64,000 nt of DNA, taken from positions 186,001-250,000 of the forward strand of contig NZ_JAJAPB010000002.1 of NCBI RefSeq assembly GCF_026226615.1. The letters are read 5' to 3'. This document shows, piece after piece, positions 1-64,000 of this stretch. This DNA comes from Geovibrio ferrireducens (GTDB taxonomy: Bacteria > Chrysiogenota > Deferribacteres > Deferribacterales > Geovibrionaceae). The stretch's first letter is position 1; every line of letters starts with the position of its first letter. The position numbers were made by a program, and so were the translations under genes. The notes beneath the pieces are model-generated. The model searched no databases. It was not told where the DNA came from and saw only the letters and a list, made by a program, of their open reading frames with translations.

Positions 1-1144
1 CCCCGCCAAGCTCCATAACCATGCGTGTAAGACCGAAGGCATAGTCAGGGTCAGCGTTCAGAGAGAAGCTTTTGCCGTGTACCCAGTAGTATGAGTCGCC
101 TATGGCATCAACAAATCTGCCTCTTTCGTTTTCGATTTCAGCAGGAATCTCTTTGCCTGTAAGCTCGGAGATTGCCATCATAAGGTCATCTGAACCTTTG
201 ATACCGAAGGGGTTAACCACTTTTACAGGGTGAGCCCATTCCTTTTCGATGAACTCAATCGTTTTGGCTGTGGCATATTTCTGAAGAATCAGAGTTGCCT
301 TTGAATTGGGTGCATCTTTCAGGTCAGCAATCTTAGTTCCGCCGTTGAACATTTTGTAATGTCCGTCAGTGGGTGAGTCAAGGTTGTAGGAAGGATCGCT
401 CAGGAGGATGAAATCCACTCCGAACAGACCGAGAATCCTTTTTATCTCACGGAAGTTGCCTATATAAGTATCAAAGCCGAGTATTACGTTGATTCTGTCT
501 TTCACTTCGCCTGTTTTCTCGCCGACCTGAGCAAGCATGCTTGAGAGCATGTTGTCATAGCCTGTGATATGTGAACCAACGAAGGAAGGTGTGTGCGCAT
601 GTGTAATGATCGAACCTTCCGGAACATTGCCCTGATCTTTGGCATTTTTAACGAAGTTGTTAAGGTCATCCCCGATAACTTCAGCCATACATGAAGTGCA
701 TATGGCTACCATGCCGGGTTTGTAGAGCTTGTAAACGTTATCAAGCCCCACGTACATGTTGTTGTGTCCGCCGAAAACCGCAGCGTCTTCCGTCATGGAG
801 TCGGAAACAGCGGGGAAAGGCTCTTTAAAGTGACGGCAGAAATGTGAGCGGAAGTAAGCCGCACAGCCCTGTGATCCGTGCACATAAGGCATAGTGTCGT
901 CAAAACCTATGGCAGCATAAAGCGCGCCCAGAGGCTGGCATGACTTAAGAGGGTTAACAACAAGGTGCTCCCTTTTGAAGTTAAGCTCCTTGTATTCCTC
1001 ACCGAGTGTCCACTCAAGGGTTTTTGCAACCTCTTCCTCAGTTGCTGCGTTCTCATAGAGAGCGCGTTTTCTCTTGAACATCTCTCCGAAGCGCTCGTCC
1101 TCGAAAAGGGTTATATGATCTTTTACTTTAATATCTTTGCTCAT
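1..1144 (-). CDS. nifK: Nitrogenase MoFe protein beta chain NifK (3' end outside window)
   Basis: NifK forms the alpha2-beta2 MoFe protein with NifD, shares the P-cluster with it and receives electrons from NifH in N2 reduction. The frame starts MSKDIKVKDHITLFEDE and contains the P-cluster regions: a Cys in NPLKSCQPLGALYAAIGF, one in HGSQGCAAYFRSHF and one in AICTSCMAEVIGDDL. About 381 residues are visible. NifK is usually somewhat over 500 residues, so the last quarter lies beyond the left edge. The ATG at 1144 is 29 bp after the nifD stop, as expected for a nifHDK operon read right to left. The identification is family-level and secure. Confidence 0.97.
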   Translation of the reverse strand, partial: MSKDIKVKDHITLFEDERFGEMFKRKRALYENAATEEEVAKTLEWTLGEEYKELNFKREHLVVNPLKSCQPLGALYAAIGFDDTMPYVHGSQGCAAYFRSHFCRHFKEPFPAVSDSMTEDAAVFGGHNNMYVGLDNVYKLYKPGMVAICTSCMAEVIGDDLNNFVKNAKDQGNVPEGSIITHAHTPSFVGSHITGYDNMLSSMLAQVGEKTGEVKDRINVILGFDTYIGNFREIKRILGLFGVDFILLSDPSYNLDSPTDGHYKMFNGGTKIADLKDAPNSKATLILQKYATAKTIEFIEKEWAHPVKVVNPFGIKGSDDLMMAISELTGKEIPAEIENERGRFVDAIGDSYYWVHGKSFSLNADPDYAFGLTRMVMELGG

Positions 1145-1173
1145 GATTTACCTCTCTTGTACGGCTCTGATTA

Positions 1174-2616
1174 TCAGCTTTTCCACGGAGCTTTGATGTT
1201 TTTCCAAACGGCTCCGTTAATTGCCATGTCCATATCTCTGGCAAATACTCCGAAACCTTCCACACCGTGGTAGGGGCCTGAGTAGTCCCATGAGTGCATC
1301 TGCCTGAAAGGGATGCCGGACTTCTGTGTCTGGTATTTTTCTTTAATACCTGAACCGAAGAGGTCGGGTTTGTACTTCTCAAGGAAGTTGTCCATCTCGA
1401 ATTCTGACATGTCATCAACCATGATGGTTGTGCTGTCGAGGTATTCAAGGGTACGCTGGTAGTCGTCACCGTGGGCAAACTCATACCCTGTGAGCAGTAT
1501 CTCAACACCGAGATCCTGAAAGGCGGGCATTGTGTGTCTGGGTCTCAGACCGCCAACGAAAAGCATTGTCTTTTTCCCTTCAAGTCTGGGTCTGTATTTG
1601 GCAACAATTTTTTCAAAGTAAGGCTGATATTTTTCAGCGATGACTTTTTCCGTCTGCTCTTTGATTTTGTCATCAAACATAGCAGCAATTTTGCGCATGG
1701 ATTTGATGATCTGTGTGGGGCCGAAAAAGTTGAACTCAAGCCACGGCACATTGTACTTTTCTTCAATGTAGCGTGAAATATAGTTCATTGAGCGGTAGCA
1801 GTGGATAAGAACCACTTTCGCCTGAGCAACGTTGGCAAGCTCGCTGAACGTACTGTCGCCTGTTGACTGAGCAACAAGGTTAAGCCCCATGTCCTCAATA
1901 ATTTTCCTTGATGACCATATATCGCCGCCTATGTTGTAGTCTCCTATGAGGGCTACATCGTAGGGGCCTTTCTCGAATTTCTGGCCGACCATATCTTTTT
2001 CATATATCCAGTCACGGATAGTGTCGTTTGCTATGTGGTGACCGAGAGACTGGGAAACGCCTCTGAAACCTTCACAGCGGCAGGGGATAACAGGCTTGCC
2101 TATCTCCTTGGAGATTTCTTTTGAAACCGCTTCAATATCGTCACCGATAAGACCGATGGGACATTCAGAGAGAACACTGAGCCCTCTGTTGAGCGGGAAA
2201 AGCTTGTTAGCCTCAAGAAGAAGAGCTTTCAGCATTGCATCGCCGCCGAAAACTATGTCTTTTTCCTGAAAGTCAGACGTAAACTGCATTGTACCGAAAC
2301 TGTCCACACCTGTTGTTCCGTTATAGTAGTTACGTCTGGATGACCAGGAGTACTGGCCGCAGCCCACCGGGCCGTGGCTTACGTTGATAATATCCTTTAT
2401 GGGACCCCATACCACGCCTTTGGCGCCTGCATATGCACATCCTCTCATGGTGATAACGCCGGGGCGGGATTTCCTGTTGGACTTAACGCCGCACTTTTCC
2501 TGTCCGGGTTCAACAACCTCTATGTGGGTCTTCCTGTCCTTATACGTTTTCTCCTCATACTGGGAGATGACCGACTCTATAAACTCCTCGGCCTGTTTTT
2601 TATCTATAGTGCTCAT
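1174..2616 (-). CDS. nifD: Nitrogenase MoFe protein alpha chain NifD
   Basis: NifD carries the FeMo-cofactor and, with NifK, the P-cluster of Mo nitrogenase. The protein is 480 residues, the normal length. Visible motifs are [15 protein letters not shown] and [11 protein letters not shown] (P-cluster Cys), [11 protein letters not shown], the FeMo-co cysteine in [12 protein letters not shown] and the FeMo-co histidine in [13 protein letters not shown]. The Cys/His pair and these motifs mark it as the molybdenum rather than a scaffold (NifE) protein. It lies between nifH (133-bp gap) and nifK (29-bp gap) on the same strand. A GAGG Shine-Dalgarno sequence precedes the ATG at 2616. Confidence 0.97.
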
Positions 2617-2749
2617 GCTGTCTACCTCGTTTTATTGGGGTCAAAAAGTCTCGCGTTCTTGCTTTCCCCCCGCAGTCAGGCCGCTTCTGTGTCGCTTTTA
2701 TAAAGCATGAGCGGCCGCGGCCGAAAAGAAAGCGGGCATCCTTGCGGAA
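2617..2749 (-). other. nifH-nifD intercistronic spacer with GC-rich palindrome
   Basis: This 133-bp gap has no gene. It holds a GC-rich self-complementary stretch near 2710-2726 (GCGGCCGCGGCCG) just after the nifH stop. Its position fits a stem that stabilises or processes the nifH message, which in known nif operons is made in excess over nifDK. No run of T follows, so it is not a clear intrinsic terminator. The role is inference. Confidence 0.35.
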
Positions 2750-4397
<1,648 letters not shown>

Positions 4398-4398
4398 G

Positions 4399-5562
4399 CT
4401 ACCAACGGTTCCCTCCTATCTCACCCTTGCGCCAAAGCTCTCCAAGAGAATATTCATTCAGCCATTCTTTCAATGGCTCTCTTTCAAGGCGTTTAACAGA
4501 TGTAACCCCATTGTGCTTTTCAAAAACAAGCACGTCTTCAGGAGAATCACTTAAAGCATCAATAAGAATATCTGAATGTGTGGTAATAATTAATTGAGTC
4601 TTTTGAGATGCTTCTTTCAAAAGTTTAGCAAGAGTAGGAATCATATCAGGATGCATTCCCAACTCCGGTTCTTCAATACATATAAGAGCCGGTGGTTTTG
4701 GATGGCACAAAATAGCTAAAAGACAGAGATAACGAAGCGTACCGTCAGATAGCCTTGTCGCAGGTATCTGATAGTCGTTTTCCTGTAAGTAAAGCTGTAT
4801 TTGTCCCATGTTGAATGATGTTTCAAAATCCTCAATTCCACTGTAAAATTCTTTAAGCAGCCGTTTAATTTCGTTTTTTGATTTTACATCCATTTTGAGA
4901 TTGTTTAAAACAAGAGCAAGGTTGGAAAAGTCTTCCGCCAGAAAATCGTTCCTCGCATCCACAGGCTGCGGCTGTCTGGTTATTGTATTACGACCGAAAC
5001 TCCAGTCCCTATATATTTTTATACTTTCAAAATGCTTGCCAAGAAAGGATAGAACACGGTACGAAGAACCCTTTAACTGAGATAGTACAGACTGGTCAAT
5101 ATTTATTTCGTTATAATCAAGTTTCGTAATCTTTCCACCAACCAGCAATTCTCCTTCAACAGAATCATAGTAAACCTTGTCTCTATTATTGTAATTACTG
5201 ATGATCTCGTGCATTCTAATAAAAGCAGTATCTGCAATATTTATATAGTAGACAAGAGGCTCATCTTCATCATGTAAAATAACATCAATATATGATGTTA
5301 CTGTCTCAATACGAATCTGCTGATTGTTATTTTCGCTATTTCTCCATACCCAGCTTTGAAATCCTCCACTTTTTCTAAAAGGAGCATCAATGTCTCTAGG
5401 CGCACTTTGTAAGATACTTATCACATCAATTAAATTTGATTTACCTGAGCCATTTGCACCGATGAGGACATTTAAGCTATTCAGCTTTATTTCGACCGGA
5501 TCCTCACCAAAGGACAAAAGATTCTGCATCTTGATTGATTTTATAAAATTGTTTCCTGACAT
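4399..5562 (-). CDS. AAA family ATPase (ABC/SMC-like, AAA_21 type), putative defence protein
   Basis: This 387-residue ATPase has a Walker A motif GANGSGKSN near residue 36, an ABC-like signature ATRLSDGTLRYL, a Walker B ALICIEEPELGMHPD and an H-loop ITTHSD. There are no membrane segments. The architecture matches the OLD/RecF-like overcoming-lysogenization ATPases that pair with TOPRIM-type effectors. It is followed after 1 nt by the DUF4276 gene. The two sit between draG and nifH with no evident link to nitrogen fixation, so I read them as an inserted two-gene defence cassette. Which phage or plasmid signal it senses cannot be told from sequence. Confidence 0.8.
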   Translation of the reverse strand: MSGNNFIKSIKMQNLLSFGEDPVEIKLNSLNVLIGANGSGKSNLIDVISILQSAPRDIDAPFRKSGGFQSWVWRNSENNNQQIRIETVTSYIDVILHDEDEPLVYYINIADTAFIRMHEIISNYNNRDKVYYDSVEGELLVGGKITKLDYNEINIDQSVLSQLKGSSYRVLSFLGKHFESIKIYRDWSFGRNTITRQPQPVDARNDFLAEDFSNLALVLNNLKMDVKSKNEIKRLLKEFYSGIEDFETSFNMGQIQLYLQENDYQIPATRLSDGTLRYLCLLAILCHPKPPALICIEEPELGMHPDMIPTLAKLLKEASQKTQLIITTHSDILIDALSDSPEDVLVFEKHNGVTSVKRLEREPLKEWLNEYSLGELWRKGEIGGNRW

Positions 5563-5626
5563 CGGACACCTTTAAGCAATTAAAGAATAATAACATTAAT
5601 AGAATTTAATGAAAAGAGTATTTGGG

Positions 5627-6517
5627 CTACAACAAAATCACGTTCATAGGGGCATTCAGCAGATCTTCGGTCTGTTTTGTAATAAGCCTTACAACATCCT
5701 GATCCAGTGCTTTCAGCCACCGCTGGGGTATGCCGTCCATACCGTAAAGCGCGCCCGCCAGCATGCCGGCTATAGCGCCGTTGGTATCTGCATCCCCGCC
5801 CTGATTAACTGTTCTGACAATAGTTTCGTACAGGTTGTCCGAATCAAAGAAGAAGTGCATAACAGTTCTGAACGTGTCCTTAATGTAACCGGATGCCTCG
5901 CCGTTGTACTTTGAGTGTGAGAATGAAGGGTCTTTTCTGATAAATCCGGACACTATATCGAGGGCGGCTTTTTTGTCCCCTGTTTCCAGAAGAACCTTCA
6001 CAACCTCGCCGAGAACAACGGTCGCCATGTCGGAAAGTTCGTTATTGTGAGTTATATGACACTGGGAGAGAGTTATCTCCTCAAACCATTTCCAGTCCTT
6101 GAGACAGTACAGAACAACGGGCAGATTCCGCATGGCAGCGCCGTTTCCAGCAGAGAATGTTGAGTACAGAGACACCACAGAGCCTTTTGTAAGATAATTG
6201 ACAATCCCCCTTCTCACTGTGCTGCCTATGTCCACAGGCTTCTTTTTCATCCACCTTGCGAAGTGATCCGCCGCTCCCTGAACAGTGTAGCCTCCGTTTT
6301 CCATGAGGCTGTCGCCGAGGGCGAGTGACATCTCCGTATCGTCTGTTACGTTTCCGGCTTTGAGATGCAGCCAGCCGCCGCCTATTATTTTGTCATGTAT
6401 GTCATATTTATCTTTTATTTCTCTGGGGAGCATAAATTCCGTAGTGGCTCCGAGGGCATCACCGACGGCAAAACTGAGATAAGCTGCCAGTGCTCTTTCA
6501 AAAACATCATTTTTCAT
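5627..6517 (-). CDS. draG: ADP-ribosyl-[dinitrogen reductase] hydrolase DraG
   Basis: DraG removes ADP-ribose from the Arg of NifH and so reactivates nitrogenase when fixed nitrogen runs out. The 296-residue protein has the metal-binding motifs of the family: GDALGATTEF near the N-terminus, GNVTDDTEM, and NQGGDADTNGAIAGMLAGA near residue 240, whose Asp residues bind the dinuclear metal centre. The ATG at 6517 was preferred to an in-frame TTG 6 nt upstream. It is divergent from draT with only 35 bp between the starts, whereas in studied diazotrophs draT and draG are co-directional. It lies upstream of the ATPase/DUF4276 pair on the same strand. Confidence 0.9.
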   Translation of the reverse strand: MKNDVFERALAAYLSFAVGDALGATTEFMLPREIKDKYDIHDKIIGGGWLHLKAGNVTDDTEMSLALGDSLMENGGYTVQGAADHFARWMKKKPVDIGSTVRRGIVNYLTKGSVVSLYSTFSAGNGAAMRNLPVVLYCLKDWKWFEEITLSQCHITHNNELSDMATVVLGEVVKVLLETGDKKAALDIVSGFIRKDPSFSHSKYNGEASGYIKDTFRTVMHFFFDSDNLYETIVRTVNQGGDADTNGAIAGMLAGALYGMDGIPQRWLKALDQDVVRLITKQTEDLLNAPMNVILL

Positions 6518-6552
6518 TTGCAAACTTCCCTTTGTCTTGGCATATTTCGATT

Positions 6553-7356
6553 ATGATAAATCTTGATGAAAGCCACAAGGCAGGCGTTTATTACCACAGC
6601 ACGAATAAAATCAATATTCCAGCGAAACTTTTCGTGAGCAGGGAATATAATGTCGGCGTGATCCCCATCACAATTGACGGCGTTCTTGAGTATCACCGCA
6701 GACTTTTTGAGATTGTCGCCTCCGCAGGAAGCATAGACGAAGCCTCCTTTTTCTTTGAAAGCTACATGAACGAGCTTTTCGCGCTGGAGGAAAGGGTAAA
6801 CGGGAAAAAGGTCGGCAGCTACATCAGACTTCTGAAAAGCTGGCTCTTTGATTCCAATAACTCCGCCGGAGCAGTGCTCAAGGGCTGGGTGGAAAACCGG
6901 TTCGGGCTTATACCCTTTTACCACGGGCAGAGCATTCCGGGGCTTTATTCCAAGGAGTATTACGATTATCTTCAGGAGTGGATGAATTCCAGAACGAATA
7001 AAAACAGCATGTTTTCGCAGCTCGACCTGCTGTACACATACACCCAGACAATAATTAAGGCATACTGCGAAAATCATGTTCCCACCATAACCCTTTACAG
7101 GGGCGTAAACGACCTGAGCGATCACATAATAATCAGCCAGCTCTCAAAAAGAAAATACTGCATCGAACTGAACTCCCTCTCCTCTTTCACTTCGGAAAAG
7201 GAGATAGCAGAACAGTTCGGCAGTAAGATAATTAAGGCAGAAGTGCCTTATACAAAGATAGTGTACTTCTCAGAAGCCCTGCCCAGCAGGTCATTCAGCG
7301 GTGAGCTGGAATATCTGGTGATAGGCGGGCGCTACGATGTTGAAACCGTATTCTGA
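6553..7356 (+). CDS. draT: NAD(+)-dinitrogen-reductase ADP-D-ribosyltransferase DraT
   Basis: DraT transfers ADP-ribose from NAD+ to NifH and switches nitrogenase off. Family features are IPAKLFVSREYNVG, IDGVLEYHRRLFE, SYIRLLKSWLFDS, GAVLKGWVENRFGLIPFYHG, TLYRGVND (NAD-binding Arg region) and FSGELEYLVIGG (ADP-ribosyltransferase Glu motif E-x-E-like) near the C-terminus. I placed the start at ATG 6553. A GTG at 6490 is open in frame but would overlap draG on the other strand, and neither start has a good Shine-Dalgarno sequence. The 3' end overlaps the convergent nifZ-like gene by 25 bp. The function is secure; the start is uncertain. Confidence 0.9.
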   Translation: MINLDESHKAGVYYHSTNKINIPAKLFVSREYNVGVIPITIDGVLEYHRRLFEIVASAGSIDEASFFFESYMNELFALEERVNGKKVGSYIRLLKSWLFDSNNSAGAVLKGWVENRFGLIPFYHGQSIPGLYSKEYYDYLQEWMNSRTNKNSMFSQLDLLYTYTQTIIKAYCENHVPTITLYRGVNDLSDHIIISQLSKRKYCIELNSLSSFTSEKEIAEQFGSKIIKAEVPYTKIVYFSEALPSRSFSGELEYLVIGGRYDVETVF

Positions 7357-7625
7357 GAGCCGTCTTTCTTAACTTTTATCCAGACCATCTCGTCCGGATC
7401 GTAATCTTCGATAATTTCAAGCTCATGCTTCCTGAAACCGACTTTTTTGTTGGTTTCAAGGAAATGAACCACAACAACAGGCTCAAAGAGGAACTCCGTA
7501 ATCTGGCAGACAAAACCTTCCTCTCCCTCTTCGGCAACCACCTTTCCGCGGTTGCAGCCTGCGCAGGTTCCGTCACTTTTTGTGCAGCCGAGAACTCTGA
7601 CCTTCTGGTTTTCTCTGAATTCCAT
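7332..7625 (-). CDS. nifZ: NifZ-like small protein
   Basis: This 97-residue protein has the pattern of the NifZ domain: a start with N-QKVRVLG, then KSDGTCAGCNRGKVV, EEGFVCQITEFL and VVVHFLETNKKVGFRKHEL. NifZ helps P-cluster maturation of the MoFe protein in Azotobacter. Here the protein has four Cys, two of them in a C-x2-C arrangement (CAGC), which is not typical of NifZ. The ATG at 7625 has a GGAGG site. It starts 1 nt after the fdxB stop, so the two form an operon. The symbol is by domain resemblance; a general SH3-like nif accessory protein is the alternative. Confidence 0.7.
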   Translation of the reverse strand: MEFRENQKVRVLGCTKSDGTCAGCNRGKVVAEEGEEGFVCQITEFLFEPVVVVHFLETNKKVGFRKHELEIIEDYDPDEMVWIKVKKDGSQNTVSTS

Positions 7626-7626
7626 A

Positions 7627-7890
7627 TTACGCCTCCATAGGTGCGTGGGTGAAACACTTCTTCGGACAAGCAACAGCACAGGCCTTGCAGCCTACACAGG
7701 CATCGTCGTTTTCGAGTACCATGTAGCGTTTCGCTGAATCGTCATCGTCATCTTCGTGAAGTGAAAGGCAGCTAAAGCTGCAAGCTTTATAACAGCGTCC
7801 GCAGGCGATACATTTTGAGTTGTCGACATCCATAACATATTCAGGCGTCCATTTGCCGCCGCCTTTTGTAACTCCGGTGATATAGGCCAT
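7627..7890 (-). CDS. fdxB: Nif-specific ferredoxin III (FdxB-type 2[4Fe-4S] ferredoxin)
   Basis: The 87-residue protein begins MAYITGVTKGGGKWTPEYV, the signature opening of nif-specific ferredoxin III. It carries two cluster motifs, CIACGRCYKAC near residue 27 and CVGCKACAVACPKKC near residue 65, separated by an acidic loop rich in Asp. It probably supplies electrons for nitrogenase or cofactor assembly. A consensus sigma-54 promoter and NifA site precede it, and the NifZ-like gene follows after 1 nt. It is soluble, with no signal peptide. Confidence 0.92.
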   Translation of the reverse strand: MAYITGVTKGGGKWTPEYVMDVDNSKCIACGRCYKACSFSCLSLHEDDDDDSAKRYMVLENDDACVGCKACAVACPKKCFTHAPMEA

Positions 7891-7921
7891 TGTGTTCCTC
7901 CTTAAACTTTTCAGTTACTGT

Positions 7922-7937
7922 TGCAAGCGGCGTGCCA
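7922..7937 (-). promoter_or_regulatory. Sigma-54 promoter of fdxB-nifZ
   Basis: The minus strand reads TGGCACG-CCGC-TTGCA, a full match to the -24/-12 consensus, about 32 bp upstream of the fdxB ATG. With the NifA site 60-75 bp further up, this is the best-supported promoter in the window. Confidence 0.92.
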
Positions 7938-7997
7938 AATATGAAGAACCGTTTTATCAGTAACTTAGGAGGAGTTATTCCTGCCTTGTTCAGTTTT

Positions 7998-8013
7998 TGT
8001 AATCTTACCTACA
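7998..8013 (-). promoter_or_regulatory. NifA upstream activator sequence (TGT-N10-ACA)
   Basis: TGT at 7998-8000 and ACA at 8011-8013 are separated by exactly 10 bases, the NifA-binding pattern, 60-75 bp above the fdxB -24 element. It sits in the 145-bp gap between nifA and fdxB. The spacing allows DNA looping to sigma-54 RNA polymerase. Confidence 0.75.
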
Positions 8014-8035
8014 CTTATTGTAGGGTTTGTGTTTG

Positions 8036-9706
8036 TTATATTCTTTTCACTTCAATGCCGAATTTCATTATGCGGTAGTTGATCTGGCGCACTGTCATCC
8101 CCAGAAGTCTGGCAGCCTTTGCCTGAACCCAGCCTGTTTTTTCGAGAGCATCTATAACCATCTGCCGTTCATCATCAACGGCAAGGGGCATTTCCGTGTG
8201 CGGTTTCGCCGTTTTTGCGGGCTCTTCTGCTGCTTTTTCGCCAGATTTGGGGTAATGCTCGCAGAAAAACTTCTGTTCTCCGCCGGACATATCCATATTG
8301 AGCGACTCAATACAGACAGCATGCTCTCCGCAGCCTGCGTGACCGTTGTTTTCCAGAAGCTGGGCGAGACAGACCTCCCCTCTGGAACAGGTGAACTCGG
8401 CAGGCGTTATCTCATTGCCGGTAACCGAAAGCGCAGCGCGCTCTATACAGTTTTCAAGTTCGCGTATGTTCCCCGGCCATGAGCATTTCATAAGCAGCGG
8501 AAAAACATCCGGTGATATTTTAAGCTTTGTGCCGTAGTTTGTATTGAATTTTTCAAGGGCTGTTTTGGCAAGTTCGGGGATGTCCTCCCTGCGTTTTCGC
8601 AGAGGGGGGAGGAAGATGGAGACAACGTTCAGCCTGTAGTAGAGATCCAGCCTGAAATCGCCTGACCGGACAGCGTTTTCGAGGTTTCTGTTTGTGGCCG
8701 CTATTACACGCACATCCACCGGGGTTGACTCAGAACCGCCGATGCGCTCTATGCTCATCTCCTGAAGAACACGGAGCAGCTTGCTCTGCGCTTCAAGGGG
8801 CATGTCCCCTATTTCATCCAGAAATATGGTTCCGCCGTTTGCAAGTTCGAACTTGCCTTTTTTATCCGCATTGGCTCCTGTGAACGCTCCCTTTTTATAA
8901 CCGAAGAGTTCACTCTCTATAAGCTCCTTGGGAATTGCGGCACAGTTTACTGCTACAAAAGGCTTCTGCGAACGGTCGCCGGAGTAATGAATGGCCTTTG
9001 CCACCATCTCCTTGCCTGTTCCGCTTTCGCCTCTGATAAGGACAGTTGTCTTGGTGCGGCAGACCTGCGAGATCCTTTTGAAGACATCCTGCATAAGCTT
9101 GCTGCCGCCAACAAGCCCTTTTACGGAAAATTTCCCTGCAACCTCACTGCGGAGACGCTCTTTTTCCTCTATGAGCTCTTTCTTTTCACTGTTTATCAGC
9201 TTCATTTTATGCATGAACGAAGCTACAAGGGCGGAAATCATTTTGAGAATGTCCACCTCTGCCTCATAACTGACCACCTCACGGTAGTGCTTATCCACAG
9301 CGAGAACTCCTATTCTCTCATTTCCGTGGCTGATGGGAACGGCAATGAAGCTGGTTTTCTCCTCATCCCTGCGCTTGATTTTATCCTTAAAGTCAGGCTC
9401 AAGGCTTATGTCGTGCAGCATTATGGGAAAGCCGTACTTAAACACCTTACCCACCATACCTTCGCCGCTTTTGTACACCATTTCGGCGAGGGCGGCTCTG
9501 CTGAGGCCGTGGGATGCCTTCGGCATAAGCAGTCCCGTATCGGGGTCGGTGATCAGAATCGTGCCGTTTTGTATATGAAGGTTATTGCTCATAATGTTCA
9601 TAACATTCTGGAGCGCAGCGCTTTCACTGACCTTGGAGTTCAGTTCAAGGCTTATGTCGTATATCGTATTCAACAGAAGTTTATAGTAGCTTAATCTCTT
9701 TTCCAT
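8036..9706 (-). CDS. nifA: Nif-specific transcriptional activator NifA (GAF, AAA+, Fis-type HTH)
   Basis: NifA is a bacterial enhancer-binding protein that opens sigma-54 promoters of nif genes. Domains in order are an N-terminal GAF domain (about residues 15-165), the AAA+ domain with GESGTGKE (Walker A), GAFTGA (sigma-54 contact loop) and [15 protein letters not shown] (Walker B), and a C-terminal Fis-type helix-turn-helix ending in [20 protein letters not shown]. The linker before the HTH holds five Cys (from TCSRGEVC to FFCEHY), recalling the Cys-rich linker of oxygen-sensitive NifA proteins. The start is probably ATG 9706; an in-frame TTG lies at 9718. A sigma-54 promoter ends immediately upstream. 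Confidence 0.93.
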
Positions 9707-9717
9707 GGAATGTAACA

Positions 9718-9733
9718 AGCAATGCCTGTGCCA
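9718..9733 (-). promoter_or_regulatory. Sigma-54-type promoter overlapping the nifA start
   Basis: The minus strand reads TGGCAC-AGGCA-TTGCT, with correct -24/-12 spacing. The GC of the -12 element is at 9720-9719, so transcription would begin near 9708, one or two bases before the ATG at 9706. Either nifA is made from a leaderless message under self-control or the match is chance. No TGT-N10-ACA site was found nearby. Confidence 0.55.
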
Positions 9734-10006
9734 TAGTGAATCCGGCGTAAAAAGGGCGTTTGGGAGGTTTATTACATTTCGGGTGGTTAAATATTAAGCA
9801 TTTAAAATTACATTTTTTACAATTTTATCAGCTTTGTTTTATTTCAATCATAAGCTCTTTTATTATAAATAATTTATATAGCATACTCACTGGTTATATT
9901 TTATACATTTACGAAAACTTATTTGCTGTTTTTTGTTCGGGATCAATTATAGAAAAATCTTTGCGGCTATTATGCTTTTAAAGATTTATTCAAGAGGAGT
10001 TTTTTG
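9734..10006. other. AT-rich divergent intergenic region between nifA and the NapH-like gene
   Basis: This gap of about 270 bp has no plausible coding frame. It is strongly AT-rich. Apart from the sigma-54 match at its left end and the AAGAGGAG ribosome site at 9992-9999 for the gene to the right, I see no clear operator or RNA structure. Confidence 0.6.
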
Positions 10007-10993
10007 ATGAAACAGTTTCTGAGCGGTTTTGCTCTTTACCTCAGGTCGGATAAAACGTCAGTCAGGCGTTTGATCCAGTATATCTTCCTTGCCTCAACGA
10101 TTTACGTGGGCATAAGGTTCTATTTTTATCTGTCTGCCCTTGGTGCGGGGGATATGTCCGCAGTGAAGCCCGGAGGCGTGGAGGCATTTCTCCCTATAAG
10201 CGCGCTGATGGGGCTTAAGCGCCTTGTTTTCAGCGGAAACTATGACATGATTCACCCGGCGGGACTGACTCTTCTCATTGTCTTTCTTTTAATCAGCATC
10301 ATTTTCAAACGCGGCTTCTGCGGATATATCTGTCCGGTGGGGCTGATCTCCGAAACTGTAGGCGCAGCGGGGAAGAACATCAAAATACACAGATTCATAG
10401 CTTACCCCCTGTTTCTTCTGAAATACCTTCTGCTGGGCTTTTTTGTTTACATCATACTCATACAGATGTCTCTGCCCTCCATAGAAGGCTTTCTGAATGC
10501 GCCTTACAACAAGGTTTCAGACGCGAAGATGATGGACTTTTTTGCTGACCCCTCACGCACAACGCTCATAGTTCTCGCTGTGCTTATGATACTCGGCCTT
10601 CTGTTCAGAAACTTCTGGTGCAGGTTTCTATGCCCTTACGGTGCGCTGATGGGGCTTGTCTCCCTGCTTTCACCCTTCAAAATCAAGCGTGATAAAGATG
10701 CCTGCATAAACTGCATGAAATGCACAAATATATGCCCCATGGACATACAGGTGCACAAGGCGGTGACAGTCCATTCCCCGGAATGCATAGGCTGTCATGA
10801 CTGTGTGAGAGTGCGGGCGAATGACAAATGTCTTAAAACTTACAAAACTGATTACAGATACCTGACACTGGCGGTTTTCCTGCTGTTCTGGGCGGCTGTG
10901 GCAGCTGCCATGCTCACAGGCTTCTGGCAGTCGGAGGTTTCAAACGAGGAATACCGCTTCTGGCTGGAAAGGCTAGGTCAGCTCAGTCACTGA
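10007..10993 (+). CDS. NapH/CcoG-like membrane-bound 4Fe-4S protein
   Basis: The protein of about 328 residues has several membrane segments (near residues 25-45, 85-105, 130-155, 185-205 and 285-305) and two membrane-border motifs of the NapH/NosR/polyferredoxin type: GFCGYICPVGL and WCRFLCPYGAL. A ferredoxin region follows, with CINCMKCTNICPMDI and CIGCHDC-x7-C. The second cluster lacks the usual CP ending. It probably passes electrons between quinol and a soluble or periplasmic partner. Its place next to nifA suggests a role in electron supply to nitrogenase, but that is inference. The ATG at 10007 has a clear Shine-Dalgarno sequence; the 3' end overlaps the convergent receiver gene by 7 bp. 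Confidence 0.8.
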   Translation: MKQFLSGFALYLRSDKTSVRRLIQYIFLASTIYVGIRFYFYLSALGAGDMSAVKPGGVEAFLPISALMGLKRLVFSGNYDMIHPAGLTLLIVFLLISIIFKRGFCGYICPVGLISETVGAAGKNIKIHRFIAYPLFLLKYLLLGFFVYIILIQMSLPSIEGFLNAPYNKVSDAKMMDFFADPSRTTLIVLAVLMILGLLFRNFWCRFLCPYGALMGLVSLLSPFKIKRDKDACINCMKCTNICPMDIQVHKAVTVHSPECIGCHDCVRVRANDKCLKTYKTDYRYLTLAVFLLFWAAVAAAMLTGFWQSEVSNEEYRFWLERLGQLSH

Positions 10994-11349
10994 TTCAGAA
11001 GTCTGGTAACGCAGGAATAAACATCCGCAAAACTTATAGGCTTAAACAGGATTTCGCAGTCTTTCAGGGAGTCGGTTTCCTCCCTGAAAGCTGTGGTTAT
11101 TATAAATTTGGTGCTGCCTCCCTGCTCCCTGACCTTTTCCACAAGCTGGAATCCGTCCAGATACGGCATGGAGAGATCGGTTATAATCACATCAGGCTTT
11201 GCCGACATAAAAACCTCAAAGCCCTCCCGCCCGTCGCCGGCCTCAAAAACATCGGAGAAATAGAGTTTAAGCTGGCGCACCATGAGCATTCTGGTGAGCG
11301 CCTCGTCTTCGATGTAGAGTATTTTTGCTTTAACAGTCTCAGCCGCCAT
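10987..11349 (-). CDS. Single-domain response regulator (CheY-like receiver)
   Basis: The 120-residue protein is a lone receiver domain. It has the acidic pair in LYIEDEALTR, the phospho-acceptor Asp in VIITDLSMPYLDGF, the Thr in FIITTAF and the Lys in ILFKPIS. There is no output domain, so it works by protein contact or phosphorelay. Its start overlaps the end of the upstream histidine kinase gene by 11 bp, so the two form a co-translated pair. Target unknown. Confidence 0.9.
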   Translation of the reverse strand: MAAETVKAKILYIEDEALTRMLMVRQLKLYFSDVFEAGDGREGFEVFMSAKPDVIITDLSMPYLDGFQLVEKVREQGGSTKFIITTAFREETDSLKDCEILFKPISFADVYSCVTRLLNQ

Positions 11350-13558
11350 TTTTCACCGCCGCTCTGAGAACCAGCCTGAAAACGGCACAGCCGTCCCTTG
11401 ATTCAGCGCTCAGATAACCTTTCATATGCTGTTCGACTATGTTTTTAGACATATACAGACCGATTCCGGTTCCTTTCCCCTCTTCCTTTGTGGTGAAGTA
11501 GGGGTCAAAAACCTTTTGTATAACATCAGCGGGTATTCCGCCGCCGTTGTCCTTAATGCTGAGAACAACATTATCTCCCCCTGCATCCAGATCAAACTCG
11601 ATGAATCCCTGAAAATCCCCGGCTTCTTTTTGTTTTCTTTCAATTATGGCATCACGGGAATTATGGATAATATTCAGCATAACCTGCTTAAACTCCCCTT
11701 CATAACCGCTGACAAGGGTTTTAAGATGGAGACATTCGGGACTTTCCACAGAGTTTTCGCTGAAGTACGATTCATCACCGCATCTGCATATAATTCGGAA
11801 GCTGATATTGGATGCGGTAAGCTGCGCGCTGACAAGCCTGATTGTCTCCAGCACGGAACGGATAACCTCAAAGGCCTCAGCGCTTTTATCCGGAGCGAAA
11901 AAGCGCCTGAAATCATCTATGGTATCAGACATATGGTTGATTATATGCATGCAGTCCTTCTCTATCTGGCCGACATACGCATCATCAAGCCCCTGACTGA
12001 AATAAGTTTCGCGCATATCCTGAACATAGAGCCCAAGGGCATTGAGCGGCTGCCGCCACTGATGGGCAACTGCGTTTATCATCTGCCCCATGTCCGTGAA
12101 CTTTTTCTGCTCCATCATGATTTTTTCGCTGAAAAGCCTGCGCTCGGTCTCCTGCTCCACCTGTTTTTCCAGTGCTTCATTGAGTGATTTCAGCCTGTTT
12201 TCTGCATCTTTTCTCTGGGTAATGTCCTGCACCACCGCCATCATCACTTCACGTCCTTCCACGGAAGTTTTCTGAGTATGTATCTCCACCGGATAAAGAG
12301 TGCCGTTTTTACGCCTGTGGACAGTTTCGAACACTACAGTTTCCTTCTGCCCCTCTGCTACAGGCATAATCTGCTGCCTGAGCTGCTGATAGTTCATCTG
12401 CGGCTTTATATCCAGCGTTGTCATCCGGAGTATTTCATCATGAGTGTAGCCCAGATTTTTGCAGGCTCCGCGGTTAACCTCCACAAAACGGAGGGTGTCC
12501 ATATCATAAATAAAGATTTCGTTCAGGGAGTTGGCAATTATCTCACCCAGATAGTTCTCCCTTGATTTGCTTTCGTTGTATCTTTTCTCAAGGTCGCGTA
12601 TTATCCGCATGAATGAATTCTGCATGAGAAAAACAGTCAGAACTATGAAAATGACAGCCATAACAAAAGCCAGCCTGAGAAACTGGCTGATTGCGGTTTT
12701 CTCACTTGTGATGTCCTGAAAGGTCACAAGGCTGGCTATCTTCTGTCCGTCATAACCTGTGAGAAAATGATCCATATGGACACGGAAGGTTTTGCCGTCC
12801 TCCTCCACTTCCTTCACAACACTTCTGGAGAGGTCGGCCTTATTGAATATGCTTATGAAATCGTCATTGGAAACGTTGATCAGCCTTTCCCCGTCCAGAC
12901 TTTCCGCTCTGGGTGTAAAGCAGAGCCCCTCCGCCTTGTCCGCAGGAATAAACAGCCCCATTTCAAGATCGAGTGTGTTTTTCATAAGGGAGAGCAGGTA
13001 GTCCACACCTATTCCTATTTCAGCCACGCCCACAAACACGCCCAGATAATAAACGGGCTCTGCGTACCTGTAATGCAGACCGTAGCAGCCCAGATCAAAT
13101 CCGGAGCGGGGTTCTTTTTTCTCCACCACTTCCTTTATCATCTGTCTCTTGTAGCCTTGGTAATTAAGATGTCCGGGGGCATGCATCCTCATGAAGGAGT
13201 TTCCGTCAGCGTCATGAATATGCACAATTATTTCGGTGTGGTACTCCGCCACCAGGGCGCTGTATTTTTCATTAAAATAGCGTCTGATTTTCTCTCTGTC
13301 TCTGGAGGCCATAACCTCGCGCAGATAGTAGTCGGAAAGAAGCGATCTGAACCTGCTTCTGAGGGTGCGTTCAAGCTGTTCTGACTGATAATTCAGCATG
13401 TATTCGATTTTTTTGTGTTTGTATTCTATGGCAGAGGAGAGATCATTCCTGACATGCACGACAGACAGAGCCGTGAACATAAAAATAGCCAGCAAAACAA
13501 TAAGGACGACTCCCAGAGTTGTCTGACGTGCAACGGACAATGAAAACTCCCCTGACAT
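11339..13558 (-). CDS. Membrane sensor histidine kinase (Cache-like, PAS, HisKA, HATPase)
   Basis: This kinase of about 739 residues has an N-terminal membrane helix (near residues 10-35), an extracytoplasmic Cache-like domain (to about 290), a second helix (AFVMAVIFIVLTVFL), and a PAS domain with PAC motif (SLNEIFIYDMDTLRFVEVN). A phospho-His motif follows in INAVAHQWRQPLNAL, then an ATPase domain with NIIHNSRDAI (N-box) and GTGIGLYMSKNIV (G2 box). The HQWRQPL form is typical of the HisKA kinases of epsilon- and delta-proteobacteria and relatives. The ATG at 13558 was chosen over an upstream TTG at 13591. It overlaps the receiver gene by 11 bp. The ligand cannot be predicted. Confidence 0.9.
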   Translation of the reverse strand: MSGEFSLSVARQTTLGVVLIVLLAIFMFTALSVVHVRNDLSSAIEYKHKKIEYMLNYQSEQLERTLRSRFRSLLSDYYLREVMASRDREKIRRYFNEKYSALVAEYHTEIIVHIHDADGNSFMRMHAPGHLNYQGYKRQMIKEVVEKKEPRSGFDLGCYGLHYRYAEPVYYLGVFVGVAEIGIGVDYLLSLMKNTLDLEMGLFIPADKAEGLCFTPRAESLDGERLINVSNDDFISIFNKADLSRSVVKEVEEDGKTFRVHMDHFLTGYDGQKIASLVTFQDITSEKTAISQFLRLAFVMAVIFIVLTVFLMQNSFMRIIRDLEKRYNESKSRENYLGEIIANSLNEIFIYDMDTLRFVEVNRGACKNLGYTHDEILRMTTLDIKPQMNYQQLRQQIMPVAEGQKETVVFETVHRRKNGTLYPVEIHTQKTSVEGREVMMAVVQDITQRKDAENRLKSLNEALEKQVEQETERRLFSEKIMMEQKKFTDMGQMINAVAHQWRQPLNALGLYVQDMRETYFSQGLDDAYVGQIEKDCMHIINHMSDTIDDFRRFFAPDKSAEAFEVIRSVLETIRLVSAQLTASNISFRIICRCGDESYFSENSVESPECLHLKTLVSGYEGEFKQVMLNIIHNSRDAIIERKQKEAGDFQGFIEFDLDAGGDNVVLSIKDNGGGIPADVIQKVFDPYFTTKEEGKGTGIGLYMSKNIVEQHMKGYLSAESRDGCAVFRLVLRAAVKNGG

Positions 13559-13702
13559 ATATTCAAAAAAAGTTACCCTGCAAGGAACCAAGGTAAGTAT
13601 TATTTAAAATATATATCCATGCAGCTACTTAACAATAAATATTAACATCAGAAATCTGATATATCAGTCAAAAGGACTATCAGACCGAATTATTCATAAT
13701 TT

Positions 13703-16700
13703 TTACTGTTTTCTTTCAGTCAGACGCTTGAAATCCTCCATAATAGAATAGGCGCTGGGAACAAAAAGAAGCGCGACTACAGTGGTGAAAAGCACCCCGA
13801 AGGCTATGCTCACCGCCATGGGAATAAGAAACTGAACGTGAATAGATTTTTCCAGTATCATAGGTGCAAGGCCGAAAAATGTGGTAAGCGATGTCATTAT
13901 GATTGGTCTGAACCTTCTTTTTGCTCCGCTCATGATGATTTCGTCATTGACATAGCCCTTTTCCCGCCCGAAACGGTTTATGAAGTCCACCAGAACAAGG
14001 GAGTTGTTCACCACAACACCGCTTACTGCCACCATTCCGAAGATGCTCATAAGGCTCAGTGTCAGCCCCAGCATCATGTGCCCGGCCGCCGCCCCCACAA
14101 GCCCCAGAGGGATGGAAAACATTATTATTAAAGGCTGAACATAGCTGGCCAGAGGTACAGCAAGCAGGGCATAAACTATCAGAACAGCAAAGGTCATGTT
14201 GTATTTCAGGCTCTCCATGGACTCCCTGCGGCTCTCCTCCTGCCCTTCAAACTTCCACTCCAGTCCGGGGAAAAGGCTCTGGATCTCTGGCATTGTTCCC
14301 GCTGAAAGATCTCTCATTATTTCCTGCGGGTTTGAAAATACCCCTGCTGTGGCAATAACATTGACCACTCTGCGTCTGTTGGTGCGGTTTATCTCGGTCA
14401 GATCCTCAGTAAAATAGACTTCTGCCACGGAGCTTAAAGGAACCTTGGAACCGGAAGGGGTTTTGATATTAACTGCGTATACATCCCCCTGATACTTTCT
14501 GCTGTAGTCGGGGTATTTCACCCTTACCGTAACCTCATCCTGCCCTCTCTGGTAGGTGAGAGATTTTATCCCCAGAAATGCCGGAGAAACCTGAGAGGCT
14601 ATCATTTCATTGGTAAGTCCCAGAGACCTGCCGTAGCTGTTCAGTTTATAATGGATCTCCTGCTGCTTTGAGGCAAAGGAGTCTTCAATATCGTAAACCC
14701 CGCCGTATTCGGCCAGCCTGTGCTTTATTATTCCGCTGGCCTCCCTCAGCACCTCTTCATTGTCATGATCCAGACGCACGGAGATGTTCGCCCCGAAGTT
14801 TCTGAGCTGCGAGTCAAAGCTGACGGATTCCGCTGAATTTATTGTACCCACTGCTCTGCGCCACTTCTCCTCGAAAAGGCCTGTGCGGAATTTGCGGATT
14901 TCATATTCATACAGCATAACATTAACAACGGCGCTGCCGTCCCTGCGTATGCCGCTGTTTATGTATTCTATGAAGCTCCCGCTGCTGCCCATCTCCTTCA
15001 TAAGTTCGGCATCAACCCTGAGCGCAGCTTCCTCAAGCCTTTTCACAACTCTTTCGGTAACTGCCGGGGCTGTGCCCGTGGGCATAACGGCAGTGGCCCG
15101 CACCCTGTCGCCCTCAAGAGGGGACATGAAGCGGAACTTAAGGTTGCCCGAACCCACAAGGCCTGCAAAAACTATTGTGACAGCGATAAAGGCCGCCACT
15201 GTTGCATATTTATACGTAATGGTAAGCCGGAGAAATCTGTCAAAAGGCCCGTTGATGAACCTGTCCAGAGCACTCCTTATGCCGTCTCTTATGCCCAGTG
15301 AAAACCGTGGTTTGCCGTCTCTTTCCCTGCCGGTGTTCATGTGTGCGGGGAGAATAAAAAAAGATTCCACAAGAGATACCATAAGAACGGAAATAACCAC
15401 CACAGGAAGAGTGTTCATGAGAAGCCCCATGCTTCCTTCTACAAAAAGCAGGGGCGCGAATGTGGCAACTGTTGTGAGAACGGAGAAGGTAACGGCACTG
15501 AGCATCTCCTTTGTGCCGTCTACTGCCGCTCTGTATCTGGTTTTGCCTGACTTGTAATGGGTGTGTATGTTCTCGCCCACTACTATGGCGTCATCCACTG
15601 CAATACCCAGCGTCATTATGAAGGCAAAGGTTGTTATCATGTTTATGGAAGCGCCCGCCAGATGAAGAAAATAGAATGAGCCGAAAACCGATATGGGTAT
15701 TCCGAGGGACACCCAGAGCGCCACACGGGTTTCGAGGAAAACCGCAAGGATGAGTATCACAAGGGTCAGGCCGAAAGCTGCGTTTTTCATAAGAAGGTTT
15801 ATGCGGTTCTGAAGCTGTTCTGACCTGTCATCCCATATTGTCACCTTCACCGCCTCAGGGAAAGATGCGGTTATCTTATCGACAGTTTCATGAACCTTTG
15901 CAGACACACTTGAAGGAGTCTGTTTGCTTACCCTGTAAACATCTATGGAGACAGAGGGCGCACCGTTGAAGCGCTCCAGTATGTCCTGCTCCTCGAAGCC
16001 GTCTCTTATCTCCGCTATATCACCCAGCAGAACCATACCCCCGCCTACGGAGGAGATAACGGGAATATTCCTGAACTCGCTCCCGGTCCGGCGTTTGTCG
16101 TACATTCTGAGTTTTATATCACCGGAAGCGGTTTCCAGCGTTCCTGACGGGTAGTCTATGGAGTTGTTTCTCAGGGCGTTTGAAACATCCCTGAGAGTGA
16201 GGTTATATTTTCTGAGGGTGTCCTCCGGTATCCAGACGGATATTTCCCTGTCCTTCACCGCAACATATTCAAGCTGGGTTATTCCTTCCGCGGCAAGCAG
16301 CCCGTTCTTTACTCTGTCGGCGTAATAGCGCAGAGCCTCTTCGCCCACATTGCCGTATATGCTCACGGTGAGCACTTCGCGCCGCCTTACCTCAAGCTCA
16401 ACATCTGGTGTTTCCGCCTCATCAGGGTAGGTGGAAATTTTGTCAACCTCCGATTTCACATCCTGAAGCGCCTGCTGTTTATCAACACCCTTGATCAGTT
16501 CTATGCTCACAGAGCCGGAGCCCTCTCTGGCTACGGATGTTATTTTGTTTACGAAATGAAGGCTGCTCACAGCGTCTTCCGTGGGAAGAATCATCCCCTC
16601 TTCTATTTCAGACGGGGAAGCGCCTGTGTATTTAAAGGTGATATTGATTATATCCCTTTCGGAATCGGGAAAAACCTCCTGCTTCATATTCAGCATCATG

Positions 16701-16792
16701 AATATGCCGCCCACAAGCAGGAAAAGCATCAGCAGATTGGACGCAACCTTATTTTTTGCCATCCATGCCACAGCACCGCCCCTGAGCATCAT
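13703..16792 (-). CDS. RND efflux pump inner-membrane transporter (AcrB/HAE1-type)
   Basis: The 1029-residue protein is a complete RND permease. It has an N-terminal helix (residues 15-35), a large porter domain, a membrane bundle from about 330 with GIAVDDAIVVGENIHTHYK (TM4 Asp pair for proton relay), a second porter domain and a final bundle ending LLFVPSAYSIMEDF. It exports drugs or hydrophobic compounds through the envelope by proton antiport. Its ATG overlaps the stop of the adaptor gene (ATGA), and adaptor plus outer-membrane gene lie upstream, giving an OMF-adaptor-pump operon. Substrate unknown. The neighbouring Cpx-like system may control it. Confidence 0.95.
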   Translation of the reverse strand: MMLRGGAVAWMAKNKVASNLLMLFLLVGGIFMMLNMKQEVFPDSERDIINITFKYTGASPSEIEEGMILPTEDAVSSLHFVNKITSVAREGSGSVSIELIKGVDKQQALQDVKSEVDKISTYPDEAETPDVELEVRRREVLTVSIYGNVGEEALRYYADRVKNGLLAAEGITQLEYVAVKDREISVWIPEDTLRKYNLTLRDVSNALRNNSIDYPSGTLETASGDIKLRMYDKRRTGSEFRNIPVISSVGGGMVLLGDIAEIRDGFEEQDILERFNGAPSVSIDVYRVSKQTPSSVSAKVHETVDKITASFPEAVKVTIWDDRSEQLQNRINLLMKNAAFGLTLVILILAVFLETRVALWVSLGIPISVFGSFYFLHLAGASINMITTFAFIMTLGIAVDDAIVVGENIHTHYKSGKTRYRAAVDGTKEMLSAVTFSVLTTVATFAPLLFVEGSMGLLMNTLPVVVISVLMVSLVESFFILPAHMNTGRERDGKPRFSLGIRDGIRSALDRFINGPFDRFLRLTITYKYATVAAFIAVTIVFAGLVGSGNLKFRFMSPLEGDRVRATAVMPTGTAPAVTERVVKRLEEAALRVDAELMKEMGSSGSFIEYINSGIRRDGSAVVNVMLYEYEIRKFRTGLFEEKWRRAVGTINSAESVSFDSQLRNFGANISVRLDHDNEEVLREASGIIKHRLAEYGGVYDIEDSFASKQQEIHYKLNSYGRSLGLTNEMIASQVSPAFLGIKSLTYQRGQDEVTVRVKYPDYSRKYQGDVYAVNIKTPSGSKVPLSSVAEVYFTEDLTEINRTNRRRVVNVIATAGVFSNPQEIMRDLSAGTMPEIQSLFPGLEWKFEGQEESRRESMESLKYNMTFAVLIVYALLAVPLASYVQPLIIMFSIPLGLVGAAAGHMMLGLTLSLMSIFGMVAVSGVVVNNSLVLVDFINRFGREKGYVNDEIIMSGAKRRFRPIIMTSLTTFFGLAPMILEKSIHVQFLIPMAVSIAFGVLFTTVVALLFVPSAYSIMEDFKRLTERKQ

Positions 16793-17973
16793 TTAGAGCT
16801 CCCGGAAAGAGTGGAGTTATCCGCCTCGCGCACCGTTACATCCATTCCGTCAACAGCGCCGCGAAGCCTTGATATGATCAGTTCCTCGCCTCCTTCAAGA
16901 CCGGAGGAGAGTATAACCCTGTCACCTTTGTAGGAGTGTACGGAAACAGGAATCACACGGAGCTTACCGCTATCCACAGCCCAGACCTGCGAGCCTTCCC
17001 TGAGAGCAGCCTCGGATATTACGATCCGTTCCTCCGGCTCTCTGGTACGGAGGACAGCCTTTATATTCATCCCTATAGCGGGAACGGGTTTTTCGTTAAG
17101 ATTGGTTTTTGTAAGCGGTATTCTGACCACAGCCCTGACCATGCCTGTTGTTTCATCCGCACCGGGCAGGAGTTTGGCCAGGTATCCCCTGTACTCCCAA
17201 GTATTCCGCCCGTCTTTCAGTATTACCGACACGGGGGACGCCTCCGCCTCGCTGAGCGAGAAACGGAAATCCACTGACACGGAAGCAGGGAAAGGCACAA
17301 CAGCCTCATAGAGACTGTCCCCGGCAAGGGAGCCCAGAACATCGCCGGATCTGACCACACTGCCTGTTTCCATGGAAGAAGAAACAACAACAGCGCTGAA
17401 CGGGGCATAATAAACGGTTTTGGCAAGGTTGCTTTTTGCGAGCCGGAGGTTGTTCTCAGCCTGATTAAGCTTTGCCTGCGCCTCTGCCTTCTGGAGAGCA
17501 TAGTCCGCAAGCCTGCCCGGCTTTTCCGGGTTGTCCCTTCCATCGTTCCAGAGCTCCCATTCTCTGGCAGTTATGTCTGCCGAGTGCTCTATTTCAGCCA
17601 GATTCAGCTTTGCCGTGGCGAGAGCGGTTTCCGCCGCGCTCAGTTCCGCCTCATATGAAACAGATTCGATCCTGAACAGGACATCACCTTTACTGACTCT
17701 GCCGCCAGCTTCAAACGCGGGGTTCTTATATATTACTGTTCCGCTTGTTTCTGTTTTTATATCAATTGTCTTCTCAGCCTGAACCCTGCCGAATCCCTCT
17801 CTTTCCAGCGGGATAAAGGTCTTGGTACAGACTTCTGTGATCACCACAGGGGGAATGCGGACGGGTTCGGTTTTTTCAGGAACGGGGATGTTGGACATAT
17901 AATACTTCCACACCAGAAGCGAAGCTCCGATGATCACAACCGGCAGCAGAATTTTTACTATGTTCTTCCTCAT
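16789..17973 (-). CDS. RND efflux periplasmic adaptor (membrane fusion protein)
   Basis: The 394-residue protein has an N-terminal signal-anchor (IVKILLPVVIIGASLLVW), a lipoyl half-motif VIYKNPAFEAGGRVSKGDVLFRIES, a coiled-coil hairpin (about residues 110-180, rich in Ala, Glu and Leu), the second lipoyl half (VYYAPFSAVVVSSSMETGSVV) and a beta-barrel region. It links the RND pump to the outer-membrane channel. Four-base ATGA overlaps join it to both flanking genes. No lipobox is visible, so it is held by its N-terminal helix. Confidence 0.93.
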   Translation of the reverse strand: MRKNIVKILLPVVIIGASLLVWKYYMSNIPVPEKTEPVRIPPVVITEVCTKTFIPLEREGFGRVQAEKTIDIKTETSGTVIYKNPAFEAGGRVSKGDVLFRIESVSYEAELSAAETALATAKLNLAEIEHSADITAREWELWNDGRDNPEKPGRLADYALQKAEAQAKLNQAENNLRLAKSNLAKTVYYAPFSAVVVSSSMETGSVVRSGDVLGSLAGDSLYEAVVPFPASVSVDFRFSLSEAEASPVSVILKDGRNTWEYRGYLAKLLPGADETTGMVRAVVRIPLTKTNLNEKPVPAIGMNIKAVLRTREPEERIVISEAALREGSQVWAVDSGKLRVIPVSVHSYKGDRVILSSGLEGGEELIISRLRGAVDGMDVTVREADNSTLSGSSK

Positions 17974-19397
17974 TTCCCGTCTCCTGATTTTTCCTTGTCA
18001 GCTATAAATTTTTCTTCCCAGCCGCTGCCCAGCGCACGGATAAGGCTTATCCTTGCACTCACCAGTTCACGCTCTGCGCCCAGAAGGGAGGTTTCCTGCT
18101 CCAGCATGCTTATTTCCGCTGAAATAAGGCTTCTAAGGGGTATAAGCCCGCCCCTGAACTTAAGGCTGCCCAGTTCATAAAGCGACCTGTTTTTTGCAGC
18201 AGTGCGCTCAAGCTCGGTGATTGATTTTTCTCTGTAGGCGTTTTCAAGCAGCCCTTTTTCTATGTCATGAAGTGCGGTGAGCACAGTCTGTCTGTATTTC
18301 AGTATGTATGAGTCAAGCTCAAGCTCCTTCACTGTGACAGCGGTTCTCTTTTTTCCGCCGTCAAAAACGGTGAACAGGGCATCAGCTACAAGGGAGAGGG
18401 CAAAGGCCTCCGGTCTGATAAGATTTGAGAGACTGTCCGAGCTGTAAACACCCGCTGCGGATATTGAGAGTGACGGGTATCTGTCCGCAATGGCAGAGGC
18501 AAGCTGCCTGTCTGTGCGGTAAATGGCATATTCGGCGGCTTTTATGTCTGCTCTGGCAGCAATCACCTCAGCAGGTATGGCGTAAGGCACATCGGGAATG
18601 CGCACATTCTTCCATCCTGCGGGCAGTTCGGGCAGTTCCGCCCCGCGTCTGGCCAGCATGAGGCCTATCTCCTCACGGAGGCTGTTTATGGATGATTCGG
18701 ATGAGGCTTTGTTTATGCGCACAGTCTCAAGCTTTTTTTCAGATTCATATACGTCCTCAAGGGTTCCGAGTCCTGATCTGAAAGCGTTTCTGTCTGCTGT
18801 AACCAGCTTTTCGTATAACTTTTCGAGGGAGGTGAGCTTTAAGAGGCGTTCTGTTTCATAACGGTAGAGGAAATATCTGTCTGCAAGTTCTGCTGAAAGG
18901 GAAAGGTACTGACCGCGGAGGGTCATTCCGGCATATGCCGCATCATATCCGGCGGCTGAGACAAGGCTTGAGCTCCTGCCCCATATATCCGCCTCCCACG
19001 AGGCTCTGGCAGAGAGTTCATACTCATCCTGCCACCTCCTGCTCCCGCCTGTTTCGCGGGATATGTCCGAAGCGCCCGCTCCCGCTGTAACTCTGGGGAG
19101 TCTGTCTGCACGGGCGGACTGAACCCCTGCGCGCTTTATCTCAAGGGACACGTAGGTGTCCTCAAGCTCGTAATTTGCGGCAAACATTTCACGGATGAGT
19201 CCGTCCAGAGCAGTGTCATCAAAAACACGCCACCACTCCGCAGAATAATCCGGAACATAGCCGGAGGAAACACCCGCAAAACTTTCAGGAACGTCGGTTT
19301 TAAGCTCTTGCACCTTCACCGACTGCTCTTTCGCTCCGCAGGCAGTCAAAGCCGCAGAGACAATAATTACAAAGGCAATCACATACTTCATCTTCAT
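17970..19397 (-). CDS. Outer-membrane efflux lipoprotein (TolC/NodT family)
   Basis: The 475-residue protein has a lipoprotein signal ending in ALTAC-GAK, followed by two repeats of the OEP domain (around 60-250 and 270-460) with long Ala/Glu/Leu helices. It forms the exit duct of the tripartite pump encoded by the next two genes. A second in-frame ATG at 19391 lies better spaced from a GGGG sequence and could be the true start. It is the first gene of the operon and is divergent from the Cpx-like regulator, with a shared 148-bp control region. Confidence 0.92.
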   Translation of the reverse strand: MKMKYVIAFVIIVSAALTACGAKEQSVKVQELKTDVPESFAGVSSGYVPDYSAEWWRVFDDTALDGLIREMFAANYELEDTYVSLEIKRAGVQSARADRLPRVTAGAGASDISRETGGSRRWQDEYELSARASWEADIWGRSSSLVSAAGYDAAYAGMTLRGQYLSLSAELADRYFLYRYETERLLKLTSLEKLYEKLVTADRNAFRSGLGTLEDVYESEKKLETVRINKASSESSINSLREEIGLMLARRGAELPELPAGWKNVRIPDVPYAIPAEVIAARADIKAAEYAIYRTDRQLASAIADRYPSLSISAAGVYSSDSLSNLIRPEAFALSLVADALFTVFDGGKKRTAVTVKELELDSYILKYRQTVLTALHDIEKGLLENAYREKSITELERTAAKNRSLYELGSLKFRGGLIPLRSLISAEISMLEQETSLLGAERELVSARISLIRALGSGWEEKFIADKEKSGDGK

Positions 19398-19466
19398 CCC
19401 CGCGGAATAATGAAAAACATTATACTGACATTGACAGTTTTCATCAAAGAAAGTCTCACTTTGTTG

Positions 19467-19481
19467 GTAAATTTTTGTAAA
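19467..19481. promoter_or_regulatory. CpxR-box-like direct repeat GTAAA-N5-GTAAA
   Basis: The plus strand carries GTAAA at 19467-19471 and again at 19477-19481, which is the E. coli CpxR-binding pattern. It lies in the divergent control region between the efflux operon and the Cpx-like response regulator gene, so it could control both. The match is short and AT-rich, hence the moderate score. Confidence 0.5.
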
Positions 19482-19545
19482 GTGCCGTCTGCGCTTAACT
19501 TAAATTAACGTGATTTTATGAAGTTTTACTTTTATAATTGTAACT

Positions 19546-20232
19546 ATGAATTTTATAAATGCAAATATACTAATCGTAGACGATGATACGGAACTTTGCG
19601 AACTTCTTGAAACCTACCTGAGAGAGGAAAGGTTCAGGGTGGAAAGCGTACATGAAGGCAGAACCGGCCTGAAAAAAGCACTCGGAGGCGGCTTTGCTCT
19701 TATTATTCTGGATGTCATGCTCCCCGGTATGGACGGCTTCGCAATCCTCCGTGAGCTCCGCAAAACAGACGATACCCCTGTCTTCATGCTCACTGCCAGA
19801 GGTGAAGAAACAGACAGAATATCAGGAATAGAAAACGGCGCGGATGACTACCTGCCGAAGCCCTTTAACCCGCGGGAGCTCATTGTCAGGATAAAGGCAA
19901 TTCTCAGAAGAACCGGAAGACAGATCACAGGCGAGACCATCGAAGCAGGTGCTTTACGCATAAATACCTCACTGCTCAGTGCATTTGCCGGAGAGCAGGA
20001 ACTCACTCTCACCTCGGCGGAGTTTCAGATCCTTGAAATGCTCATGCGCAACGCCGGCAGAACCGTGAGCAGGGACGAAATATCAAAATTTGTCTTCGAG
20101 AGAGAGCTGAACTCCTTTGACAGAAGTATAGACGTCCACATAAGCAACATAAGAAAGAAGATAGGCAATCCGGACATAATAAAAAGCATCCGCGGGGCAG
20201 GATACATACTGACAGCGGAGGCAAAAAGTTGA
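19546..20232 (+). CDS. OmpR-family response regulator (CpxR-like)
   Basis: The 228-residue regulator has a receiver domain with the acidic pair in LIVDDDTEL, phospho-Asp in LIILDVMLPGMDGF, and Lys in DYLPKPFNPREL. A winged-helix DNA-binding domain follows (LTLTSAEFQILEMLMRNAGRTVSRDEIS ... IDVHISNIRKKIG ... IRGAGYIL). The closest known type is CpxR. It is coupled to the kinase by a TTGA overlap. A CpxR-like box lies about 65 bp upstream, consistent with self-regulation and control of the divergent pump. No good ribosome site precedes the ATG. Confidence 0.92.
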   Translation: MNFINANILIVDDDTELCELLETYLREERFRVESVHEGRTGLKKALGGGFALIILDVMLPGMDGFAILRELRKTDDTPVFMLTARGEETDRISGIENGADDYLPKPFNPRELIVRIKAILRRTGRQITGETIEAGALRINTSLLSAFAGEQELTLTSAEFQILEMLMRNAGRTVSRDEISKFVFERELNSFDRSIDVHISNIRKKIGNPDIIKSIRGAGYILTAEAKS

Positions 20233-21599
20233 GACTGAGCAGAGGGGGGATATTCCTCAAGATATTCATCTCATTCTGGGTGAGTCTCATAGCTTTCAGC
20301 ATACTGAGTATTTTCCTTTACGTCGTGTCTGACAAGGACTTCGTGCGTATACTCTCAATCAAGGCTCAGCACTCAAACGAAATCAACCTGAACATCCTCT
20401 TTGTTGATAAAAGCCTGTCAATGGATACAGACAGCTTTATAAAATATGTCAGAAAAACCTCATCCGGCTCAAATAACAAATCCTACATCTTCAATAAAAA
20501 TTTTGAAGAGGTCACAGGGCAGCCCTTCCCGGAGGAGGCGATGGAGACAGTGACTACCCTTGCCAAACAAAAACTCCGTGTTATAAGACAAATAAGCGAA
20601 AGCAACATTTTTAATGCCTTTGTTCTGCGTGACTCAGCGGGAAACATGCCCGAAAACGCCTCTTATCTCCTCACCGTATACAGCAGACCGGATCGCAGAA
20701 CAGTAGTTATGGTGTGGGTTAAAGAGTATTTTCAGGAAATCGTTCTGCACATCATAATAATATCCCTCATCAGCTTCTACCTTGCAAAACACCTGACCAT
20801 ACCGTTAAAGGAGATTAACGAAGCATCTGACAAAATATCGCAGGGCTCCTTTGACATCTCCCTCAGCAGCGTTGCCCAAAGAAATGATGAATTCGGCGAA
20901 CTGGCTTATAAATTCATGATAATGGCCGAACGCCTCGAAGAGAACAGACAGCAGCAGATAAGAATGTTCCGCGATATTTCCCATGAGCTGAGATCCCCGC
21001 TGACAAGAATGCGTCTGGCAATAGAGCTGGCGCTGGCCAAGGCTGACCAGCCCACAGCCAAGCTCCTTAACCGCATAGAGACCGAGTGGAACCGCATGGG
21101 CACGATGATAACAGATCTGAAAGCAATCTCAGACTGCACTGGAAAACAGATTCAGTTTGAGTATTTCGACATATGCACACTGATAGAAAACCTTATGCCT
21201 GACTTCCATTTCGAGGCAGAGGCCTCCGGCAAGAGAATCATATTCAGCGGGTGCTCCTGCTACAAAATTCAGGGGAATAAGAGGCTGCTCTCCAGCGCCA
21301 TTGAAAATGTGGTGAGGAACTCACTGAAATATGCCCAAAGCAGGATAGAAATAAATATAAGCGCGGATGATTCCTTTGTTTCGGTTGAGGTTACAGATGA
21401 CGGTCACGGTGTGCAGGAAGAAAACCTTGAGAGAATCTTCATACCCTTCTTCCGCGAAAATGCCGACAGAGACAGGCAGACAGGAGGGACAGGGCTTGGT
21501 CTTGCCATAGCCAAACGCGCTGTTGACCTGCATAACGGTACAATCAGCGCCGCCAATACTGACGAAGGGTTCAGAATTATACTGAAACTGCCTGTTTAA
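20229..21599 (+). CDS. Envelope-stress sensor histidine kinase (CpxA-like)
   Basis: This 456-residue kinase starts with TTG overlapping the regulator stop. It has a membrane helix near residues 10-30, a periplasmic sensor domain of about 140 residues, a second helix (VLHIIIISLISFYLAKHL), HAMP, a HisKA motif FRDISHELRSPLTRMR, N-box ENVVRNSLKYA and G-boxes DDGHGVQEEN and GGTGLGLAIAKRAV. The HELRSPLTR motif and gene partner suggest CpxA. A Spy/CpxP-like gene lies just downstream on the other strand, which strengthens the Cpx reading. Confidence 0.92.
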   Translation: MRLSRGGIFLKIFISFWVSLIAFSILSIFLYVVSDKDFVRILSIKAQHSNEINLNILFVDKSLSMDTDSFIKYVRKTSSGSNNKSYIFNKNFEEVTGQPFPEEAMETVTTLAKQKLRVIRQISESNIFNAFVLRDSAGNMPENASYLLTVYSRPDRRTVVMVWVKEYFQEIVLHIIIISLISFYLAKHLTIPLKEINEASDKISQGSFDISLSSVAQRNDEFGELAYKFMIMAERLEENRQQQIRMFRDISHELRSPLTRMRLAIELALAKADQPTAKLLNRIETEWNRMGTMITDLKAISDCTGKQIQFEYFDICTLIENLMPDFHFEAEASGKRIIFSGCSCYKIQGNKRLLSSAIENVVRNSLKYAQSRIEINISADDSFVSVEVTDDGHGVQEENLERIFIPFFRENADRDRQTGGTGLGLAIAKRAVDLHNGTISAANTDEGFRIILKLPV

Positions 21600-21613
21600 G
21601 CTCTGTTCCGCCG

Positions 21614-22033
21614 TTAAGGCCTGTCCGGAAAAGGCGGTGGTGGCGGCGGCCCGAAACCATTCATGGGCGGTGGCGGAGGAGGATTCCTCTTAAATCTCTC
21701 ATGGAGTTCATACAGCTTTTTCATCTGCGCGTCATCAAGCACATCATCCATATTCCTGAAAGTTTCTTCGAAAATACTGTCCGCTTCCTTCTTGGTTCTG
21801 TCCCTGAGAGCATCAGCCTTGGGACGGGCTTCATCAAGGATGCGCCTGATTTCGGCGGACTGCTCCGGTGTGAGCTTAAGCTCTCTTTCAAGCATGGAGT
21901 GTATCTTGGCCGCTATGTCGTGCGGCTCCTTGCGCATATTATGAAACTGGGCAATGCGGTAAATATTCATAGCTATTGCGCCGGTTACAAAACCGATAAG
22001 AAATATAATCAGAATATAAACATATTTTTTCAT
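21614..22033 (-). CDS. Spy/CpxP/CnrX-like periplasmic stress protein with proline-rich tail
   Basis: The 139-residue protein has one N-terminal membrane anchor (YVYILIIFLIGFVTGAIAM), then a helical domain with the LTxxQ-like motif KLTPEQSAEIRRIL and a second helix region DAQMKKLYELHERF. The tail is made of two poly-proline runs with NGFG between them. Spy/CpxP/CnrX proteins bind misfolded proteins or metals and gate a partner kinase or sigma factor. It ends 15 bp from the convergent CpxA-like gene and is preceded by a sigma factor and a small membrane protein on its own strand, so it could serve either system. Confidence 0.75.
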   Translation of the reverse strand: MKKYVYILIIFLIGFVTGAIAMNIYRIAQFHNMRKEPHDIAAKIHSMLERELKLTPEQSAEIRRILDEARPKADALRDRTKKEADSIFEETFRNMDDVLDDAQMKKLYELHERFKRNPPPPPPMNGFGPPPPPPFPDRP

Positions 22034-22040
22034 GGGATAC

Positions 22041-22319
22041 CTAGATTATAACGCCTGACACACCGGCAACCAGCAGTTCCATGAGATAAATGGTTTTTTC
22101 CTGCACCATATAATTTTCGGTGACGAAAAGCACAGCCAGAAGAACGCAAAGCACAGGCACAAGCACCGCGAAAGCGGATGTTTTCACAACAGAGCATTCC
22201 GTTCCTGCGGCAAGAGCCTTTCTGTAGGCTCTATCGGCAAAGTATTCACCCGGAATGACGTTTCTCCCTGATCTGCTTGCTTCGGCAAGTTCGTCCATCA
22301 GTCGTTTTTTATTATCCAT
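22041..22319 (-). CDS. Small membrane protein, candidate anti-sigma factor
   Basis: The protein starts at ATG 22319 (MDNKKRLMDELAEASRSGRN), overlapping the end of the ECF sigma gene by 8 bp. It has about 92 residues, with a soluble N-terminal part of some 45 residues and one or two hydrophobic segments (SAFAVLVPVLCVLLAVLFV and IYLMELLVAGVSGVII). The size, topology and coupling to an ECF sigma gene match known small anti-sigma factors such as CnrY, but no Zn-binding anti-sigma motif is seen. The function is inferred from context only. Confidence 0.6.
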   Translation of the reverse strand: MDNKKRLMDELAEASRSGRNVIPGEYFADRAYRKALAAGTECSVVKTSAFAVLVPVLCVLLAVLFVTENYMVQEKTIYLMELLVAGVSGVII

Positions 22320-22920
22320 AGTTACTGTCCCTGATTCCCATTCTCTTAAGCGCGTCAGAAAGTTTTCTTTTGGCACGAAAGGTTCTTACCTTAACCCCTG
22401 CCCTTGTCATATTCATAACATCCGCCGCCTCAGCCGCGGAGACACCGTCGAAATATACCAGTTCTATAAGTATTCTGTCCTTCGGAGAAAGCACCAGCAT
22501 CGCCCTGTCGAGAATCATCCTGAGATGCATCTGCCTGTTTTTTCTCTCAAACTCATCGCCCGCGCTTTCGGATTCCAGCTTTTCTATCAGGTTTCCGCTC
22601 TCATCGTTCAGGCTGCTGAGGGTTGTTTCATTCTTTCTGTACTCACGCCGCCAGTAATCACAGCAGCAGTTTATGCTCACTTTTTTAAGCCAGCCTCTGA
22701 CTTTTTCAGAATTATCCAATGTTTTCAATGACTTGTAAACCTTTATAAAAACTTCCTGTGCAATATCCTCGGTCATATCCTCCGGAACATGCCTCCCCAC
22801 GGTTTCAAAAACCAGCGACTCGAATCTTTTGATGAAGATTCTGAAATGCTCATATTCCCCGTTCACAAGGCTCTTTATAAGCTCACTGTCGGAAATATCA
22901 TGCTCTGATTTACTGCACAT
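22312..22920 (-). CDS. ECF-type RNA polymerase sigma-70 factor
   Basis: The 202-residue protein has region 2 (FRIFIKRFESLVFETVGRHVPEDMTEDIAQEVFIKVYKSL with KVRGWLKKVSINCCCDYWRR) and region 4 (VLSPKDRILIELVYFDGVSAAEAADVMNMTRAGVKVRTFRAKRKL). It directs polymerase to a small stress regulon. Three genes on the same strand, sigma factor, small membrane protein and Spy/CnrX-like protein, form an apparent operon that recalls cnrYXH of Cupriavidus in logic though not in gene order. The linker between regions 2 and 4 is acidic and Ser-rich. Confidence 0.9.
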   Translation of the reverse strand: MCSKSEHDISDSELIKSLVNGEYEHFRIFIKRFESLVFETVGRHVPEDMTEDIAQEVFIKVYKSLKTLDNSEKVRGWLKKVSINCCCDYWRREYRKNETTLSSLNDESGNLIEKLESESAGDEFERKNRQMHLRMILDRAMLVLSPKDRILIELVYFDGVSAAEAADVMNMTRAGVKVRTFRAKRKLSDALKRMGIRDSNYG

Positions 22921-22973
22921 TCAATATAATATTCTTCCGCTTTTTTGTTTTCTCAGTCAATCCATAATTTATC

Positions 22974-23013
22974 GGGGCGGAAGGGTCTGTCGGAGCCCTG
23001 TCCGCCCCTTTTC
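22974..23013. repeat. Intergenic GC-rich hairpin
   Basis: GGGGCGGA and TCCGCCCC arms enclose an inner stem AGGGTCTG..GGAGCCCT in the 146-bp gap between the sigma gene and the acidic protein gene. TTTT follows on the plus strand only, although both flanking genes are on the minus strand. It may act as a transcription stop or insulator. Confidence 0.4.
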
Positions 23014-23066
23014 GGGTGGTGTGCGTCCTGTCCGAAATTTTGCGTCATCTTAACTGTCATTAATCC

Positions 23067-23807
23067 TTAGGCTTCGCTGAAGAGGAGCGAGTTCATCATC
23101 ATAGAGTATCTGTACTCAAAAGAACCCTTCTCATCATCTGTTGAGGTCATTTTTTCCAGCGCACTGAGCAGCATCTGCGAAATCCGGCTGAGATCCTCTT
23201 CCTCCGCTGCTGCCTGCGCCGTCTCTTCGGCCTCTTCTGTTTCATCCGCTTCTGAAATACTCAGAGCTGTGTCAGTTTCTGAATCTTCCTCGGCTTCTGC
23301 GAGCGCTTTCAGAAGTTCCAGAAGTGATTCCTCTGTGCTTTCGGCAGATTCATCTGCCTGTGGTGTTCCACCCATAGGTGGCGGAGGGGGTGTGCCTCCT
23401 TCCATAGGCGGTCTTCCGCCCTGCATGCCGTACATCCCGCCCGCAGGGGCATTCTGCTGCATGCTGTAAGCCTGCTGAGCCATTTCAGCAAGGCTTACGC
23501 CCTGCTCTTCTGCGTAGGCTTTCAGTTCGTCCGAAGCTGAGTCCGCAACGCTTTGCGCATCGAACTCTTCTTCGCTTTCCGCTGCTTCCTTGATGGCGTT
23601 TCTGAAGTCTTCCATGTCTGTCTGAAGTTCTTCGGGCATATTCACCATAAAGCTGCCCATTTTGCTTATCTCAGCCCTGTCCGATGAGGAAAGGGAAGCA
23701 AAACGGCTGTTCTGGCTGTTTTCTTCGGTTTTGCTGCCGGAGGAAACCTGGGTCAGCCCGCTGATCTTCAGGTTTTCGTAAAGACCGCTTGAAGCAGTAA
23801 TTATCAT
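23067..23807 (-). CDS. Acidic low-complexity protein of unknown function
   Basis: I do not recognise this 246-residue protein. It has no signal peptide or membrane segment. The first 50 residues are Ser-rich (SSGLYENLKISGLTQVSSGSK), residues 55-115 are a charged helical region, and a Gly/Met/Pro-rich patch follows (PAGGMYGMQGGRPPMEGG, then TPPPPPMGG). An acidic Ala/Glu/Asp segment comes next, and the end is FEYRYSMMMNSLLFSEA. The opening MIITASSGLYE and the composition suggest a structural or secreted accessory protein. A 209-bp gap separates it from the divergent perR-katA. The reading frame has consistent codon use, so it is probably a real gene. Confidence 0.65.
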   Translation of the reverse strand: MIITASSGLYENLKISGLTQVSSGSKTEENSQNSRFASLSSSDRAEISKMGSFMVNMPEELQTDMEDFRNAIKEAAESEEEFDAQSVADSASDELKAYAEEQGVSLAEMAQQAYSMQQNAPAGGMYGMQGGRPPMEGGTPPPPPMGGTPQADESAESTEESLLELLKALAEAEEDSETDTALSISEADETEEAEETAQAAAEEEDLSRISQMLLSALEKMTSTDDEKGSFEYRYSMMMNSLLFSEA

Positions 23808-23970
23808 GGGTCATCCTCCCTGAAGTCTTATTCGGCATCCTGCCTGATACATCACAAGACGAAGCGCTGTTTTCTGCGGTTACATATATTTTGATCTGGT
23901 AAAATTAAATTATTAAATTATTTATCTGCTGTTGATCTTGACTGATTACAGATAAAGAATTAATATCAAT

Positions 23971-23985
23971 TTATAATGATTACAA
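23971..23985 (+). promoter_or_regulatory. PerR box upstream of perR-katA
   Basis: TTATAATGATTACAA matches the PerR operator consensus TTATAATNATTATAA at all but one position. It lies 32-46 bp before the perR-like ATG, so the operon is probably repressed by its own product and induced by peroxide. Confidence 0.8.
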
Positions 23986-24016
23986 AGTTGTTTTCATTAT
24001 AGCAAAGAAGGGGTAG

Positions 24017-24451
24017 ATGAAGAACACCAACGAAAACACAGCGGCGGAACTGGCAGAAAAGAATATCAGACCCTCATTTCAGAGGGTGCGCATTCTGGCC
24101 TACATGAAAGAGAACCTCTGCCACCCCACAGTGGAAAAAATCTATCACGATCTTCACACAGAGATCCCCTCGCTCTCAAAAACCACTGTGTACAACACTC
24201 TTAATCTCTTTGTCGAGGCCGGTCTGGTGCGGGTTCTGAACATTGAGGACAACGAAACAAGGTACGACATAGTTATGAAAAGCCACGGACACTTCAAATG
24301 CGAATCCTGCGGGGAGATATTCAACTTCAGGATTAATCTGGACGACTTTGCCGCCGATGAGCTCGGCGGTTTCAGAATAAACGACAGAAACGTTTATTTC
24401 AAAGGCATATGCCCAGCATGCCAGAAAGCGAAAAATAAGGAGGTAGAATAA
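24017..24451 (+). CDS. perR: Peroxide-responsive Fur-family repressor (PerR-like)
   Basis: The 144-residue protein has the Fur winged-helix ([54 protein letters not shown]). A dimerisation domain follows with a His-x-His-like site in [16 protein letters not shown] and a structural Zn site formed by CESC plus CPAC near the C-terminus. Asp residues in YDIV and FRINLDDF fit PerR-type metal sites. It overlaps katA by one base (TAATG), and a PerR box lies upstream, so PerR is preferred over Fur or Zur. Confidence 0.88.
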
Positions 24452-25914
24452 TGGACAAAAAGAAGAAACAGAAACTGACAACCGTTGCCGGCGCTCCCGT
24501 TGTAGACAATCAGAATGTTCAGACCGCAGGCCCCAGAGGCCCTATGCTGCTCCAGGATGTATGGTTTCTTGAAAAACTTGCTCATTTTGACCGGGAAGTG
24601 ATACCCGAAAGAAGAATGCACGCCAAAGGCTCCGGCGCATTCGGCACTTTTACCGTTACACACGATATAACCAAGTACACCAAGGCTAAGATATTCTCCA
24701 AAATCGGTAAAAAGACTGATATGTTCGTCCGTTTCTCCACCGTTGCCGGAGAAAGGGGCGCTGCGGACGCGGAAAGGGACATCCGCGGATTTGCCATGAA
24801 GTTCTACACCGAAGAGGGCAACTGGGATCTCGTGGGCAACAACACCCCGGTTTTCTTCCTGCGCGACCCGCTGAAATTCCCCGACCTTAACCATGCTGTT
24901 AAACGCGACCCCAGAACAAACATGAGAAGCGCAAAAAACAACTGGGATTTCTGGACATCGCTCCCCGAAGCTCTGCATCAGGTGACAATCACCATGAGCG
25001 AAAGGGGCATACCGCAGTCATACCGCCACATGCACGGCTTCGGCAGCCATGCATTCAGCATGATAAACGAGAAAAATAAGCGGGTATGGGTGAAATTCCA
25101 CCTTGTTTCACAGCAGGGGATCAAAAACCTTACTGACGGAGAAGCGGAAAAAGTAATCGGCAAATGCCGTGAAAGCCACCAGAGAGACCTGCTTGAAAGC
25201 ATAGACAAGGGTGATTTTCCCAAATGGAAAATGTACATCCAGGTTATGACGGAAGAGCAGGCCAAGAAAATGCCCTACAATCCGTTTGACCTTACAAAAG
25301 TCTGGTATAAAAAAGACTTTCCGCTTATCGAAGTCGGGTATTTTGAACTGAACAAAAACCCGGAAAACTACTTTCAGGATGTTGAGCAGGCAGCCTTCAA
25401 TCCCGCAAATATTGTGCCGGGGATCGGCTTTTCACCGGATAAAATGCTTCAGGGCAGGCTGTTCTCATACGGCGATACCCAGCGTTACAGGCTCGGCGTG
25501 AACCACCACCAGATTCCCGTTAATGCACCGAAATGCCCCTTCCACAGCTACCACAGGGACGGACAGATGCGTGTTGACGGCAACCGCGGCGCAACACTTG
25601 CCTATGAGCCCAACAGCTACGGAGAATGGCAGGAGCAGCCTAAATTCCGTGAGCCTGAGCTTGAACTTCAGGGCGGGGCATGGAACTGGAACTTCCGTGA
25701 GGATGATGATGACTACTTCACTCAGCCCGGACTGCTTTTCAGGCTTATGACACCCGCTCAGCAGCAGGTGCTCTTTGAGAACACAGCAAGGGCTATGGGT
25801 GACGCACCGGAAGAGATCAAAATACGCCACATCGGCAACTGCATGAAGGCAGACCCCGAATACGGCAAAGGCGTTGCCAAGGCTATGAAAATCGACATTA
25901 AAAAGGTTAAGTGA
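24451..25914 (+). CDS. katA: Haem catalase KatA (monofunctional)
   Basis: Catalase breaks down H2O2 to water and oxygen in the cytoplasm. The 487-residue length is that of small-subunit clade 3 catalases. It has the active-site His region [27 protein letters not shown], the distal Asn region [24 protein letters not shown] and the haem-ligand Tyr motif [19 protein letters not shown]-binding type residues HHQIPVN follow. It has no signal peptide. It is co-transcribed with perR and ends before a strong terminator. It protects an oxygen-sensitive metabolism that includes nitrogenase. Confidence 0.96.
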
Positions 25915-25917
25915 CCT

Positions 25918-25946
25918 GAGACTGCTTCACTTCGTTCGCAATAACG
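25918..25946. repeat. Dispersed intergenic repeat, short copy
   Basis: GAGACTGCTTCAC..TTCGCAATAACG directly after katA resembles the right arm of the longer inverted repeat at 62358-62437. Such GCTTC/GCAATGACG elements are common intergenic repeats in several anaerobes. No gene is involved. Confidence 0.5.
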
Positions 25947-26010
25947 GCAGGTTACGCCGCTGCGTGGAGTGCAGCCGATGAGGAACTCTAAGCTTTACGA
26001 GAACAATTCA

Positions 26011-26040
26011 GGGGCGGGCAGAAAAGTCCGCCCCTATTTT
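26011..26040 (+). terminator. Intrinsic terminator after perR-katA
   Basis: GGGGCGGGC and GTCCGCCCC arms with a short A-rich loop are followed by TATTTT on the plus strand. It lies 97 bp after the katA stop and just before the end of the convergent ABC ATPase gene. Confidence 0.85.
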
Positions 26041-26059
26041 AAACAAACATAAAAAAATC

Positions 26060-27091
26060 TTATATCTTCTCTGCCGGGCTCAGGAACTTTTCCATCTCAA
26101 AATCTATCTTTTCGCCCGATCTCAGCATGTTTCTGATACTCAGGATTTTTGCGTCATACGCTTCCAGAACGGAGAGACTGACTTTCTCCTTAGCACCTGT
26201 CTCAATCACAGCGGCAATTCCGCCGTTGCTGATTGCAATGCGCCTGTTGCCCATAAGCGCCAGAATCGGGTCGTGGGTGGACATGAGCACGATCTTCTCT
26301 TTCTTCACAAGTAGATCCAGAGCCTTTTTCCTGTCCACTCCCGCATTCTCTATTTCATCAATTAGAACAATCGGCGATGAACTGAGCAGGGCGGTATCCG
26401 CTATCATCAGCGCTCTGGACTGGCCGCCTGAAAGCTGAGTCAGCGCCGTTGTGCGCTCGAACTTCTCACCAGCAAGCTCATTGGCACACTCTATAACAGA
26501 TGCCACCGTGCCCTCTATATCCACAACCATGCGGCTTGAGGCGTGCATGGCGACAAAGCTTTCCACATTGAGATCAACCACAAAGTTCATATTCTGCGAA
26601 AGCTGAGCCACAAGCTTGTTCTCGAAACGGAAGCGCTCCTCCTGCGAGGGTGTTTTCCCGTCTATAAGGATTGTTCTTCCCGTGGGTGTGTCCTTCTGCG
26701 CAAAGCATTCTATATCCGCCAGAAGGCGGCTTTTGCCGGAACCTGTGGGGCCGACTATGCACATTATATCTCCGGGACGCAGCTCAATTTCCACATTTTC
26801 GGCGCGGCCGCTCTTATCCGTTCCGCCCACAACCGTGAGCGAATTAAGCCTGCGTCTTGAGCCCTTCACAAGCGCTGCCGCCTGCTCCATAAACTCAAGA
26901 AAATGTGTGCGCATCTGCTCATGCGACAGACCCGCATCCTCCATTGTCTCCTCATCCACGGATTCTATAAGCTCCTCAGGAGTCTGGAGACTGTCCTTCC
27001 ATGAAAGACCGATGGAGCGGAAATAATCCCCCGCGTAGGGGTGCTCCTGAAGCAGTCTGCCGAAAGGCACTTTCAGAAGGTGCTTACTCAT
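26060..27091 (-). CDS. Soluble ABC-type ATPase with DUF1858-like N-terminus (molybdenum-linked cluster)
   Basis: The 343-residue protein has about 90 N-terminal residues (FGRLLQEHPYAGDYFRSIGLSW) resembling the DUF1858 fold of its neighbour. An ABC ATPase domain follows with Walker A VGPTGSGKSRLL near residue 115, Q-loop AQLSQNMNF, signature TQLSGGQSRALMIA, Walker B SSPIVLIDEIE and H-loop LMSTHDP. No permease gene lies nearby and the protein has no membrane segment. It overlaps the GTPase gene by 8 bp and is the last gene of a three-gene operon behind a ModE-like site. A metal-handling or metallocofactor role is an inference; import in the usual ABC sense seems unlikely. Confidence 0.82.
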   Translation of the reverse strand: MSKHLLKVPFGRLLQEHPYAGDYFRSIGLSWKDSLQTPEELIESVDEETMEDAGLSHEQMRTHFLEFMEQAAALVKGSRRRLNSLTVVGGTDKSGRAENVEIELRPGDIMCIVGPTGSGKSRLLADIECFAQKDTPTGRTILIDGKTPSQEERFRFENKLVAQLSQNMNFVVDLNVESFVAMHASSRMVVDIEGTVASVIECANELAGEKFERTTALTQLSGGQSRALMIADTALLSSSPIVLIDEIENAGVDRKKALDLLVKKEKIVLMSTHDPILALMGNRRIAISNGGIAAVIETGAKEKVSLSVLEAYDAKILSIRNMLRSGEKIDFEMEKFLSPAEKI

Positions 27092-27788
27092 AGGGAACCG
27101 CCTCTTTGAATGTCATCTTCTTCACATTACCTTTCTGGTGGGCGACACCTATATCCGTTTCTCCCACGCAGTAAGGGCAGATGGCAGCGGGAATCGAGAA
27201 GCGGAGCCTTGCACCCTCAAGGGATGAAACCTCTGAGGCTTCATCAAATGAGAAGCTCAGATCATAAGCCCCTTGCCCTGTGATTCCGTTTACGAACATA
27301 ACTGCCGCCTTGGGGTTAGCCTGACGCACACGGAACGCGAAAACCTCCCTTTCTGCCTGAGAGACTATGTCCCCCTTGGTGATTACCGCTATGTCCGCGT
27401 AACGGAGCATAGGCCCTATCTTCTGCGGTGTGTCCACCCCTGAGAGGCAGTCAATGACACATACGGCTGTAACGCCTTTTATATGAGGCGCACAGCGGTT
27501 GCAAAGTCCGGCGCTTTCGCTTATTAGCACGTCAAAGCCCTTCTCTTTGCCCCACTGAACACAGTCGTCAATATTGCTTACGAAGTAGTGGTCAGGGCAC
27601 AAATTTCCGGACAGCCCTGTCACAACTGTAAGTCCGGCCTGAGTATAAAGCCTGTGGTCAAGGGCTGAGAGGCAGTCAAATTTTACTATGCCTATCTTCC
27701 CTTTGTATTTGCTCAGGTATTCTGCTGTTTTTATAATAACCGAGGTTTTCCCCGCTGACGGGGGCCCGGCAACTGTAATAAGCTTCAT
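27084..27788 (-). CDS. P-loop GTPase of CobW/HypB/UreG type with Cys motifs
   Basis: The 234-residue protein begins MKLITVAGPPSAGKTSVIIK (P-loop). It has a Walker B-like Asp region DVLISESAGLCNRC, a guanine-specificity-like VITKGD (TKxD) and three Cys sites: NLCPDHYF, CNRC and CPYC near the C-terminus. These features match the SIMIBI GTPases that deliver metals to enzymes (HypB, UreG, CobW, MobB-like). It sits between the binding-protein-like gene (18-bp gap) and the ABC ATPase gene (8-bp overlap). The ModE-like operator upstream of the operon suggests molybdenum or tungsten; nickel or zinc cannot be excluded. Confidence 0.82.
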   Translation of the reverse strand: MKLITVAGPPSAGKTSVIIKTAEYLSKYKGKIGIVKFDCLSALDHRLYTQAGLTVVTGLSGNLCPDHYFVSNIDDCVQWGKEKGFDVLISESAGLCNRCAPHIKGVTAVCVIDCLSGVDTPQKIGPMLRYADIAVITKGDIVSQAEREVFAFRVRQANPKAAVMFVNGITGQGAYDLSFSFDEASEVSSLEGARLRFSIPAAICPYCVGETDIGVAHQKGNVKKMTFKEAVPYE

Positions 27789-27806
27789 CTGTCTTCCTTT
27801 CTCTTT

Positions 27807-29048
27807 TCAGCGGATAACAACATGCAGTTTTTTGCCCTGCTCTTTTTTACGCTGTCTGAGCTTTTCCATAAACCTGTCGTTCAGGTCATCAGAGAAGGCT
27901 TTCATGTCCCTTTCCCTTATGAAATCCCAGCCGAGCCATTTGATTTTCGCCCCTTCGGGCAGGCTGTTCTCAGCTTCCGGGTGAACGGAGGGGAAAAAAG
28001 AGGATGACATAATGGATGCCAGTTCCTTTCCTGTCATATAGTCTATGACAGGCTTAAGCCTCTCTTTTTCGCTCTTTTTGACAAGCATATACATGGGGCT
28101 TGCCATTGCTCCGTCCTCCGGCCAGATTATCTCAGTGTGTTCGGTATTCGGGCAGGATTTAGCAAAAAACCAAGGCAGAACATATATCGCAGCGCCGTTT
28201 GACATGGAGCTGCCCGCCGCTTTTGCCATCTGTGAGGCATGCCAGCCGTCCCTTATATTGGGAAGCAGCCTGTCCAGCCCCTCCTGCCCGTAATCCTTCC
28301 AGATATTCACAAGGAGAACCTCGCTGATATAGTCGTCACTGCCGCCGACGATGATGTTGTTTTTGTATTCCGGCCTGAGCAGATCGCTCCAGCTTCGGGG
28401 AACAGGGAGATCTTTAAGCTTCTTGTAATCCACAAGAATTACGTAGGTATAAACCGCATAAACTGTGTAAACACCAAGCGGATCTTCTATCCCTGCTGAG
28501 GCAAACGGTTCGGGCATGGGCTTCATCTGGCAGGACTCATAGTAACCGCTGTCAAGAAAGCGGGATGTGAACTGGCTTCTGTAAAATGAGCCGAAGCCTA
28601 TGGAACCAACTATATCGGGCAGTTCGTCAATATTGTGCGACTGCCATATATCCTCGTAAGGGTCTGCCCCGCCGCAGCCCATCGGCACGAAGCTGACAAA
28701 CTTTTCACCTGTCTTCTCAAGGTGCTTAAGCATGGCCTCTTCGTATGATTCCTTGAAAAGGTGCTTCACTGGGCAAACCATGTAACCGAGGAAATCCGGT
28801 TTAACAGGGGGTGCATCCTCCGTGTAGAGCATCGGAGTTTCACATGCCTCTATGCGCTTTTCCAGCAGTGGGAGAAAAATTTCGGGGTTAAGCTCCCTCA
28901 TCTTCATAAACGAAGCAAGGGTAAGGGTTTTAAGGAATGAACCGTTCGAAGCGAACACTCCGAGTCCGTTCATCATGAACAGTTCCTTTGTTTCGGGAAA
29001 ATCCGCAAAAATGTCTGAAATACTCATTTCAGGCCTGATATTTTTCAA
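27807..29048 (-). CDS. Cytosolic DUF1858 plus solute-binding-protein-like protein
   Basis: The protein of 413 residues has an N-terminal DUF1858-type domain (MSISDIFADFPETKELFMMNGLGVF) and then a two-lobed extracellular-binding-protein fold of the AfuA/FbpA kind. Recognisable parts include PKPDFLGYMVCPVKHLFKE, DELPDIVGSIGFGSFY, VPRSWSDLLRPEYKNNIIVGG and GYMTGKELASIMSS-like segments. It has no signal peptide, so it should act in the cytoplasm, which is odd for this fold. I chose the TTG start at 29048 because a perfect AAGGAGG lies 5 nt upstream; a GTG at 29108 is open but has no ribosome site. It heads the three-gene operon with a ModE-like box 74 bp upstream of the start. Confidence 0.8.
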   Translation of the reverse strand: MKNIRPEMSISDIFADFPETKELFMMNGLGVFASNGSFLKTLTLASFMKMRELNPEIFLPLLEKRIEACETPMLYTEDAPPVKPDFLGYMVCPVKHLFKESYEEAMLKHLEKTGEKFVSFVPMGCGGADPYEDIWQSHNIDELPDIVGSIGFGSFYRSQFTSRFLDSGYYESCQMKPMPEPFASAGIEDPLGVYTVYAVYTYVILVDYKKLKDLPVPRSWSDLLRPEYKNNIIVGGSDDYISEVLLVNIWKDYGQEGLDRLLPNIRDGWHASQMAKAAGSSMSNGAAIYVLPWFFAKSCPNTEHTEIIWPEDGAMASPMYMLVKKSEKERLKPVIDYMTGKELASIMSSSFFPSVHPEAENSLPEGAKIKWLGWDFIRERDMKAFSDDLNDRFMEKLRQRKKEQGKKLHVVIR

Positions 29049-29121
29049 GACTGCCTCCTTGAAACCGCGCGGGATGACGCACGGAGATAATATAGCCTGA
29101 TCCGTCACTTATAATAACGAC

Positions 29122-29149
29122 ATCGCTATGAAGTAAACTATATAGCGAT
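29122..29149 (-). promoter_or_regulatory. ModE-like operator (molybdate-responsive)
   Basis: An inverted repeat ATCGCTATGAA-N6-TATATAGCGAT fits the extended ModE consensus (ATCGCTATATA-N6-TATATAACGAT, from memory) in total length (28 bp), spacing and 19 of 22 arm bases. It lies 74 bp above the TTG start of the binding-protein-like gene, overlapping a possible -35 region with a TATTAT-like -10 downstream. This links the three-gene cluster to molybdenum or tungsten supply. Confidence 0.7.
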
Positions 29150-29243
29150 GATATTAAATTATCAATAAAAAACCTGTGTATCGTTTTATCCGGTGAATAG
29201 TATATATTTTATCCTTTTTGCACTGTTTGTCCAGTAGCTAAAG

Positions 29244-32200
29244 TTATTTTTCATCAGCAGGGATGAGCACACCCGCGGTTTTCCGCAGTTCAGCCGCAGT
29301 GAGAAGAAGGTTCAGCCTTGCGGCCTTCATGTCATAAACTGCCTTTTCCGCCGCCGCGCCTGTCTGCATGTATTTCGATTCGCTAACCAAACCCGCCTTA
29401 AGCCTGTCCTTCATCTGGCGGAAGTTTTCCATTGCCAGCTCCGCAGCCTTTTCCGCGGTTTTCAGCGCGCTAAGGGCATATTCCTGTCTGCCGTTCAGCC
29501 TGTTCAGTTCAACATCCAGCCTGCCCCGGACATTCCGCAGGTTTTCGGAAGCCTGAATGACCTGAGCGTTTCTTTGACCTAGTACGCCCTTGCGCTTGCC
29601 CCAGTCAAAAACATTCCACTCCGCCTGTACGCCGAAGCTGGTTATACTGCTGTCCACAAACGGAACCCCGTCCTGATACGTGTGGCGGACAAACAGCCCC
29701 AGATCGGGTATGTATTCGTCTCTGGCTGCGCCTCTGGCACGCTGAGCTTTTTCCAGAGTGTATTCCGCCGCCCGGATGTCAGGGGAGGTAAGACAGGCCT
29801 CGGCGGAAGTGATATTAACCCGCTCCGGCTCATCCCCGAACGTATCAGACAGAGTAATTTCAATGCCTGCCGGAAGATTCAGAAGATCCCTGAACTGAGC
29901 CCTGAGATCTGAAAGCCTTGTTTCTGCGGCTGTCACATTCTGTCTGCTGTTCAGCAATCCGGTTTCTGTCTCCAGAACCGTTGACTCAAGCACATTGCCC
30001 GCCTCGAAAGCATCGCGGGCTTCCTTCAGTGAATGCTCAAAGGCGGCAGTGTAAACCCTGTAAACTGCTGTCTGCTGCTCAGCCAGAATAATGCCGTAAT
30101 ATAACTGGCGCACCGCAAAGGCTGTTTCGTTCCGCGCCTTTCTGTGCCTTGCTTCTGCGGCTTTCAGTTCAGCATCAGCAGCACCGACCCCTTCATTTAT
30201 TTTAAAAAGCTGGGTAAGCGGCTGTTTCACTGTGGTGTTCACTATGAACAGTGAATCGCTCCCCTGATCTATCTTCAAATCCTCCGTGGGGAAGCCGCCC
30301 AAACCGGGCACTGTGCCGAGAGCACCCTTATCTATAGTAACTACGCCGTTGTTGGTTGTATCGGTATACATGGCATCCACGGAAAGCATAGGAAAATAGC
30401 TTGCCCGTGCGGACATCTTCACCGCCGCATGCTCCTGTATCACAGCTTCGGTTATCTTAAGGCTGCGGCTGTTTTTAAGGGCATATTCCTCAGCCTGTTT
30501 CAGAGTGAAGGTTTCTGCATGTGCTGTGCCGCTGATCAGAAACAAAGCCAGAGCGGCTGCGGCTGTTTTTGTTCCGCCTTTTCCTGACATTACAACCACA
30601 TACAGAACAGGAACCACAAGAAGTGTAAAGAACATGGAGAATATCAGCCCCACGGCTATGACACTTGCAAGGGGGCTCCACAGGCTCGAACCGGAAAGAA
30701 TCATCGGAGTAACCCCCACAGCGGCTGCCATTGTGGTGAGGAATATGGGGCGGAGCCTGCGCTCTCCTGCCTCTGTGGCGGCAAGCTCAATGCTGTGCCC
30801 TTCGGCGGTTTTCTCTTTTATGTAATCCACCAGAATTATGGCGTTTCTAACCACTATTCCGCATAGGCTTATCAGCCCCATGAAGGCGGTGAACCCGAAG
30901 GGGTTATTGGTGATGAAAAGCCCGAACATAGCCCCCGGCAGTGCCAGAGGTATGGACGACATAATAACAAGCGGTTCACTTATGTTCTTAAACTGCACAA
31001 GCAAAACGAAGAATATGGCTGCAAGGCTTATGCCGAGGGCGACCATCATCTGGGGGAAAGTCTCCTCACTGTTCATGAGCTCGCCGCCGTAACTGATTTT
31101 ATATCCGGCGGGCAGCTTAATCCCCTCCACGGCAGGGCGCACCTCATCCAGAAGGGCAGAGGCGTAATATCCTTCTTTCACAAATGCCCTTACGGTAAGT
31201 GTCGGAACTCCGTTTCTGCGGACTATGCGGCTTGTCTGAAACTCCGGCTTAAGCTCCGCAAAGGAGCGCACCGGAACCTTAGCACCCGTCACGGGGGAGG
31301 TTACGTAATAATCGCCAATATCAGCAAAGCTTCTGCGGTTTTCCTCGCCCAGCCTCAGCACAACGGGAATCACCCGCTCCCCCTCCCTGTAGTCCGTAAC
31401 AGATAAACCGTCAAACCCGCCGTAGAGATAACCTGCAATGGCGGATGAGGGAATCCCCAGCCTTGCGGCGGCATCAGTATCCACTGCCACATCTATCAGT
31501 ATGGAATCATTGAAAAAATCGGTATGCACATAGTCGGAATAAGGCACTGCGGATACTATTCCGCTTATCTGCGCGCCTATCCGCTTGAGCTCCTGAATGT
31601 CATACCCGCTTATGCGGATCTCCACCGGAGCCTCCAGCAGATTCCCCTGCTGAAGCTCTTTGACTATCACAAGTGCCTCCGGCGCTGTTTCGGTCAAGGT
31701 TCTGCGCAGTTCATAAACCAGCCCCACGGTTGCATCCTCCGAAACAGTGTTCACTATAAACTGGCCGTATGCGGGATCAGGCTGCTGAGGGTTTACGTTA
31801 TAGTAGAATCTGGGCGCACTCCTGCCCGCAAAGGCAGCGAAATGGCTCACATCCTTATGACTGCCGAGGGATTTCTCTATGCGGCGCATAACATCGTCAG
31901 TGGCCTCTATTCTGGAGCCCTGCGGCATCCATACGTCAATAACAAACTGGTTGCGCTCCGCAGAGGGGAAGAACTGCTGAGGAACATATCTGAAATAGAG
32001 AGCCCCCAGAAGAACAGCGGCTACCCCGACCACAGCGGCAAGATATTTGCGCTTCATGAATATGCTTATTGTAACGGCGTAGGCATTCTGAACCCTGTCC
32101 AGAACGGTGCGCCTTTTCTTTTTCCCGGCTGTTTCATCATGCAGCCCTTTTTTGATGAAGAACCTGCAAAGTATAGGCGTAAGCATAACCGCCACAATGA

Positions 32201-33635
32201 ACGAAACAGAGAGTGCTATGGAGACGGTTTTCGGAAGAGCCGAGATAAACTCGCCCACCGAACCTGAAAGAATAAGCAGAGGAAGGAACGAGAATATGAT
32301 GGTGAGAGTCGCCGTGAGCACAGGCACAAAAACATCGCCCGCAGAGCGCCACGCCACATCCTCCTTCGGGACTTTTCTGTCCATAAGTTCCACGTAGTTA
32401 TCAGCTATTACTATGGCATCATCCACCACAATCCCCAGCACCATAATAAGCGATGCTATGGAAACCTGATGGAGAGCTATTTCAAAAGTGTTCATCAAAC
32501 CCAAAGTGGCGCAGAGAGTTACAGGAATGGCAACAGCTGCGATGACCGCCACCCTTATGGGCAGCAGGATTATTGTGACAAGTATCACAGACGCTATTGC
32601 CAGCATGAACTCATGGGTGAGCGTGCTCATCCTCTTTTTTACTACCGTCGGCTGATCTGCTATGAGATCGAGTGACAAATCCGGCGGCAGAACGCTCTTA
32701 AGCTCCGTAAACACAAGGCTGATGGATTCGCCGAGTTCTACAATGTTTTTCCCTTCCTGCATCTCAACTGACAGCAGAAGAGCGGGTGCGCCGTCATACC
32801 GCACCATAAACGAAGGGTCTTCGTAAACACGCTCAATATCCGCCACATCTTTCAGATAAACCGGATGCCCCGTTGTGCGGGAGACATCTATGAGCGTGTT
32901 CCCCACATCTTCCTCGGCACTGAAAAGCCCGCCTGTCTTTATGGGAATCCTGCCTTCCGGCGATTCAAAACTGCCGGAAAATCCTGTGACATTCCTCTCT
33001 CTCAGTGCGCGGGCAATTTTCATGGGGTCAGCGGAATATGCTGACAGCCTTTCGGAATCTGTCGTGACCTTTATCTGCTCCTGCTGCTTTCCGTAAACGG
33101 CGAGTTTGCCTATCTCCCGCACGGAACGCAGGCTGTCACTTATTTTATCCGTGTAATCGCTCAGTTCCCTGTAGCCGTAGTTTTCACCGTGTACGGCAAT
33201 AAGCATAGCCACTGTGTCACCGAAATCGGAGTTTACCGAAACGCCGAGAACTCCTTCGGGAAATTCCGAACGGGCTTCAATAAACTCGTTACGGAGCTTA
33301 GCCCAGAAAACATCCGCTTCTGTAACATAGTCCTCAAGCTCAACATTTATAACAGCAATGCCGGGGCGGCTGGTGGAGTAGGTTTTTTCCTTTCTTATCT
33401 CAGGAAATTTAAAGATATGCTCCTCAAGCTTTGAGGTAAGCTGACGCTCCACCTCATCAGATGTCGCTCCCGGATATATGGCAAGCACAAGGCCTGTACG
33501 GATGGTTATGGAAGGGTCTTCCGTCCGGGGCATCTTCATAAATGCATGGATGCCCGCAATCACTACTGCAAGGGTGATAACAACTGTAACTATCGGGTGG
33601 TTCAGGGAACTTTTAATAAACTTCATCTCTGTCAC
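29244..33635 (-). CDS. RND efflux transporter fused to a TolC-like outer-membrane protein
   Basis: The reading frame encodes 1463 residues. Residues 1 to about 1015 form a full RND permease: first helix VVTVVITLAVVIAGIHAF, TM4 motif GIVVDDAIVIADNYVELMD, and final helices ending TLLVVPVLYVVVMSGKGG. Directly after this comes a signal-peptide-like stretch (TAAAALALFLISGTAHA-ETF), then about 430 residues with OEP-type helices ending LRKTAGVLIPADEK. The two are normally separate proteins in different membranes. The AHA-ETF site could be cut by signal peptidase to release the channel. An internal ATG (about 30591) at the junction has no ribosome site. The gene overlaps the adaptor gene by ATGA. Confidence 0.9.
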   Translation of the reverse strand: MTEMKFIKSSLNHPIVTVVITLAVVIAGIHAFMKMPRTEDPSITIRTGLVLAIYPGATSDEVERQLTSKLEEHIFKFPEIRKEKTYSTSRPGIAVINVELEDYVTEADVFWAKLRNEFIEARSEFPEGVLGVSVNSDFGDTVAMLIAVHGENYGYRELSDYTDKISDSLRSVREIGKLAVYGKQQEQIKVTTDSERLSAYSADPMKIARALRERNVTGFSGSFESPEGRIPIKTGGLFSAEEDVGNTLIDVSRTTGHPVYLKDVADIERVYEDPSFMVRYDGAPALLLSVEMQEGKNIVELGESISLVFTELKSVLPPDLSLDLIADQPTVVKKRMSTLTHEFMLAIASVILVTIILLPIRVAVIAAVAIPVTLCATLGLMNTFEIALHQVSIASLIMVLGIVVDDAIVIADNYVELMDRKVPKEDVAWRSAGDVFVPVLTATLTIIFSFLPLLILSGSVGEFISALPKTVSIALSVSFIVAVMLTPILCRFFIKKGLHDETAGKKKRRTVLDRVQNAYAVTISIFMKRKYLAAVVGVAAVLLGALYFRYVPQQFFPSAERNQFVIDVWMPQGSRIEATDDVMRRIEKSLGSHKDVSHFAAFAGRSAPRFYYNVNPQQPDPAYGQFIVNTVSEDATVGLVYELRRTLTETAPEALVIVKELQQGNLLEAPVEIRISGYDIQELKRIGAQISGIVSAVPYSDYVHTDFFNDSILIDVAVDTDAAARLGIPSSAIAGYLYGGFDGLSVTDYREGERVIPVVLRLGEENRRSFADIGDYYVTSPVTGAKVPVRSFAELKPEFQTSRIVRRNGVPTLTVRAFVKEGYYASALLDEVRPAVEGIKLPAGYKISYGGELMNSEETFPQMMVALGISLAAIFFVLLVQFKNISEPLVIMSSIPLALPGAMFGLFITNNPFGFTAFMGLISLCGIVVRNAIILVDYIKEKTAEGHSIELAATEAGERRLRPIFLTTMAAAVGVTPMILSGSSLWSPLASVIAVGLIFSMFFTLLVVPVLYVVVMSGKGGTKTAAAALALFLISGTAHAETFTLKQAEEYALKNSRSLKITEAVIQEHAAVKMSARASYFPMLSVDAMYTDTTNNGVVTIDKGALGTVPGLGGFPTEDLKIDQGSDSLFIVNTTVKQPLTQLFKINEGVGAADAELKAAEARHRKARNETAFAVRQLYYGIILAEQQTAVYRVYTAAFEHSLKEARDAFEAGNVLESTVLETETGLLNSRQNVTAAETRLSDLRAQFRDLLNLPAGIEITLSDTFGDEPERVNITSAEACLTSPDIRAAEYTLEKAQRARGAARDEYIPDLGLFVRHTYQDGVPFVDSSITSFGVQAEWNVFDWGKRKGVLGQRNAQVIQASENLRNVRGRLDVELNRLNGRQEYALSALKTAEKAAELAMENFRQMKDRLKAGLVSESKYMQTGAAAEKAVYDMKAARLNLLLTAAELRKTAGVLIPADEK

Positions 33636-34813
33636 TCCGCAGCGGTTTTAACGCTGTTTCCGTCCCTGAGCCTTTCCTGCCCGGCGGTGACTATGGTTTC
33701 GTCCCCGGTGAGGCCGCTTTTTATCTCTATGTCGGTATTATAAAGCCTGCCTGTTTCAACCCTGACGGCGTATGCCCTGTTCTCCTTAACCGCAAAAACA
33801 GCCGGAGCACCCTGAGCATCCCTCACCACAGCATTAAGCGGCACAGTAAGCATATCCGCCCGTTCGTCCGTGCTGACGGAAATATCCGCCGCCATGCCTA
33901 TTTTCAGCAGCCTGTCCGGATTATGAACCTCAGTTTTCACAAGATATGTGCGCGTAGCGGGGTCAGCCGAAACATTCACAACCCGCACCCTGCCCTCAAA
34001 AACCTGTCCCGGAATACCTGCCAGACGCACCTTGACGGTCTGGCCTGTGCTGATAAGCCGTATATCCTTTTCAGGAACACCCGCGCTTACATCCACAGGA
34101 TCAAGCCTGACAGTTTCCACCACAGGATAACCGGAGGAAACCGTTTCACCCGCCGCAATGAACCTTTTGGACACATATCCGTCACTTAACGCATAAAGCT
34201 TTGTATCATTAAGACTTTTAAGGGCAGATGCCAAAGCGGCCTCAGCCTGTTTCAGTGCTGCTGCGGCCTGTTTTTTATCCTCTTTCTGTCCGCCGTTCTT
34301 AGCCATTTCGTACTGGTTTTCGGCGGATTCGTAAGCCGCCCTGAATTTCAGGTAATCATTGGGAGCAAGACTGCCGGAATCATAAAGCATTTTCATTCTG
34401 GCGTGCTCGTCTTTTGCCCGTTCATAGGCTATACGCGCCTGTTCAAGCTGCTCCGGTCTTACGGAGCTTTCTGCCTTTTCGGACGCAGCCAGTGCCATAT
34501 CCCTCTGCGCTTGTGCTCTCTGCAGTGCGAGTATATAGTCAGCCGCGTCAATCTCTGCGATAAGGTCGCCCCTGCGGACAAAATCCCCCTCTGCGGGGAT
34601 AATTCTGCTCACTCTGCCGGAGGCCAGAAATGAAAGCTTGACAGGGGCATCCTGCGAGGTGATGCTTCCGCCCGCCGAGACTGTGACATTATCATTAACA
34701 CGCTTTACTTTTGCAGTTTTCACAGGAATGTATGCTTCCTCTGCGGTTTCGCTGTTTTTCCCGCATCCCCACAAAACAAACAGAATCATAAACAGTGTCA
34801 ATGACTTTCTCAT
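33632..34813 (-). CDS. RND efflux periplasmic adaptor lipoprotein
   Basis: The 393-residue adaptor begins MRKSLTLFMILFVLWGCGK with a lipobox (LWGC). It has a lipoyl half SFLASGRVSRIIPAEGDFVRRGDLIAEID, a coiled-coil hairpin (about residues 95-185), the second lipoyl half LYALSDGYVSKRFIAAGETV and beta-barrel domains. A GAGGT ribosome site fixes the ATG at 34813 over the longer frame. It is the first gene of the two-gene operon with the RND-TolC fusion, so the pair could encode a complete tripartite pump. No regulator gene is adjacent. Substrate unknown. Confidence 0.9.
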   Translation of the reverse strand: MRKSLTLFMILFVLWGCGKNSETAEEAYIPVKTAKVKRVNDNVTVSAGGSITSQDAPVKLSFLASGRVSRIIPAEGDFVRRGDLIAEIDAADYILALQRAQAQRDMALAASEKAESSVRPEQLEQARIAYERAKDEHARMKMLYDSGSLAPNDYLKFRAAYESAENQYEMAKNGGQKEDKKQAAAALKQAEAALASALKSLNDTKLYALSDGYVSKRFIAAGETVSSGYPVVETVRLDPVDVSAGVPEKDIRLISTGQTVKVRLAGIPGQVFEGRVRVVNVSADPATRTYLVKTEVHNPDRLLKIGMAADISVSTDERADMLTVPLNAVVRDAQGAPAVFAVKENRAYAVRVETGRLYNTDIEIKSGLTGDETIVTAGQERLRDGNSVKTAAE

Positions 34814-35029
34814 ATTTTTACCTCGCAAGCTTCTAAACCATGAAAACAACAGGCTGTACAGTATTTATATCATCGCACTTTAAACCTGTCATTTCAATAA
34901 CTTCGTCAATAAAGTTGTCAATATCGACTCCGGGAAGCGTGATATTTTCATCATTCATAAACTATGGAAATATCCGTAATCACTTAAATATACCACTGAA
35001 TATGCAGATTATATGTGAGTTATTATTTT

Positions 35030-35055
35030 CATATGACTATTAATATAATCATATG
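35030..35055. promoter_or_regulatory. Perfect inverted repeat CATATGA-N12-TCATATG
   Basis: This 7-bp perfect palindrome with a 12-bp AT-rich spacer lies in the 295-bp divergent gap between the efflux adaptor gene and the chemoreceptor gene. It is a possible operator for one or both. The remaining gap is AT-rich and shows no other clear element. Confidence 0.4.
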
Positions 35056-35108
35056 ATTCGCGTTAAAATGATGTTATAGTGAACATATTTTATTTTTCGA
35101 GGATGGTC

Positions 35109-37133
35109 ATGAAAGTTTCATTCAGAATGAAAATTCTGCTTCCGGTGGTTGCAAGCGTCATAATCGCTTTTCTGCTGACGGGTATAGCCTCCTACAATGC
35201 TGTCAACAGGGAGACAGTGATCATAGCGCAGAACGATGTGCGCAATATGACTTACAGGTACGGTCATCTGATTAAAAGCAGCGTGGAACAGGCGCTCAGC
35301 ACCTCGCTGGCTCTTTCCGCATCGGCTTCGGCTATGTCTGAGAACGGCGGAGCAGTTCAGCGCAGAAAGGTGGCCGAAATGCTGAAAAAAACCGTTGAGG
35401 ATAATCCGACGCTTTTTGACGCGTGGATAGTCTGGGAGCCTGACATGTTCGACGGGAAAGATGCCGGGTTCGATGGCACAAACACCGCCGGAACGGGAGA
35501 AAACGGTCAGTTCGCCCCCTTTGCGGTTCGCTTGGGCGGTGCAGTGCGCCTTGCCGCGGCGGGCGGGATGTATGAATCCGACTGGTCATCGGACTGGTAT
35601 CAGAAGCCGTTTCAGAGCGGAAAACCCCACATAGGCGAACCCATCACCCGTGACATAGGTGACGAAGTTATCACAACTGTATCGATCGGAGTTCCCTTCA
35701 CGGTTAACGGGAAAAAAGCCGGTGTAGCCGGAGTGGACATATCCGTGGAACTGTTTGATGAACTGCTTTCAGGTGTGAGCGTTTACGATTCCGGCTACAC
35801 ATTCATGCTCTCAAACAACTACACAGTGCTTGCCCATCCGGTCAGTGAGCTTGTGGGAACCAGAGCGCGTCTGGCAGACACCATCAGCCCTTATCTGGAC
35901 AACGGTGAGGAATATTTTGTGGAGACTGTCTCCTCGCAGACGGGCAAAACATCATACACCCTTTACTCCCCCATCAGTATAAACGGAACAGACTACAGCT
36001 ATTTCATAGGCTTAAGCGTCCCCATAGATGAAATAATGAAAGCTGTCAAAGTTATAGAAGTCACCATAGCCGCTGCGGCCGTCATTGCGGTCATTGTCAT
36101 TATTGCTGTTATACTCCTCATAGTCGGCTTTCTCATCCGCCAGCTCGGCGGTGAGCCGCATGAAGTGGTGGAAACGGTACACCGCATAGCCGGAGGCGAC
36201 TTCACCACAGATATAAAAACCGCCAGAAATGACAGTTCAAGCCTTGCTTACGCCATCAAAGAGATGGTAGCGGGCTTAAGCGGAATGATAAATAACGTAA
36301 CCGAAGCGGCGGACAGGCTGCGGGAAGCCAGCGCGAATCTTTCGGCAGGCGCACAGCAGCTATCCGGCGGAATGACGGAGCAGACAGAGCGCTCAGGCCT
36401 CATTACACTGGCGTCAAATGAAATGAGCTCAACAACGGGCGACATAGCCAGAAACCTCACTGAGATAACAACCTTTGCCCAGCAGACCACGGAAAAAGCC
36501 GTAAACGGCGACAAAGTGGTGAACAGTTCGCTGAAAGCTGTGGAAAAGATAAAAGACACTGTGGATCAGTCCGCTGTGCTTGTGCATTCACTCGGTGAGA
36601 AATCTCAGGAGATCAAGGATATTGTCAGTGTAATCAGTGATATAGCTGACCAGACCAACCTGCTCGCCCTTAACGCCGCCATCGAGGCCGCAAGAGCGGG
36701 TGAAGCGGGAAGAGGCTTTGCTGTGGTGGCGGACGAAGTGCGCAAGCTGGCAGAACGCACACAGAAGGCCACAACGGAAATATCAGGTCTGGTGCACGGA
36801 ACACAGACAGAAATGAACAATGTTATTGAGTCGATGGAAGGGGTTACAGCGCAGGTTCATCAGGGAGTGGAATCCTCACGTCTGATAGGTGCTGTACTTG
36901 CGGAGATACAGGAAGGGGTGGCCATGCTGCAGTCTATGGTGGAAAACATATCCAGCGCCACACAGGAAATGGCCTCCACAAGTTCGCAGATTCAGCAGGA
37001 TATAAGCTCCATAGCCTCCGTTTCAAACGAGGTGAAAACCACATCAGACCATCTGGCGGAAAGCGCCTCCGGCCTTGAGCATATAGCAGACAGCCTCAGA
37101 GATCTCATGAGCAGATTCAGGCTGAAAAGATAA
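35109..37133 (+). CDS. Methyl-accepting chemotaxis protein with Cache sensor domain
   Basis: The protein of about 674 residues has a first helix ([17 protein letters not shown]), a double Cache periplasmic domain (to about residue 320, with [11 protein letters not shown] and [32 protein letters not shown], an amino- or organic-acid-type dCache) and a second helix ([28 protein letters not shown]). A HAMP domain and the signalling hairpin follow, with the tip [43 protein letters not shown]. The ATG at 35109 was preferred, with GAGG 7 nt upstream. It stands alone and ends in a terminator. The ligand is unknown. Confidence 0.93.
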
Positions 37134-37142
37134 AGCAGCTTC

Positions 37143-37179
37143 AAAGCCCCTGATGCAAAGCGCTTCAGGGGCTTTTTTT
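37143..37179 (+). terminator. Intrinsic terminator after the chemoreceptor gene
   Basis: AAGCCCCTGA and TCAGGGGCTT arms are followed by seven T on the plus strand, 10 bp after the stop codon. Confidence 0.9.
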
Positions 37180-37248
37180 ATTTTGATCCTCAAATTATTT
37201 TCCTCCTTCTGCGTTTTATTGATTGACTTTACCCCCGTATCATTTATC

Positions 37249-37278
37249 ATAACATATGAACATATAAGCATACGTTAT
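37249..37278 (+). promoter_or_regulatory. Operator of the CadC-like repressor
   Basis: ATAACATATG-N10-CATACGTTAT is an inverted repeat with 9 of 10 matching positions, ending 19 bp before the arsR-type ATG. The ATATGAACATAT core resembles SmtB/ArsR operators. It probably controls the metal-efflux operon that follows. Confidence 0.65.
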
Positions 37279-37297
37279 GATATATCGGAGCAGCAGA

Positions 37298-37672
37298 ATG
37301 GTAAAAGAAACTGAAAAAGACTTATGTGAAGAAAGATGCATCCACCCTCAGACCATATGTCTGGTAAGGCAGAATATGCTTGATGAGGGAACAATATACG
37401 ACCTTTCGGAAATGTTCAAGGTTCTCAGTGAACCATCCCGTATACGCATTCTCCACGCACTCTCAAGGCAGGAACTCTGTGTCTGCGACCTCGCTGACGC
37501 GCTGGGCATGAACCAGTCCGCCATATCGCACCAGCTAAGAATACTGCGCAATGCAAGGCTGGTCAAATTCCGCAGGGAAGGCAAGGAAGCATGGTACTCG
37601 CTGGACGATGAGCATGTAATAACCCTTATGTGCCAAGGCATAGAGCATATTTCACACGGAAGGGAAAAATGA
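37298..37672 (+). CDS. ArsR/SmtB-family metal repressor (CadC-like)
   Basis: The 124-residue winged-helix repressor has the metal-site motif ELCVCDLADAL in the recognition region and extra N-terminal Cys residues (LCEERCIHPQTIC). Together these match the Cys4 site of CadC, which senses Cd, Pb and Zn. The DNA-binding helix is LGMNQSAISHQLRILRNARLV. The ATG at 37298 was chosen over an upstream ATG because it follows the operator. It overlaps the P-type ATPase gene by ATGA. It should release the operator when a soft metal is in excess. Confidence 0.9.
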   Translation: MVKETEKDLCEERCIHPQTICLVRQNMLDEGTIYDLSEMFKVLSEPSRIRILHALSRQELCVCDLADALGMNQSAISHQLRILRNARLVKFRREGKEAWYSLDDEHVITLMCQGIEHISHGREK

Positions 37673-39849
37673 GTCTGAATAAATTTAAGCAGCTTAACAA
37701 CAAATGCACCGATGCATGCTGCTCAGGCATACATAATGAACACGAAGCAGACATAGCAGAGCCCGTTCAAAGCGGCGCAACGGTTTTCAGCCTCTCCGGA
37801 CTTGACTGTGCGGACTGCGCAGCCAAGCTGGAAAAACGCATAGCCATGATGAAGGGCGTGAGCGCCGCCAAGGTTAATTTCAGCACATCCAAAATGACCG
37901 TGACCCACTCAGTAAGTGAGCGGGACATAATCACAACGGTTCAGCAGGCAGGCTATCAGGCTGTGAGGCATGGCGGGAAAATTATCTCAAACCCATGGTG
38001 GCAGCAGCCCAGAATGCTCGCCGCTGCCGCATCAGGCGTCCTCCTTACAGCAGCGCTGATAATTGACAGAGCCGGACTGAACGCCATCCCCCTTTACATT
38101 ATGGTTATGCTCACGGGCGGTTTTCATGTGGCAAAAAGCGGCTTCTACGCCCTGAAAAGCATGACTCTGGACATGAACTTCCTTATGATCACCGCAGCAC
38201 TCGGAGCCGCAGCAATAGGCGAATGGAGCGAAGGAGCCACAGTGGTGTTCCTCTTCGCCTTCGGAAACGCTCTTCAGGCATACACAATGGACAAAACCCG
38301 CAGCTCCATAAGATCACTGATGGAGCTTGCCCCGCCGGAAGCCCTTGTGCGCATAAACGGAAATGAGATACGCACCCGTGTGGAAGAGATCAGCATAGGC
38401 GATACTGTTATAGTAAAACCCGGTGAACGCATAGCCGTGGACGGAACAGTTTCCGGCGGTTCATCCGCTGTGAATCAGGCTGCCATAACAGGGGAGTCCA
38501 TGCCCGTGAATAAACAAACCGGCGATTCAGTATATGCAGGAACAGTAAACACCCACGGCGCACTTGAAATAACCGTCACCAGAAAGGCCGGGGATTCAAC
38601 CCTCGCCAAAATAATGCATTCAGTCGAGGAAGCTCAGGCACAGAAAGCCCCTATGCAGCAGTTTGTGGACATTTTCGCAAAATACTACACCCCTGCGGTG
38701 ATACTGTTCGCAGTATTAATAGCCGCTGTACCGCCTTTGTTCTTCGGTGCTGAGTTCGGCACATGGTTCTACCGCGCGCTGGTTCTGCTTGTTATCTCAT
38801 GCCCGTGCGCCCTTGTTATTTCCACGCCTGTATCGATAGTTTCCGCCATCGGCAACTCATCAAGGAACGGTGTCCTGATAAAAGGCGGCGTGTTTATGGA
38901 AAGGCTCGGACAGGTTAAGGCTGTTGCCTTTGATAAAACAGGAACACTTACCCACGGCAGACCTGAGATTACCGATGTTCTCCCCTTTGAACCGTCATTT
39001 ACTGCGGAAAAGCTCCTCACTCTCGCTGCGGCGGTGGAGAGGTGGTCTGAACATCCGGTGGCAAAAGCAGTAACTGCAGGCGCGGCAGATTACACTGCCC
39101 TGCCCTCCGAAAACTTCATCGCCTTCCCCGGCAGAGGGGCAAAGGCGGATGTTAACGGGCAGACGGTTTATGTCGGCAATGCGCGTCTTTTTGAGGAATC
39201 AGGCTTCAATACAGGCAGATATGACACTGATGTCAGCAAACTTGAGGAGCAGGGCAAAACTGTGATATTCATCGGCTATGCAAACACAGTCTGCGGTGCG
39301 GTCGCCGTGGCTGATACACTCAGGCACAACAGCAGGGAAGCGGTGCAGGCTCTGAGAAAAGCCGGAATAAGCCATATAACGATGCTCACCGGAGACAACA
39401 GCAGAGCCGCAGCCGCAATATCCTCAGTACTTGATACCGACGGCGTTTACAGCGGACTCCTGCCGGAAGACAAAGCCGCTGCCGTCAGGGAACTTAAAAG
39501 CAAATACGGCACTGTCGCCATGATAGGGGACGGGGTAAATGATGCGCCCGCGCTCGCACTTGCGGATATAGGCATAGCCATGGGCGTGGCAGGGTCGGAC
39601 ACTGCACTTGAAACAGCAGATATTGCACTCATGTCAGATGAGCTGAACAAGCTTCCGTATGTTATAAAGCTGAGCCGCAAGACCCTTGCCGTTATCAAGC
39701 AGAATATCACCTTCTCCATAGGCTTAAAGGTGCTCTTCATTGCCGGAACCTTCTTCGGGTTTGTTAACCTCTGGCTGGCTGTTCTGGCGGATATGGGAGC
39801 CTCGCTCATCGTCACGCTCAACGGAATGAGGCTTATAAGGAAAATATAG
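37669..39849 (+). CDS. Heavy-metal P1B-type ATPase (Cd/Zn/Pb exporter, CadA/ZntA-like)
   Basis: The 726-residue exporter has an N-terminal heavy-metal-associated domain with GLDCADCAAKLEKRI preceded by a second Cys cluster (CTDACCSGIHNEHE). Membrane helices follow, with the CPC motif (ISCPCALVISTPVS), the phosphorylated Asp in FDKTGTLTHG, HP motif SEHPVAKA, and hinge MIGDGVNDAPALA. CPC plus the CadC-like partner favour Cd, Zn or Pb efflux over copper. It is co-translated with the repressor gene through a four-base overlap and ends in a terminator. Confidence 0.93.
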   Translation: MSLNKFKQLNNKCTDACCSGIHNEHEADIAEPVQSGATVFSLSGLDCADCAAKLEKRIAMMKGVSAAKVNFSTSKMTVTHSVSERDIITTVQQAGYQAVRHGGKIISNPWWQQPRMLAAAASGVLLTAALIIDRAGLNAIPLYIMVMLTGGFHVAKSGFYALKSMTLDMNFLMITAALGAAAIGEWSEGATVVFLFAFGNALQAYTMDKTRSSIRSLMELAPPEALVRINGNEIRTRVEEISIGDTVIVKPGERIAVDGTVSGGSSAVNQAAITGESMPVNKQTGDSVYAGTVNTHGALEITVTRKAGDSTLAKIMHSVEEAQAQKAPMQQFVDIFAKYYTPAVILFAVLIAAVPPLFFGAEFGTWFYRALVLLVISCPCALVISTPVSIVSAIGNSSRNGVLIKGGVFMERLGQVKAVAFDKTGTLTHGRPEITDVLPFEPSFTAEKLLTLAAAVERWSEHPVAKAVTAGAADYTALPSENFIAFPGRGAKADVNGQTVYVGNARLFEESGFNTGRYDTDVSKLEEQGKTVIFIGYANTVCGAVAVADTLRHNSREAVQALRKAGISHITMLTGDNSRAAAAISSVLDTDGVYSGLLPEDKAAAVRELKSKYGTVAMIGDGVNDAPALALADIGIAMGVAGSDTALETADIALMSDELNKLPYVIKLSRKTLAVIKQNITFSIGLKVLFIAGTFFGFVNLWLAVLADMGASLIVTLNGMRLIRKI

Positions 39850-39858
39850 GCACACAGC

Positions 39859-39895
39859 GCCCCCGTTAATCAAAACCGGGGGCTTTTTTTCTTTT
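39859..39895 (+). terminator. Intrinsic terminator after the metal ATPase gene
   Basis: GCCCCCG and CGGGGGC arms are followed by TTTTTTTCTTTT on the plus strand, starting 10 bp after the stop codon. Confidence 0.9.
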
Positions 39896-39979
39896 CGGAA
39901 ACATATTTTTATGCGGCAATATCACTCAATGTGGTAGGCTATATCATAAAATATACACATAAATACGTACAGGTGATTA

Positions 39980-40747
39980 ATGCCCCACACCGAGGAAGCG
40001 CTGAACTCATTGAGCAGACAGGATCTCACCGAAGCTCTCTGTTTCATGGACAGATGCCTGAAATGTGAGAACAATAATGACTTCAACAGACTGCTTAAAG
40101 ATTTCGGAGCTTACTTAGGGTTCGAGTACATCCTCTGCTGTTACATGCACTCCATCTACCGAAGAACAAACAAGGTTAACATAATCAATGTATCCAACCC
40201 CGCCGAATGGATGGAGGAATACGAAAGAGAAAACTACATCTGGCATGACCCTGTCCGGTATGAGATTGAGCGGCGGCTAGATAAAAACGAACCGGTTTCA
40301 TTCATCATATGGGACAGTTACGACTGCGAACTCTCAGCGCTGGAGCAGAAAATTATCGAACGCAGAAACCTCTTCGGGCTTAATTTCGGCTGCTCGGTTT
40401 ACACCAATTCCCAGTCCAAGGACTTCATGCTCCTCATCTCCTTAGCCAGCAGGACAAACAGGGCGGATAAAAAGACGGAAATACTCTCCGGGCTGCTTAT
40501 CCAGCATATGATGACCGCCAGAAAAAGGCTGGACACAACTGCGCTGGTAAGCTCACTCACCTACAGGGAAAAAGCCGTGGCAGACTGGATTCTGGACGGC
40601 AAAACCAACTGGGAGATAGCAACAATACTCAACATCAGCGAAAACACAGTGAAATACCATGTCAAAAATATCTACAGCAAACTGAATGTCTCAGGCAGAC
40701 AGGAAGTTATCGCCGTTATGCTGGCGGTGAGATACCTGAGCCTGTAA
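39980..40747 (+). CDS. LuxR-family regulator with autoinducer-binding-type domain (LuxR solo)
   Basis: The 255-residue protein has an N-terminal domain with the spacing of acyl-homoserine-lactone receptors: EWMEEYERENYIWHDPVRYE contains the Trp, Tyr and Asp-Pro that bind the ligand in LuxR/LasR. The C-terminal GerE helix-turn-helix is LTYREKAVADWILDGKTNWEIATILNISENTVKYHVKNIYSKLNVSGRQEV. No LuxI-type synthase is found in the window, so it is a solo. Regulatory target unknown. The start is supported by AGGTGA before the ATG. Confidence 0.85.
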   Translation: MPHTEEALNSLSRQDLTEALCFMDRCLKCENNNDFNRLLKDFGAYLGFEYILCCYMHSIYRRTNKVNIINVSNPAEWMEEYERENYIWHDPVRYEIERRLDKNEPVSFIIWDSYDCELSALEQKIIERRNLFGLNFGCSVYTNSQSKDFMLLISLASRTNRADKKTEILSGLLIQHMMTARKRLDTTALVSSLTYREKAVADWILDGKTNWEIATILNISENTVKYHVKNIYSKLNVSGRQEVIAVMLAVRYLSL

Positions 40748-40867
40748 TTGACGGCAATTCAGTCAGACTTAGCCTTTTCAAATTTTTTTTGCAGTTTTTA
40801 ACCTGCGTCAAGTTAACTTCCCCTGTCCAGTGCTATTTTCCCTTTATCACATTACGGAGGATGCACC

Positions 40868-42268
40868 ATGAAAATCACAAAGGAAATGACAGTCCACAAA
40901 GTTGTCTCACAGTATCCGCATCTGAAAGATATTTTTATAGAATCCGGCTTTAAAAGCATTACAGACCCCATTAAGTTCAGCACTGTCGCTAAGGTTATCA
41001 GCCTTGAAAACGCATGCAGGATGAAGGATGTTGACCCGGCAGCCTTCCTTGAAAAGCTTAATAATGCTGTGGGCGGAGGTTATGACAAATCATCCGAAAT
41101 GGAGCGCCATATTGAGATCGATAAAAACAGGGCGGAGAAAATAGCCGCCATAGTGAGCAAATTTTTTGACGGGGCGGACAGGGTTCTGCTGCAAAAAGAA
41201 TATGATGCGATAGCGCCTGTCACTGCGGCGGAATTTGCCTATGCGGAACAGCTTATATCCGATGCCGGAGCGCCGGACAGCAAGTTTGAGAACGAGATAG
41301 GCGGAGTTCTGGCTCTTTTCCGTTCTTCCCTTGAGAACAACACTGTGCCTAATCTGCCTGCGGGGCATCCGGTTTCCACATATATAAAAGAAAATGCCGA
41401 GATACTCAGACTCACAGCAGAAGTCAGAAAAGAGCTTGAAACAATCACCCCTGACAGGGAGAACCTGCTCCGGCTTTATAAAAAGCTGAAGGATGTCAAC
41501 CTCCACTTCGTCCGCAAGGAGACACAGCTTTTCCCCTACCTTGAGAAAAAAGGGTTCGACAAGCCAACAACCGTTATGTGGACGCTCCATGACAGGATAA
41601 GAAAAGGGATCAAAGACAGCATAACAGCACTTGAGCACGGAAGGATTGATGAATTTCTCAAGATACAGGAATCACTGCCAGAAGAGATAGACGGAATGAC
41701 CTTCAAAGAGGAAAAGATCCTTTTCCCCACAGCGCTTATGATGCTGAGCGAGGATGAGTGGAAGCAGATAAGAAGCAACGAAAAAGATCTTGAATACTGC
41801 TTCATAGAACAGCCCGAAAGCTGGGGAGACAGCCCTCAGCCCGTGTCTGCACCTTTAAACGGGCTGGCATCGCTCATAGAAGGCGCATTATCAATCGAGC
41901 AGCTTAATGCTGTTTTCAGCCACCTGCCGTTCGATATATCATTTGTGGATGAGAACGACCGGGTAAAATTCTACAACTCCGCACCGGACAGAATATTTCC
42001 CCGCAGCCCCGATGTCATAGGGCGTGAGGTGAAGTACTGCCACCCGCCGAAAAGCGTTGCCACAGTTATGGAAATTCTCGACTCATTCAGAAACGGGAAA
42101 AGGGACAAGGCTGAGTTCTGGCTCACTCTGGGCGGCAGATTCCTCCACATCAGATACTTCGCAGTAAGAAGCGGAGACGGCAGATACATGGGGACACTGG
42201 AAGTAATGCAGGATGTGACCGAAGTGAGGAAGCTGGAAGGAACAAGAACCCTGCTCTCATGGGAGTAG
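40868..42268 (+). CDS. DUF1858/DUF438, hemerythrin-like and PAS sensor protein
   Basis: The 466-residue protein starts with a DUF1858-type domain (MTVHKVVSQYPHLKDIFIESGFKSI). A region like DUF438 follows, then a hemerythrin HHE-type segment with LHFVRKETQLFPYLEKKGF ... MWTLHDRIRKGI ... FKEEKILFPTALMML (His and Glu positions for a di-iron site). A PAS domain closes it (FDISFVDENDRVKFYNSAPDRIFPRSPDVIGREVKYCHPP). This layout is known from anaerobes and is thought to sense oxygen, NO or redox. There is no output domain. A GGAGG site precedes the ATG. Confidence 0.85.
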   Translation: MKITKEMTVHKVVSQYPHLKDIFIESGFKSITDPIKFSTVAKVISLENACRMKDVDPAAFLEKLNNAVGGGYDKSSEMERHIEIDKNRAEKIAAIVSKFFDGADRVLLQKEYDAIAPVTAAEFAYAEQLISDAGAPDSKFENEIGGVLALFRSSLENNTVPNLPAGHPVSTYIKENAEILRLTAEVRKELETITPDRENLLRLYKKLKDVNLHFVRKETQLFPYLEKKGFDKPTTVMWTLHDRIRKGIKDSITALEHGRIDEFLKIQESLPEEIDGMTFKEEKILFPTALMMLSEDEWKQIRSNEKDLEYCFIEQPESWGDSPQPVSAPLNGLASLIEGALSIEQLNAVFSHLPFDISFVDENDRVKFYNSAPDRIFPRSPDVIGREVKYCHPPKSVATVMEILDSFRNGKRDKAEFWLTLGGRFLHIRYFAVRSGDGRYMGTLEVMQDVTEVRKLEGTRTLLSWE

Positions 42269-42362
42269 CAACAGCTTTTTCCCCTTAGCTTATTGCCTTG
42301 ATAATCAGACATTTAAAAGAGTATAGTAAACCATACTATCACGGATTATCAGGGTGTGCGGC

Positions 42363-43376
42363 ATGGGGAAAACAACCGGGGCTTTGTTAAAATACACGGC
42401 GGCTTTTATGGCGGCTGTCCTGCTGACTGCCGCCCCGCAGAAAGCCTCCGCATGGCCGGACGGCCCGAACGGCACGCTGAGCTTTGTCATAGAAAACGAT
42501 ATTTTCTACAGCGACCAGTATTATACAAACGGCGTGCGCGCCTCATGGACTACCGCGGCGGACAAAAGGCCTGAATGGGCGCTGAACGCCGCCCGCCTCT
42601 TCCCCTTCTTTCCGGATAACGCCTCAGTGCGGACAAACTACGCAATAGGGCAGAATATGTACACTCCGAAGGAAACGGATATGGAAAATCCGCCTTCCGA
42701 TGACCACCCCTATGCAGGCTGGCTTTACGGCTCTGTGGGCTTAATAGCGGAAAACGGCCGCCAGCTTGACCAGATAGAGTTTACCCTCGGCGTTGTTGGT
42801 CCGGCATCCCTTGCGGAACAGACGCAGAAGTTTGTCCACAAGGTCAGAGGCATTGACATACCGCAGGGCTGGGACACACAGTTAAAGAACGAACCGGGAT
42901 TTATCCTCACTTACCAGAGAAGCTGGCGAAGCTATGTTTCGGAATCGTTTCTCGGAGTGCCGTTTGACATCACACCCCACGCAGGCGGCGCATTGGGCAA
43001 TGTTTTTACATACGCAAACACGGGGATAACCCTGCGCTACGGGGAAGGACTTCCCGTTGACTACGGCCCGCCCAGAATCCAGCCCAGCCTGCCCGGCTCC
43101 GGCTTCTTTATCCCGCAGAAACACCTGAGCTGGTATCTTTTCGCAGGTATCGAAGGCAGATACGTTGCCCGTAATATATTCTTAGACGGCAACAGTTTTA
43201 CCGAAAGCCGCAGTGTGGACAAGGAGCGGTTTGTGGGCGATCTTCAGATGGGTGTCGTAGTCAGCAAAGGCAATGTGCGGCTGGCATATACCAAGGTTCT
43301 GCGTACACGTGAATTCAAAACCCAGCCCGCCGACAGACAGGACTTCGGCGCACTGAGCGTTTCCGTGCAGTTCTGA
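42363..43376 (+). CDS. LpxR-family lipid A 3'-O-deacylase (DUF2219), outer membrane
   Basis: The protein of about 337 residues has a signal peptide (KYTAAFMAAVLLTAAPQKASA-W). LpxR-type motifs follow: SFVIENDIFYSDQYYTNGVRASW near the mature N-terminus (active-site Asn/Asp region) and SDDHPYAGWLYGSVG (catalytic His). The rest has the alternating pattern of a beta-barrel and ends with aromatic FQF-like residues (LSVSVQF). LpxR removes acyl chains from lipid A in Salmonella and Helicobacter. The ATG at 42363 was chosen over a GTG three codons upstream. Confidence 0.85.
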   Translation: MGKTTGALLKYTAAFMAAVLLTAAPQKASAWPDGPNGTLSFVIENDIFYSDQYYTNGVRASWTTAADKRPEWALNAARLFPFFPDNASVRTNYAIGQNMYTPKETDMENPPSDDHPYAGWLYGSVGLIAENGRQLDQIEFTLGVVGPASLAEQTQKFVHKVRGIDIPQGWDTQLKNEPGFILTYQRSWRSYVSESFLGVPFDITPHAGGALGNVFTYANTGITLRYGEGLPVDYGPPRIQPSLPGSGFFIPQKHLSWYLFAGIEGRYVARNIFLDGNSFTESRSVDKERFVGDLQMGVVVSKGNVRLAYTKVLRTREFKTQPADRQDFGALSVSVQF

Positions 43377-43392
43377 GGGACTTGGTGGGGGG

Positions 43393-43671
43393 CTATTTAT
43401 AGACCGTGCTGTGATCTCCGATATTTATAGGAATAATCTTTTCTTCTGAAATAATAAGCTCAATCGTTACCCGATATTGCAGGTTGATGCTTACTGAATA
43501 CAGATCGCTGTACTTACCCGAAAGCTTGTGCAGTCTTAATGAGTTATGAAAAGGGTTTATCTCAAGCAGTAAAAGAGCTTTTTTATAAAGCGGCACTATC
43601 TCCGGATGCTTTTTCAGAAAACGGGCGGCTTTTTTATTGTAGCTGTCAGTATAAAGAATCCTATACGGCAT
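43393..43671 (-). CDS. RelE/ParE-superfamily toxin
   Basis: The 92-residue basic protein has the RelE-like pattern YRILYTDSYNKKAARFLKKHPEIVPLYKKALLLLEINPF ... LRLHKLSGKYSDLYSVSINLQYRVTIEL ... INIGDHSTVYK. The C-terminal Tyr and basic residues fit a ribosome-dependent mRNA interferase. Its start overlaps the antitoxin gene by 11 bp, with the antitoxin first, the usual order. It lies at the left border of the accessory region. Confidence 0.88.
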   Translation of the reverse strand: MPYRILYTDSYNKKAARFLKKHPEIVPLYKKALLLLEINPFHNSLRLHKLSGKYSDLYSVSINLQYRVTIELIISEEKIIPINIGDHSTVYK

Positions 43672-43900
43672 CTAAAACTCTTTTTATGTGTTCATCAACA
43701 GACTCTGTTTTGTAGTCCCCCTTTTCTATGTCATTGATACTGTCCGAAATGGCTTTATCAAGCTCGCATTCCCTGAGATAGTTATAGGATTCAATGTCCA
43801 GAACGATGAACTTTTCTCTGCCTCTGACAGTGATAAGAGTTTCATTTTCCAAAGCCCCTATCCCCTTTGTTTTTATCTCATTTGCAGATATTTTCAACAT
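43661..43900 (-). CDS. Phd/YefM-type antitoxin
   Basis: The 79-residue protein has an N-terminal DNA-binding dimer domain of the Phd/YefM kind (KISANEIKTKGIGALENETLITVRGREKFIVLDIESYNYLRE) and an acidic C-terminal tail (SINDIEKGDYKTESVDEHIKRVLDAV) that would bind the toxin. It is co-transcribed with the RelE-like toxin and probably represses its own promoter. Confidence 0.85.
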   Translation of the reverse strand: MLKISANEIKTKGIGALENETLITVRGREKFIVLDIESYNYLRECELDKAISDSINDIEKGDYKTESVDEHIKRVLDAV

Positions 43901-44058
43901 AACAGCCTCCTGATAGAGTTAATAATAATAATATTATAAATCGTACTGTCAAGAGTGTTGTGAATTATAATATTCTGCCTTGGTAGTGTACAACTTGCTT
44001 TTAAATTAAATTTTTTCTTATTTTTTGTTCTTATCTTTGCTAACCTATATTGAGGTCA
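43901..44058. other. AT-rich intergenic gap
   Basis: No gene or clear operator is seen here. The gap contains the antitoxin promoter region on its left and runs into the broken antitoxin gene on its right. A toxin gene that once paired with that broken antitoxin is not present. Confidence 0.5.
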
Positions 44059-44375
44059 ATCATAGCAACTGATTATAAAAGCTTTAAAGAAAAAGCATTG
44101 TCCAGAGCAGATGTAAAAGCCGAATATGATAGACTTGCCCCTGAATATACTCTTGAAGGGCAGCTAATTAAAGCCCGCATAAAACAGGCTTGACCCAGGA
44201 AGATGTGGAAGAGCGCATGAGAACAACAGACAGTGCCATAAGCCGTCTGGAGAGTGTAAATTCTAAGAACTCACTGAGCATAAACACTCTGGCCAAATAT
44301 GCTGAGGCTGCGGGAACTGAACTCAAAATAGTTGTGGCTGATGAGCTCAAAAGGCGGAGCTTGCAGCTTCGTTAG
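44059..44375 (+). pseudogene. Frameshifted HigA-like XRE antitoxin
   Basis: Two overlapping frames together read as one HigA-type antitoxin. The first, TDYKSFKEKALSRADVKAEYDRLAPEYTLEGQLIKARIKQA, stops at a TGA near 44190. The second continues LTQEDVEERMRTTDSAISRLESVNSKNSLSINTLAKYAEAAGTELKIVV to 44375. The sense of the helix-turn-helix (KQAxLTQEDV) runs across the frame change, so a small deletion broke it. No ATG opens the first frame. No partner toxin remains. Confidence 0.75.
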
Positions 44376-44400
44376 GGGTAGTTATTACAGGGGGCAAACA

Positions 44401-44838
44401 ATGAAAGATAAATTTATTGAACAGTTTAAAGAAAGAATAGTATCGATAATTCTAGCACCTGTTTCCATTTTCTTTTTGTGGAGTTTGCAGCAGCTTACCA
44501 ATGGCCTATATGAGAAGATGGAACCTATTATCCTTGAACATATCTCAAAAAGATTGCTTGGGGTCGCTGTAATTATGGAAGCAGTAATGATTATTATATT
44601 ACTATTCGTTGTTTATATCCTAAAACCAAAGGGAATGAGCTTAAAATATGCTATCTATTGGGATAAGGACAAGAATCCTCATTGTCCAAGCTGTAAAAAG
44701 CCTCTGAATAGCTATGATGACTACGGTATAAGTGGTATTGGATTTTATTGTAATAGTTGCAACTTAGTTCATCCAATGTCCAAAAAAGGAATTTATTTAA
44801 CAATTTCTGAGGCAAGGAAAATAATGGATAATATGTAG
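44401..44838 (+). CDS. Small membrane protein with zinc-ribbon-like Cys motifs
   Basis: I do not recognise the family. The 145-residue protein has two hydrophobic segments (IVSIILAPVSIFFLWSL near residue 15 and LLGVAVIMEAVMIIILLFVVYIL near residue 65). A cytosolic C-terminal part carries CPSCKKPL and CNSCNLVHP, a C-x2-C plus C-x2-C zinc-ribbon arrangement. A GGGG-type ribosome site precedes the ATG. Base composition is AT-rich like the neighbouring mobile genes. It lies just outside the left boundary of the integrative element. Confidence 0.65.
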   Translation: MKDKFIEQFKERIVSIILAPVSIFFLWSLQQLTNGLYEKMEPIILEHISKRLLGVAVIMEAVMIIILLFVVYILKPKGMSLKYAIYWDKDKNPHCPSCKKPLNSYDDYGISGIGFYCNSCNLVHPMSKKGIYLTISEARKIMDNM

Positions 44839-44864
44839 AAAATAACAAACTGTATACACAAAGA

Positions 44865-44930
44865 AAAGACGCATATTTCTCTGAAAATGTGCCAAAAGTG
44901 TGCCAAATCAAAAATGATCGCTGTAGATAA
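44865..44930 (+). pseudogene. 3' remnant of a second tyrosine integrase
   Basis: The frame reads KDAYFSENVPKVCQIKND-RCR-stop, nearly identical in sequence and phase to the last residues of the integrase fragment at 57601-58385 (KGVIFSESVPKVCQIKND-RRN). It is followed, as there, by the tRNA-Pro 3' sequence. It is therefore the tail of another, related element that was inserted at the same tRNA before or beside the present one. The rest of that gene is gone. Confidence 0.75.
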
Positions 44931-44946
44931 TTGATATATAAAAGAG

Positions 44947-44975
44947 AAAAAATCGGGGAAACAGGATTCGAACCT
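44947..44975. repeat. Left attachment site: copy of the tRNA-Pro 3' end
   Basis: This 29-bp sequence is identical to 58403-58431, which covers the 3' end and T-arm of the intact tRNA-Pro gene (from AATCGGGG to GATTCGAACC). After position 44975 the two differ. It is the duplicated core left by site-specific insertion into the tRNA gene and marks the left end of the element; core-to-core distance is 13,456 bp. Confidence 0.9.
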
Positions 44976-45133
44976 AAAAAAATGGTTCTATGTAATACAA
45001 AAAAACCTATAAACTCAAGAGTTAATATTACCATCTATTACATAATACCTCTGAAAATGTGCCAAATAGTGTGCCAAATTTACAATAATATAGATGCTAA
45101 TGATTCCCTCGATGTGAACAAAAGCTCCAGAAT
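44976..45133. other. Left arm of the integrative element with TGTGCCAAA repeats
   Basis: This non-coding stretch carries paired TGTGCCAAA repeats at about 45057-45081. The same paired motif is found in the integrase tail at 58341-58361 and in the remnant at 44888-44908. Their presence on both arms of the element suggests arm-type binding sites for the integrase or its excision factor. No gene is seen. Confidence 0.45.
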
Positions 45134-45541
45134 CTAGGAGACGAGTCTGATCAAATCATCAACCAGTTTTTCGCTAATTTCGTTGCCGGATTGTTCGTAA
45201 AGAGTGGTTATTAGTTTTACCTTTTTATCCACAGAGAGAGCATGAAAAATATTTTCATATTTCTCGCCATATAATGTTTTGAATATTTGGGAAAAGATAT
45301 TTGAATCCTGTCCGGGCACCCTTTTGCCATTCACGATATAATCAATACTAAGTTCGCACTGCAAGCATGCCCCAACCAACAGATCCATGCTGATCGTGTT
45401 TTTCATGCGCCACTGAGAAATGCTTCTCGGGTGTGTTCCGATCTTTTCTGCTAATTCATTATCCCTTTGAACAGACAGGGACCCTTTCAGCCTTGTTATA
45501 ATTCCCTCTATATCAAATTGAGTATTCTTACCTTTCATCAT
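45134..45541 (-). CDS. Phage CI-like helix-turn-helix repressor
   Basis: The protein of about 134 residues starts MMKGKNTQFDIEGIITRLKGSLSVQRDNELAEKIGTHPRSISQWRMKN, a CI-type N-terminal helix-turn-helix domain found in bacteriophage repressors. It lacks a long C-terminal protease domain; the rest is helical (IFSQIFKTLYGEKYENIFHALSVDKKVKLITTLYEQSG). It is divergent from the small gene at 45763 with a 220-bp AT-rich control region, as expected for a repressor of element functions. The GGAG site favours one of two adjacent ATGs (45541 or 45538). Confidence 0.8.
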   Translation of the reverse strand: MMKGKNTQFDIEGIITRLKGSLSVQRDNELAEKIGTHPRSISQWRMKNTISMDLLVGACLQCELSIDYIVNGKRVPGQDSNIFSQIFKTLYGEKYENIFHALSVDKKVKLITTLYEQSGNEISEKLVDDLIRLVS

Positions 45542-45762
45542 AACTCCTTCAAAACACAACAGAGCAATTATCTCTGTACATCTTAAATACAATACAAAAT
45601 AACTCGCTGCAACACAGAATATCTTTTAAAGTTTATAAACTACATTTTACATTGACAAAAGTAAAATACAGTTTATCTTTTTATGAAAATATAGTTTTGG
45701 ATAAAAAAGACACAAAAATGACCCGGGAATCCAAGTAAGAATATACATCAGCAAGGAGGTAC

Positions 45763-45906
45763 ATGGTGACTGAGCTTGACGTAAAAATATTAGAAATCAA
45801 ATCCCTTATCGATGATTTACAGGACATTGCATCTGACGACGAGATGGCTGAAGCACTCGATGATATCGGGAGCCACATCGAAGCCTTGCAAGACCTGTAC
45901 GGTTAA
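45763..45906 (+). CDS. Small acidic protein of unknown function (47 aa)
   Basis: An AAGGAGG site 5 nt before the ATG supports this 47-residue gene. The protein (starting MVTELDVKILEIKSL, ending HIEALQDLYG) is acidic and predicted to be fully helical with heptad Leu/Ile spacing, so it may form a coiled coil. It is the first rightward gene after the CI-like repressor and could be an early element gene. No family was recognised. Confidence 0.65.
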   Translation: MVTELDVKILEIKSLIDDLQDIASDDEMAEALDDIGSHIEALQDLYG

Positions 45907-45921
45907 AATCACAGCGGGCCC

Positions 45922-45975
45922 CCGCCCTTAATAAAGCGCTGGTTCTGTTTGGCCCCAGCGTCTTATTAAGGTGGG
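45922..45975. repeat. Long imperfect inverted repeat abutting tRNA-Pro
   Basis: The arms at 45922-45942 and 45955-45975 (CCTTAATAAAGCGCTGG against CCAGCGTCTTATTAAGG) pair over about 18 of 21 positions with a 12-nt loop. The right arm runs into the first bases of the tRNA-Pro gene. It could form a leader hairpin in the tRNA precursor or mark an old insertion end. Confidence 0.55.
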
Positions 45976-46043
45976 TATAGCTCAAGTGGTAGAGTACGTG
46001 CTTTGGAAGCATGTTGTTGCAGGTTCAAATCCTGTTACCCGCA
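45971..46043 (+). tRNA. tRNA-Pro (anticodon UGG) carried by the element
   Basis: The 73-nt sequence folds into a full cloverleaf: acceptor GTGGGTA/TACCCGC (one G-U pair), D-stem GCTC/GAGT, anticodon stem CGTGC/GCATG with loop TTTGGAA (anticodon TGG), variable loop TTGTT and T-arm GCAGG-TTCAAAT-CCTGT. CCA is not encoded. It has the same anticodon as the chromosomal tRNA-Pro that serves as the insertion site, but its sequence is quite different. A virus or plasmid origin is likely. Confidence 0.92.
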
Positions 46044-46088
46044 TATTTGTTTTCGGTTCGGTGCAAGTCCGACTACGGGTATTTAAAT

Positions 46089-46161
46089 AGCCCTATGGCC
46101 GAAGAGGTAAGGCAACGGATTTTGATTCCGTGATGTGTAGGTTCGAGTCCTACTAGGGCCG
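46089..46161 (+). tRNA. tRNA-Gln (anticodon UUG) carried by the element
   Basis: The 73-nt cloverleaf has acceptor AGCCCTA/TAGGGC-C (the 1-72 pair is A-C, weak as is usual for tRNA-Gln), D-stem GCC/GGC, anticodon stem ACGGA/TCCGT with loop TTTTGAT (anticodon TTG), variable loop GATGT and T-arm GTAGG-TTCGAGT-CCTAC, discriminator G. It lies 45 bp after tRNA-Pro on the same strand. The spacer holds a T-arm-like piece (TTCGG..AAGTCCGA) that may be a relic of a third tRNA. Confidence 0.92.
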
Positions 46162-46182
46162 TTTATTTTAATGGAGGTTAAG

Positions 46183-46371
46183 ATGTCTGTAATCCACGGA
46201 GTTGTATGCAATCGATGTGGTGAAGTAATAATTTGGGAAGTAAACCAGAACAGTGGCTATGTTGTTGCACGAGCCAAAGAAAATGGATGGAAAGGCGGGT
46301 ACCGTATAACAGATGAACACTTTTGTCCAGATTGCGTGGACGCGGGTTTTCATAAAGATAAGAAATCGTGA
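46183..46371 (+). CDS. Small two-CxxC zinc-finger protein (62 aa)
   Basis: GGAGG in the sequence before the ATG at 46183 defines the start (an upstream in-frame ATG overlaps that site). The protein has CNRCGEVIIWEVN near its N-terminus and FCPDCVDAGF near its C-terminus, giving a C-x2-C plus C-x2-C metal site. Such small proteins are common in phages and plasmids. It follows the two tRNA genes directly. Function unknown. Confidence 0.7.
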   Translation: MSVIHGVVCNRCGEVIIWEVNQNSGYVVARAKENGWKGGYRITDEHFCPDCVDAGFHKDKKS

Positions 46372-46383
46372 GCGAGCAGAATA

Positions 46384-46494
46384 ATGGCAAGAATAGGTCT
46401 CGTAGATGTGGACAGCAAGATCCCGAATCTGGCCTTGATGAAGCTTAGTTCATGGCACAAGGCTCAAGGTGTCTCGCTTCTTGCCGGGAAGTAA
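46384..46494 (+). pseudogene. 5' fragment of a phage-type radical SAM protein gene
   Basis: The 36-residue frame begins MARIGLVDVDSKIPNLALMK and LSSWHKAQG, the usual opening of a family of radical SAM proteins encoded by phages and plasmids. The family sequence is lost after about 46470, where the sequence changes into the transposase remnant on the other strand and the frame stops. A truncated gene is far more likely than a real short protein. Confidence 0.65.
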
Positions 46495-46614
46495 ATTCTT
46501 TATACGTTTCCACTGTTCATTCGTTAATTGCTGTTTGTACATCAAAAACTCCGAAAGGTTACTGATATACTTATCGGATCAATTACGAATGATAACAGCC
46601 TCTAGGACAGCCCC
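46470..46614 (-). mobile_element. Remnant of an IS5-like insertion sequence
   Basis: On the minus strand an ATG at 46542 opens MYKQQLTNEQWKRIKNLLPG-KKRDT, the typical N-terminus of an IS5-family transposase, but the frame runs into foreign sequence at about 46470. Upstream of the ATG, GGGGCTGTCCTAGAGG at about 46614-46599 looks like the terminal inverted repeat. Only the first 140 bp or so remain, ending inside the radical SAM gene fragment. Confidence 0.65.
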
Positions 46615-46648
46615 AAATTTAATGTCGGAGACGTACAGGGAGCAAACA

Positions 46649-47644
46649 TTAGCGAGGTATAAAGTTCACTTTTACAGAGAAGCATTTTTCTGTGCAGGCC
46701 TTTATGCATGTCTGACACCCAGAACAGAAATCAGAGCTGTAGACTACCCTTCCGTCACTAAGACTTAAAGAACCCGTGGGGCAAAGCCTTACACACAGGC
46801 CGCATCGAGAACATCGGGACTCATCAATATCCATTTCACACACCGGGAGATTTCTGTCATAATGAAAAGGATTAGAAAAGTTCCCTTTCAACACGGTTAA
46901 TACTGCCAGTAAAAGCATCTGCCGTTGAGAAGGTTTTTTTCTGTTACCGCTGAAGCTGACAGGTTTATACTCCTGTGCAGAAAACACATCCAGAGTGTTG
47001 GCCAACCCTAACGTCATTTCCATACCGATATGTTTAAAAAAGCCTCTGCGGTTAAGATTAACAGGTCCGGCTGCTTTGACACTAGGGAAACCCTCTGCTG
47101 TCAACACAATTTTATCCTCATGAGTTTCAACTGTTAAATTTACCCCGCTGAGGGATTCACACAAATTCCTGATACTGTCAATCTGTTTGCCCAGTATATC
47201 ACAACCGTTTTGCAAGCGGCACTCACTGCAAGCACCGTGGTGAAAGAAAAAGGAGGATATCCCTTTGGTCAGAAGCCACAAAAGGTTTACAGCGTGCAGT
47301 TCACCCAGACATTCCAGCCTGTAAACCCGTTTGATGATTGTTTCCCTGCAGGATAATTGCAATAGGCCACTTTTTGCTTTATCAAGCATAAATGAACAGA
47401 AAATGTCCTCAGTGGTGCCACTCCTTTTAAATGCTCCGTAAGCACAGACTCCTACGCATTTCCCACAATTTATACACTTCGTTTCATCAATTGAGATTCC
47501 CGTTCCGGGGCGGCCGATTATTACAGCGTCTTCAGTACAGGCATCCAAGCAATCTCTGCATTCTGCTTTTTTGTGGTACATTCTAACGCAAAACGCCGAA
47601 TCAGGTTTTACCGTTAAGATTTTATTTGCTCTTAAACCGAACAT
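46649..47644 (-). CDS. Polyferredoxin with four or more Fe-S motifs and a twin-Arg-like segment
   Basis: The 331-residue protein has N-terminal ferredoxin motifs (CVRMYHKKAECRDCLDAC and KCINCGKCVGVCAYGAF), a central ACSECRLQNGC, and C-terminal motifs RCSRCGLCVRLCPTGSL and FCSGCQTCIKACTEKC. An internal NRRGFFKHIGMEM resembles a twin-arginine motif but is not N-terminal, so its meaning is unclear. It is the last gene of the molybdoenzyme operon, 10 bp after the TorD-like gene. A role in electron delivery, or in supplying electrons to the radical SAM proteins, is inference. Confidence 0.75.
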   Translation of the reverse strand: MFGLRANKILTVKPDSAFCVRMYHKKAECRDCLDACTEDAVIIGRPGTGISIDETKCINCGKCVGVCAYGAFKRSGTTEDIFCSFMLDKAKSGLLQLSCRETIIKRVYRLECLGELHAVNLLWLLTKGISSFFFHHGACSECRLQNGCDILGKQIDSIRNLCESLSGVNLTVETHEDKIVLTAEGFPSVKAAGPVNLNRRGFFKHIGMEMTLGLANTLDVFSAQEYKPVSFSGNRKKPSQRQMLLLAVLTVLKGNFSNPFHYDRNLPVCEMDIDESRCSRCGLCVRLCPTGSLSLSDGRVVYSSDFCSGCQTCIKACTEKCFSVKVNFIPR

Positions 47645-47654
47645 TTATAGAACT

Positions 47655-48359
47655 CTATTGGCCACCGTTCTCTAGGTATTCGACCATTTCACTGACATAC
47701 GAATAATCTACTTTTACAAAGCCCATTGTCATATGTGCAAGAGCGGCGTAAAAACCATCGGCATCGGCAGAAAGTAAATCTCTTCCTAATAAATGAACCC
47801 ACCTGAGGAGATGCTGTTCCATAAACTTACGGTGTGCTTTGAGTATACTGACTGCTTCATCCAGATTACCTTCCTCAAGGCTCCTGTAAACCAGTTCATT
47901 AAGTTTCTGTAGAAAAGCTAATTCCACAGCTATATGATCTTCCGGCTCTTTAAATTCTTTTGTTACCCCAAGCTGAAATTCTGCATAAAGCTCTAAAACT
48001 TCATCTCTCTGCTCCTGCATGACCAGGTTGTTTGGCGACAGATAAACTGATTCATATGGATGAACGTGACTTACTACATCATTAGGTGATACGTTTAAAA
48101 AAAGAGTTGCATATTTAAATGCCAGCTCTTCAGCTAAATCAGAAAAGCTGTCAGCTTTACTGAGCAGATTTCGCATTGTTTCAATGCCTTTGGAAAGCAT
48201 TTGTTCATTTGTATTGGTGTTGTAGTCTGATAATAAATCCAGGTTATTATTCATGTCTGAGAGATATTTCTCGTCTGCTTCCTTCAGGTAGCCTCTTGAC
48301 AGGAAGCTATAGACAAAATCCCTTAGTCTGGTTGCATTTTGAAAAACATTGAGTTCCAC
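47655..48359 (-). CDS. TorD/DmsD-family molybdoenzyme maturation chaperone
   Basis: The 234-residue all-helical protein has the family motif EPEDHIAVELAFLQKL near residue 140 and HVHPYESVYLSPNNLVMQ before it. These chaperones bind the Tat signal of a DmsA/TorA-type enzyme and hold it until the molybdenum cofactor is inserted. The client is almost certainly the DmsA-like protein five genes upstream in the same operon. It lies between the second radical SAM gene (42-bp gap) and the polyferredoxin gene. Confidence 0.88.
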   Translation of the reverse strand: MELNVFQNATRLRDFVYSFLSRGYLKEADEKYLSDMNNNLDLLSDYNTNTNEQMLSKGIETMRNLLSKADSFSDLAEELAFKYATLFLNVSPNDVVSHVHPYESVYLSPNNLVMQEQRDEVLELYAEFQLGVTKEFKEPEDHIAVELAFLQKLNELVYRSLEEGNLDEAVSILKAHRKFMEQHLLRWVHLLGRDLLSADADGFYAALAHMTMGFVKVDYSYVSEMVEYLENGGQ

Positions 48360-48401
48360 TTTTCACCTCGTTTAAAAGTTTTTAACAGAAAGCACTGTAA
48401 G

Positions 48402-50159
48402 CTATAAATATTTTTCTAAAACCGGAACTTTACCGGCTAAGGTCAGTTCTTTTATCATTTTTAAATCCCTCATTAAAAACGATACGGCTTTGTCTTTTTT
48501 AACTATAATATCGTAAAGATTCTTATATTTCAGAAACTCAGGCCGGCCCATTACTAAGCTGACCATGCAGCCTGTATAGTAGACAGACAGTATGTTTTGA
48601 AGGTATGTATCCAGGCTCTGCTCTGCCCCAAGGTTCATTTTAAGAATCTTTTCGACTGTTCTGTAAGCGAAGTCCCTTAATGGACGGTCTGCAATGTCGT
48701 CTATTAAAGCATGATTAAAATCGGTCCGGAACTGAAGCGAATGAGCAAGCTCAAGCATCGGTTTATAGAAAAAAAAATTGGAATTATTGCAGAACATTTT
48801 AGCTATGACCAGTCTGACTATTTCTAAGTAAATATGGACAGTGTTCCGGCCCACCCATACATTTGGATAAGGATAATAAAAGTTCCTCATGGGGATAAAT
48901 TCACCTATGGACTTTTTGGAAATATTCGTGCCTGGGTAAGGGTTAAGGAGAAATATATTAGATTGGACTCTAATATTATCCAGTGCAGAACTGTGCTGCA
49001 CTGTTTTTGAAAATTCCTGTAAAAGCTTGCGGGAGTAGTCTGCCTTTTCGTACGGAGATATAATATATCCAATGTAGATTTCTTTAGACAGCTGATTTTT
49101 TCCTGAATTAAGATATTCCATAAAGTCAAGAATCATATCTAACTCACGGTCAAGCTCTTCTGACGATCTTAGTTTTCCGTTACACTTTCTGCCGATAAAA
49201 TCATCCTGTTCAATTCTGTCCCGGCCTATGAAAAAATTATGTATGCCGAATTCATCAACAATATCGTAGAATTCTTCATCAAGATCTGTTGGGTCTGCGA
49301 AAATGTTCATGCCGTCAAACTGTACTCTTCCGGTTTGTCTGCGCATATAGTCAACCGTCTGTTTTCTGTTGATTTTATTAAAAGGGGCGCTGTCAGATAA
49401 AGAAAGAATCACCTTTTGTCCGGTTTCTTTCTTAACGGCATCAGCAGAATCTTCAACCCAGCTTATAAGTTTCGGCCAGTACTGAAAAATAGTGCCGGAA
49501 GGTTGTATAAAGCAGTAGTCACAGGCATTAGGGCAGCTGTCATTGAGAAGGATTCTTATATCGGCATAATCCTTTGTTGAACCTATCAGGGGAACTATGG
49601 GTAAGGTAAAACTCCCTCTTCCCTGCCCCTGAATTTCTGAATTATTCAGATAAAATGCTCCTTTACCTAAGGCAGGGCCTGACATATTAATAACATCGTC
49701 TTTTTTATGTATTTTTACACTTTTGTCAACAACAGCCAGTTTAATAAATTCCAGAAAAGTTTCGCCTCCGCCTCTGAAAATAATGTCAAACTCGTCCTCT
49801 TTTAAAGAGTAATTCACCTCCTCCATAGAATTGAAATGAACCCCGCCGGCTACTATTAAAGAGGCAGGGTGGCTTTCTCTTATCATTGCGGCAAAATCCG
49901 AAGCGACAGCGTATGTGCTTGTCCAGCATGAGATACAAAATACAGGAGCAGTATTCCTCTCCAGAAATTCAGCGAATTGCGTATAAATGGTGCCGGCATA
50001 TTTATCTTCCTCAGAGGCGGGGAAAACGGCAATATCCTTAATGCCTGATTCCTGTATATAGTATATCAGGGTTGTCGCCGCTGTATCTTCTTCCACAGAG
50101 TGAAAAAAGGTTGAAGTCTCTCTAAGAACAATGAAAATTAACTCATGTGTATGTATCAA
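48402..50159 (-). CDS. Radical SAM protein with B12-binding-like N-terminus, second of a pair
   Basis: The 585-residue protein has an N-terminal Rossmann-like region (LIFIVLRET ... PASLIVAGGVHFNSMEEV ... DIIFRGGGETFLEF) of the cobalamin-binding type. A radical SAM core follows with NDSCPNACDYCFIQPSG (C-x3-C-x2-C) near residue 210, then a long helical C-terminal domain. It is translationally coupled to the preceding radical SAM gene by a 4-bp ATGA overlap, so the two probably act together. No substrate can be named. Occurrence inside a molybdoenzyme operon between the Fe-S subunit and the chaperone is unusual. Confidence 0.82.
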   Translation of the reverse strand: MIHTHELIFIVLRETSTFFHSVEEDTAATTLIYYIQESGIKDIAVFPASEEDKYAGTIYTQFAEFLERNTAPVFCISCWTSTYAVASDFAAMIRESHPASLIVAGGVHFNSMEEVNYSLKEDEFDIIFRGGGETFLEFIKLAVVDKSVKIHKKDDVINMSGPALGKGAFYLNNSEIQGQGRGSFTLPIVPLIGSTKDYADIRILLNDSCPNACDYCFIQPSGTIFQYWPKLISWVEDSADAVKKETGQKVILSLSDSAPFNKINRKQTVDYMRRQTGRVQFDGMNIFADPTDLDEEFYDIVDEFGIHNFFIGRDRIEQDDFIGRKCNGKLRSSEELDRELDMILDFMEYLNSGKNQLSKEIYIGYIISPYEKADYSRKLLQEFSKTVQHSSALDNIRVQSNIFLLNPYPGTNISKKSIGEFIPMRNFYYPYPNVWVGRNTVHIYLEIVRLVIAKMFCNNSNFFFYKPMLELAHSLQFRTDFNHALIDDIADRPLRDFAYRTVEKILKMNLGAEQSLDTYLQNILSVYYTGCMVSLVMGRPEFLKYKNLYDIIVKKDKAVSFLMRDLKMIKELTLAGKVPVLEKYL

Positions 50160-52507
50160 AGGACAGCTCCTTTAGCAGACTGAGCAGTGAGATTGCTATC
50201 TTTTGCAATTTTAAGAACTTTCATATGCATAATTTTATGGTTTAAATTTCTGATGACATTCTGTTTCTCAGGGAAGAGATTTTGCAGACATTCAAGCATC
50301 ACTTCATTGTAGAAAATATCATCATCTTTATTCATATCCACGATCAGCTCATAGGCTTTTTCAAAATTTCCTGATTTGGCATATGTATAAGCCAGTTTAA
50401 TCAGGGTTTGCTCACTGGAATCTGACTTATGATAGTAGTCTGCTGCCTCTTTGTATTTGCCGGCAAATGCAATAATATCTCCAAAGGCTTCAGCAGTTCT
50501 ATGAGGGTCATGAGTGTAGCTGAGCATAGCCTGAAAGCATCTCTCAATTTCTGTAAATTTGTGCATTTTTGAATAATAAGATACTAAATTAAGAAAAATA
50601 TGAGGCATTTCAGAAAGCCGGCTGTAGGATGTACTTTTCAGAGCCAGAAATAACAGAAGTTCATTGCTGGACCTTTCCAAAAGCTGAAAAGTTAAGTAAC
50701 TATAGTTATGCTGCGAATACTTTCCGTACAGCTGATTTATATTTTTTACTTTGACCCTGTCAAATATCCTGATTACAGTAACAATCAGGCTGACATTTGT
50801 CCCATCGTCCAGCCTGACCCTTTTGGACTCCTGTACTTTCATCCCTTTCAGAACGAACTTGGGAAACCGACTTCTGAGATCATTGAGTCCGGGTTTGAGA
50901 ATATGTTTTTCGGAAACATCGCCGCCTTCGTATTGGCAAAATACAATTGCACGGCTGTTCTCCTGTATTCTATCAGATTCAGTATATATTTCTGCCTGTT
51001 TAAGAAGCTGGGATATTCTTGCTTTATCATTTGAAATATGCCGCCTGAAACCTTCAATACACTCCATCATTATTTCTTTATCTTCAAGCAGTGATGCAAG
51101 GTAAAGCAGGTATTCATAAAAGCGCTGTTCTTTTTTAAGCATTTCTCTGTTTGTTATCAAAAAATCGATTGTATGGAAAATATTTATATTATTTTTTATA
51201 TTATACTCGGTTTCTGCATTATAAAGAGCCCAGACCGCCTGCGTGCCTTTTATATCCTGTGTTGTCATTGAACAGGTTTCATACTCATGCCAATAAGAAA
51301 GATACCTGGGCAGGTATTTGCTGCTCAGTCTGAATTTAAACTTTTCAGGGTTCTTCCCGTATATGGAACCGTAAGTGAGCTGAAGCTGCTGTGCACATGA
51401 GTTTGCGTATATAGGTATGTTATATTTCTGAACAACAGTGATTGTCTTTCTGGCATCTTCATAGGTTTCACCCGGCTGACCGTACATGGAGAAAAGTTCA
51501 ACCCTTAAACCGATGGACTGTGCGTAACTGACCATTTCATGAAATCTGTTTACAAATACCCCTTTATTCATGTTATCAAGAACATTATCGCTTCCTGACT
51601 CAAGCCCAAAGCCAATACAGTGCAGACCTGCCTCTTTCATTAGCCTCAGCAGTTTCTTATCAACCATATCCACTCTGGTTTGGCACCAGAAAGGTATTCT
51701 TATTCCTTTATTTATTTTCTGTTCCATCAGTTCAGCAGTCCGGTTTCTGTATGCGGTAAAGTTAGGATCACCTATCCAGAGACTTTCCATACCTGCTGAT
51801 TCAAGATATTCCATTTCTTCTAAAACATGCTCTATCGAGTGAAAGCGTATCTTTTGACTGTTAAAAAAAGGGGTCACACAAAAATTACACATATGCTCAC
51901 AGCCTCTCGAAGTAAAAACAGAGGCTGTTTTTTTCATGCTTAGATCAATAATACCGCTGATATACGGCGATGGGTAAATATCAAGATTGTCCGGCATACA
52001 CTTCGGAACCTGAGTGGTGAAATATTTATCGGAATCTTTGAATGAAATCCCGGGAACATTTTTCAGGCTGTCTCCATTGCAAAGTGCCTCTACTATCTCC
52101 AGTGTTGTTATTTCTCCCTCGCCTCTGTTGCAGATTATATCAAAATCCTGGAGATCAACAAGTCCTTCTTCCGGCATGAAAAGAGCCTGAGGTCCACCCA
52201 AAATTATTTTTGTTTCAGGATAAAACATTTTTATAAACCCTGCAAAAAAGCGTATACGTTCCATAAGATAATGATAGCCGCAAAAACCCACCAGACCGGG
52301 CTGAAACTCCTGCATATATCTATTTAATTTATCTAGTGTAAGAGGAACATCTTTTACATCATCTAGAATTACACTGTCATGCTTGTTCTTTTTAAGATAA
52401 GAAGCTATATATCCTTGTTGTATTGGAATTGTATTCGTAGATACTATCGGATCGAGTTGATTCATATTAATAAAAGCTGTATTCATAATTCCTACATAAT
52501 TAATCAT
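50156..52507 (-). CDS. B12-binding-type radical SAM protein with TPR-like tail, first of a pair
   Basis: The 783-residue protein has a B12-binding-like domain (about 1-180: IPIQQGYIASYLKKNKHDSVILDD, PGLVGFCGYHYLMER, KIILGGPQALFMPEEG, DIICNRGEGEITTLEI). The radical SAM core contains SRGCEHMCNFCVTPFF (C-x3-C-x2-C) and GFGLESGSDNVLDNMNKG. A C-terminal region of about 350 residues ends in TPR-like helical pairs (AEAFGDIIAFAGKYKEAADYYHK ... AYTYAKSGNFEKAYELI). ATG 52507 lies 2 nt after a strong hairpin; an ATG at 52486 is an alternative. It is followed by its partner through a 4-bp overlap. Substrate unknown. Confidence 0.82.
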   Translation of the reverse strand: MINYVGIMNTAFINMNQLDPIVSTNTIPIQQGYIASYLKKNKHDSVILDDVKDVPLTLDKLNRYMQEFQPGLVGFCGYHYLMERIRFFAGFIKMFYPETKIILGGPQALFMPEEGLVDLQDFDIICNRGEGEITTLEIVEALCNGDSLKNVPGISFKDSDKYFTTQVPKCMPDNLDIYPSPYISGIIDLSMKKTASVFTSRGCEHMCNFCVTPFFNSQKIRFHSIEHVLEEMEYLESAGMESLWIGDPNFTAYRNRTAELMEQKINKGIRIPFWCQTRVDMVDKKLLRLMKEAGLHCIGFGLESGSDNVLDNMNKGVFVNRFHEMVSYAQSIGLRVELFSMYGQPGETYEDARKTITVVQKYNIPIYANSCAQQLQLTYGSIYGKNPEKFKFRLSSKYLPRYLSYWHEYETCSMTTQDIKGTQAVWALYNAETEYNIKNNINIFHTIDFLITNREMLKKEQRFYEYLLYLASLLEDKEIMMECIEGFRRHISNDKARISQLLKQAEIYTESDRIQENSRAIVFCQYEGGDVSEKHILKPGLNDLRSRFPKFVLKGMKVQESKRVRLDDGTNVSLIVTVIRIFDRVKVKNINQLYGKYSQHNYSYLTFQLLERSSNELLLFLALKSTSYSRLSEMPHIFLNLVSYYSKMHKFTEIERCFQAMLSYTHDPHRTAEAFGDIIAFAGKYKEAADYYHKSDSSEQTLIKLAYTYAKSGNFEKAYELIVDMNKDDDIFYNEVMLECLQNLFPEKQNVIRNLNHKIMHMKVLKIAKDSNLTAQSAKGAVL

Positions 52508-52509
52508 AT

Positions 52510-52539
52510 GTACAGGCAGAGAATAAACTCTGCCTGTAC
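52510..52539 (-). repeat. Perfect 12-bp intercistronic hairpin
   Basis: GTACAGGCAGAG and CTCTGCCTGTAC pair perfectly around a 6-nt loop, in the 39-bp gap between the Fe-S subunit gene and the first radical SAM gene. No T run follows on the minus strand. It more likely sets message processing or stability between the structural and radical SAM halves of the operon than ends transcription. Confidence 0.8.
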
Positions 52540-52546
52540 GAATGAG

Positions 52547-53293
52547 CTATTTCTTTACAAAGATAATATTTGGTCCGAGCTCAGTACCGTCTGCAAAGTC
52601 ATCAGGGTCCATTGCCGAGGCTTCCACAATGTTTTTTCCAAAACCACCCCATTTATTTCTGAGCTGATCAATTGGCCCTGCATCTAAAGCTCTGTTCAGA
52701 CAGCTTGCTACACATGCTGGTTTAAGACCTTCTTTAATTCTGTCCAGACACAAGGTGCACTTGGTCATCTTTGGTCTGGCAGGGTCATCCTGATCAAATT
52801 CGCTGTAGTCAGGTGAGTAAAATTGAGGCGCATCCCACGGACATGAACTCTTGCATTTGCCGCATGATATGCATCCAGATGTGTTTACAAGAACAATGCC
52901 GTAATCCTTCTCCTTATAGATGATACCCATCGGACAGGCCTTAGCACATGCAGGTTCACTGCAGTGATTACAGGCAACAGATGCATGTTTTACGGGAAAC
53001 GGATATGCTCTTTCATTATGATTGACCCTTCTCCATTCCTCCTTCATATAATACTTTCTGTTCTGCTCATAGTTGGTTTCACCGGAGCTGTTCAAATAAA
53101 AGGATTCCTGATCCATTTGATTTACATCCACAACATAAGTGTCAGATGTGTACCAGTCGGTATCCGGTCGCATACTATCTTTATTTATGCTGTAGTCTCC
53201 TCTTTTGTCATCGTTCCAGTTTTTACAAGCAAGCATGCAGGCCTTACATCCAACACATCTTGTCTGGTCAAAATAAAATCCCCATTGACTCAT
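52547..53293 (-). CDS. DmsB-like four-[4Fe-4S] electron-transfer subunit
   Basis: The 248-residue protein begins MSQWGFYFDQTRCVGCKACMLACKNWND and has four ferredoxin motifs: that one, CNHCSEPACAKACPMGI, CISCGKCKSSCPWDAPQF and CTLCLDRIKEGLKPACVASC. This is the standard layout of DmsB/NrfC/PsrB-type subunits that pass electrons to the molybdenum subunit. It has no Tat signal, so it would be carried out with its partner. It lies 20 bp after the catalytic gene. No NrfD-type membrane anchor is present in the operon. Confidence 0.92.
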   Translation of the reverse strand: MSQWGFYFDQTRCVGCKACMLACKNWNDDKRGDYSINKDSMRPDTDWYTSDTYVVDVNQMDQESFYLNSSGETNYEQNRKYYMKEEWRRVNHNERAYPFPVKHASVACNHCSEPACAKACPMGIIYKEKDYGIVLVNTSGCISCGKCKSSCPWDAPQFYSPDYSEFDQDDPARPKMTKCTLCLDRIKEGLKPACVASCLNRALDAGPIDQLRNKWGGFGKNIVEASAMDPDDFADGTELGPNIIFVKK

Positions 53294-53313
53294 TGTTTAC
53301 CTCCACAACTTTA

Positions 53314-56247
53314 CTAGTAATCTGGATGATTTATACTAACTTCACAAAGGTTCCCGTTAAAATGGTTGTCGCCAACCTGTCCACATAACGGATCTTTAGG
53401 GCTTCCAAAGTCTTTATCGTGAGTTAAAGTATTTTCACAGCCACCAATATCAACGTTAACTATATACTTATAGTAAGTTGTTCCTTCATCGTCAGTTTTG
53501 CTGTCAACCGAATTACCAAGATCGATATCATACCAAGCCTCGTATGTCTCACTTCCTTTTCTATACCAAACACCGTGCGGAAGGCTAACAACACCTTCTC
53601 TTATTGTTGGCGAAATACCTACCCCCACTTTTAAACAACCCCAGTCATTATAGATATATACCATATCACCATCTTTTATACCTCTCTTAGAAGCATCTGC
53701 AGGGTTCATAATTGCACGTTTTGGGTAATCAAACTGATCGCGTATCATGGAAACATTGTCATAAACAGTATGCACTCTGTTTCTCGCATGTTTCGTTGTG
53801 AACTGCAATGGATATTTTTTACCTTTAATTCCAATGTTGTCGCCCGCCATGATTTTGTCGTAGCCTTCATAAGGCTCAACATACTTGACCCGTGGGGTCA
53901 CTCTAGGTGCGCCAATCTGATTATCCAGGTCGCAAGCATCTCTATAGTAATAAAATGGCGAGAAAAATTGAATCTTACCAGTTTCAGTAGTGTAAGGGAG
54001 ATACCCCATCAAGCCAACCATAGGGTTTGCAAGGTTACCGCTGACTTCCTTCTGAACTACACCTTGTTCTTTTAATTCTGCAAAAGTAGGCTTAGCAATA
54101 TCTGTTACACTTGCTGTTTCCCACGCTTCTGCACAAAGCTCTTCATCAGTTTTTCCATTTCTGCTGTATGAAACAGTTATGCCTCTGGAATTGAGTTTTT
54201 CTGCAAGCAGAATATCAATATCAACATCTGACTTAGTATCATACATAGGTTCAATGAGTTTATTCTGATAATATGTACCCTGACCTGAAGTAAAAAATGG
54301 TTTTTCATGGTGTGAGCACGCAGGCAGAATGACGTCTGCATAAGCTGCTGTAGGAGTCATATACTGCTCATAAATGACATAATGCTTGATTTTGTAGCCA
54401 CTACCGTTTTTCTGAGTGAAAATATTCACAGCTTTGTTTGTATTTGGGCATGTATTGAATGAGTTAGTAATATGGTAGGATCCCAAAACCATATCAACTT
54501 CAAGTTTAGCTTCCGCAGGCGAGCCAAGATCAACACCGTAAATTGATTTAGTGTCATTATAGAACTGTTCAGCTGTTCTTCCATCTCGTCCTGTGACAAC
54601 AAGATCTACAAATTTATTAGCATCTACTGCAATAAACGGGTAAGTTGTGCCACTGCCAAGCTCAGGGTAAGTTAAACCACCTGGGAAGCTCACAGGGTTA
54701 GATTCACCATCAGACGAGTTTACACCTAGGTTACCACCTTGTTTAACTGTGTGACCACACATCGCTGCCAAACATATCATCATCCAAACATTATGCATGC
54801 CGTTATTTGTTTTTTGTCCGCCGTTATTTCCGTTTTCCAGAAATACATCTCCAGCGTGTGCAAATGCATCTGCCAAATTAAATATTGTTGACTCATCTAC
54901 ACCAGTCAACTGGGATGCCCATCTAATAACAGCTTCTTCCTTTTTATCAGGATCTAAACCTAATTCGTGAGCTTTCTCAACTCCTAAGCCATCCAGATAT
55001 TCAACAAATGACATTCCAGCAGGGACATGGACATCTTTACCAACAAGTCCTTCATCTGCATAAGGGTGCTGTTCTTTAGTAAGTGGCGTCTCAAATGAAA
55101 AGTCAAGCTTTGACATAACGAATCCGGGATGCTTAGGCGGTGCAACGACTGTAAAAGAATTCCCATCACTATCTACAGGATTGCCTTGTGTCGGATAAAA
55201 TCCAAAACAATTCGACTTTATAAATGTATCATCATGCCAACCTCTTTTGTAGATTATATATGCCATAGCAACAGAAAGTGCAGCATCCGTTTGTGGTCTA
55301 ACCTGAATAAACTGGGGTAAATTGTACTCAGGAAAACCTGTAGAAAGAATAGAAGCAGTGTCAGTGTATTGAGCGTCAACAGTAACTATAGGAACACCAG
55401 CTTCTTTTGCTTTGGTCAGAAAGAACGTTTTATTTGGTTCTTTTACAGCGGGATCCGCTCCCCACTGTATGATAAAATCTGAGTTTTTATAGTTATACAC
55501 AGAGTTTCCGCCAGCTAGCCCAGGAAGCACCCCAACTGATCCTACAGCTGCAAAAAGCATGTTTTCGAATGAAGGTGCTCCAGTAGGAAGTATTGTAGGT
55601 CCGAGATACTTTGATAAAGTAGAACCTGCACCTTCAGCAAATCCCATAAATGCCATACCTGCGAACATCATACGATTATGTAATCCATTTGGAGGACCTG
55701 CAACCATAGGAATATACGGCAGTTCACCACTGTCAAATCTGGAATAAACATCAGCAATCTTATCAGCTACTATGTCGAGAGCCTTATCCCAACTTACTCT
55801 TTTAAAACCAGTGACATCTCCTCGTTCTTTTGTCTGGATAAGCGGGTATTTCAATCTGTCAGGCGAATATGTCCTTTTTATCTGAGCATAACCTCTGACA
55901 CAAGCCCTTGTCTGGACGAATGATGTAGATTCATCTGCTTCCAGTGAATTTTCTCTGGGAATATCACCTGCAGCTGTTAGTTTGGCAATTCTTGCCTGTG
56001 GAGTTCCATGCCCTTTTACATAAAATTTAAAAGGACATCTTCCACCACAGTTATGAGGATGTGTACCCATAACTTCTTTCAGTGTCCTGTCCATAACTAA
56101 ATTTTCATCAGGAACAATCACTTCATCCGTATAGGCTTTCGGATTGCTGTCTCCGCCGCAGCCATAGGTAACAGCTGTTGCGCTGAGGGCTGAAGCCCAT
56201 TTCAGAAAGGATCTTCTGCTTGTTTTTAGTTCGCTTTTAAGACTCAT
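53314..56247 (-). CDS. DmsA-like molybdopterin oxidoreductase, Tat-exported catalytic subunit
   Basis: The 977-residue enzyme begins with a twin-arginine signal (TSRRSFLKWASALSATAV). The proximal cluster is bound by His63-x3-Cys67-x3-Cys71 and Cys116, with His replacing the first Cys of E. coli DmsA. The layout is DmsA/YnfE-like: RACVRGYAQIKRTYSPDRLKYPL, FIIQWGADPAVKEPNKT, VIYEQYMTPTAAYADVILPACSHHEKP and a C-terminal molydopterin-binding domain (MNPADASKRGIKDGDMVYIYND). Ser226 (GAPSFEN) aligns with the Mo-ligand Ser of DmsA by eye. ATG 56247 has a TAAGGAGG site. Likely a periplasmic terminal reductase; the substrate (S- or N-oxide, Se or As oxyanion) is unknown. Confidence 0.88.
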   Translation of the reverse strand: MSLKSELKTSRRSFLKWASALSATAVTYGCGGDSNPKAYTDEVIVPDENLVMDRTLKEVMGTHPHNCGGRCPFKFYVKGHGTPQARIAKLTAAGDIPRENSLEADESTSFVQTRACVRGYAQIKRTYSPDRLKYPLIQTKERGDVTGFKRVSWDKALDIVADKIADVYSRFDSGELPYIPMVAGPPNGLHNRMMFAGMAFMGFAEGAGSTLSKYLGPTILPTGAPSFENMLFAAVGSVGVLPGLAGGNSVYNYKNSDFIIQWGADPAVKEPNKTFFLTKAKEAGVPIVTVDAQYTDTASILSTGFPEYNLPQFIQVRPQTDAALSVAMAYIIYKRGWHDDTFIKSNCFGFYPTQGNPVDSDGNSFTVVAPPKHPGFVMSKLDFSFETPLTKEQHPYADEGLVGKDVHVPAGMSFVEYLDGLGVEKAHELGLDPDKKEEAVIRWASQLTGVDESTIFNLADAFAHAGDVFLENGNNGGQKTNNGMHNVWMMICLAAMCGHTVKQGGNLGVNSSDGESNPVSFPGGLTYPELGSGTTYPFIAVDANKFVDLVVTGRDGRTAEQFYNDTKSIYGVDLGSPAEAKLEVDMVLGSYHITNSFNTCPNTNKAVNIFTQKNGSGYKIKHYVIYEQYMTPTAAYADVILPACSHHEKPFFTSGQGTYYQNKLIEPMYDTKSDVDIDILLAEKLNSRGITVSYSRNGKTDEELCAEAWETASVTDIAKPTFAELKEQGVVQKEVSGNLANPMVGLMGYLPYTTETGKIQFFSPFYYYRDACDLDNQIGAPRVTPRVKYVEPYEGYDKIMAGDNIGIKGKKYPLQFTTKHARNRVHTVYDNVSMIRDQFDYPKRAIMNPADASKRGIKDGDMVYIYNDWGCLKVGVGISPTIREGVVSLPHGVWYRKGSETYEAWYDIDLGNSVDSKTDDEGTTYYKYIVNVDIGGCENTLTHDKDFGSPKDPLCGQVGDNHFNGNLCEVSINHPDY

Positions 56248-56260
56248 ATTATCCTCCTTA

Positions 56261-56411
56261 CTAGTATGCGTTGGGCGCATGCGCCGTTTTGTGGCATACA
56301 AAGCATGTGTTGTCCTGCACGGGGTAGTGGCAGTTGTTGCAGTGTCTCTGAAGGCTCGCTCCCGAACCGCCCCAGCCGGGTCTGTGGCTCGAAGGGGGAG
56401 TTACGCTGTGA
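56261..56411 (-). pseudogene. 3' end of a multihaem cytochrome c gene, cut by the IS3 element
   Basis: Read leftward from the IS edge, the frame gives HSVTPPSSHRPGWGG, then two haem-binding motifs CNNCH and CFVCH, and ends KTAHAPNAY-stop 13 bp before the molybdoenzyme ATG. This is the C-terminal end of a small periplasmic cytochrome c that would have been the first gene of the operon and the likely electron donor to the reductase. Everything upstream, including the promoter, is missing at the IS boundary. Confidence 0.85.
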
Positions 56412-56481
56412 TGTAAGCATCCCTGAAAATTTTACAGCTTAAAATTAGAGTTTTCCTGTAGATTAATAACAGGAGGACTTA

Positions 56482-56748
56482 ATGAAACGCAGTCGATTTT
56501 CAGAAACTCAGATCGTAAAAATACTCAAAGAAGCCGAGTCCGGCAGACAGGTAAAAGACATCTGTCGTGAGTACGGCATCAGTGACGCCACCTACTACAA
56601 CTGGAAGTCCAAATACGGAGGCATGGAAGCCTCAGACATCAAGAGATTAAAAGAGCTTGAAGAAGAGAACCGTAAACTGAAGCAGATGTTTGCCGATCTT
56701 AGCTTAGAGAATACAGCTCTGAAGGATATTCTCTCAAAAAAGCTTTAA
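56482..56748 (+). CDS. IS3-family transposase OrfA
   Basis: The 88-residue protein has a helix-turn-helix (SRFSETQIVKILKEAESGRQVKDICREYGISDATYYNWKSKYGG) and a C-terminal leucine-zipper-like coiled coil (LKELEEENRKLKQMFADLSLENTALKDIL). It recognises the IS ends. Near its end the A6G run at 56736-56742 would allow a -1 shift into orfB to make the OrfAB transposase. Confidence 0.92.
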   Translation: MKRSRFSETQIVKILKEAESGRQVKDICREYGISDATYYNWKSKYGGMEASDIKRLKELEEENRKLKQMFADLSLENTALKDILSKKL

Positions 56749-56798
56749 AGCCGTCGGAGAAACGTAGTTTAGCAGATTACTGTAGAGCAACTTACGGC

Positions 56799-57581
56799 AT
56801 GAGCGTAAGTCATGCTTGCCGTACAGTCAGCATCAGTCGTCCGGTTTATTACTATCAGCCGGATGTAGATAGAGACAACCATGTTATAGCTGTTCTGCTT
56901 GAGTTATGTGAGAAATATCCGGGATATGGCTTCGGAAAGCTATTTGCCATCATCCGTCGGCTTGGACATAGATGGAATCACAAGAGGGTTCACAGGGTTT
57001 ATTGCCTTTTGAAGCTTAACATGCGCCGCAAGGCCAAGAAAAGGCTTCCAAGCAGGAATCCTCTCCATATCAGTGTACCTGAATCCATCAACCAGTGCTG
57101 GTCTATAGATTTCATGAGTGACAGCTTATACTGTGGGAGGAAATACAGGACATTTAATGTCGTTGATGACTTTAATCGAGAAGCTCTTGCCATAGAGGTC
57201 GATCTCAATCTTCCGGCAGCAAGAGTAATAAGGGTTCTTGACAGGATTGCTTCGTGGCGAGGATATCCGGCCAAACTCAGAATGGACAATGGCCCTGAGT
57301 TTATCTCAGTAAAATTGGCTGACTGGGCGGAATACCATGATGTTGAGCTTGAGTTCATACAACCTGGCAAGCCGTTTCAGAATTCATATGTGGAAAGATT
57401 TAATCGGACGTTCAGGAACGAGGTGTTGGACAGACATTTGTTTTTCTCTTTAAGCGAAGTTCGGGAAGAAGCTGACCGATGGATGGTTGAATACAATACA
57501 GAAAGACCGCATGATTCTCTGGGGAAAATGACTCCGGAGGAGTATGCTGAAAGAGCGGAAAACTCTAAATATCTGCTGTAA
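56799..57581 (+). CDS. IS3-family transposase OrfB (DDE integrase core)
   Basis: The 260-residue frame holds the catalytic core: first Asp in CWSIDFMSDSL, second in RMDNGPEFISVKLADWA and the Glu in NSYVERFNRTFRNEVLD. The frame is open upstream of the ATG back to the A6G slippery site at 56736-56742, so the active product is probably the frameshifted OrfAB fusion, not OrfB alone. The gene is intact, so the IS may still move. Confidence 0.92.
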   Translation: MSVSHACRTVSISRPVYYYQPDVDRDNHVIAVLLELCEKYPGYGFGKLFAIIRRLGHRWNHKRVHRVYCLLKLNMRRKAKKRLPSRNPLHISVPESINQCWSIDFMSDSLYCGRKYRTFNVVDDFNREALAIEVDLNLPAARVIRVLDRIASWRGYPAKLRMDNGPEFISVKLADWAEYHDVELEFIQPGKPFQNSYVERFNRTFRNEVLDRHLFFSLSEVREEADRWMVEYNTERPHDSLGKMTPEEYAERAENSKYLL

Positions 57582-57600
57582 GAAAAGAGGGACGCTTACA

Positions 57601-58385
57601 GACCAACTCATATCCAAATGTTCATAAAACAATGTAATCTTAGCCCAAAATCTATTTCAAATATTATAGGCGTATTACATCAAATCCTTGATAATGCTTA
57701 CAACGATGAACTGTTAAGCAAAAATCCTACAAAAGTAATTAAAAAACCAAGAGTCGAAACAAGTGAAGTCGACCCCTTTAATATAAATGAAGCAGAGTCA
57801 ATAATTAATTGGATGCAGGAACACCATCCACAGATGACTATATTTTTTGCGCTTGGCTTTTACACCGGCATGAGAACAGGTGAATTGCTTGCGCTTAAAT
57901 GGAGTGATATTGATTTTTCAAAATATACTATTACTGTACAAAGAACCATCACTAAGAATCGTATAAAAGAAAGCACTAAAACAGAAAAATCAAGAACAAT
58001 AGATATTATTCCGGCGCTTGAAGCATATTTAAAAAACCATAAGCAATACACTTTTCTTAAATCAGATTGGGTTTTAACGACTTTATATAACCAGCCATTT
58101 ATGAAGACAGAGAATATTAATAGGCTCTACTTTACCCCTTGCTTAAAAGCTCTTGGATTTCGATATAGAACGATTTACCAAATGAGGCATAGCTTCGCAT
58201 GTATGATGATCGATGCAGGAGAGAATTTGAATTGGATCAAATCCATGCTTGGGCACAGAACACTGTCAATGATTTTTAAACGTTATGGCAACAAAATCAA
58301 TCGTCAAGATGGCACACGAAAAGGCGTAATCTTTTCTGAGAGTGTGCCAAAAGTGTGCCAAATTAAAAATGACCGCCGCAACTGA
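57601..58385 (+). pseudogene. 5'-truncated tyrosine integrase of the element
   Basis: The open frame runs from the IS edge (PTHIQMFIKQCNLSPKSISNIIGVLHQILDNA, the end of the core-binding domain) through the catalytic domain. It shows Arg in GMRTGELLALKW, the His/Arg box QMRHSFACMMIDAG, LGHRTLSM and the nucleophile Tyr in FKRYGNK. The arm-binding and much of the core-binding domain are missing. The first ATG (57618) could start a short protein, but it would lack DNA-binding parts. The gene points at the tRNA-Pro target, as is normal for tRNA-inserting elements. Confidence 0.88.
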
Positions 58386-58402
58386 TTGATACATAAGGTG
58401 TA

Positions 58403-58431
58403 AAAAAATCGGGGAAACAGGATTCGAACCT
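58403..58431. repeat. Right attachment site within the tRNA-Pro gene
   Basis: This is the second copy of the 29-bp direct repeat at 44947-44975. It covers the 3' end and T-arm of the intact tRNA-Pro gene. Homology between the two ends extends about 80 bp to the left of the repeat because both follow an integrase tail. Confidence 0.9.
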
Positions 58432-58482
58432 GCGACCCCCTGTGCCCAAGACAGGTACGCTACCAAACTGCGCTATTCCCCG
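58409..58482 (-). tRNA. Chromosomal tRNA-Pro (anticodon UGG), target of the element
   Basis: On the minus strand the 74-nt gene begins CGGGGAATAGCGCAGTTTGG and ends TTCGAATCCTGTTTCCCCGA. Anticodon stem CCTGT/ACAGG encloses the loop CTTGGGC, anticodon TGG. The sequence resembles bacterial tRNA-Pro(UGG) genes. CCA is not encoded. Its 3' end is regenerated by the inserted element, so it stays functional. Confidence 0.95.
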
Positions 58483-58532
58483 ATTATTTAAGGAAGGGAA
58501 CTATACTATTCCCGTTTATCTCTGTCAATAGA

Positions 58533-58566
58533 TAAAAAAAGAGGCGGAAGCACCCTGCCTCCGCCT
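58533..58566 (-). terminator. Intrinsic terminator of the korAB operon
   Basis: On the minus strand GGCGGA and TCCGCC arms are followed by CTCTTTTTTT, 14-47 bp after the korB stop. Confidence 0.85.
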
Positions 58567-58579
58567 TATGTATTCCTTA

Positions 58580-59413
58580 TCAGACAAGCTCTTCGAGAAG
58601 CCCTGTCACATCTCTTTTGCGAACCTGCGCCTTTTCGATTTCGGGGTGCATCTCGTTGTATGAAGGCCGCCCCTCAACCTTGTAAAAAAGCCCGATGGGG
58701 AGCTTATCCTTTGTTTTGGAGAGGGCAAGCGCCGAGTCAGCGTCAGTCACATCGTGGTTTTCGATTTTAACAACCCTTTCCTGATAATACTCATACTGGT
58801 ATTTTCCGCCGAAGGTCACGCACGGCTGAAAAACATCTATCAGCGCAAAGCCGTTGTGGTTCAGCCCGCCGAGTATAAGTTCCGCAAGCTGCTCCGAATC
58901 GCCTGAAAAGCCTCTGGCAACATAAGTCGCTCCGGCATCTATGGCTATAGCGATGGGGTTCAGCGGCTCATCCACAACGCCGAACGGCGTGGATTTGCTC
59001 GGTGAGCCTATCTCATTGGTGGGGGAAGCCTGTCCGGTTGTGAGGCCGTACACCTTGTTATTATGCACAATATAGGTGAGGTCGACATTGCGGCGCATTG
59101 CGTGAACAAAATGCCCCACACCCATGCCGTAGCCGTCCCCGTCGCCGCCGTTTACCAGAACCTTCATCTCAGGGTTTGCAAGCCTTATCCCAGTGGCAAC
59201 AGGCATTGTTCTGCCGTGCAGACCGTGAAAACCGTAAGCACGGACATGGTTTATCATTTTCCCTGAACAGCCTATGCCTGAGACAAGCGCAAGCTTATGC
59301 GGCTCGATTCCGGCTTCTGCGAGGGCTTTCTTTATACCGTTCCAGATGGCGAAGTTCCCGCAGCCGGGACACCATACGGGTTTTTGCGTTGTGTTGTAAT
59401 CCAGTGCTTTCAT
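58580..59413 (-). CDS. korB: 2-oxoglutarate:ferredoxin oxidoreductase beta subunit KorB
   Basis: The 277-residue subunit binds thiamine diphosphate (GGDGDGYGMGVGHFVHAMRRNVDLTYIVHNN) and has the CPGCGNF motif near the N-terminus and a Cys (GIGCSGKM) of the [4Fe-4S] site. With the alpha subunit it interconverts 2-oxoglutarate and succinyl-CoA with ferredoxin, in the oxidative or reductive TCA cycle. ATGA overlap with korA shows coupling. Other 2-oxoacids as substrates cannot be excluded. Confidence 0.92.
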   Translation of the reverse strand: MKALDYNTTQKPVWCPGCGNFAIWNGIKKALAEAGIEPHKLALVSGIGCSGKMINHVRAYGFHGLHGRTMPVATGIRLANPEMKVLVNGGDGDGYGMGVGHFVHAMRRNVDLTYIVHNNKVYGLTTGQASPTNEIGSPSKSTPFGVVDEPLNPIAIAIDAGATYVARGFSGDSEQLAELILGGLNHNGFALIDVFQPCVTFGGKYQYEYYQERVVKIENHDVTDADSALALSKTKDKLPIGLFYKVEGRPSYNEMHPEIEKAQVRKRDVTGLLEELV

Positions 59414-61098
59414 TTCGCCGCCTCCTCTGCAAAGCTCACAATCTCTTCATTGAAAAACGGTCTGCCGTCATACTTGAGGAATGTTTTCTCAATAATTATG
59501 CCTGTGTTCTCGGCGATTATGCCCCTGAGCTGAGCGGTATAGTTGTTTTCCATAACGCAGAGGTTTCTGCCCTCAAGCATTTTCTTAACCTTTTCCCAGT
59601 TAAGGGGGTTTACGGCAGGGAAATGTATGAAATTGAATTTGTCAGTATGTTTCATGGCCTCAAGGAGCATCATCTTCACAGAACCGAAGCAGACGAAGGT
59701 AAGCGGTGCGTCCTTTTTGCCGAAAAGCTCAGGGTGCGGCATATCATCAGTGAGAGGCTTCAGCTTGCGGAAGCGCCTTTCCACCTGACGCTTGCGCACA
59801 TCCGCCTTGTCGCTCACGAAGCCCTCGTCCGTATGCTCGTTGCTGCTGGCTATGTAGAGCCCGCCCTTTGTGCCGGGGATAACGCGCACGCCCACGCCGT
59901 CTTTCTTTTCGGCAAAGCGGTTGAAGTAAGCCATAGGTTCTTCTTCATTCCCTTCAAAGAGATAGCCCCTTTCGACATCACCTGTTTCAGGCATTTTCTC
60001 CGCCATGAAGTGGGACTCGGAAAGGAATTTATCCAGAAGCACAAAAACCGGAATGTGATATTTTTCCGCAAGGTTCAGGGCATCGAATGTGAATTTATAA
60101 CACTCCTCCACACTGCCGGGGGAGTAAACAGCCCTGATAAACTCACTCTGAGAGGAGTTTATGACGTATTTCAGATCACCCTGCTCCGTCCATGTGGCCA
60201 TGCCTGTTGCGGGGCCCGGTCTCTGTGAAACAGCAAGAACGATGGGAACCTCGGTTATAGCTGCCAGCCCCAGCCCTTCGTTCATGAGGCTGAAACCGCC
60301 GCCCGCAGTGCCTGTCATGGCTCTTGCACCAGCGAAAGCCGCACCGACAGCCATATTTATGCCCGATATTTCATCTTCCGTATGCTTGACCACGAGGCCG
60401 TGCTCTCTGGTGCATTTAGCGAGGTAATGAAGGATAGACGATGCGGGGGTCATGGGGTATGTGCTGAAAAATGTCAGCCCGCCTGCAATTGCGCCGATTG
60501 AAGTCGCCTCGTTCCCTGTGACATAGAGCGCGGGTGCGCATTTGTCCGGGGCGGGTTTACAGACAACGGAATAACGCTCTCTGACGGATTCGTAACCCTT
60601 TTTAGCAGCCTCGATATTTATTTTTGCCACTTTTTCCTTGTAAGCCGCCGTGAGGTTTTTCTCAAGCAGTGCGAAATCAAGACCGAGAAGCGCAGCCGCC
60701 GCACCGAGTGCCACGGAGTTTCTCATTATGTCCGGCCCGTCCAGTTCCTTCACTATACCCATGAGCGGAACATCAATCTTTTTGGCTTTAATGTCTCCGG
60801 CATTTTTCAGATTGGCGAAATCGCCTATAACATAAGTGCTTTCCTCAAACTTTTCCCTGTTAAAGCATTCATCGGAAAGTGCAACGTACATATCGATCTT
60901 TTTGTAGGGAGCAGTAACCTCAGTGTCACCGAACGCAATCTGGTAGCAGTTGTAGCCGCCTCTCACAAGCGAAGGGTACTCCGGGTAACCGTGTACATGG
61001 TATCCGCTCGCCTTGAGGACTTTAGCGAACATTGGTCCGGTGGTCATAATGCCGAATCCGGCAGGACCGCCGATTTTCCAGACGTAAACAGAACTCAT
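59410..61098 (-). CDS. korA: 2-oxoglutarate:ferredoxin oxidoreductase alpha subunit KorA (fused gamma domain)
   Basis: The 562-residue protein has a gamma domain first (KIGGPAGFGIMTTGPMFAKVLKASGYHVHGYPEYPSLVRGGYNCYQI) and then the pyrimidine-binding alpha domain with GNEATSIGAIAGGLTFFSTYPMTPASSILHYL, EDEISGINMAVGAAFAGARAMTGTAGGGFSLMNE and the C-terminal ENNYTAQL. This gamma-alpha fusion is typical of KorA in the two-subunit form. It lies upstream of korB with a 4-bp overlap. Confidence 0.93.
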   Translation of the reverse strand: MSSVYVWKIGGPAGFGIMTTGPMFAKVLKASGYHVHGYPEYPSLVRGGYNCYQIAFGDTEVTAPYKKIDMYVALSDECFNREKFEESTYVIGDFANLKNAGDIKAKKIDVPLMGIVKELDGPDIMRNSVALGAAAALLGLDFALLEKNLTAAYKEKVAKINIEAAKKGYESVRERYSVVCKPAPDKCAPALYVTGNEATSIGAIAGGLTFFSTYPMTPASSILHYLAKCTREHGLVVKHTEDEISGINMAVGAAFAGARAMTGTAGGGFSLMNEGLGLAAITEVPIVLAVSQRPGPATGMATWTEQGDLKYVINSSQSEFIRAVYSPGSVEECYKFTFDALNLAEKYHIPVFVLLDKFLSESHFMAEKMPETGDVERGYLFEGNEEEPMAYFNRFAEKKDGVGVRVIPGTKGGLYIASSNEHTDEGFVSDKADVRKRQVERRFRKLKPLTDDMPHPELFGKKDAPLTFVCFGSVKMMLLEAMKHTDKFNFIHFPAVNPLNWEKVKKMLEGRNLCVMENNYTAQLRGIIAENTGIIIEKTFLKYDGRPFFNEEIVSFAEEAAK

Positions 61099-61153
61099 GG
61101 CCTCTCCTTATTTGTTTTGATTTGCTTACCCATTGGATATTATAACATAAAAT

Positions 61154-61765
61154 TTATTGTTTGATCTTCACCACAGGCAGACCCCACTTTTTGCGGAGGG
61201 AAATCATCCTCAGACTGAAAACAAATGATGTAACCAGAATAAAGCTGACACTCTTGTTCACTCCGGCATAATGACACAGGCAATAGATTATTCCGCCGAG
61301 CATAGCCGCGCTGGCGTAAATCTCCTTCTGGAGGACAAGGGGTATCTCCTTTGAGAGTATGTCCCGGAACATTCCGCCGAAGGTTCCTGTGATAACAGCA
61401 AGCATTACAGCACCAGCCCAGCCCACATCATAAGCGAGCCCCACGGAAACACCTGTCACAGTAAACACGCCCAGACCCAGAGCATCCATCGTGAGGAAAA
61501 GATGCATCTTGCTCTCAAAGTGCTTATGATAAAAAAACACTGCAAATGACATAATTACTGAAACTATCAGATAGTTATAATCAGCAAAAATGATAGGCGG
61601 AATTTTACCCACCATTATATCACGGGTGGTTCCGCCCCCGACAGCGGTCACAAGGGCGAGAAAGGTCACCCCGTAGAAATCCATCTCTTTACGCACACCC
61701 ACCAGCGCACCGCTGACGGCGAAGGCGACTGTTCCTATCATGTCCAGAATATACGGTATTGTCAT
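61154..61765 (-). CDS. TRIC-family (UPF0126/YicG) trimeric cation channel
   Basis: The 203-residue membrane protein has seven predicted helices in two repeats, each with the glycine-rich motif of the family: VTAVGGGTTRDIMVG near residue 40 and ITGTFGGMFRDILSKE near residue 125. Prokaryotic TRIC channels conduct K+ and Na+; some relatives are glycine transporters in name only. It lies 55 bp upstream of korA on the same strand but is probably a separate unit. Confidence 0.9.
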   Translation of the reverse strand: MTIPYILDMIGTVAFAVSGALVGVRKEMDFYGVTFLALVTAVGGGTTRDIMVGKIPPIIFADYNYLIVSVIMSFAVFFYHKHFESKMHLFLTMDALGLGVFTVTGVSVGLAYDVGWAGAVMLAVITGTFGGMFRDILSKEIPLVLQKEIYASAAMLGGIIYCLCHYAGVNKSVSFILVTSFVFSLRMISLRKKWGLPVVKIKQ

Positions 61766-61894
61766 AAGGATATTGTATCAGGACACTCTGTTTTTGAAAA
61801 CGGGGAAAATATTTATGGGAAATTAAAAAATGACGGTATAAAAATTGAGGGAAGTCAATGTTCAATCCGGCGGGAATATATTATTATATACACC

Positions 61895-62191
61895 ATGAAG
61901 AAGGAAAAGCGGATAATTAAGGACGAAAAGATATTACGCCGTTTCATAGGCGTGTTCTGCCGAGAGAACCACGGCGGAAAGGAGCTTTGCCCTGAGTGTG
62001 CGGAGCTTCTTGCCTATGCGCTCAAACGGAATGAGAAATGCCCCCTTGACCCTAAGCCCAAGTGTAAGGACTGCAAAATCCACTGCTATAAGCCGGAAAT
62101 GCGCAGGAAGATAAGGGAAGTGATGAAGTTCAGCGGTATCTGGCACATTAAACGCGGGCGACTGGACTGGGTTCTGCATTATTTTTGGTGA
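61895..62191 (+). CDS. YgbA-like protein (nitrous-oxide-stimulated promoter family)
   Basis: The 98-residue basic protein has the family pattern RRFIGVFCRENHGG-KELCPECAELLAYALKRNEKCPLDPKPKCKDCKIHCYKPEMRRKIREVMKFSGIW. Eight Cys in CxxC-type groups point to metal or Fe-S binding. In E. coli ygbA is repressed by NsrR and helps recovery from nitrosative stress. It is monocistronic here and divergent from the TRIC gene. The upstream region is AT-rich; I could not pick out a definite NsrR or FNR site. Confidence 0.8.
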   Translation: MKKEKRIIKDEKILRRFIGVFCRENHGGKELCPECAELLAYALKRNEKCPLDPKPKCKDCKIHCYKPEMRRKIREVMKFSGIWHIKRGRLDWVLHYFW

Positions 62192-62524
62192 AGATGTTTC
62201 TCAGTTCTTCAATAACACAATGACTGCTTGGTTTTATAGAGTTTAATGTTGATGCTGCTGTGGCAGCCCCAATGACGGGGCTACGCCGTGCACAGCGAAG
62301 CCGAACTGTGTTCGGCGCGAGCGTGTACATCAAACTTACAGGGTGACGTATTACCGTGTCACTGCGAGGAGCGAAGCGATGAAGCAGTCTCAAAATATAC
62401 ATAGAGATTGCTTCACCCTTTCAGGGTTCGCAATGACGCAAAACTGCCCCGAAAGGAGAAATCCCTGTCAGATCCCCCTTTACAAAAGAGGAAGTCATTG
62501 CTGTTAAAAACCCCCGTTTAAACT
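62192..62524. repeat. Intergenic region with a long dispersed inverted repeat
   Basis: This 333-bp gap has no gene. Arms at 62358-62391 and 62404-62437 (GTCACTGCGA..GAAGCAGTCTC and GAGATTGCTTC..TCGCAATGAC) pair over both ends of each arm. A partial relative is at 25918-25946. Upstream is a second palindromic stretch (CAATGACGGGGCTACGCC and CGAACTGTGTTCG). The pattern matches REP- or MITE-like intergenic elements. Confidence 0.65.
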
Positions 62525-64000
62525 CTATTTCCTGATAAAAACCTCAACCGACTGATGAAGCTGATCCATGGAGTCCTTCATTTCGGTGAAGATGGCGAGG
62601 AGATCGTTCACAGTGGCAGTGCTCTGGCTTACCATAGCACCGGAGCTCTGCACCATCTCGTTCACACTGCCGATTGCCCTGTCCCTCTCGTTAAGCGTCT
62701 GCTGCATGGCTAGGAAGGTAGAGTTCAGAGATTCGCCTGATTTCACTATCCCTTCAAAGACCTCCCTTGTTTTCGCCATAACCCCGGCGCCCTCCGCCAC
62801 TTTCTCCTCCGTAACCCGCATATCGCCGAGGATTCCGGTTATATCAGCGTTGAACCCGCCTATTATGTCGCCTATATTCTTGGTGGCATTGCGTGTTTTT
62901 TCCGCAAGCTTGCGCACCTCATCAGCCACCACGGCAAAGCCTCTGCCGTGTTCCCCTGCCCTTGCCGCCTCAATTGCGGCATTGAGCGCGAGAAGGTTTA
63001 TCTGGTCTGTAATGTCATCTATAACGCTGAGAATGCTCCCCACCTCGCGGGAGGATTCGCCGAAACGGAGCAGTTTCCCGCCCAGCTGCTCAACAGAATC
63101 TCCTATCCCTTCCATCTGTTCGGAGAGAACAGTCATATTCTTACGTCCGCCGGATGTGCGTTTCTCTGTTTCCTGAGTAACCTGCCTTGTCAGATCAAGG
63201 TTGCGGTGCATCTCAAGCCCTGCGGCCTTGACCTTATCCATCTCCCTCAAAAGGAGCGACAGATTCCCCTCCTGTCTGCCCAGAACTTTAGTGAGCTCTG
63301 TCTTTTTACTGTCAAACTGCCGGAAATCAGCCTCTGTCCGCACTGAGATTTCATAAATCTTTGTCACCAGTTCATCCAGCCTCTCCAGAAAGCTGTTCAT
63401 GTGGTTGGATATATTGGCTATCTCATCCTTATAGAAAACAGGGATGCGTCTGGAAAGGTCGCTGCCTATTGAGTTTATCTCTTTCCCTATGAAATCCAGC
63501 CTTTTAAAGGCTATGCGGTTGAACATAAGATAAAGAACAGTCAGTATCACAATAAATGTCAGCCCCGCGTAGAAGAAGACACCGCCTATGAGGCTGTGTA
63601 TCTGCGCCAGCATCTGGCTTCTGTCCATCTTGATTACGATGTCAAAGCTCTTGCTTAAGAACTCGGCTCTCTCCTTGGAAAAAATGTAGCCGTTTCTGCC
63701 TATGCCTGTTATCTCCTCCGTGAGAGAGGTCTGCGGCAGTGCGGCAAACTTTCTGGTTTCAGCATCGTCCGCACCTGCCGGCATGTTCATAAGCAGGCCT
63801 GATTTGTCAAAAAGGCGCAGATAAGTGTGTTCGTCTATCTTTTCCGGCAGAAGGGACATGACAGTGTCCCTGCTGAGGGTAACAATCACGATCCCCGTGC
63901 GTACATCATTTGCGTTTATGTGTCTGGCCATATATGCCACAGGTCTTCCGCCGTCAATCTCCGATGTTTCAAAATCTGTAAAAATCGTCTCAGTAACAGG
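62525..64000 (-). CDS. Methyl-accepting chemotaxis protein (5' end outside window)
   Basis: The frame is open to the right edge ([28 protein letters not shown]..), so the N-terminus and first helix lie outside. Visible parts are a double-Cache type sensor segment ([37 protein letters not shown]), a membrane helix ([25 protein letters not shown]), HAMP and the signalling domain with [42 protein letters not shown]. It ends VEVFIRK without a receptor-methylation pentapeptide. Ligand unknown. Confidence 0.93.

Follow-up and report, generated by a model that had tools for sequence, protein, structure and literature searches.

Genes and control elements of the operon

The window, as the whole stretch of 64,000 nucleotides is called here, carries on its minus strand an operon of three genes, coding for a receptor with a periplasmic-binding-protein fold, a HypB/UreG-like GTPase and an ABC ATPase (Table 1), together named the trio. 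The original prediction had described a 28-bp inverted repeat, with 11-bp arms and a 6-bp centre, in the promoter region of these genes. Length and spacing hold, but the arms are imperfect, since 9 of 11 positions are complementary and the left arm has GA instead of the TA of a perfect palindrome at positions 9-10.

Table 1. Location of the three genes and of the predicted control elements (window coordinates)
Feature	Position	Strand	Description
ModE-type operator	29122..29149	.	11-6-11 imperfect palindrome, ATCGCTATGAA-GTAAAC-TATATAGCGAT
Sigma-70-like promoter	29137..29165	-	TTGATA-17-TATAGT; predicted, consensus pattern match
Possible second, upstream promoter	29206..29233	-	TGGACA-16-TAAAAT; weak pattern match
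Shine-Dalgarno sequence	29054..29060	-	AAGGAGG, 5 nt upstream of the TTG start
Receptor	27807..29048	-	413 aa, TTG start; periplasmic-binding-protein fold (SBP_bac_6), DUF1858-like helical N-terminus
HypB/UreG-like GTPase	27084..27788	-	234 aa; family matches, conserved motifs, predicted fold
ABC ATPase	26060..27091	-	343 aa; N-terminal helical region, LSGGQ and ENAG motifs, no membrane domain

The ModE consensus of the Escherichia coli modABC operators, used for genome scans, is ATCGCTATATA-N6-TATATAACGAT (PMC2700814); the pattern scanned here was ATCGYTATATA-N6-TATATARCGAT, with Y/R allowed at the single variable position. The window site resembles the E. coli operators in its length, in the 6-bp centre, in 20 of the 22 bases (two mismatches, Y/R allowed), in the overlap with the -10 box and in the presence of a cognate ModE. 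No match with up to three mismatches was obtained in 100 dinucleotide-preserving shuffles of the window, and the proposed fit to the extended ModE site is thus sustained.

The -10 hexamer TATAGT lies at 29142-29137, inside the operator, so that the predicted transcription start, near 29130, falls within the site and repression is the natural reading; the palindrome indeed occupies the promoter region, as had been claimed, covering both the -10 box and the predicted start of a conserved promoter. In both other genus members examined, the operator is found at the same place, and promoter, AAGGAGG and TTG start are conserved with it; the promoter hexamers of these relatives are TTGATA or TTGAAA, together with TATAGT, while the operator copy of G021 matches the pattern at 21 of 22 positions and is a better palindrome than that of the window. 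Farther upstream of the promoter the sequence diverges in G022. The hexamers of the possible second promoter are identical across the three genus members. A GTG codon at 29108 is in frame in the window and out of frame in both relatives, owing to a 1-bp indel; the start is therefore the TTG at 29048, and the earlier assignment of this codon and of its ribosome site is borne out by their conservation. Rfam searches detected no regulatory RNA upstream of the operon, and the Moco riboswitch RF01055 is not present within the window.

Most likely, the palindrome works as a ModE operator and represses the three-gene operon when molybdate is plentiful, and Mo-loaded ModE is very likely the repressor. 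As a ModE operator the site is unremarkable; what deserves attention is the uncharacterised trio to which it leads. The site differs from the E. coli operators in the three genes that it would control, which occur in none of the described ModE regulons found in the literature searched.

ModE and its sites in the genome and in related genomes

Scanning of the 2.97-Mb genome, which had been suggested as a check, returned exactly three matches with up to three mismatches: the window site, a site upstream of modAB and one upstream of modE-modC; the reversed pattern, used as a control on the same genome, gave none. The modAB site (C13:35043, two mismatches) lies 18 bp upstream of modA, and the other one (C3:289950, three mismatches) is 8 bp upstream of modE; a modC-type gene comes next, then genes for a ModA-like binding protein and a permease. 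By mismatches, the window site equals the modA site and ranks better than the modE site. A modE gene, also sought as a check, is present: its full-length product of 263 aa has a LysR-type HTH and two Mop domains, matches the E. coli ModE structures 1o7l and 1b9m (E = 1e-36) and scores 148.6 bits for Mop (cut-off 55) and 96.1 bits for the HTH, slightly below the cut-off of 98.5. The genome also codes for a second ModE-type HTH protein, of 124 aa and devoid of Mop domains (L007, 1396-1770; G000 contig C2, at about 18 kb). Its gene is found near a ribose-type ABC importer, with Cas-like genes further on.

Among 50 Deferribacterota genomes scanned, ModE-site matches are concentrated in the family of the window, with few in other families, and the control pattern gave no match in that family. 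Within the genus, the family and the phylum, such sites stand before modABC, modE, a TonB receptor (L170) and ExbB/TonB genes (L169, L181), and they are also located upstream of operons that are molybdoenzyme-like by sequence (L173, L176, L183, L184). In both genus relatives (L171, L175), a ModE-like site separates a SAM methyltransferase from a divergent phosphonate-type (PF12974) ABC importer; this pair is a candidate Mo-regulated oxyanion uptake system. The same methyltransferase family is found near the trio in 19 other related loci, so that trio and methyltransferase share one regulon in one phylum and one neighbourhood elsewhere; no ModE-linked methyltransferase was matched in the window genome. 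The Seleniivibrio-type genomes (G024-G028; L044-L048) carry the trio, with no ModE-consensus site within the flanks examined, and in four of the five ModE-like sites occur elsewhere, at molybdoenzyme-like operons and ExbB. Control of the trio in these genomes may be different.

Properties of the three proteins

The receptor belongs to SBP_bac_6 (5e-80), with a sub-threshold DUF1858 match at the N-terminus; its structural model (pLDDT 91) begins with a folded helical domain. Neither the domain search nor the predicted structure gave evidence of a signal peptide or of a hydrophobic signal stretch. The best fold matches are the ferric-binding proteins FutA/FbpA; polyamine and phosphosugar binding proteins are matched as well, and no molybdate binder is present among these fold neighbours, whose ligands are ferric iron, polyamines and phosphosugars. 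The receptor shares with FutA/FbpA the periplasmic-binding-protein fold (TM about 0.66 by target length); unlike them, it has no evident signal peptide, carries the DUF1858-like N-terminus and contains a nearly invariant Cys in a CPxK motif, with sequence identity limited to 10-18%. C92 and H270 are nearly invariant.

The GTPase matches the CobW/HypB/UreG group at 3e-11, and its model (pLDDT 90) has HypB and UreG as the nearest folds. Across 37 sequences, the GxPxxGKT P-loop is invariant, as are C64-P-D-H67 (CPDH), C96-x-x-C99 (CxRC; CxRCxP) and C204-x-x-C207 (CxYC), while C39 and C110 are nearly so; P-loop and a Cys/His metal-type motif at switch I, a putative metal site, thus occur together. 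Fold, P-loop, the Cys/His motif near switch I and solubility are common to HypB and UreG, the G3E-type nickel metallochaperone GTPases (PDB 2hf8, 5xkt). The trio enzyme differs from them in the additional invariant CxxC motifs, in scores far below the family cut-offs (43.5 vs 121.2 bits for hypB, 23.1 vs 204.2 bits for ureG), in the usual company of a receptor and an ABC ATPase and in its Mo-linked regulation. The full score of either family is not reached, and the kinship is one of fold and of weak sequence similarity only.

No permease is coded in the three-gene operon, and the features of a conventional ABC importer are lacking also in the receptor, with its folded N-terminus devoid of a signal stretch. 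The most economical reading is that of a soluble metal-handling complex, driven by GTP and ATP. The three proteins likely assemble in the cytoplasm, where they would probably act as a metal-handling machine that is turned on by Mo shortage.

Homologous operons in other phyla

Related loci (76) were fetched by exact peptide patterns taken from the window GTPase; because such a search is biased towards close relatives, the phyletic list is not exhaustive. The 18 Chlorobiaceae loci contain 22 ModE-like sites matching at 17 or more of 22 positions, compared with none in five dinucleotide-shuffled sets, whereas the remaining loci contain a single one, against 0 to 2 in shuffles. In L085 and L096 the site is directly upstream of the receptor gene, while in L094, L104, L108 and L114 it precedes a longer operon that includes the trio; that of L104 comprises a FecCD permease, a FecE-type ATPase, a TonB receptor, a methyltransferase, FecB, the receptor, the GTPase, the ABC ATPase and a TonB protein. 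L114 has a modE gene immediately downstream, and in L122 there is a modE-type HTH gene. Outside Deferribacteraceae and Chlorobiaceae no ModE-consensus site was seen before the trio; given these loci and the Seleniivibrio-type ones, Mo control is not universal.

In Clostridia, the same gene set is associated with the Moco riboswitch RF01055, the element of a described regulon (PMC2408646) that heads trio operons in two loci. In L091 it leads an operon of FecB, receptor, GTPase and ATPase; in L083 it leads a FecBCD-trio operon and, separately, a paralogous trio. Of the 41 non-Chlorobiaceae loci scanned, only three gave a match to RF01055, and in the third, L142, the copies found lie downstream of the ATPase gene of the trio. 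Here, a tandem of three riboswitches is located at 15042-15622, at spacings of about 200-260 bp, and a fourth copy lies at 9737. The cobalamin riboswitches of L090, L093 and L102 were discarded as control elements of the trio, since they lie downstream of it and precede other genes. A second, paralogous GTPase-ATPase-receptor set is present near the main trio in L083 (745-3157) and L090 (60-2616), with GTPase identity of 44-46%; the trio system thus has at least two subfamilies.

Mo-linked control elements are therefore present on homologous operons of three phyla. Two unrelated Mo-sensing mechanisms found on the same gene set are the strongest single argument for the molybdenum link, which is well supported.

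Proposed function

The explanation that we favour, and that we regard as probable with due reserve, combines repression by ModE at plentiful molybdate with a cytoplasmic machine for the handling of molybdenum, or tungsten. With molybdate in good supply, Mo-loaded ModE would sit on the -10 box and on the start site, keeping the operon off; when molybdenum is short the operon would open, like modAB and modE-modC of the same genome. The products would be the FutA/FbpA-fold receptor, the Cys-rich G3E-type GTPase, akin to the HypB/UreG metallochaperones, and the soluble ABC ATPase. The trio would most likely receive molybdenum (or tungsten), probably as a chelate, from TonB/FecBCD-type importers of the kind coded beside it in many relatives, and GTP and ATP could be used to free the metal or to pass it on, for nitrogen fixation or for other Mo enzymes. 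On balance, the metal handled should be molybdenum or tungsten; its origin from chelates imported by FecBCD/TonB systems is plausible.

Nickel and cobalt have well-established GTPase metallochaperones; none is known to us for molybdenum. A more specific and tentative proposal, possible though not the expected outcome, sees in the trio a metallochaperone system of a new kind, for molybdenum (or tungsten). When Mo is scarce, the trio would strip it from a chelate or thiomolybdate brought in by import and feed the assembly of nitrogenase cofactor or of Moco; such a system would be spread over Deferribacterota, Chlorobiota, Bacteroidota, Bacillota, Spirochaetota and some Pseudomonadota. No paper describing the trio was found in the literature searched, which was mainly open-access, so that this absence is weak evidence of novelty. 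The data suggest that bacteria, mostly nitrogen fixers, have a system not yet described for coping with scarce molybdenum. Such a system touches two open questions, the intracellular delivery of Mo in bacteria and the uptake of Mo as chelates in sulfidic, Mo-poor water; a conserved NTPase trio under a ModE repressor or a Moco riboswitch, mostly in nitrogen fixers, is a concrete and testable candidate.

Nitrogen fixation and alternative explanations

Genes for Mo nitrogenase had been noted in the neighbourhood, and NifD and NifH are in fact coded at the left end of the window; at a distance of 25 kb, they are weak evidence taken alone. Better evidence is the association at the genome level, nifH being above the cut-off in 31 of the 36 trio genomes.

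Nitrogen fixation also underlies the alternative that fares best, although we hold it to be unlikely, namely that the operon is repressed by molybdenum and serves a substitute that works without Mo, its products providing iron or vanadium to an alternative nitrogenase or to another replacement pathway used in the absence of Mo. AnfG/VnfG is coded in 12 of the 36 trio genomes, and AnfG in four of the five Seleniivibrio-type ones. Among 100 Paenibacillus genomes the GTPase is present in 11, all of which have nifH, and AnfG accompanies it in 9 of the 11, vs 6 of the 43 other nifH-bearing genomes (Fisher p = 4e-5, a value that ignores shared ancestry). The fold of the receptor, closest to ferric-binding proteins, would suit such a role, as would the linkage of vnf genes to fepBCD in P. 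zanthoxyli (PMC3961195). However, AnfG/VnfG is absent from the other 24 trio genomes, and no match to PF03139 was obtained in the window genome or in its two genus relatives, all three of which have the trio. An alternative nitrogenase was thus rejected as sole explanation for the window genome, where anfG is absent, and it cannot be the general one. Moreover, Moco riboswitches report the molybdenum/tungsten cofactor, not the nitrogenase status. We infer the metal of the trio to be Mo, and not one that would replace it in an alternative nitrogenase.

A Mo-controlled uptake system, with an unlinked permease and a receptor exported by way of no recognisable signal, would account for the importer-like pairing of a binding protein with an ABC ATPase and for the FecCD permeases adjoining the trio in relatives, where FecBCD importers, TonB receptors and the methyltransferase are its neighbours. 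The FecBCD-type neighbours may play the role of MolBC-A, the FecCD-type molybdate importer of Haemophilus (PMC4031551); the trio itself is not a MolBC-A transporter, and no FecBCD or TonB gene adjoins it in the window genome. Uptake by the trio is nevertheless decidedly improbable, because the adjacent FecBCD importers already include a binding protein and an ATPase besides those of the trio, the receptor starts with the folded DUF1858-like domain in place of a hydrophobic signal stretch, and an importer would have no use for the HypB-like GTPase, which is nearly invariant.

As regards the regulator, the palindrome might be bound in the cell by the 124-aa ModE-like protein, which lacks molybdate-binding domains, and control would then not depend on Mo. 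This second HTH protein makes the idea conceivable, but there is little to recommend it over the full-length ModE of the same genome, given that the same consensus is found upstream of modAB and modE-modC. Chance similarity of the palindrome to a ModE site is hardly credible, with two of the three matches in 2.97 Mb on mod genes and none for the control, an operator kept across the genus, the same wiring in Chlorobiaceae and an equivalent riboswitch in Clostridia.

Other genes of the window

A DUF1858-like N-terminus, as in the trio receptor, is found also in a 466-aa protein coded at 40868-42268 on the plus strand, where hemerythrin-like and PAS-like parts apparently follow it, by our own reading of the sequence. 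At 29244-33635, on the minus strand, an ORF of 1463 aa is apparently a fusion of an RND efflux permease and a TolC-type outer-membrane factor, again by our own reading, and a stretch resembling a signal peptide lies where the two meet; the fusion looks real, since an ORF of 1474 aa is located at the same place in a near relative (L071).

Follow-up and report, generated by a model that had tools for sequence, protein, structure and literature searches.

To our knowledge, the maturation of respiratory molybdoenzymes has been described as cofactor synthesis and insertion, the action of chaperones and export by the Tat system, and we know of no step in which a radical SAM protein acts on the enzyme itself. 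An operon of Geovibrio ferrireducens therefore raises the question of what two cobalamin-type radical SAM proteins do beside a DmsA-like reductase. The operon lies in a stretch of 64,000 nucleotides, here called the window, from whose first letter all coordinates without a locus name are counted. A preliminary description of the window had offered three roles for the radical SAM pair: modification of the enzyme or its cofactor, making or processing of an organic substrate, or methylation of an element such as arsenic or selenium.

Gene content of the operon

The minus strand from 46649 to 56247 carries six intact orfs, and both Pfam and NCBIfam agree with the functions that the preliminary description had given them. 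MoA (53314-56247), the DmsA-like molybdenum subunit, has molybdopterin oxidoreductase, dinucleotide-binding and Tat domains; its orf is open to 56301, with an ATG at 56247 preceded by the ribosome-binding site AAGGAGG. MoB (52547-53293) is a DmsB-like subunit with a 4Fe-4S dicluster domain that scores 147.9 bits against TIGR02951, under the cut-off of 214. The first radical SAM protein, rSAM1 (50156-52507, with an alternative start that may be the methionine at 52486), has a B12-binding domain, a Radical_SAM domain (81 bits) with the motif CEHMCNFC, and a C-terminal extension with weak TPR matches. The second, rSAM2 (48402-50159), is a divergent B12-type radical SAM protein with the motif CPNACDYC, and its TTG start overlaps the stop of rSAM1 by four bases. 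A TorD/NarJ-type chaperone (TorD, 47655-48359) follows, whose Nitrate_red_del/TorD domain passes PF02613 at 95.9 bits (gathering score 22.2), and then a polyferredoxin identified by domain search (FdX, 46649-47644), in whose sequence no N-terminal signal is recognisable. FdX may serve the radical SAM proteins as reductant, since a polyferredoxin also accompanies a third radical SAM protein, rSAM3 (see below), where the molybdoenzyme genes are elsewhere.

Upstream of MoA, a remnant of a multihaem cytochrome c gene (about 56261-56400, minus strand) retains the last two CxxCH motifs and is cut at an insertion sequence. Its end, '...CNNCHYPVQDNTCFVCHKTAHAPNAY*', corresponds to the C-terminal end of a protein with six CxxCH motifs that is encoded in the related locus L010 of genome G018, so that the remnant noticed earlier is real. 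L010 has the order barrel protein (~480 amino acids), six-CxxCH cytochrome, MoA, MoB, rSAM1, rSAM2, TorD, with 88%, 77%, 65% and 63% identity to the window in MoA, MoB, rSAM1 and rSAM2, and continues into the remains of a second operon consisting of an MoA2 fragment, MoB2, rSAM3, TorD and FdX. Locus L011 of the congener G022 has the order barrel, cytochrome, MoA, MoB, rSAM1, TorD, rSAM2. No gene for a DmsC/NrfD membrane anchor was found in the window operon, L010 or L011. A fourth cluster, L018, occupies a 9-kb contig of a metagenome-assembled genome (MAG) labelled Geobacter, and has the order TorD, a 303-residue protein, rSAM1, rSAM2, TorD, FdX and, last on the right, a barrel fragment; the same MAG encodes an MoA of 64-67% identity on a separate 3-kb contig. 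The 303-residue protein (L018:1524-2435), directly before rSAM1, has a cysteine-rich C-terminus and no Pfam match. Other relatives are found in Mucispirillum and in uncultured Deferribacterales and Deferribacteraceae MAGs, which assigns the window to the Deferribacterota.

Mobility and damage of the window copy

The preliminary description had also called the operon mobile, and the borders of its element bear this out. A perfect 29-bp direct repeat is present at the 3′ end of the tRNA-Pro (TGG) gene that served as integration target (repeat 58403-58431, gene 58408-58483, minus strand) and again at 44947-44975 (minus strand). In the congener G022 the site is empty: the repeat is present once, tRNA-Pro is intact, and no insertion separates the flanking genes, which are the same as in the window; thus the operon rides on an integrated element of 13.5 kb, of which the second repeat marks the far end. 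Within the element are the C-terminal part of a tyrosine integrase that has lost its N-terminus (57618-58385, plus strand), a CI-repressor-like helix-turn-helix gene (45134-45592, minus strand), and the element's own tRNA-Pro(TGG) and tRNA-Gln(TTG) genes (45971-46162, plus strand). The left flank of the element (44838-44946) resembles the integrase-side end, sharing GTGTGCCAAA repeats, and differs from the corresponding sequence of G022; it may have been left behind by an earlier element that used this tRNA gene.

Flanked by the integrase fragment on one side and the cytochrome remnant on the other are IS3-type transposase genes (56482-57581, plus strand; HTH_Tnp_1 56482-56748, rve 56799-57581), in the place expected for the 5′ part of the operon. 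Comparison with its relatives shows that the window has lost, at this point, the gene for the outer-membrane barrel, the 5′ end of the integrase gene and all of the cytochrome gene but its tail. The window operon is thus incomplete, having lost its conduit apart from the cytochrome tail. The element is of horizontally mobile origin but, because its integrase is truncated, the copy in the window has probably lost the ability to move by itself. G022 and G018 carry the operon elsewhere, between transposase genes; at the cut-offs used, another genome of the same genus (G021) had no match to rSAM1, rSAM2 or MoA. The module passes from one genome to another.

A separate clade of DmsA-type reductases

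The preliminary description had considered the operon a candidate for a new class of reductase. In a tree of 46 molybdenum subunits, MoA belongs to a clade of 16 sequences (support 100/100) that lies outside the group formed by DmsA/YnfE, TorA/BisC and MoA2 (93/94), and within it a long stem leads to a sub-clade (100/100) made up of the four MoA proteins linked to the radical SAM pair. No characterised enzyme falls in the MoA clade among the references gathered, a set without SerA, TtrA, SrdA and IdrA. MoA scores 290.3 bits against the DmsA/YnfE model TIGR02166, far from the cut-off of 777.7, while the host's own DmsA (L095b) scores 917.3 bits. Ser226 of MoA, predicted to be the molybdenum ligand, aligns with serines of the motifs YGDYSSA of DmsA and GGDYSTG of TorA and is kept throughout the clade, and in the tree MoA groups with the serine-ligated DmsA/TorA enzymes, not with the ArrA of the host. 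As judged from these sequences, the novelty lies at the level of a separate clade of predicted serine-type reductases, new within a known family.

In its FS0 motif (HPHNCGGRC), MoA has histidine at the first position, as in NarG, where DmsA has cysteine. MoA has a Tat signal (RRSFLK) together with a lipobox (TYGC), and the MoA proteins of L010 and L011 also have Tat signals and a lipobox. All 16 sequences of the MoA clade share Cys871, a residue of the dinucleotide-binding domain that is replaced in the DmsA, TorA and MoA2 sequences compared; it is one lead for a modification site. The 3-Mb genome of the host (G000) contains about 20 genes with molybdopterin-dinucleotide-binding domains, including those of ArrA-, NapA- and NarG-like enzymes, one DmsA, two TorA-like and four MoA2-type enzymes. 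Regulators of the MocR type (GntR plus aminotransferase) adjoin several operons of the MoA clade (L013:10827-12275, L050 and L051).

Among known systems, the DMSO and selenate reductases of Escherichia coli (DmsABC and YnfEFGH-DmsD) share with the window operon a molybdenum subunit with a Tat signal and a predicted serine ligand, a 4Fe-4S dicluster subunit and a TorD/DmsD-type chaperone. In contrast to them, the operon has an MoA outside the DmsA/YnfE clade, a histidine at the first FS0 ligand position and no DmsC/NrfD anchor, and it adds the radical SAM pair and the polyferredoxin. In Shewanella oneidensis, DmsEFABGH reduces DMSO and iodate outside the cell (PMC9048795, PMC11302344), with DmsAB as the part at work there (PMC9048795). 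The intact relatives L010 and L011 are similar to it in combining a barrel, a multihaem cytochrome, MoA, MoB and a chaperone with no anchor. However, their cytochromes have five to six haem motifs rather than ten, the barrel is of ~480 residues, radical SAM and FdX genes are added, and the window copy has no conduit. Three barrel proteins had no match in Pfam, to the MtrB/DmsF family or any other, at E values of 0.01-0.05. The likeness is therefore one of layout and not of demonstrated homology, given the barrel without a Pfam match and the fewer haem motifs. For MoA a lipobox is predicted from the sequence, and a location of the reductase at the cell surface, as in DmsEFAB, is conceivable.

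The radical SAM proteins

That the operon encodes a pair of cobalamin-type radical SAM proteins, as had been claimed, is confirmed by the motifs of both, the domains of rSAM1 and the predicted fold of rSAM2. In rSAM1, a B12-binding domain precedes a radical SAM domain with a CxxxCxxC motif, the arrangement that defines the cobalamin type. Its best NCBIfam match is TIGR04479 (PhpK; 131.5 bits over residues 31-367, cut-off 600), the family of radical SAM P-methyltransferases, but no phosphinate biosynthesis genes are nearby and rSAM1 has a long extra C-terminal region. It scores 108.1 bits against TIGR04014, the methyl-coenzyme M reductase glutamine C-methyltransferase, whose equivalog cut-off is 360. 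The structure prediction of rSAM1 (pLDDT 53, from two sequences) was left out of the fold comparison.

Pfam matches of rSAM2 are weak (B12-binding 31 bits, Radical_SAM 16 bits), but all of its full-length relatives retain the three CxxxCxxC cysteines. Its AlphaFold model (pLDDT 80.5, pTM 0.84) matches CysS, TokK, TsrM and OxsB with E values of 2e-12 to 3e-11, a range that extends to 9e-8 when AprD4 is included, at 12-14% identity, which places it in the fold class of cobalamin-type radical SAM enzymes; in contrast to the first four, it is not part of a small-molecule biosynthesis cluster. The fold class is a known one, to which rSAM1 and rSAM2 add new members. C-methylation is the commonest reaction of this class. 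Methyl transfer by rSAM1 or rSAM2 does not follow from membership, because the class includes OxsB and AprD4, which do not methylate.

Distribution and the radical SAM slot

Homologues of rSAM1 (E<1e-40) are present in three of 51 Deferribacterota genomes, always in this operon, and in L018; all four copies adjoin rSAM2 in clusters of molybdoenzyme type. Nine of the 51 genomes have rSAM2, and a scan of 84,980 species genomes with two peptide patterns, by which distant relatives may be missed, added only L018; among 141 genomes of the order of the Geobacter-labelled MAG, rSAM2 was found in that MAG alone. rSAM1 is thus far less frequent than rSAM2, so that joint action need not be the rule in every genome. 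Searches of plasmids returned generic radical SAM proteins with 23-27% identity to rSAM1 over less than half its length, and with MoA mostly DmsA/TorA-type enzymes at ~25% identity. According to the preliminary description, a functional link would be contradicted by radical SAM homologues lying mostly apart from molybdoenzymes, or by co-location in a single genome. Neither is observed: seven of ten rSAM2 loci are in clusters with molybdoenzyme or accessory genes, and the pair accompanies such genes in four genomes. One of the linked copies, in Mucispirillum, adjoins an MoA2 operon at its barrel-cytochrome end. In G038, G030 and G032, rSAM2 is apart from molybdoenzyme genes; G038 and G032 have MoA at other loci, and neither MoA nor MoA2 was found in G030 at the cut-offs used.

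If rSAM2 serves MoA, one would expect the two to occur together. With the best 16 MoA candidates of each of the 51 genomes scored, MoA was found in seven of nine genomes with rSAM2 and one of 42 without (Fisher P=2.4e-6; P=2e-4 when permuted within families), and rSAM2 did not track MoA2 (P=0.14); the genomes are related and the cut-offs were set by hand, so that these and the following P values are guides rather than exact. G039 has MoA and no rSAM2. MoA2 is tracked by rSAM3 instead (20/25 genomes with rSAM3 against 3/26 without, P=7e-7; 1.4e-3 within families), a radical SAM protein (PF04055, 64 bits in L105) in which no B12 domain was found.

In the host, rSAM3 is encoded in a second operon of like layout, L105 (host contig C2:375500-385049), which has the order barrel, six-haem cytochrome, MoA2, MoB2, rSAM3, TorD, FdX. 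The series MoB2-rSAM3-TorD-FdX recurs, whole or in part, in L111, L112, L115, L116, L118, L119, L121 and L122, and the order from MoA2 to FdX is kept across genera, which indicates that different radical SAM proteins occupy one slot beside the chaperone. Placement of a radical SAM gene after MoB and before the chaperone is thus a recurring theme, of which the cobalamin pair is the MoA version. The host operon L102 (a molybdenum subunit of the MoA clade, MoB, TorD, FdX) has no radical SAM gene alongside in the stretch examined. In Mucispirillum-type genomes (L123-L129), rSAM3 and FdX are grouped with a histidine kinase (tested in L124), and no molybdoenzyme genes adjoin these three.

The boundary between the structural genes and the radical SAM genes is also marked. 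In the window, a hairpin, ACAGGCAGAG-TTTATT-CTCTGCCTGT (52512-52537, minus strand), lies between MoB and rSAM1, and a strong hairpin is likewise found between MoB and the radical SAM gene in L010, L011, L105, L111, L112, L115, L116 and L122, several of those in the last six loci leading into T tracts; none was found at this position in L118. The alignment of the hairpins of the window, L010 and L011 has three sequences only and a covariation term near zero. This placement fits a low expression of the accessory genes, and the hairpin may be a partial terminator or an mRNA stabiliser that keeps them below the structural genes.

Possible roles of the radical SAM pair

Modification of the enzyme is the best supported of the three roles proposed earlier, because the type of radical SAM protein tracks the clade of the molybdenum subunit and a different one fills the same slot; nothing was found to support the methylation of arsenic or selenium or the processing of an organic substrate. 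Maturation of MoA in particular is favoured by the clade-matched types, the fixed slot by the chaperone, the overlap of the paired genes, the lack of other metabolic genes, the accompanying polyferredoxin and the precedent of methyl-coenzyme M reductase. Methyl-coenzyme M reductase is an enzyme of anaerobic energy metabolism some of whose residues are methylated by the B12 radical SAM enzymes MgmA and Mmp10 (PMC11796369, PMC8828468), the target of MgmA being an active-site glutamine (PMC11796369); in contrast, the putative target here is a molybdoenzyme, and rSAM1 is far under the equivalog cut-off noted above. Against maturation of MoA are the unlinked rSAM2 genes, G039, L102 and the MoA2-adjacent rSAM2 of Mucispirillum. 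On balance, the likeliest reading, at about even odds, is that rSAM1 and rSAM2 are maturation factors that modify MoA in the cytoplasm before its export.

The pair might instead make or process a small molecule for respiration, such as a modified quinone, a cofactor, or an organic acceptor or product. Cobalamin radical SAM enzymes of solved structure mostly act in this way (CysS, TokK, TsrM and OxsB), and rSAM2 is unlinked in three genomes. This role seems unlikely, however, as the type of radical SAM protein follows the molybdenum subunit, the slot is next to TorD in both operon types, and the four clusters with the pair have no evident transporter or catabolic gene. A further idea, that the product is a modified ribosomal peptide (RiPP), was pursued by inspecting the gaps beside rSAM2 and TorD, which contain no small orf common to the clusters. 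Another protein could be the target, namely MoB or the precursors of the cytochrome and barrel of the outer-membrane conduit; these last accompany both MoA and MoA2 operons, and it is their end of the MoA2 operon that rSAM2 adjoins in Mucispirillum. Barrel and cytochrome proteins are exported unfolded, rSAM2 does not track the MoA2 operons to which they are common, and several clusters of the MoA clade (L016, L048-L051) lack their genes, all of which make this target distinctly improbable.

Two weaker rivals concern arsenic or selenium and chance. The host may meet arsenic, since it encodes an ArrA-like arsenate reductase elsewhere (L098; NF041714, 1110 bits, cut-off 1600), and rSAM1 has a weak match to ArsL (64 bits); but this score is far under the cut-off of 450, no ArsM or ars genes were seen in the operon or its relatives, and MoA stands in the serine-ligated DmsA/TorA grouping apart from the ArrA of the host, so that methylation or detoxification of arsenic or selenium species beside an oxyanion reductase can be given hardly any credence. 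The location of the window copy on an integrative element, the transposases that flank other copies and the three unlinked rSAM2 genes might suggest that rSAM2 is unrelated to the reductase and merely rides with it. This is very improbable in view of the gene content common to four genomes at different sites, the four-base overlap of rSAM1 and rSAM2 and the co-occurrence across families; the pairing of MoA with radical SAM genes is not a chance assembly.

If the pair does mature MoA, the scheme that we infer, with its target, reaction, electron donor and acceptor, would be as follows. TorD, to judge from its family and that of MoA, would hold MoA during insertion of bis-MGD. rSAM1 and rSAM2 would then modify MoA once or more by radical chemistry, through C-methylation or a related reaction and perhaps close to the active site, using low-potential electrons that may come from FdX. 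The folded MoA-MoB complex is predicted to exit via Tat, and MoA to be lipidated, given its signal and lipobox. In the intact operons, electrons would reach MoB through the outer-membrane barrel and the cytochrome of five to six haems, by analogy with DmsEFAB of Shewanella, and MoA, with its predicted serine-ligated molybdenum, would reduce an oxo-acceptor. The window enzyme could possibly borrow the conduit of L105, which retains both the barrel and the six-haem cytochrome.

Implications for the Deferribacterota

A literature search, with most subscription journals outside its range, found no report linking radical SAM proteins to such operons, and there is a substantial chance that the combination of MoA with radical SAM proteins is a new maturation step. 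The broader proposal, that respiratory molybdoenzymes of the Deferribacterota depend on clade-matched radical SAM proteins for post-translational modification of the molybdenum subunit, here by a cobalamin pair, is tentative, and we consider it somewhat less probable than its negation. If true, it would be the first case in which radical SAM proteins tailor a respiratory Mo-bisMGD reductase, a counterpart to the methylation of methyl-coenzyme M reductase. The analysis defines a separate clade of predicted serine-type reductases in bacteria rich in such enzymes, and the clade-matched radical SAM slot, found across the phylum, suggests a further chemical step in their assembly and names the genes with which it can be tested.
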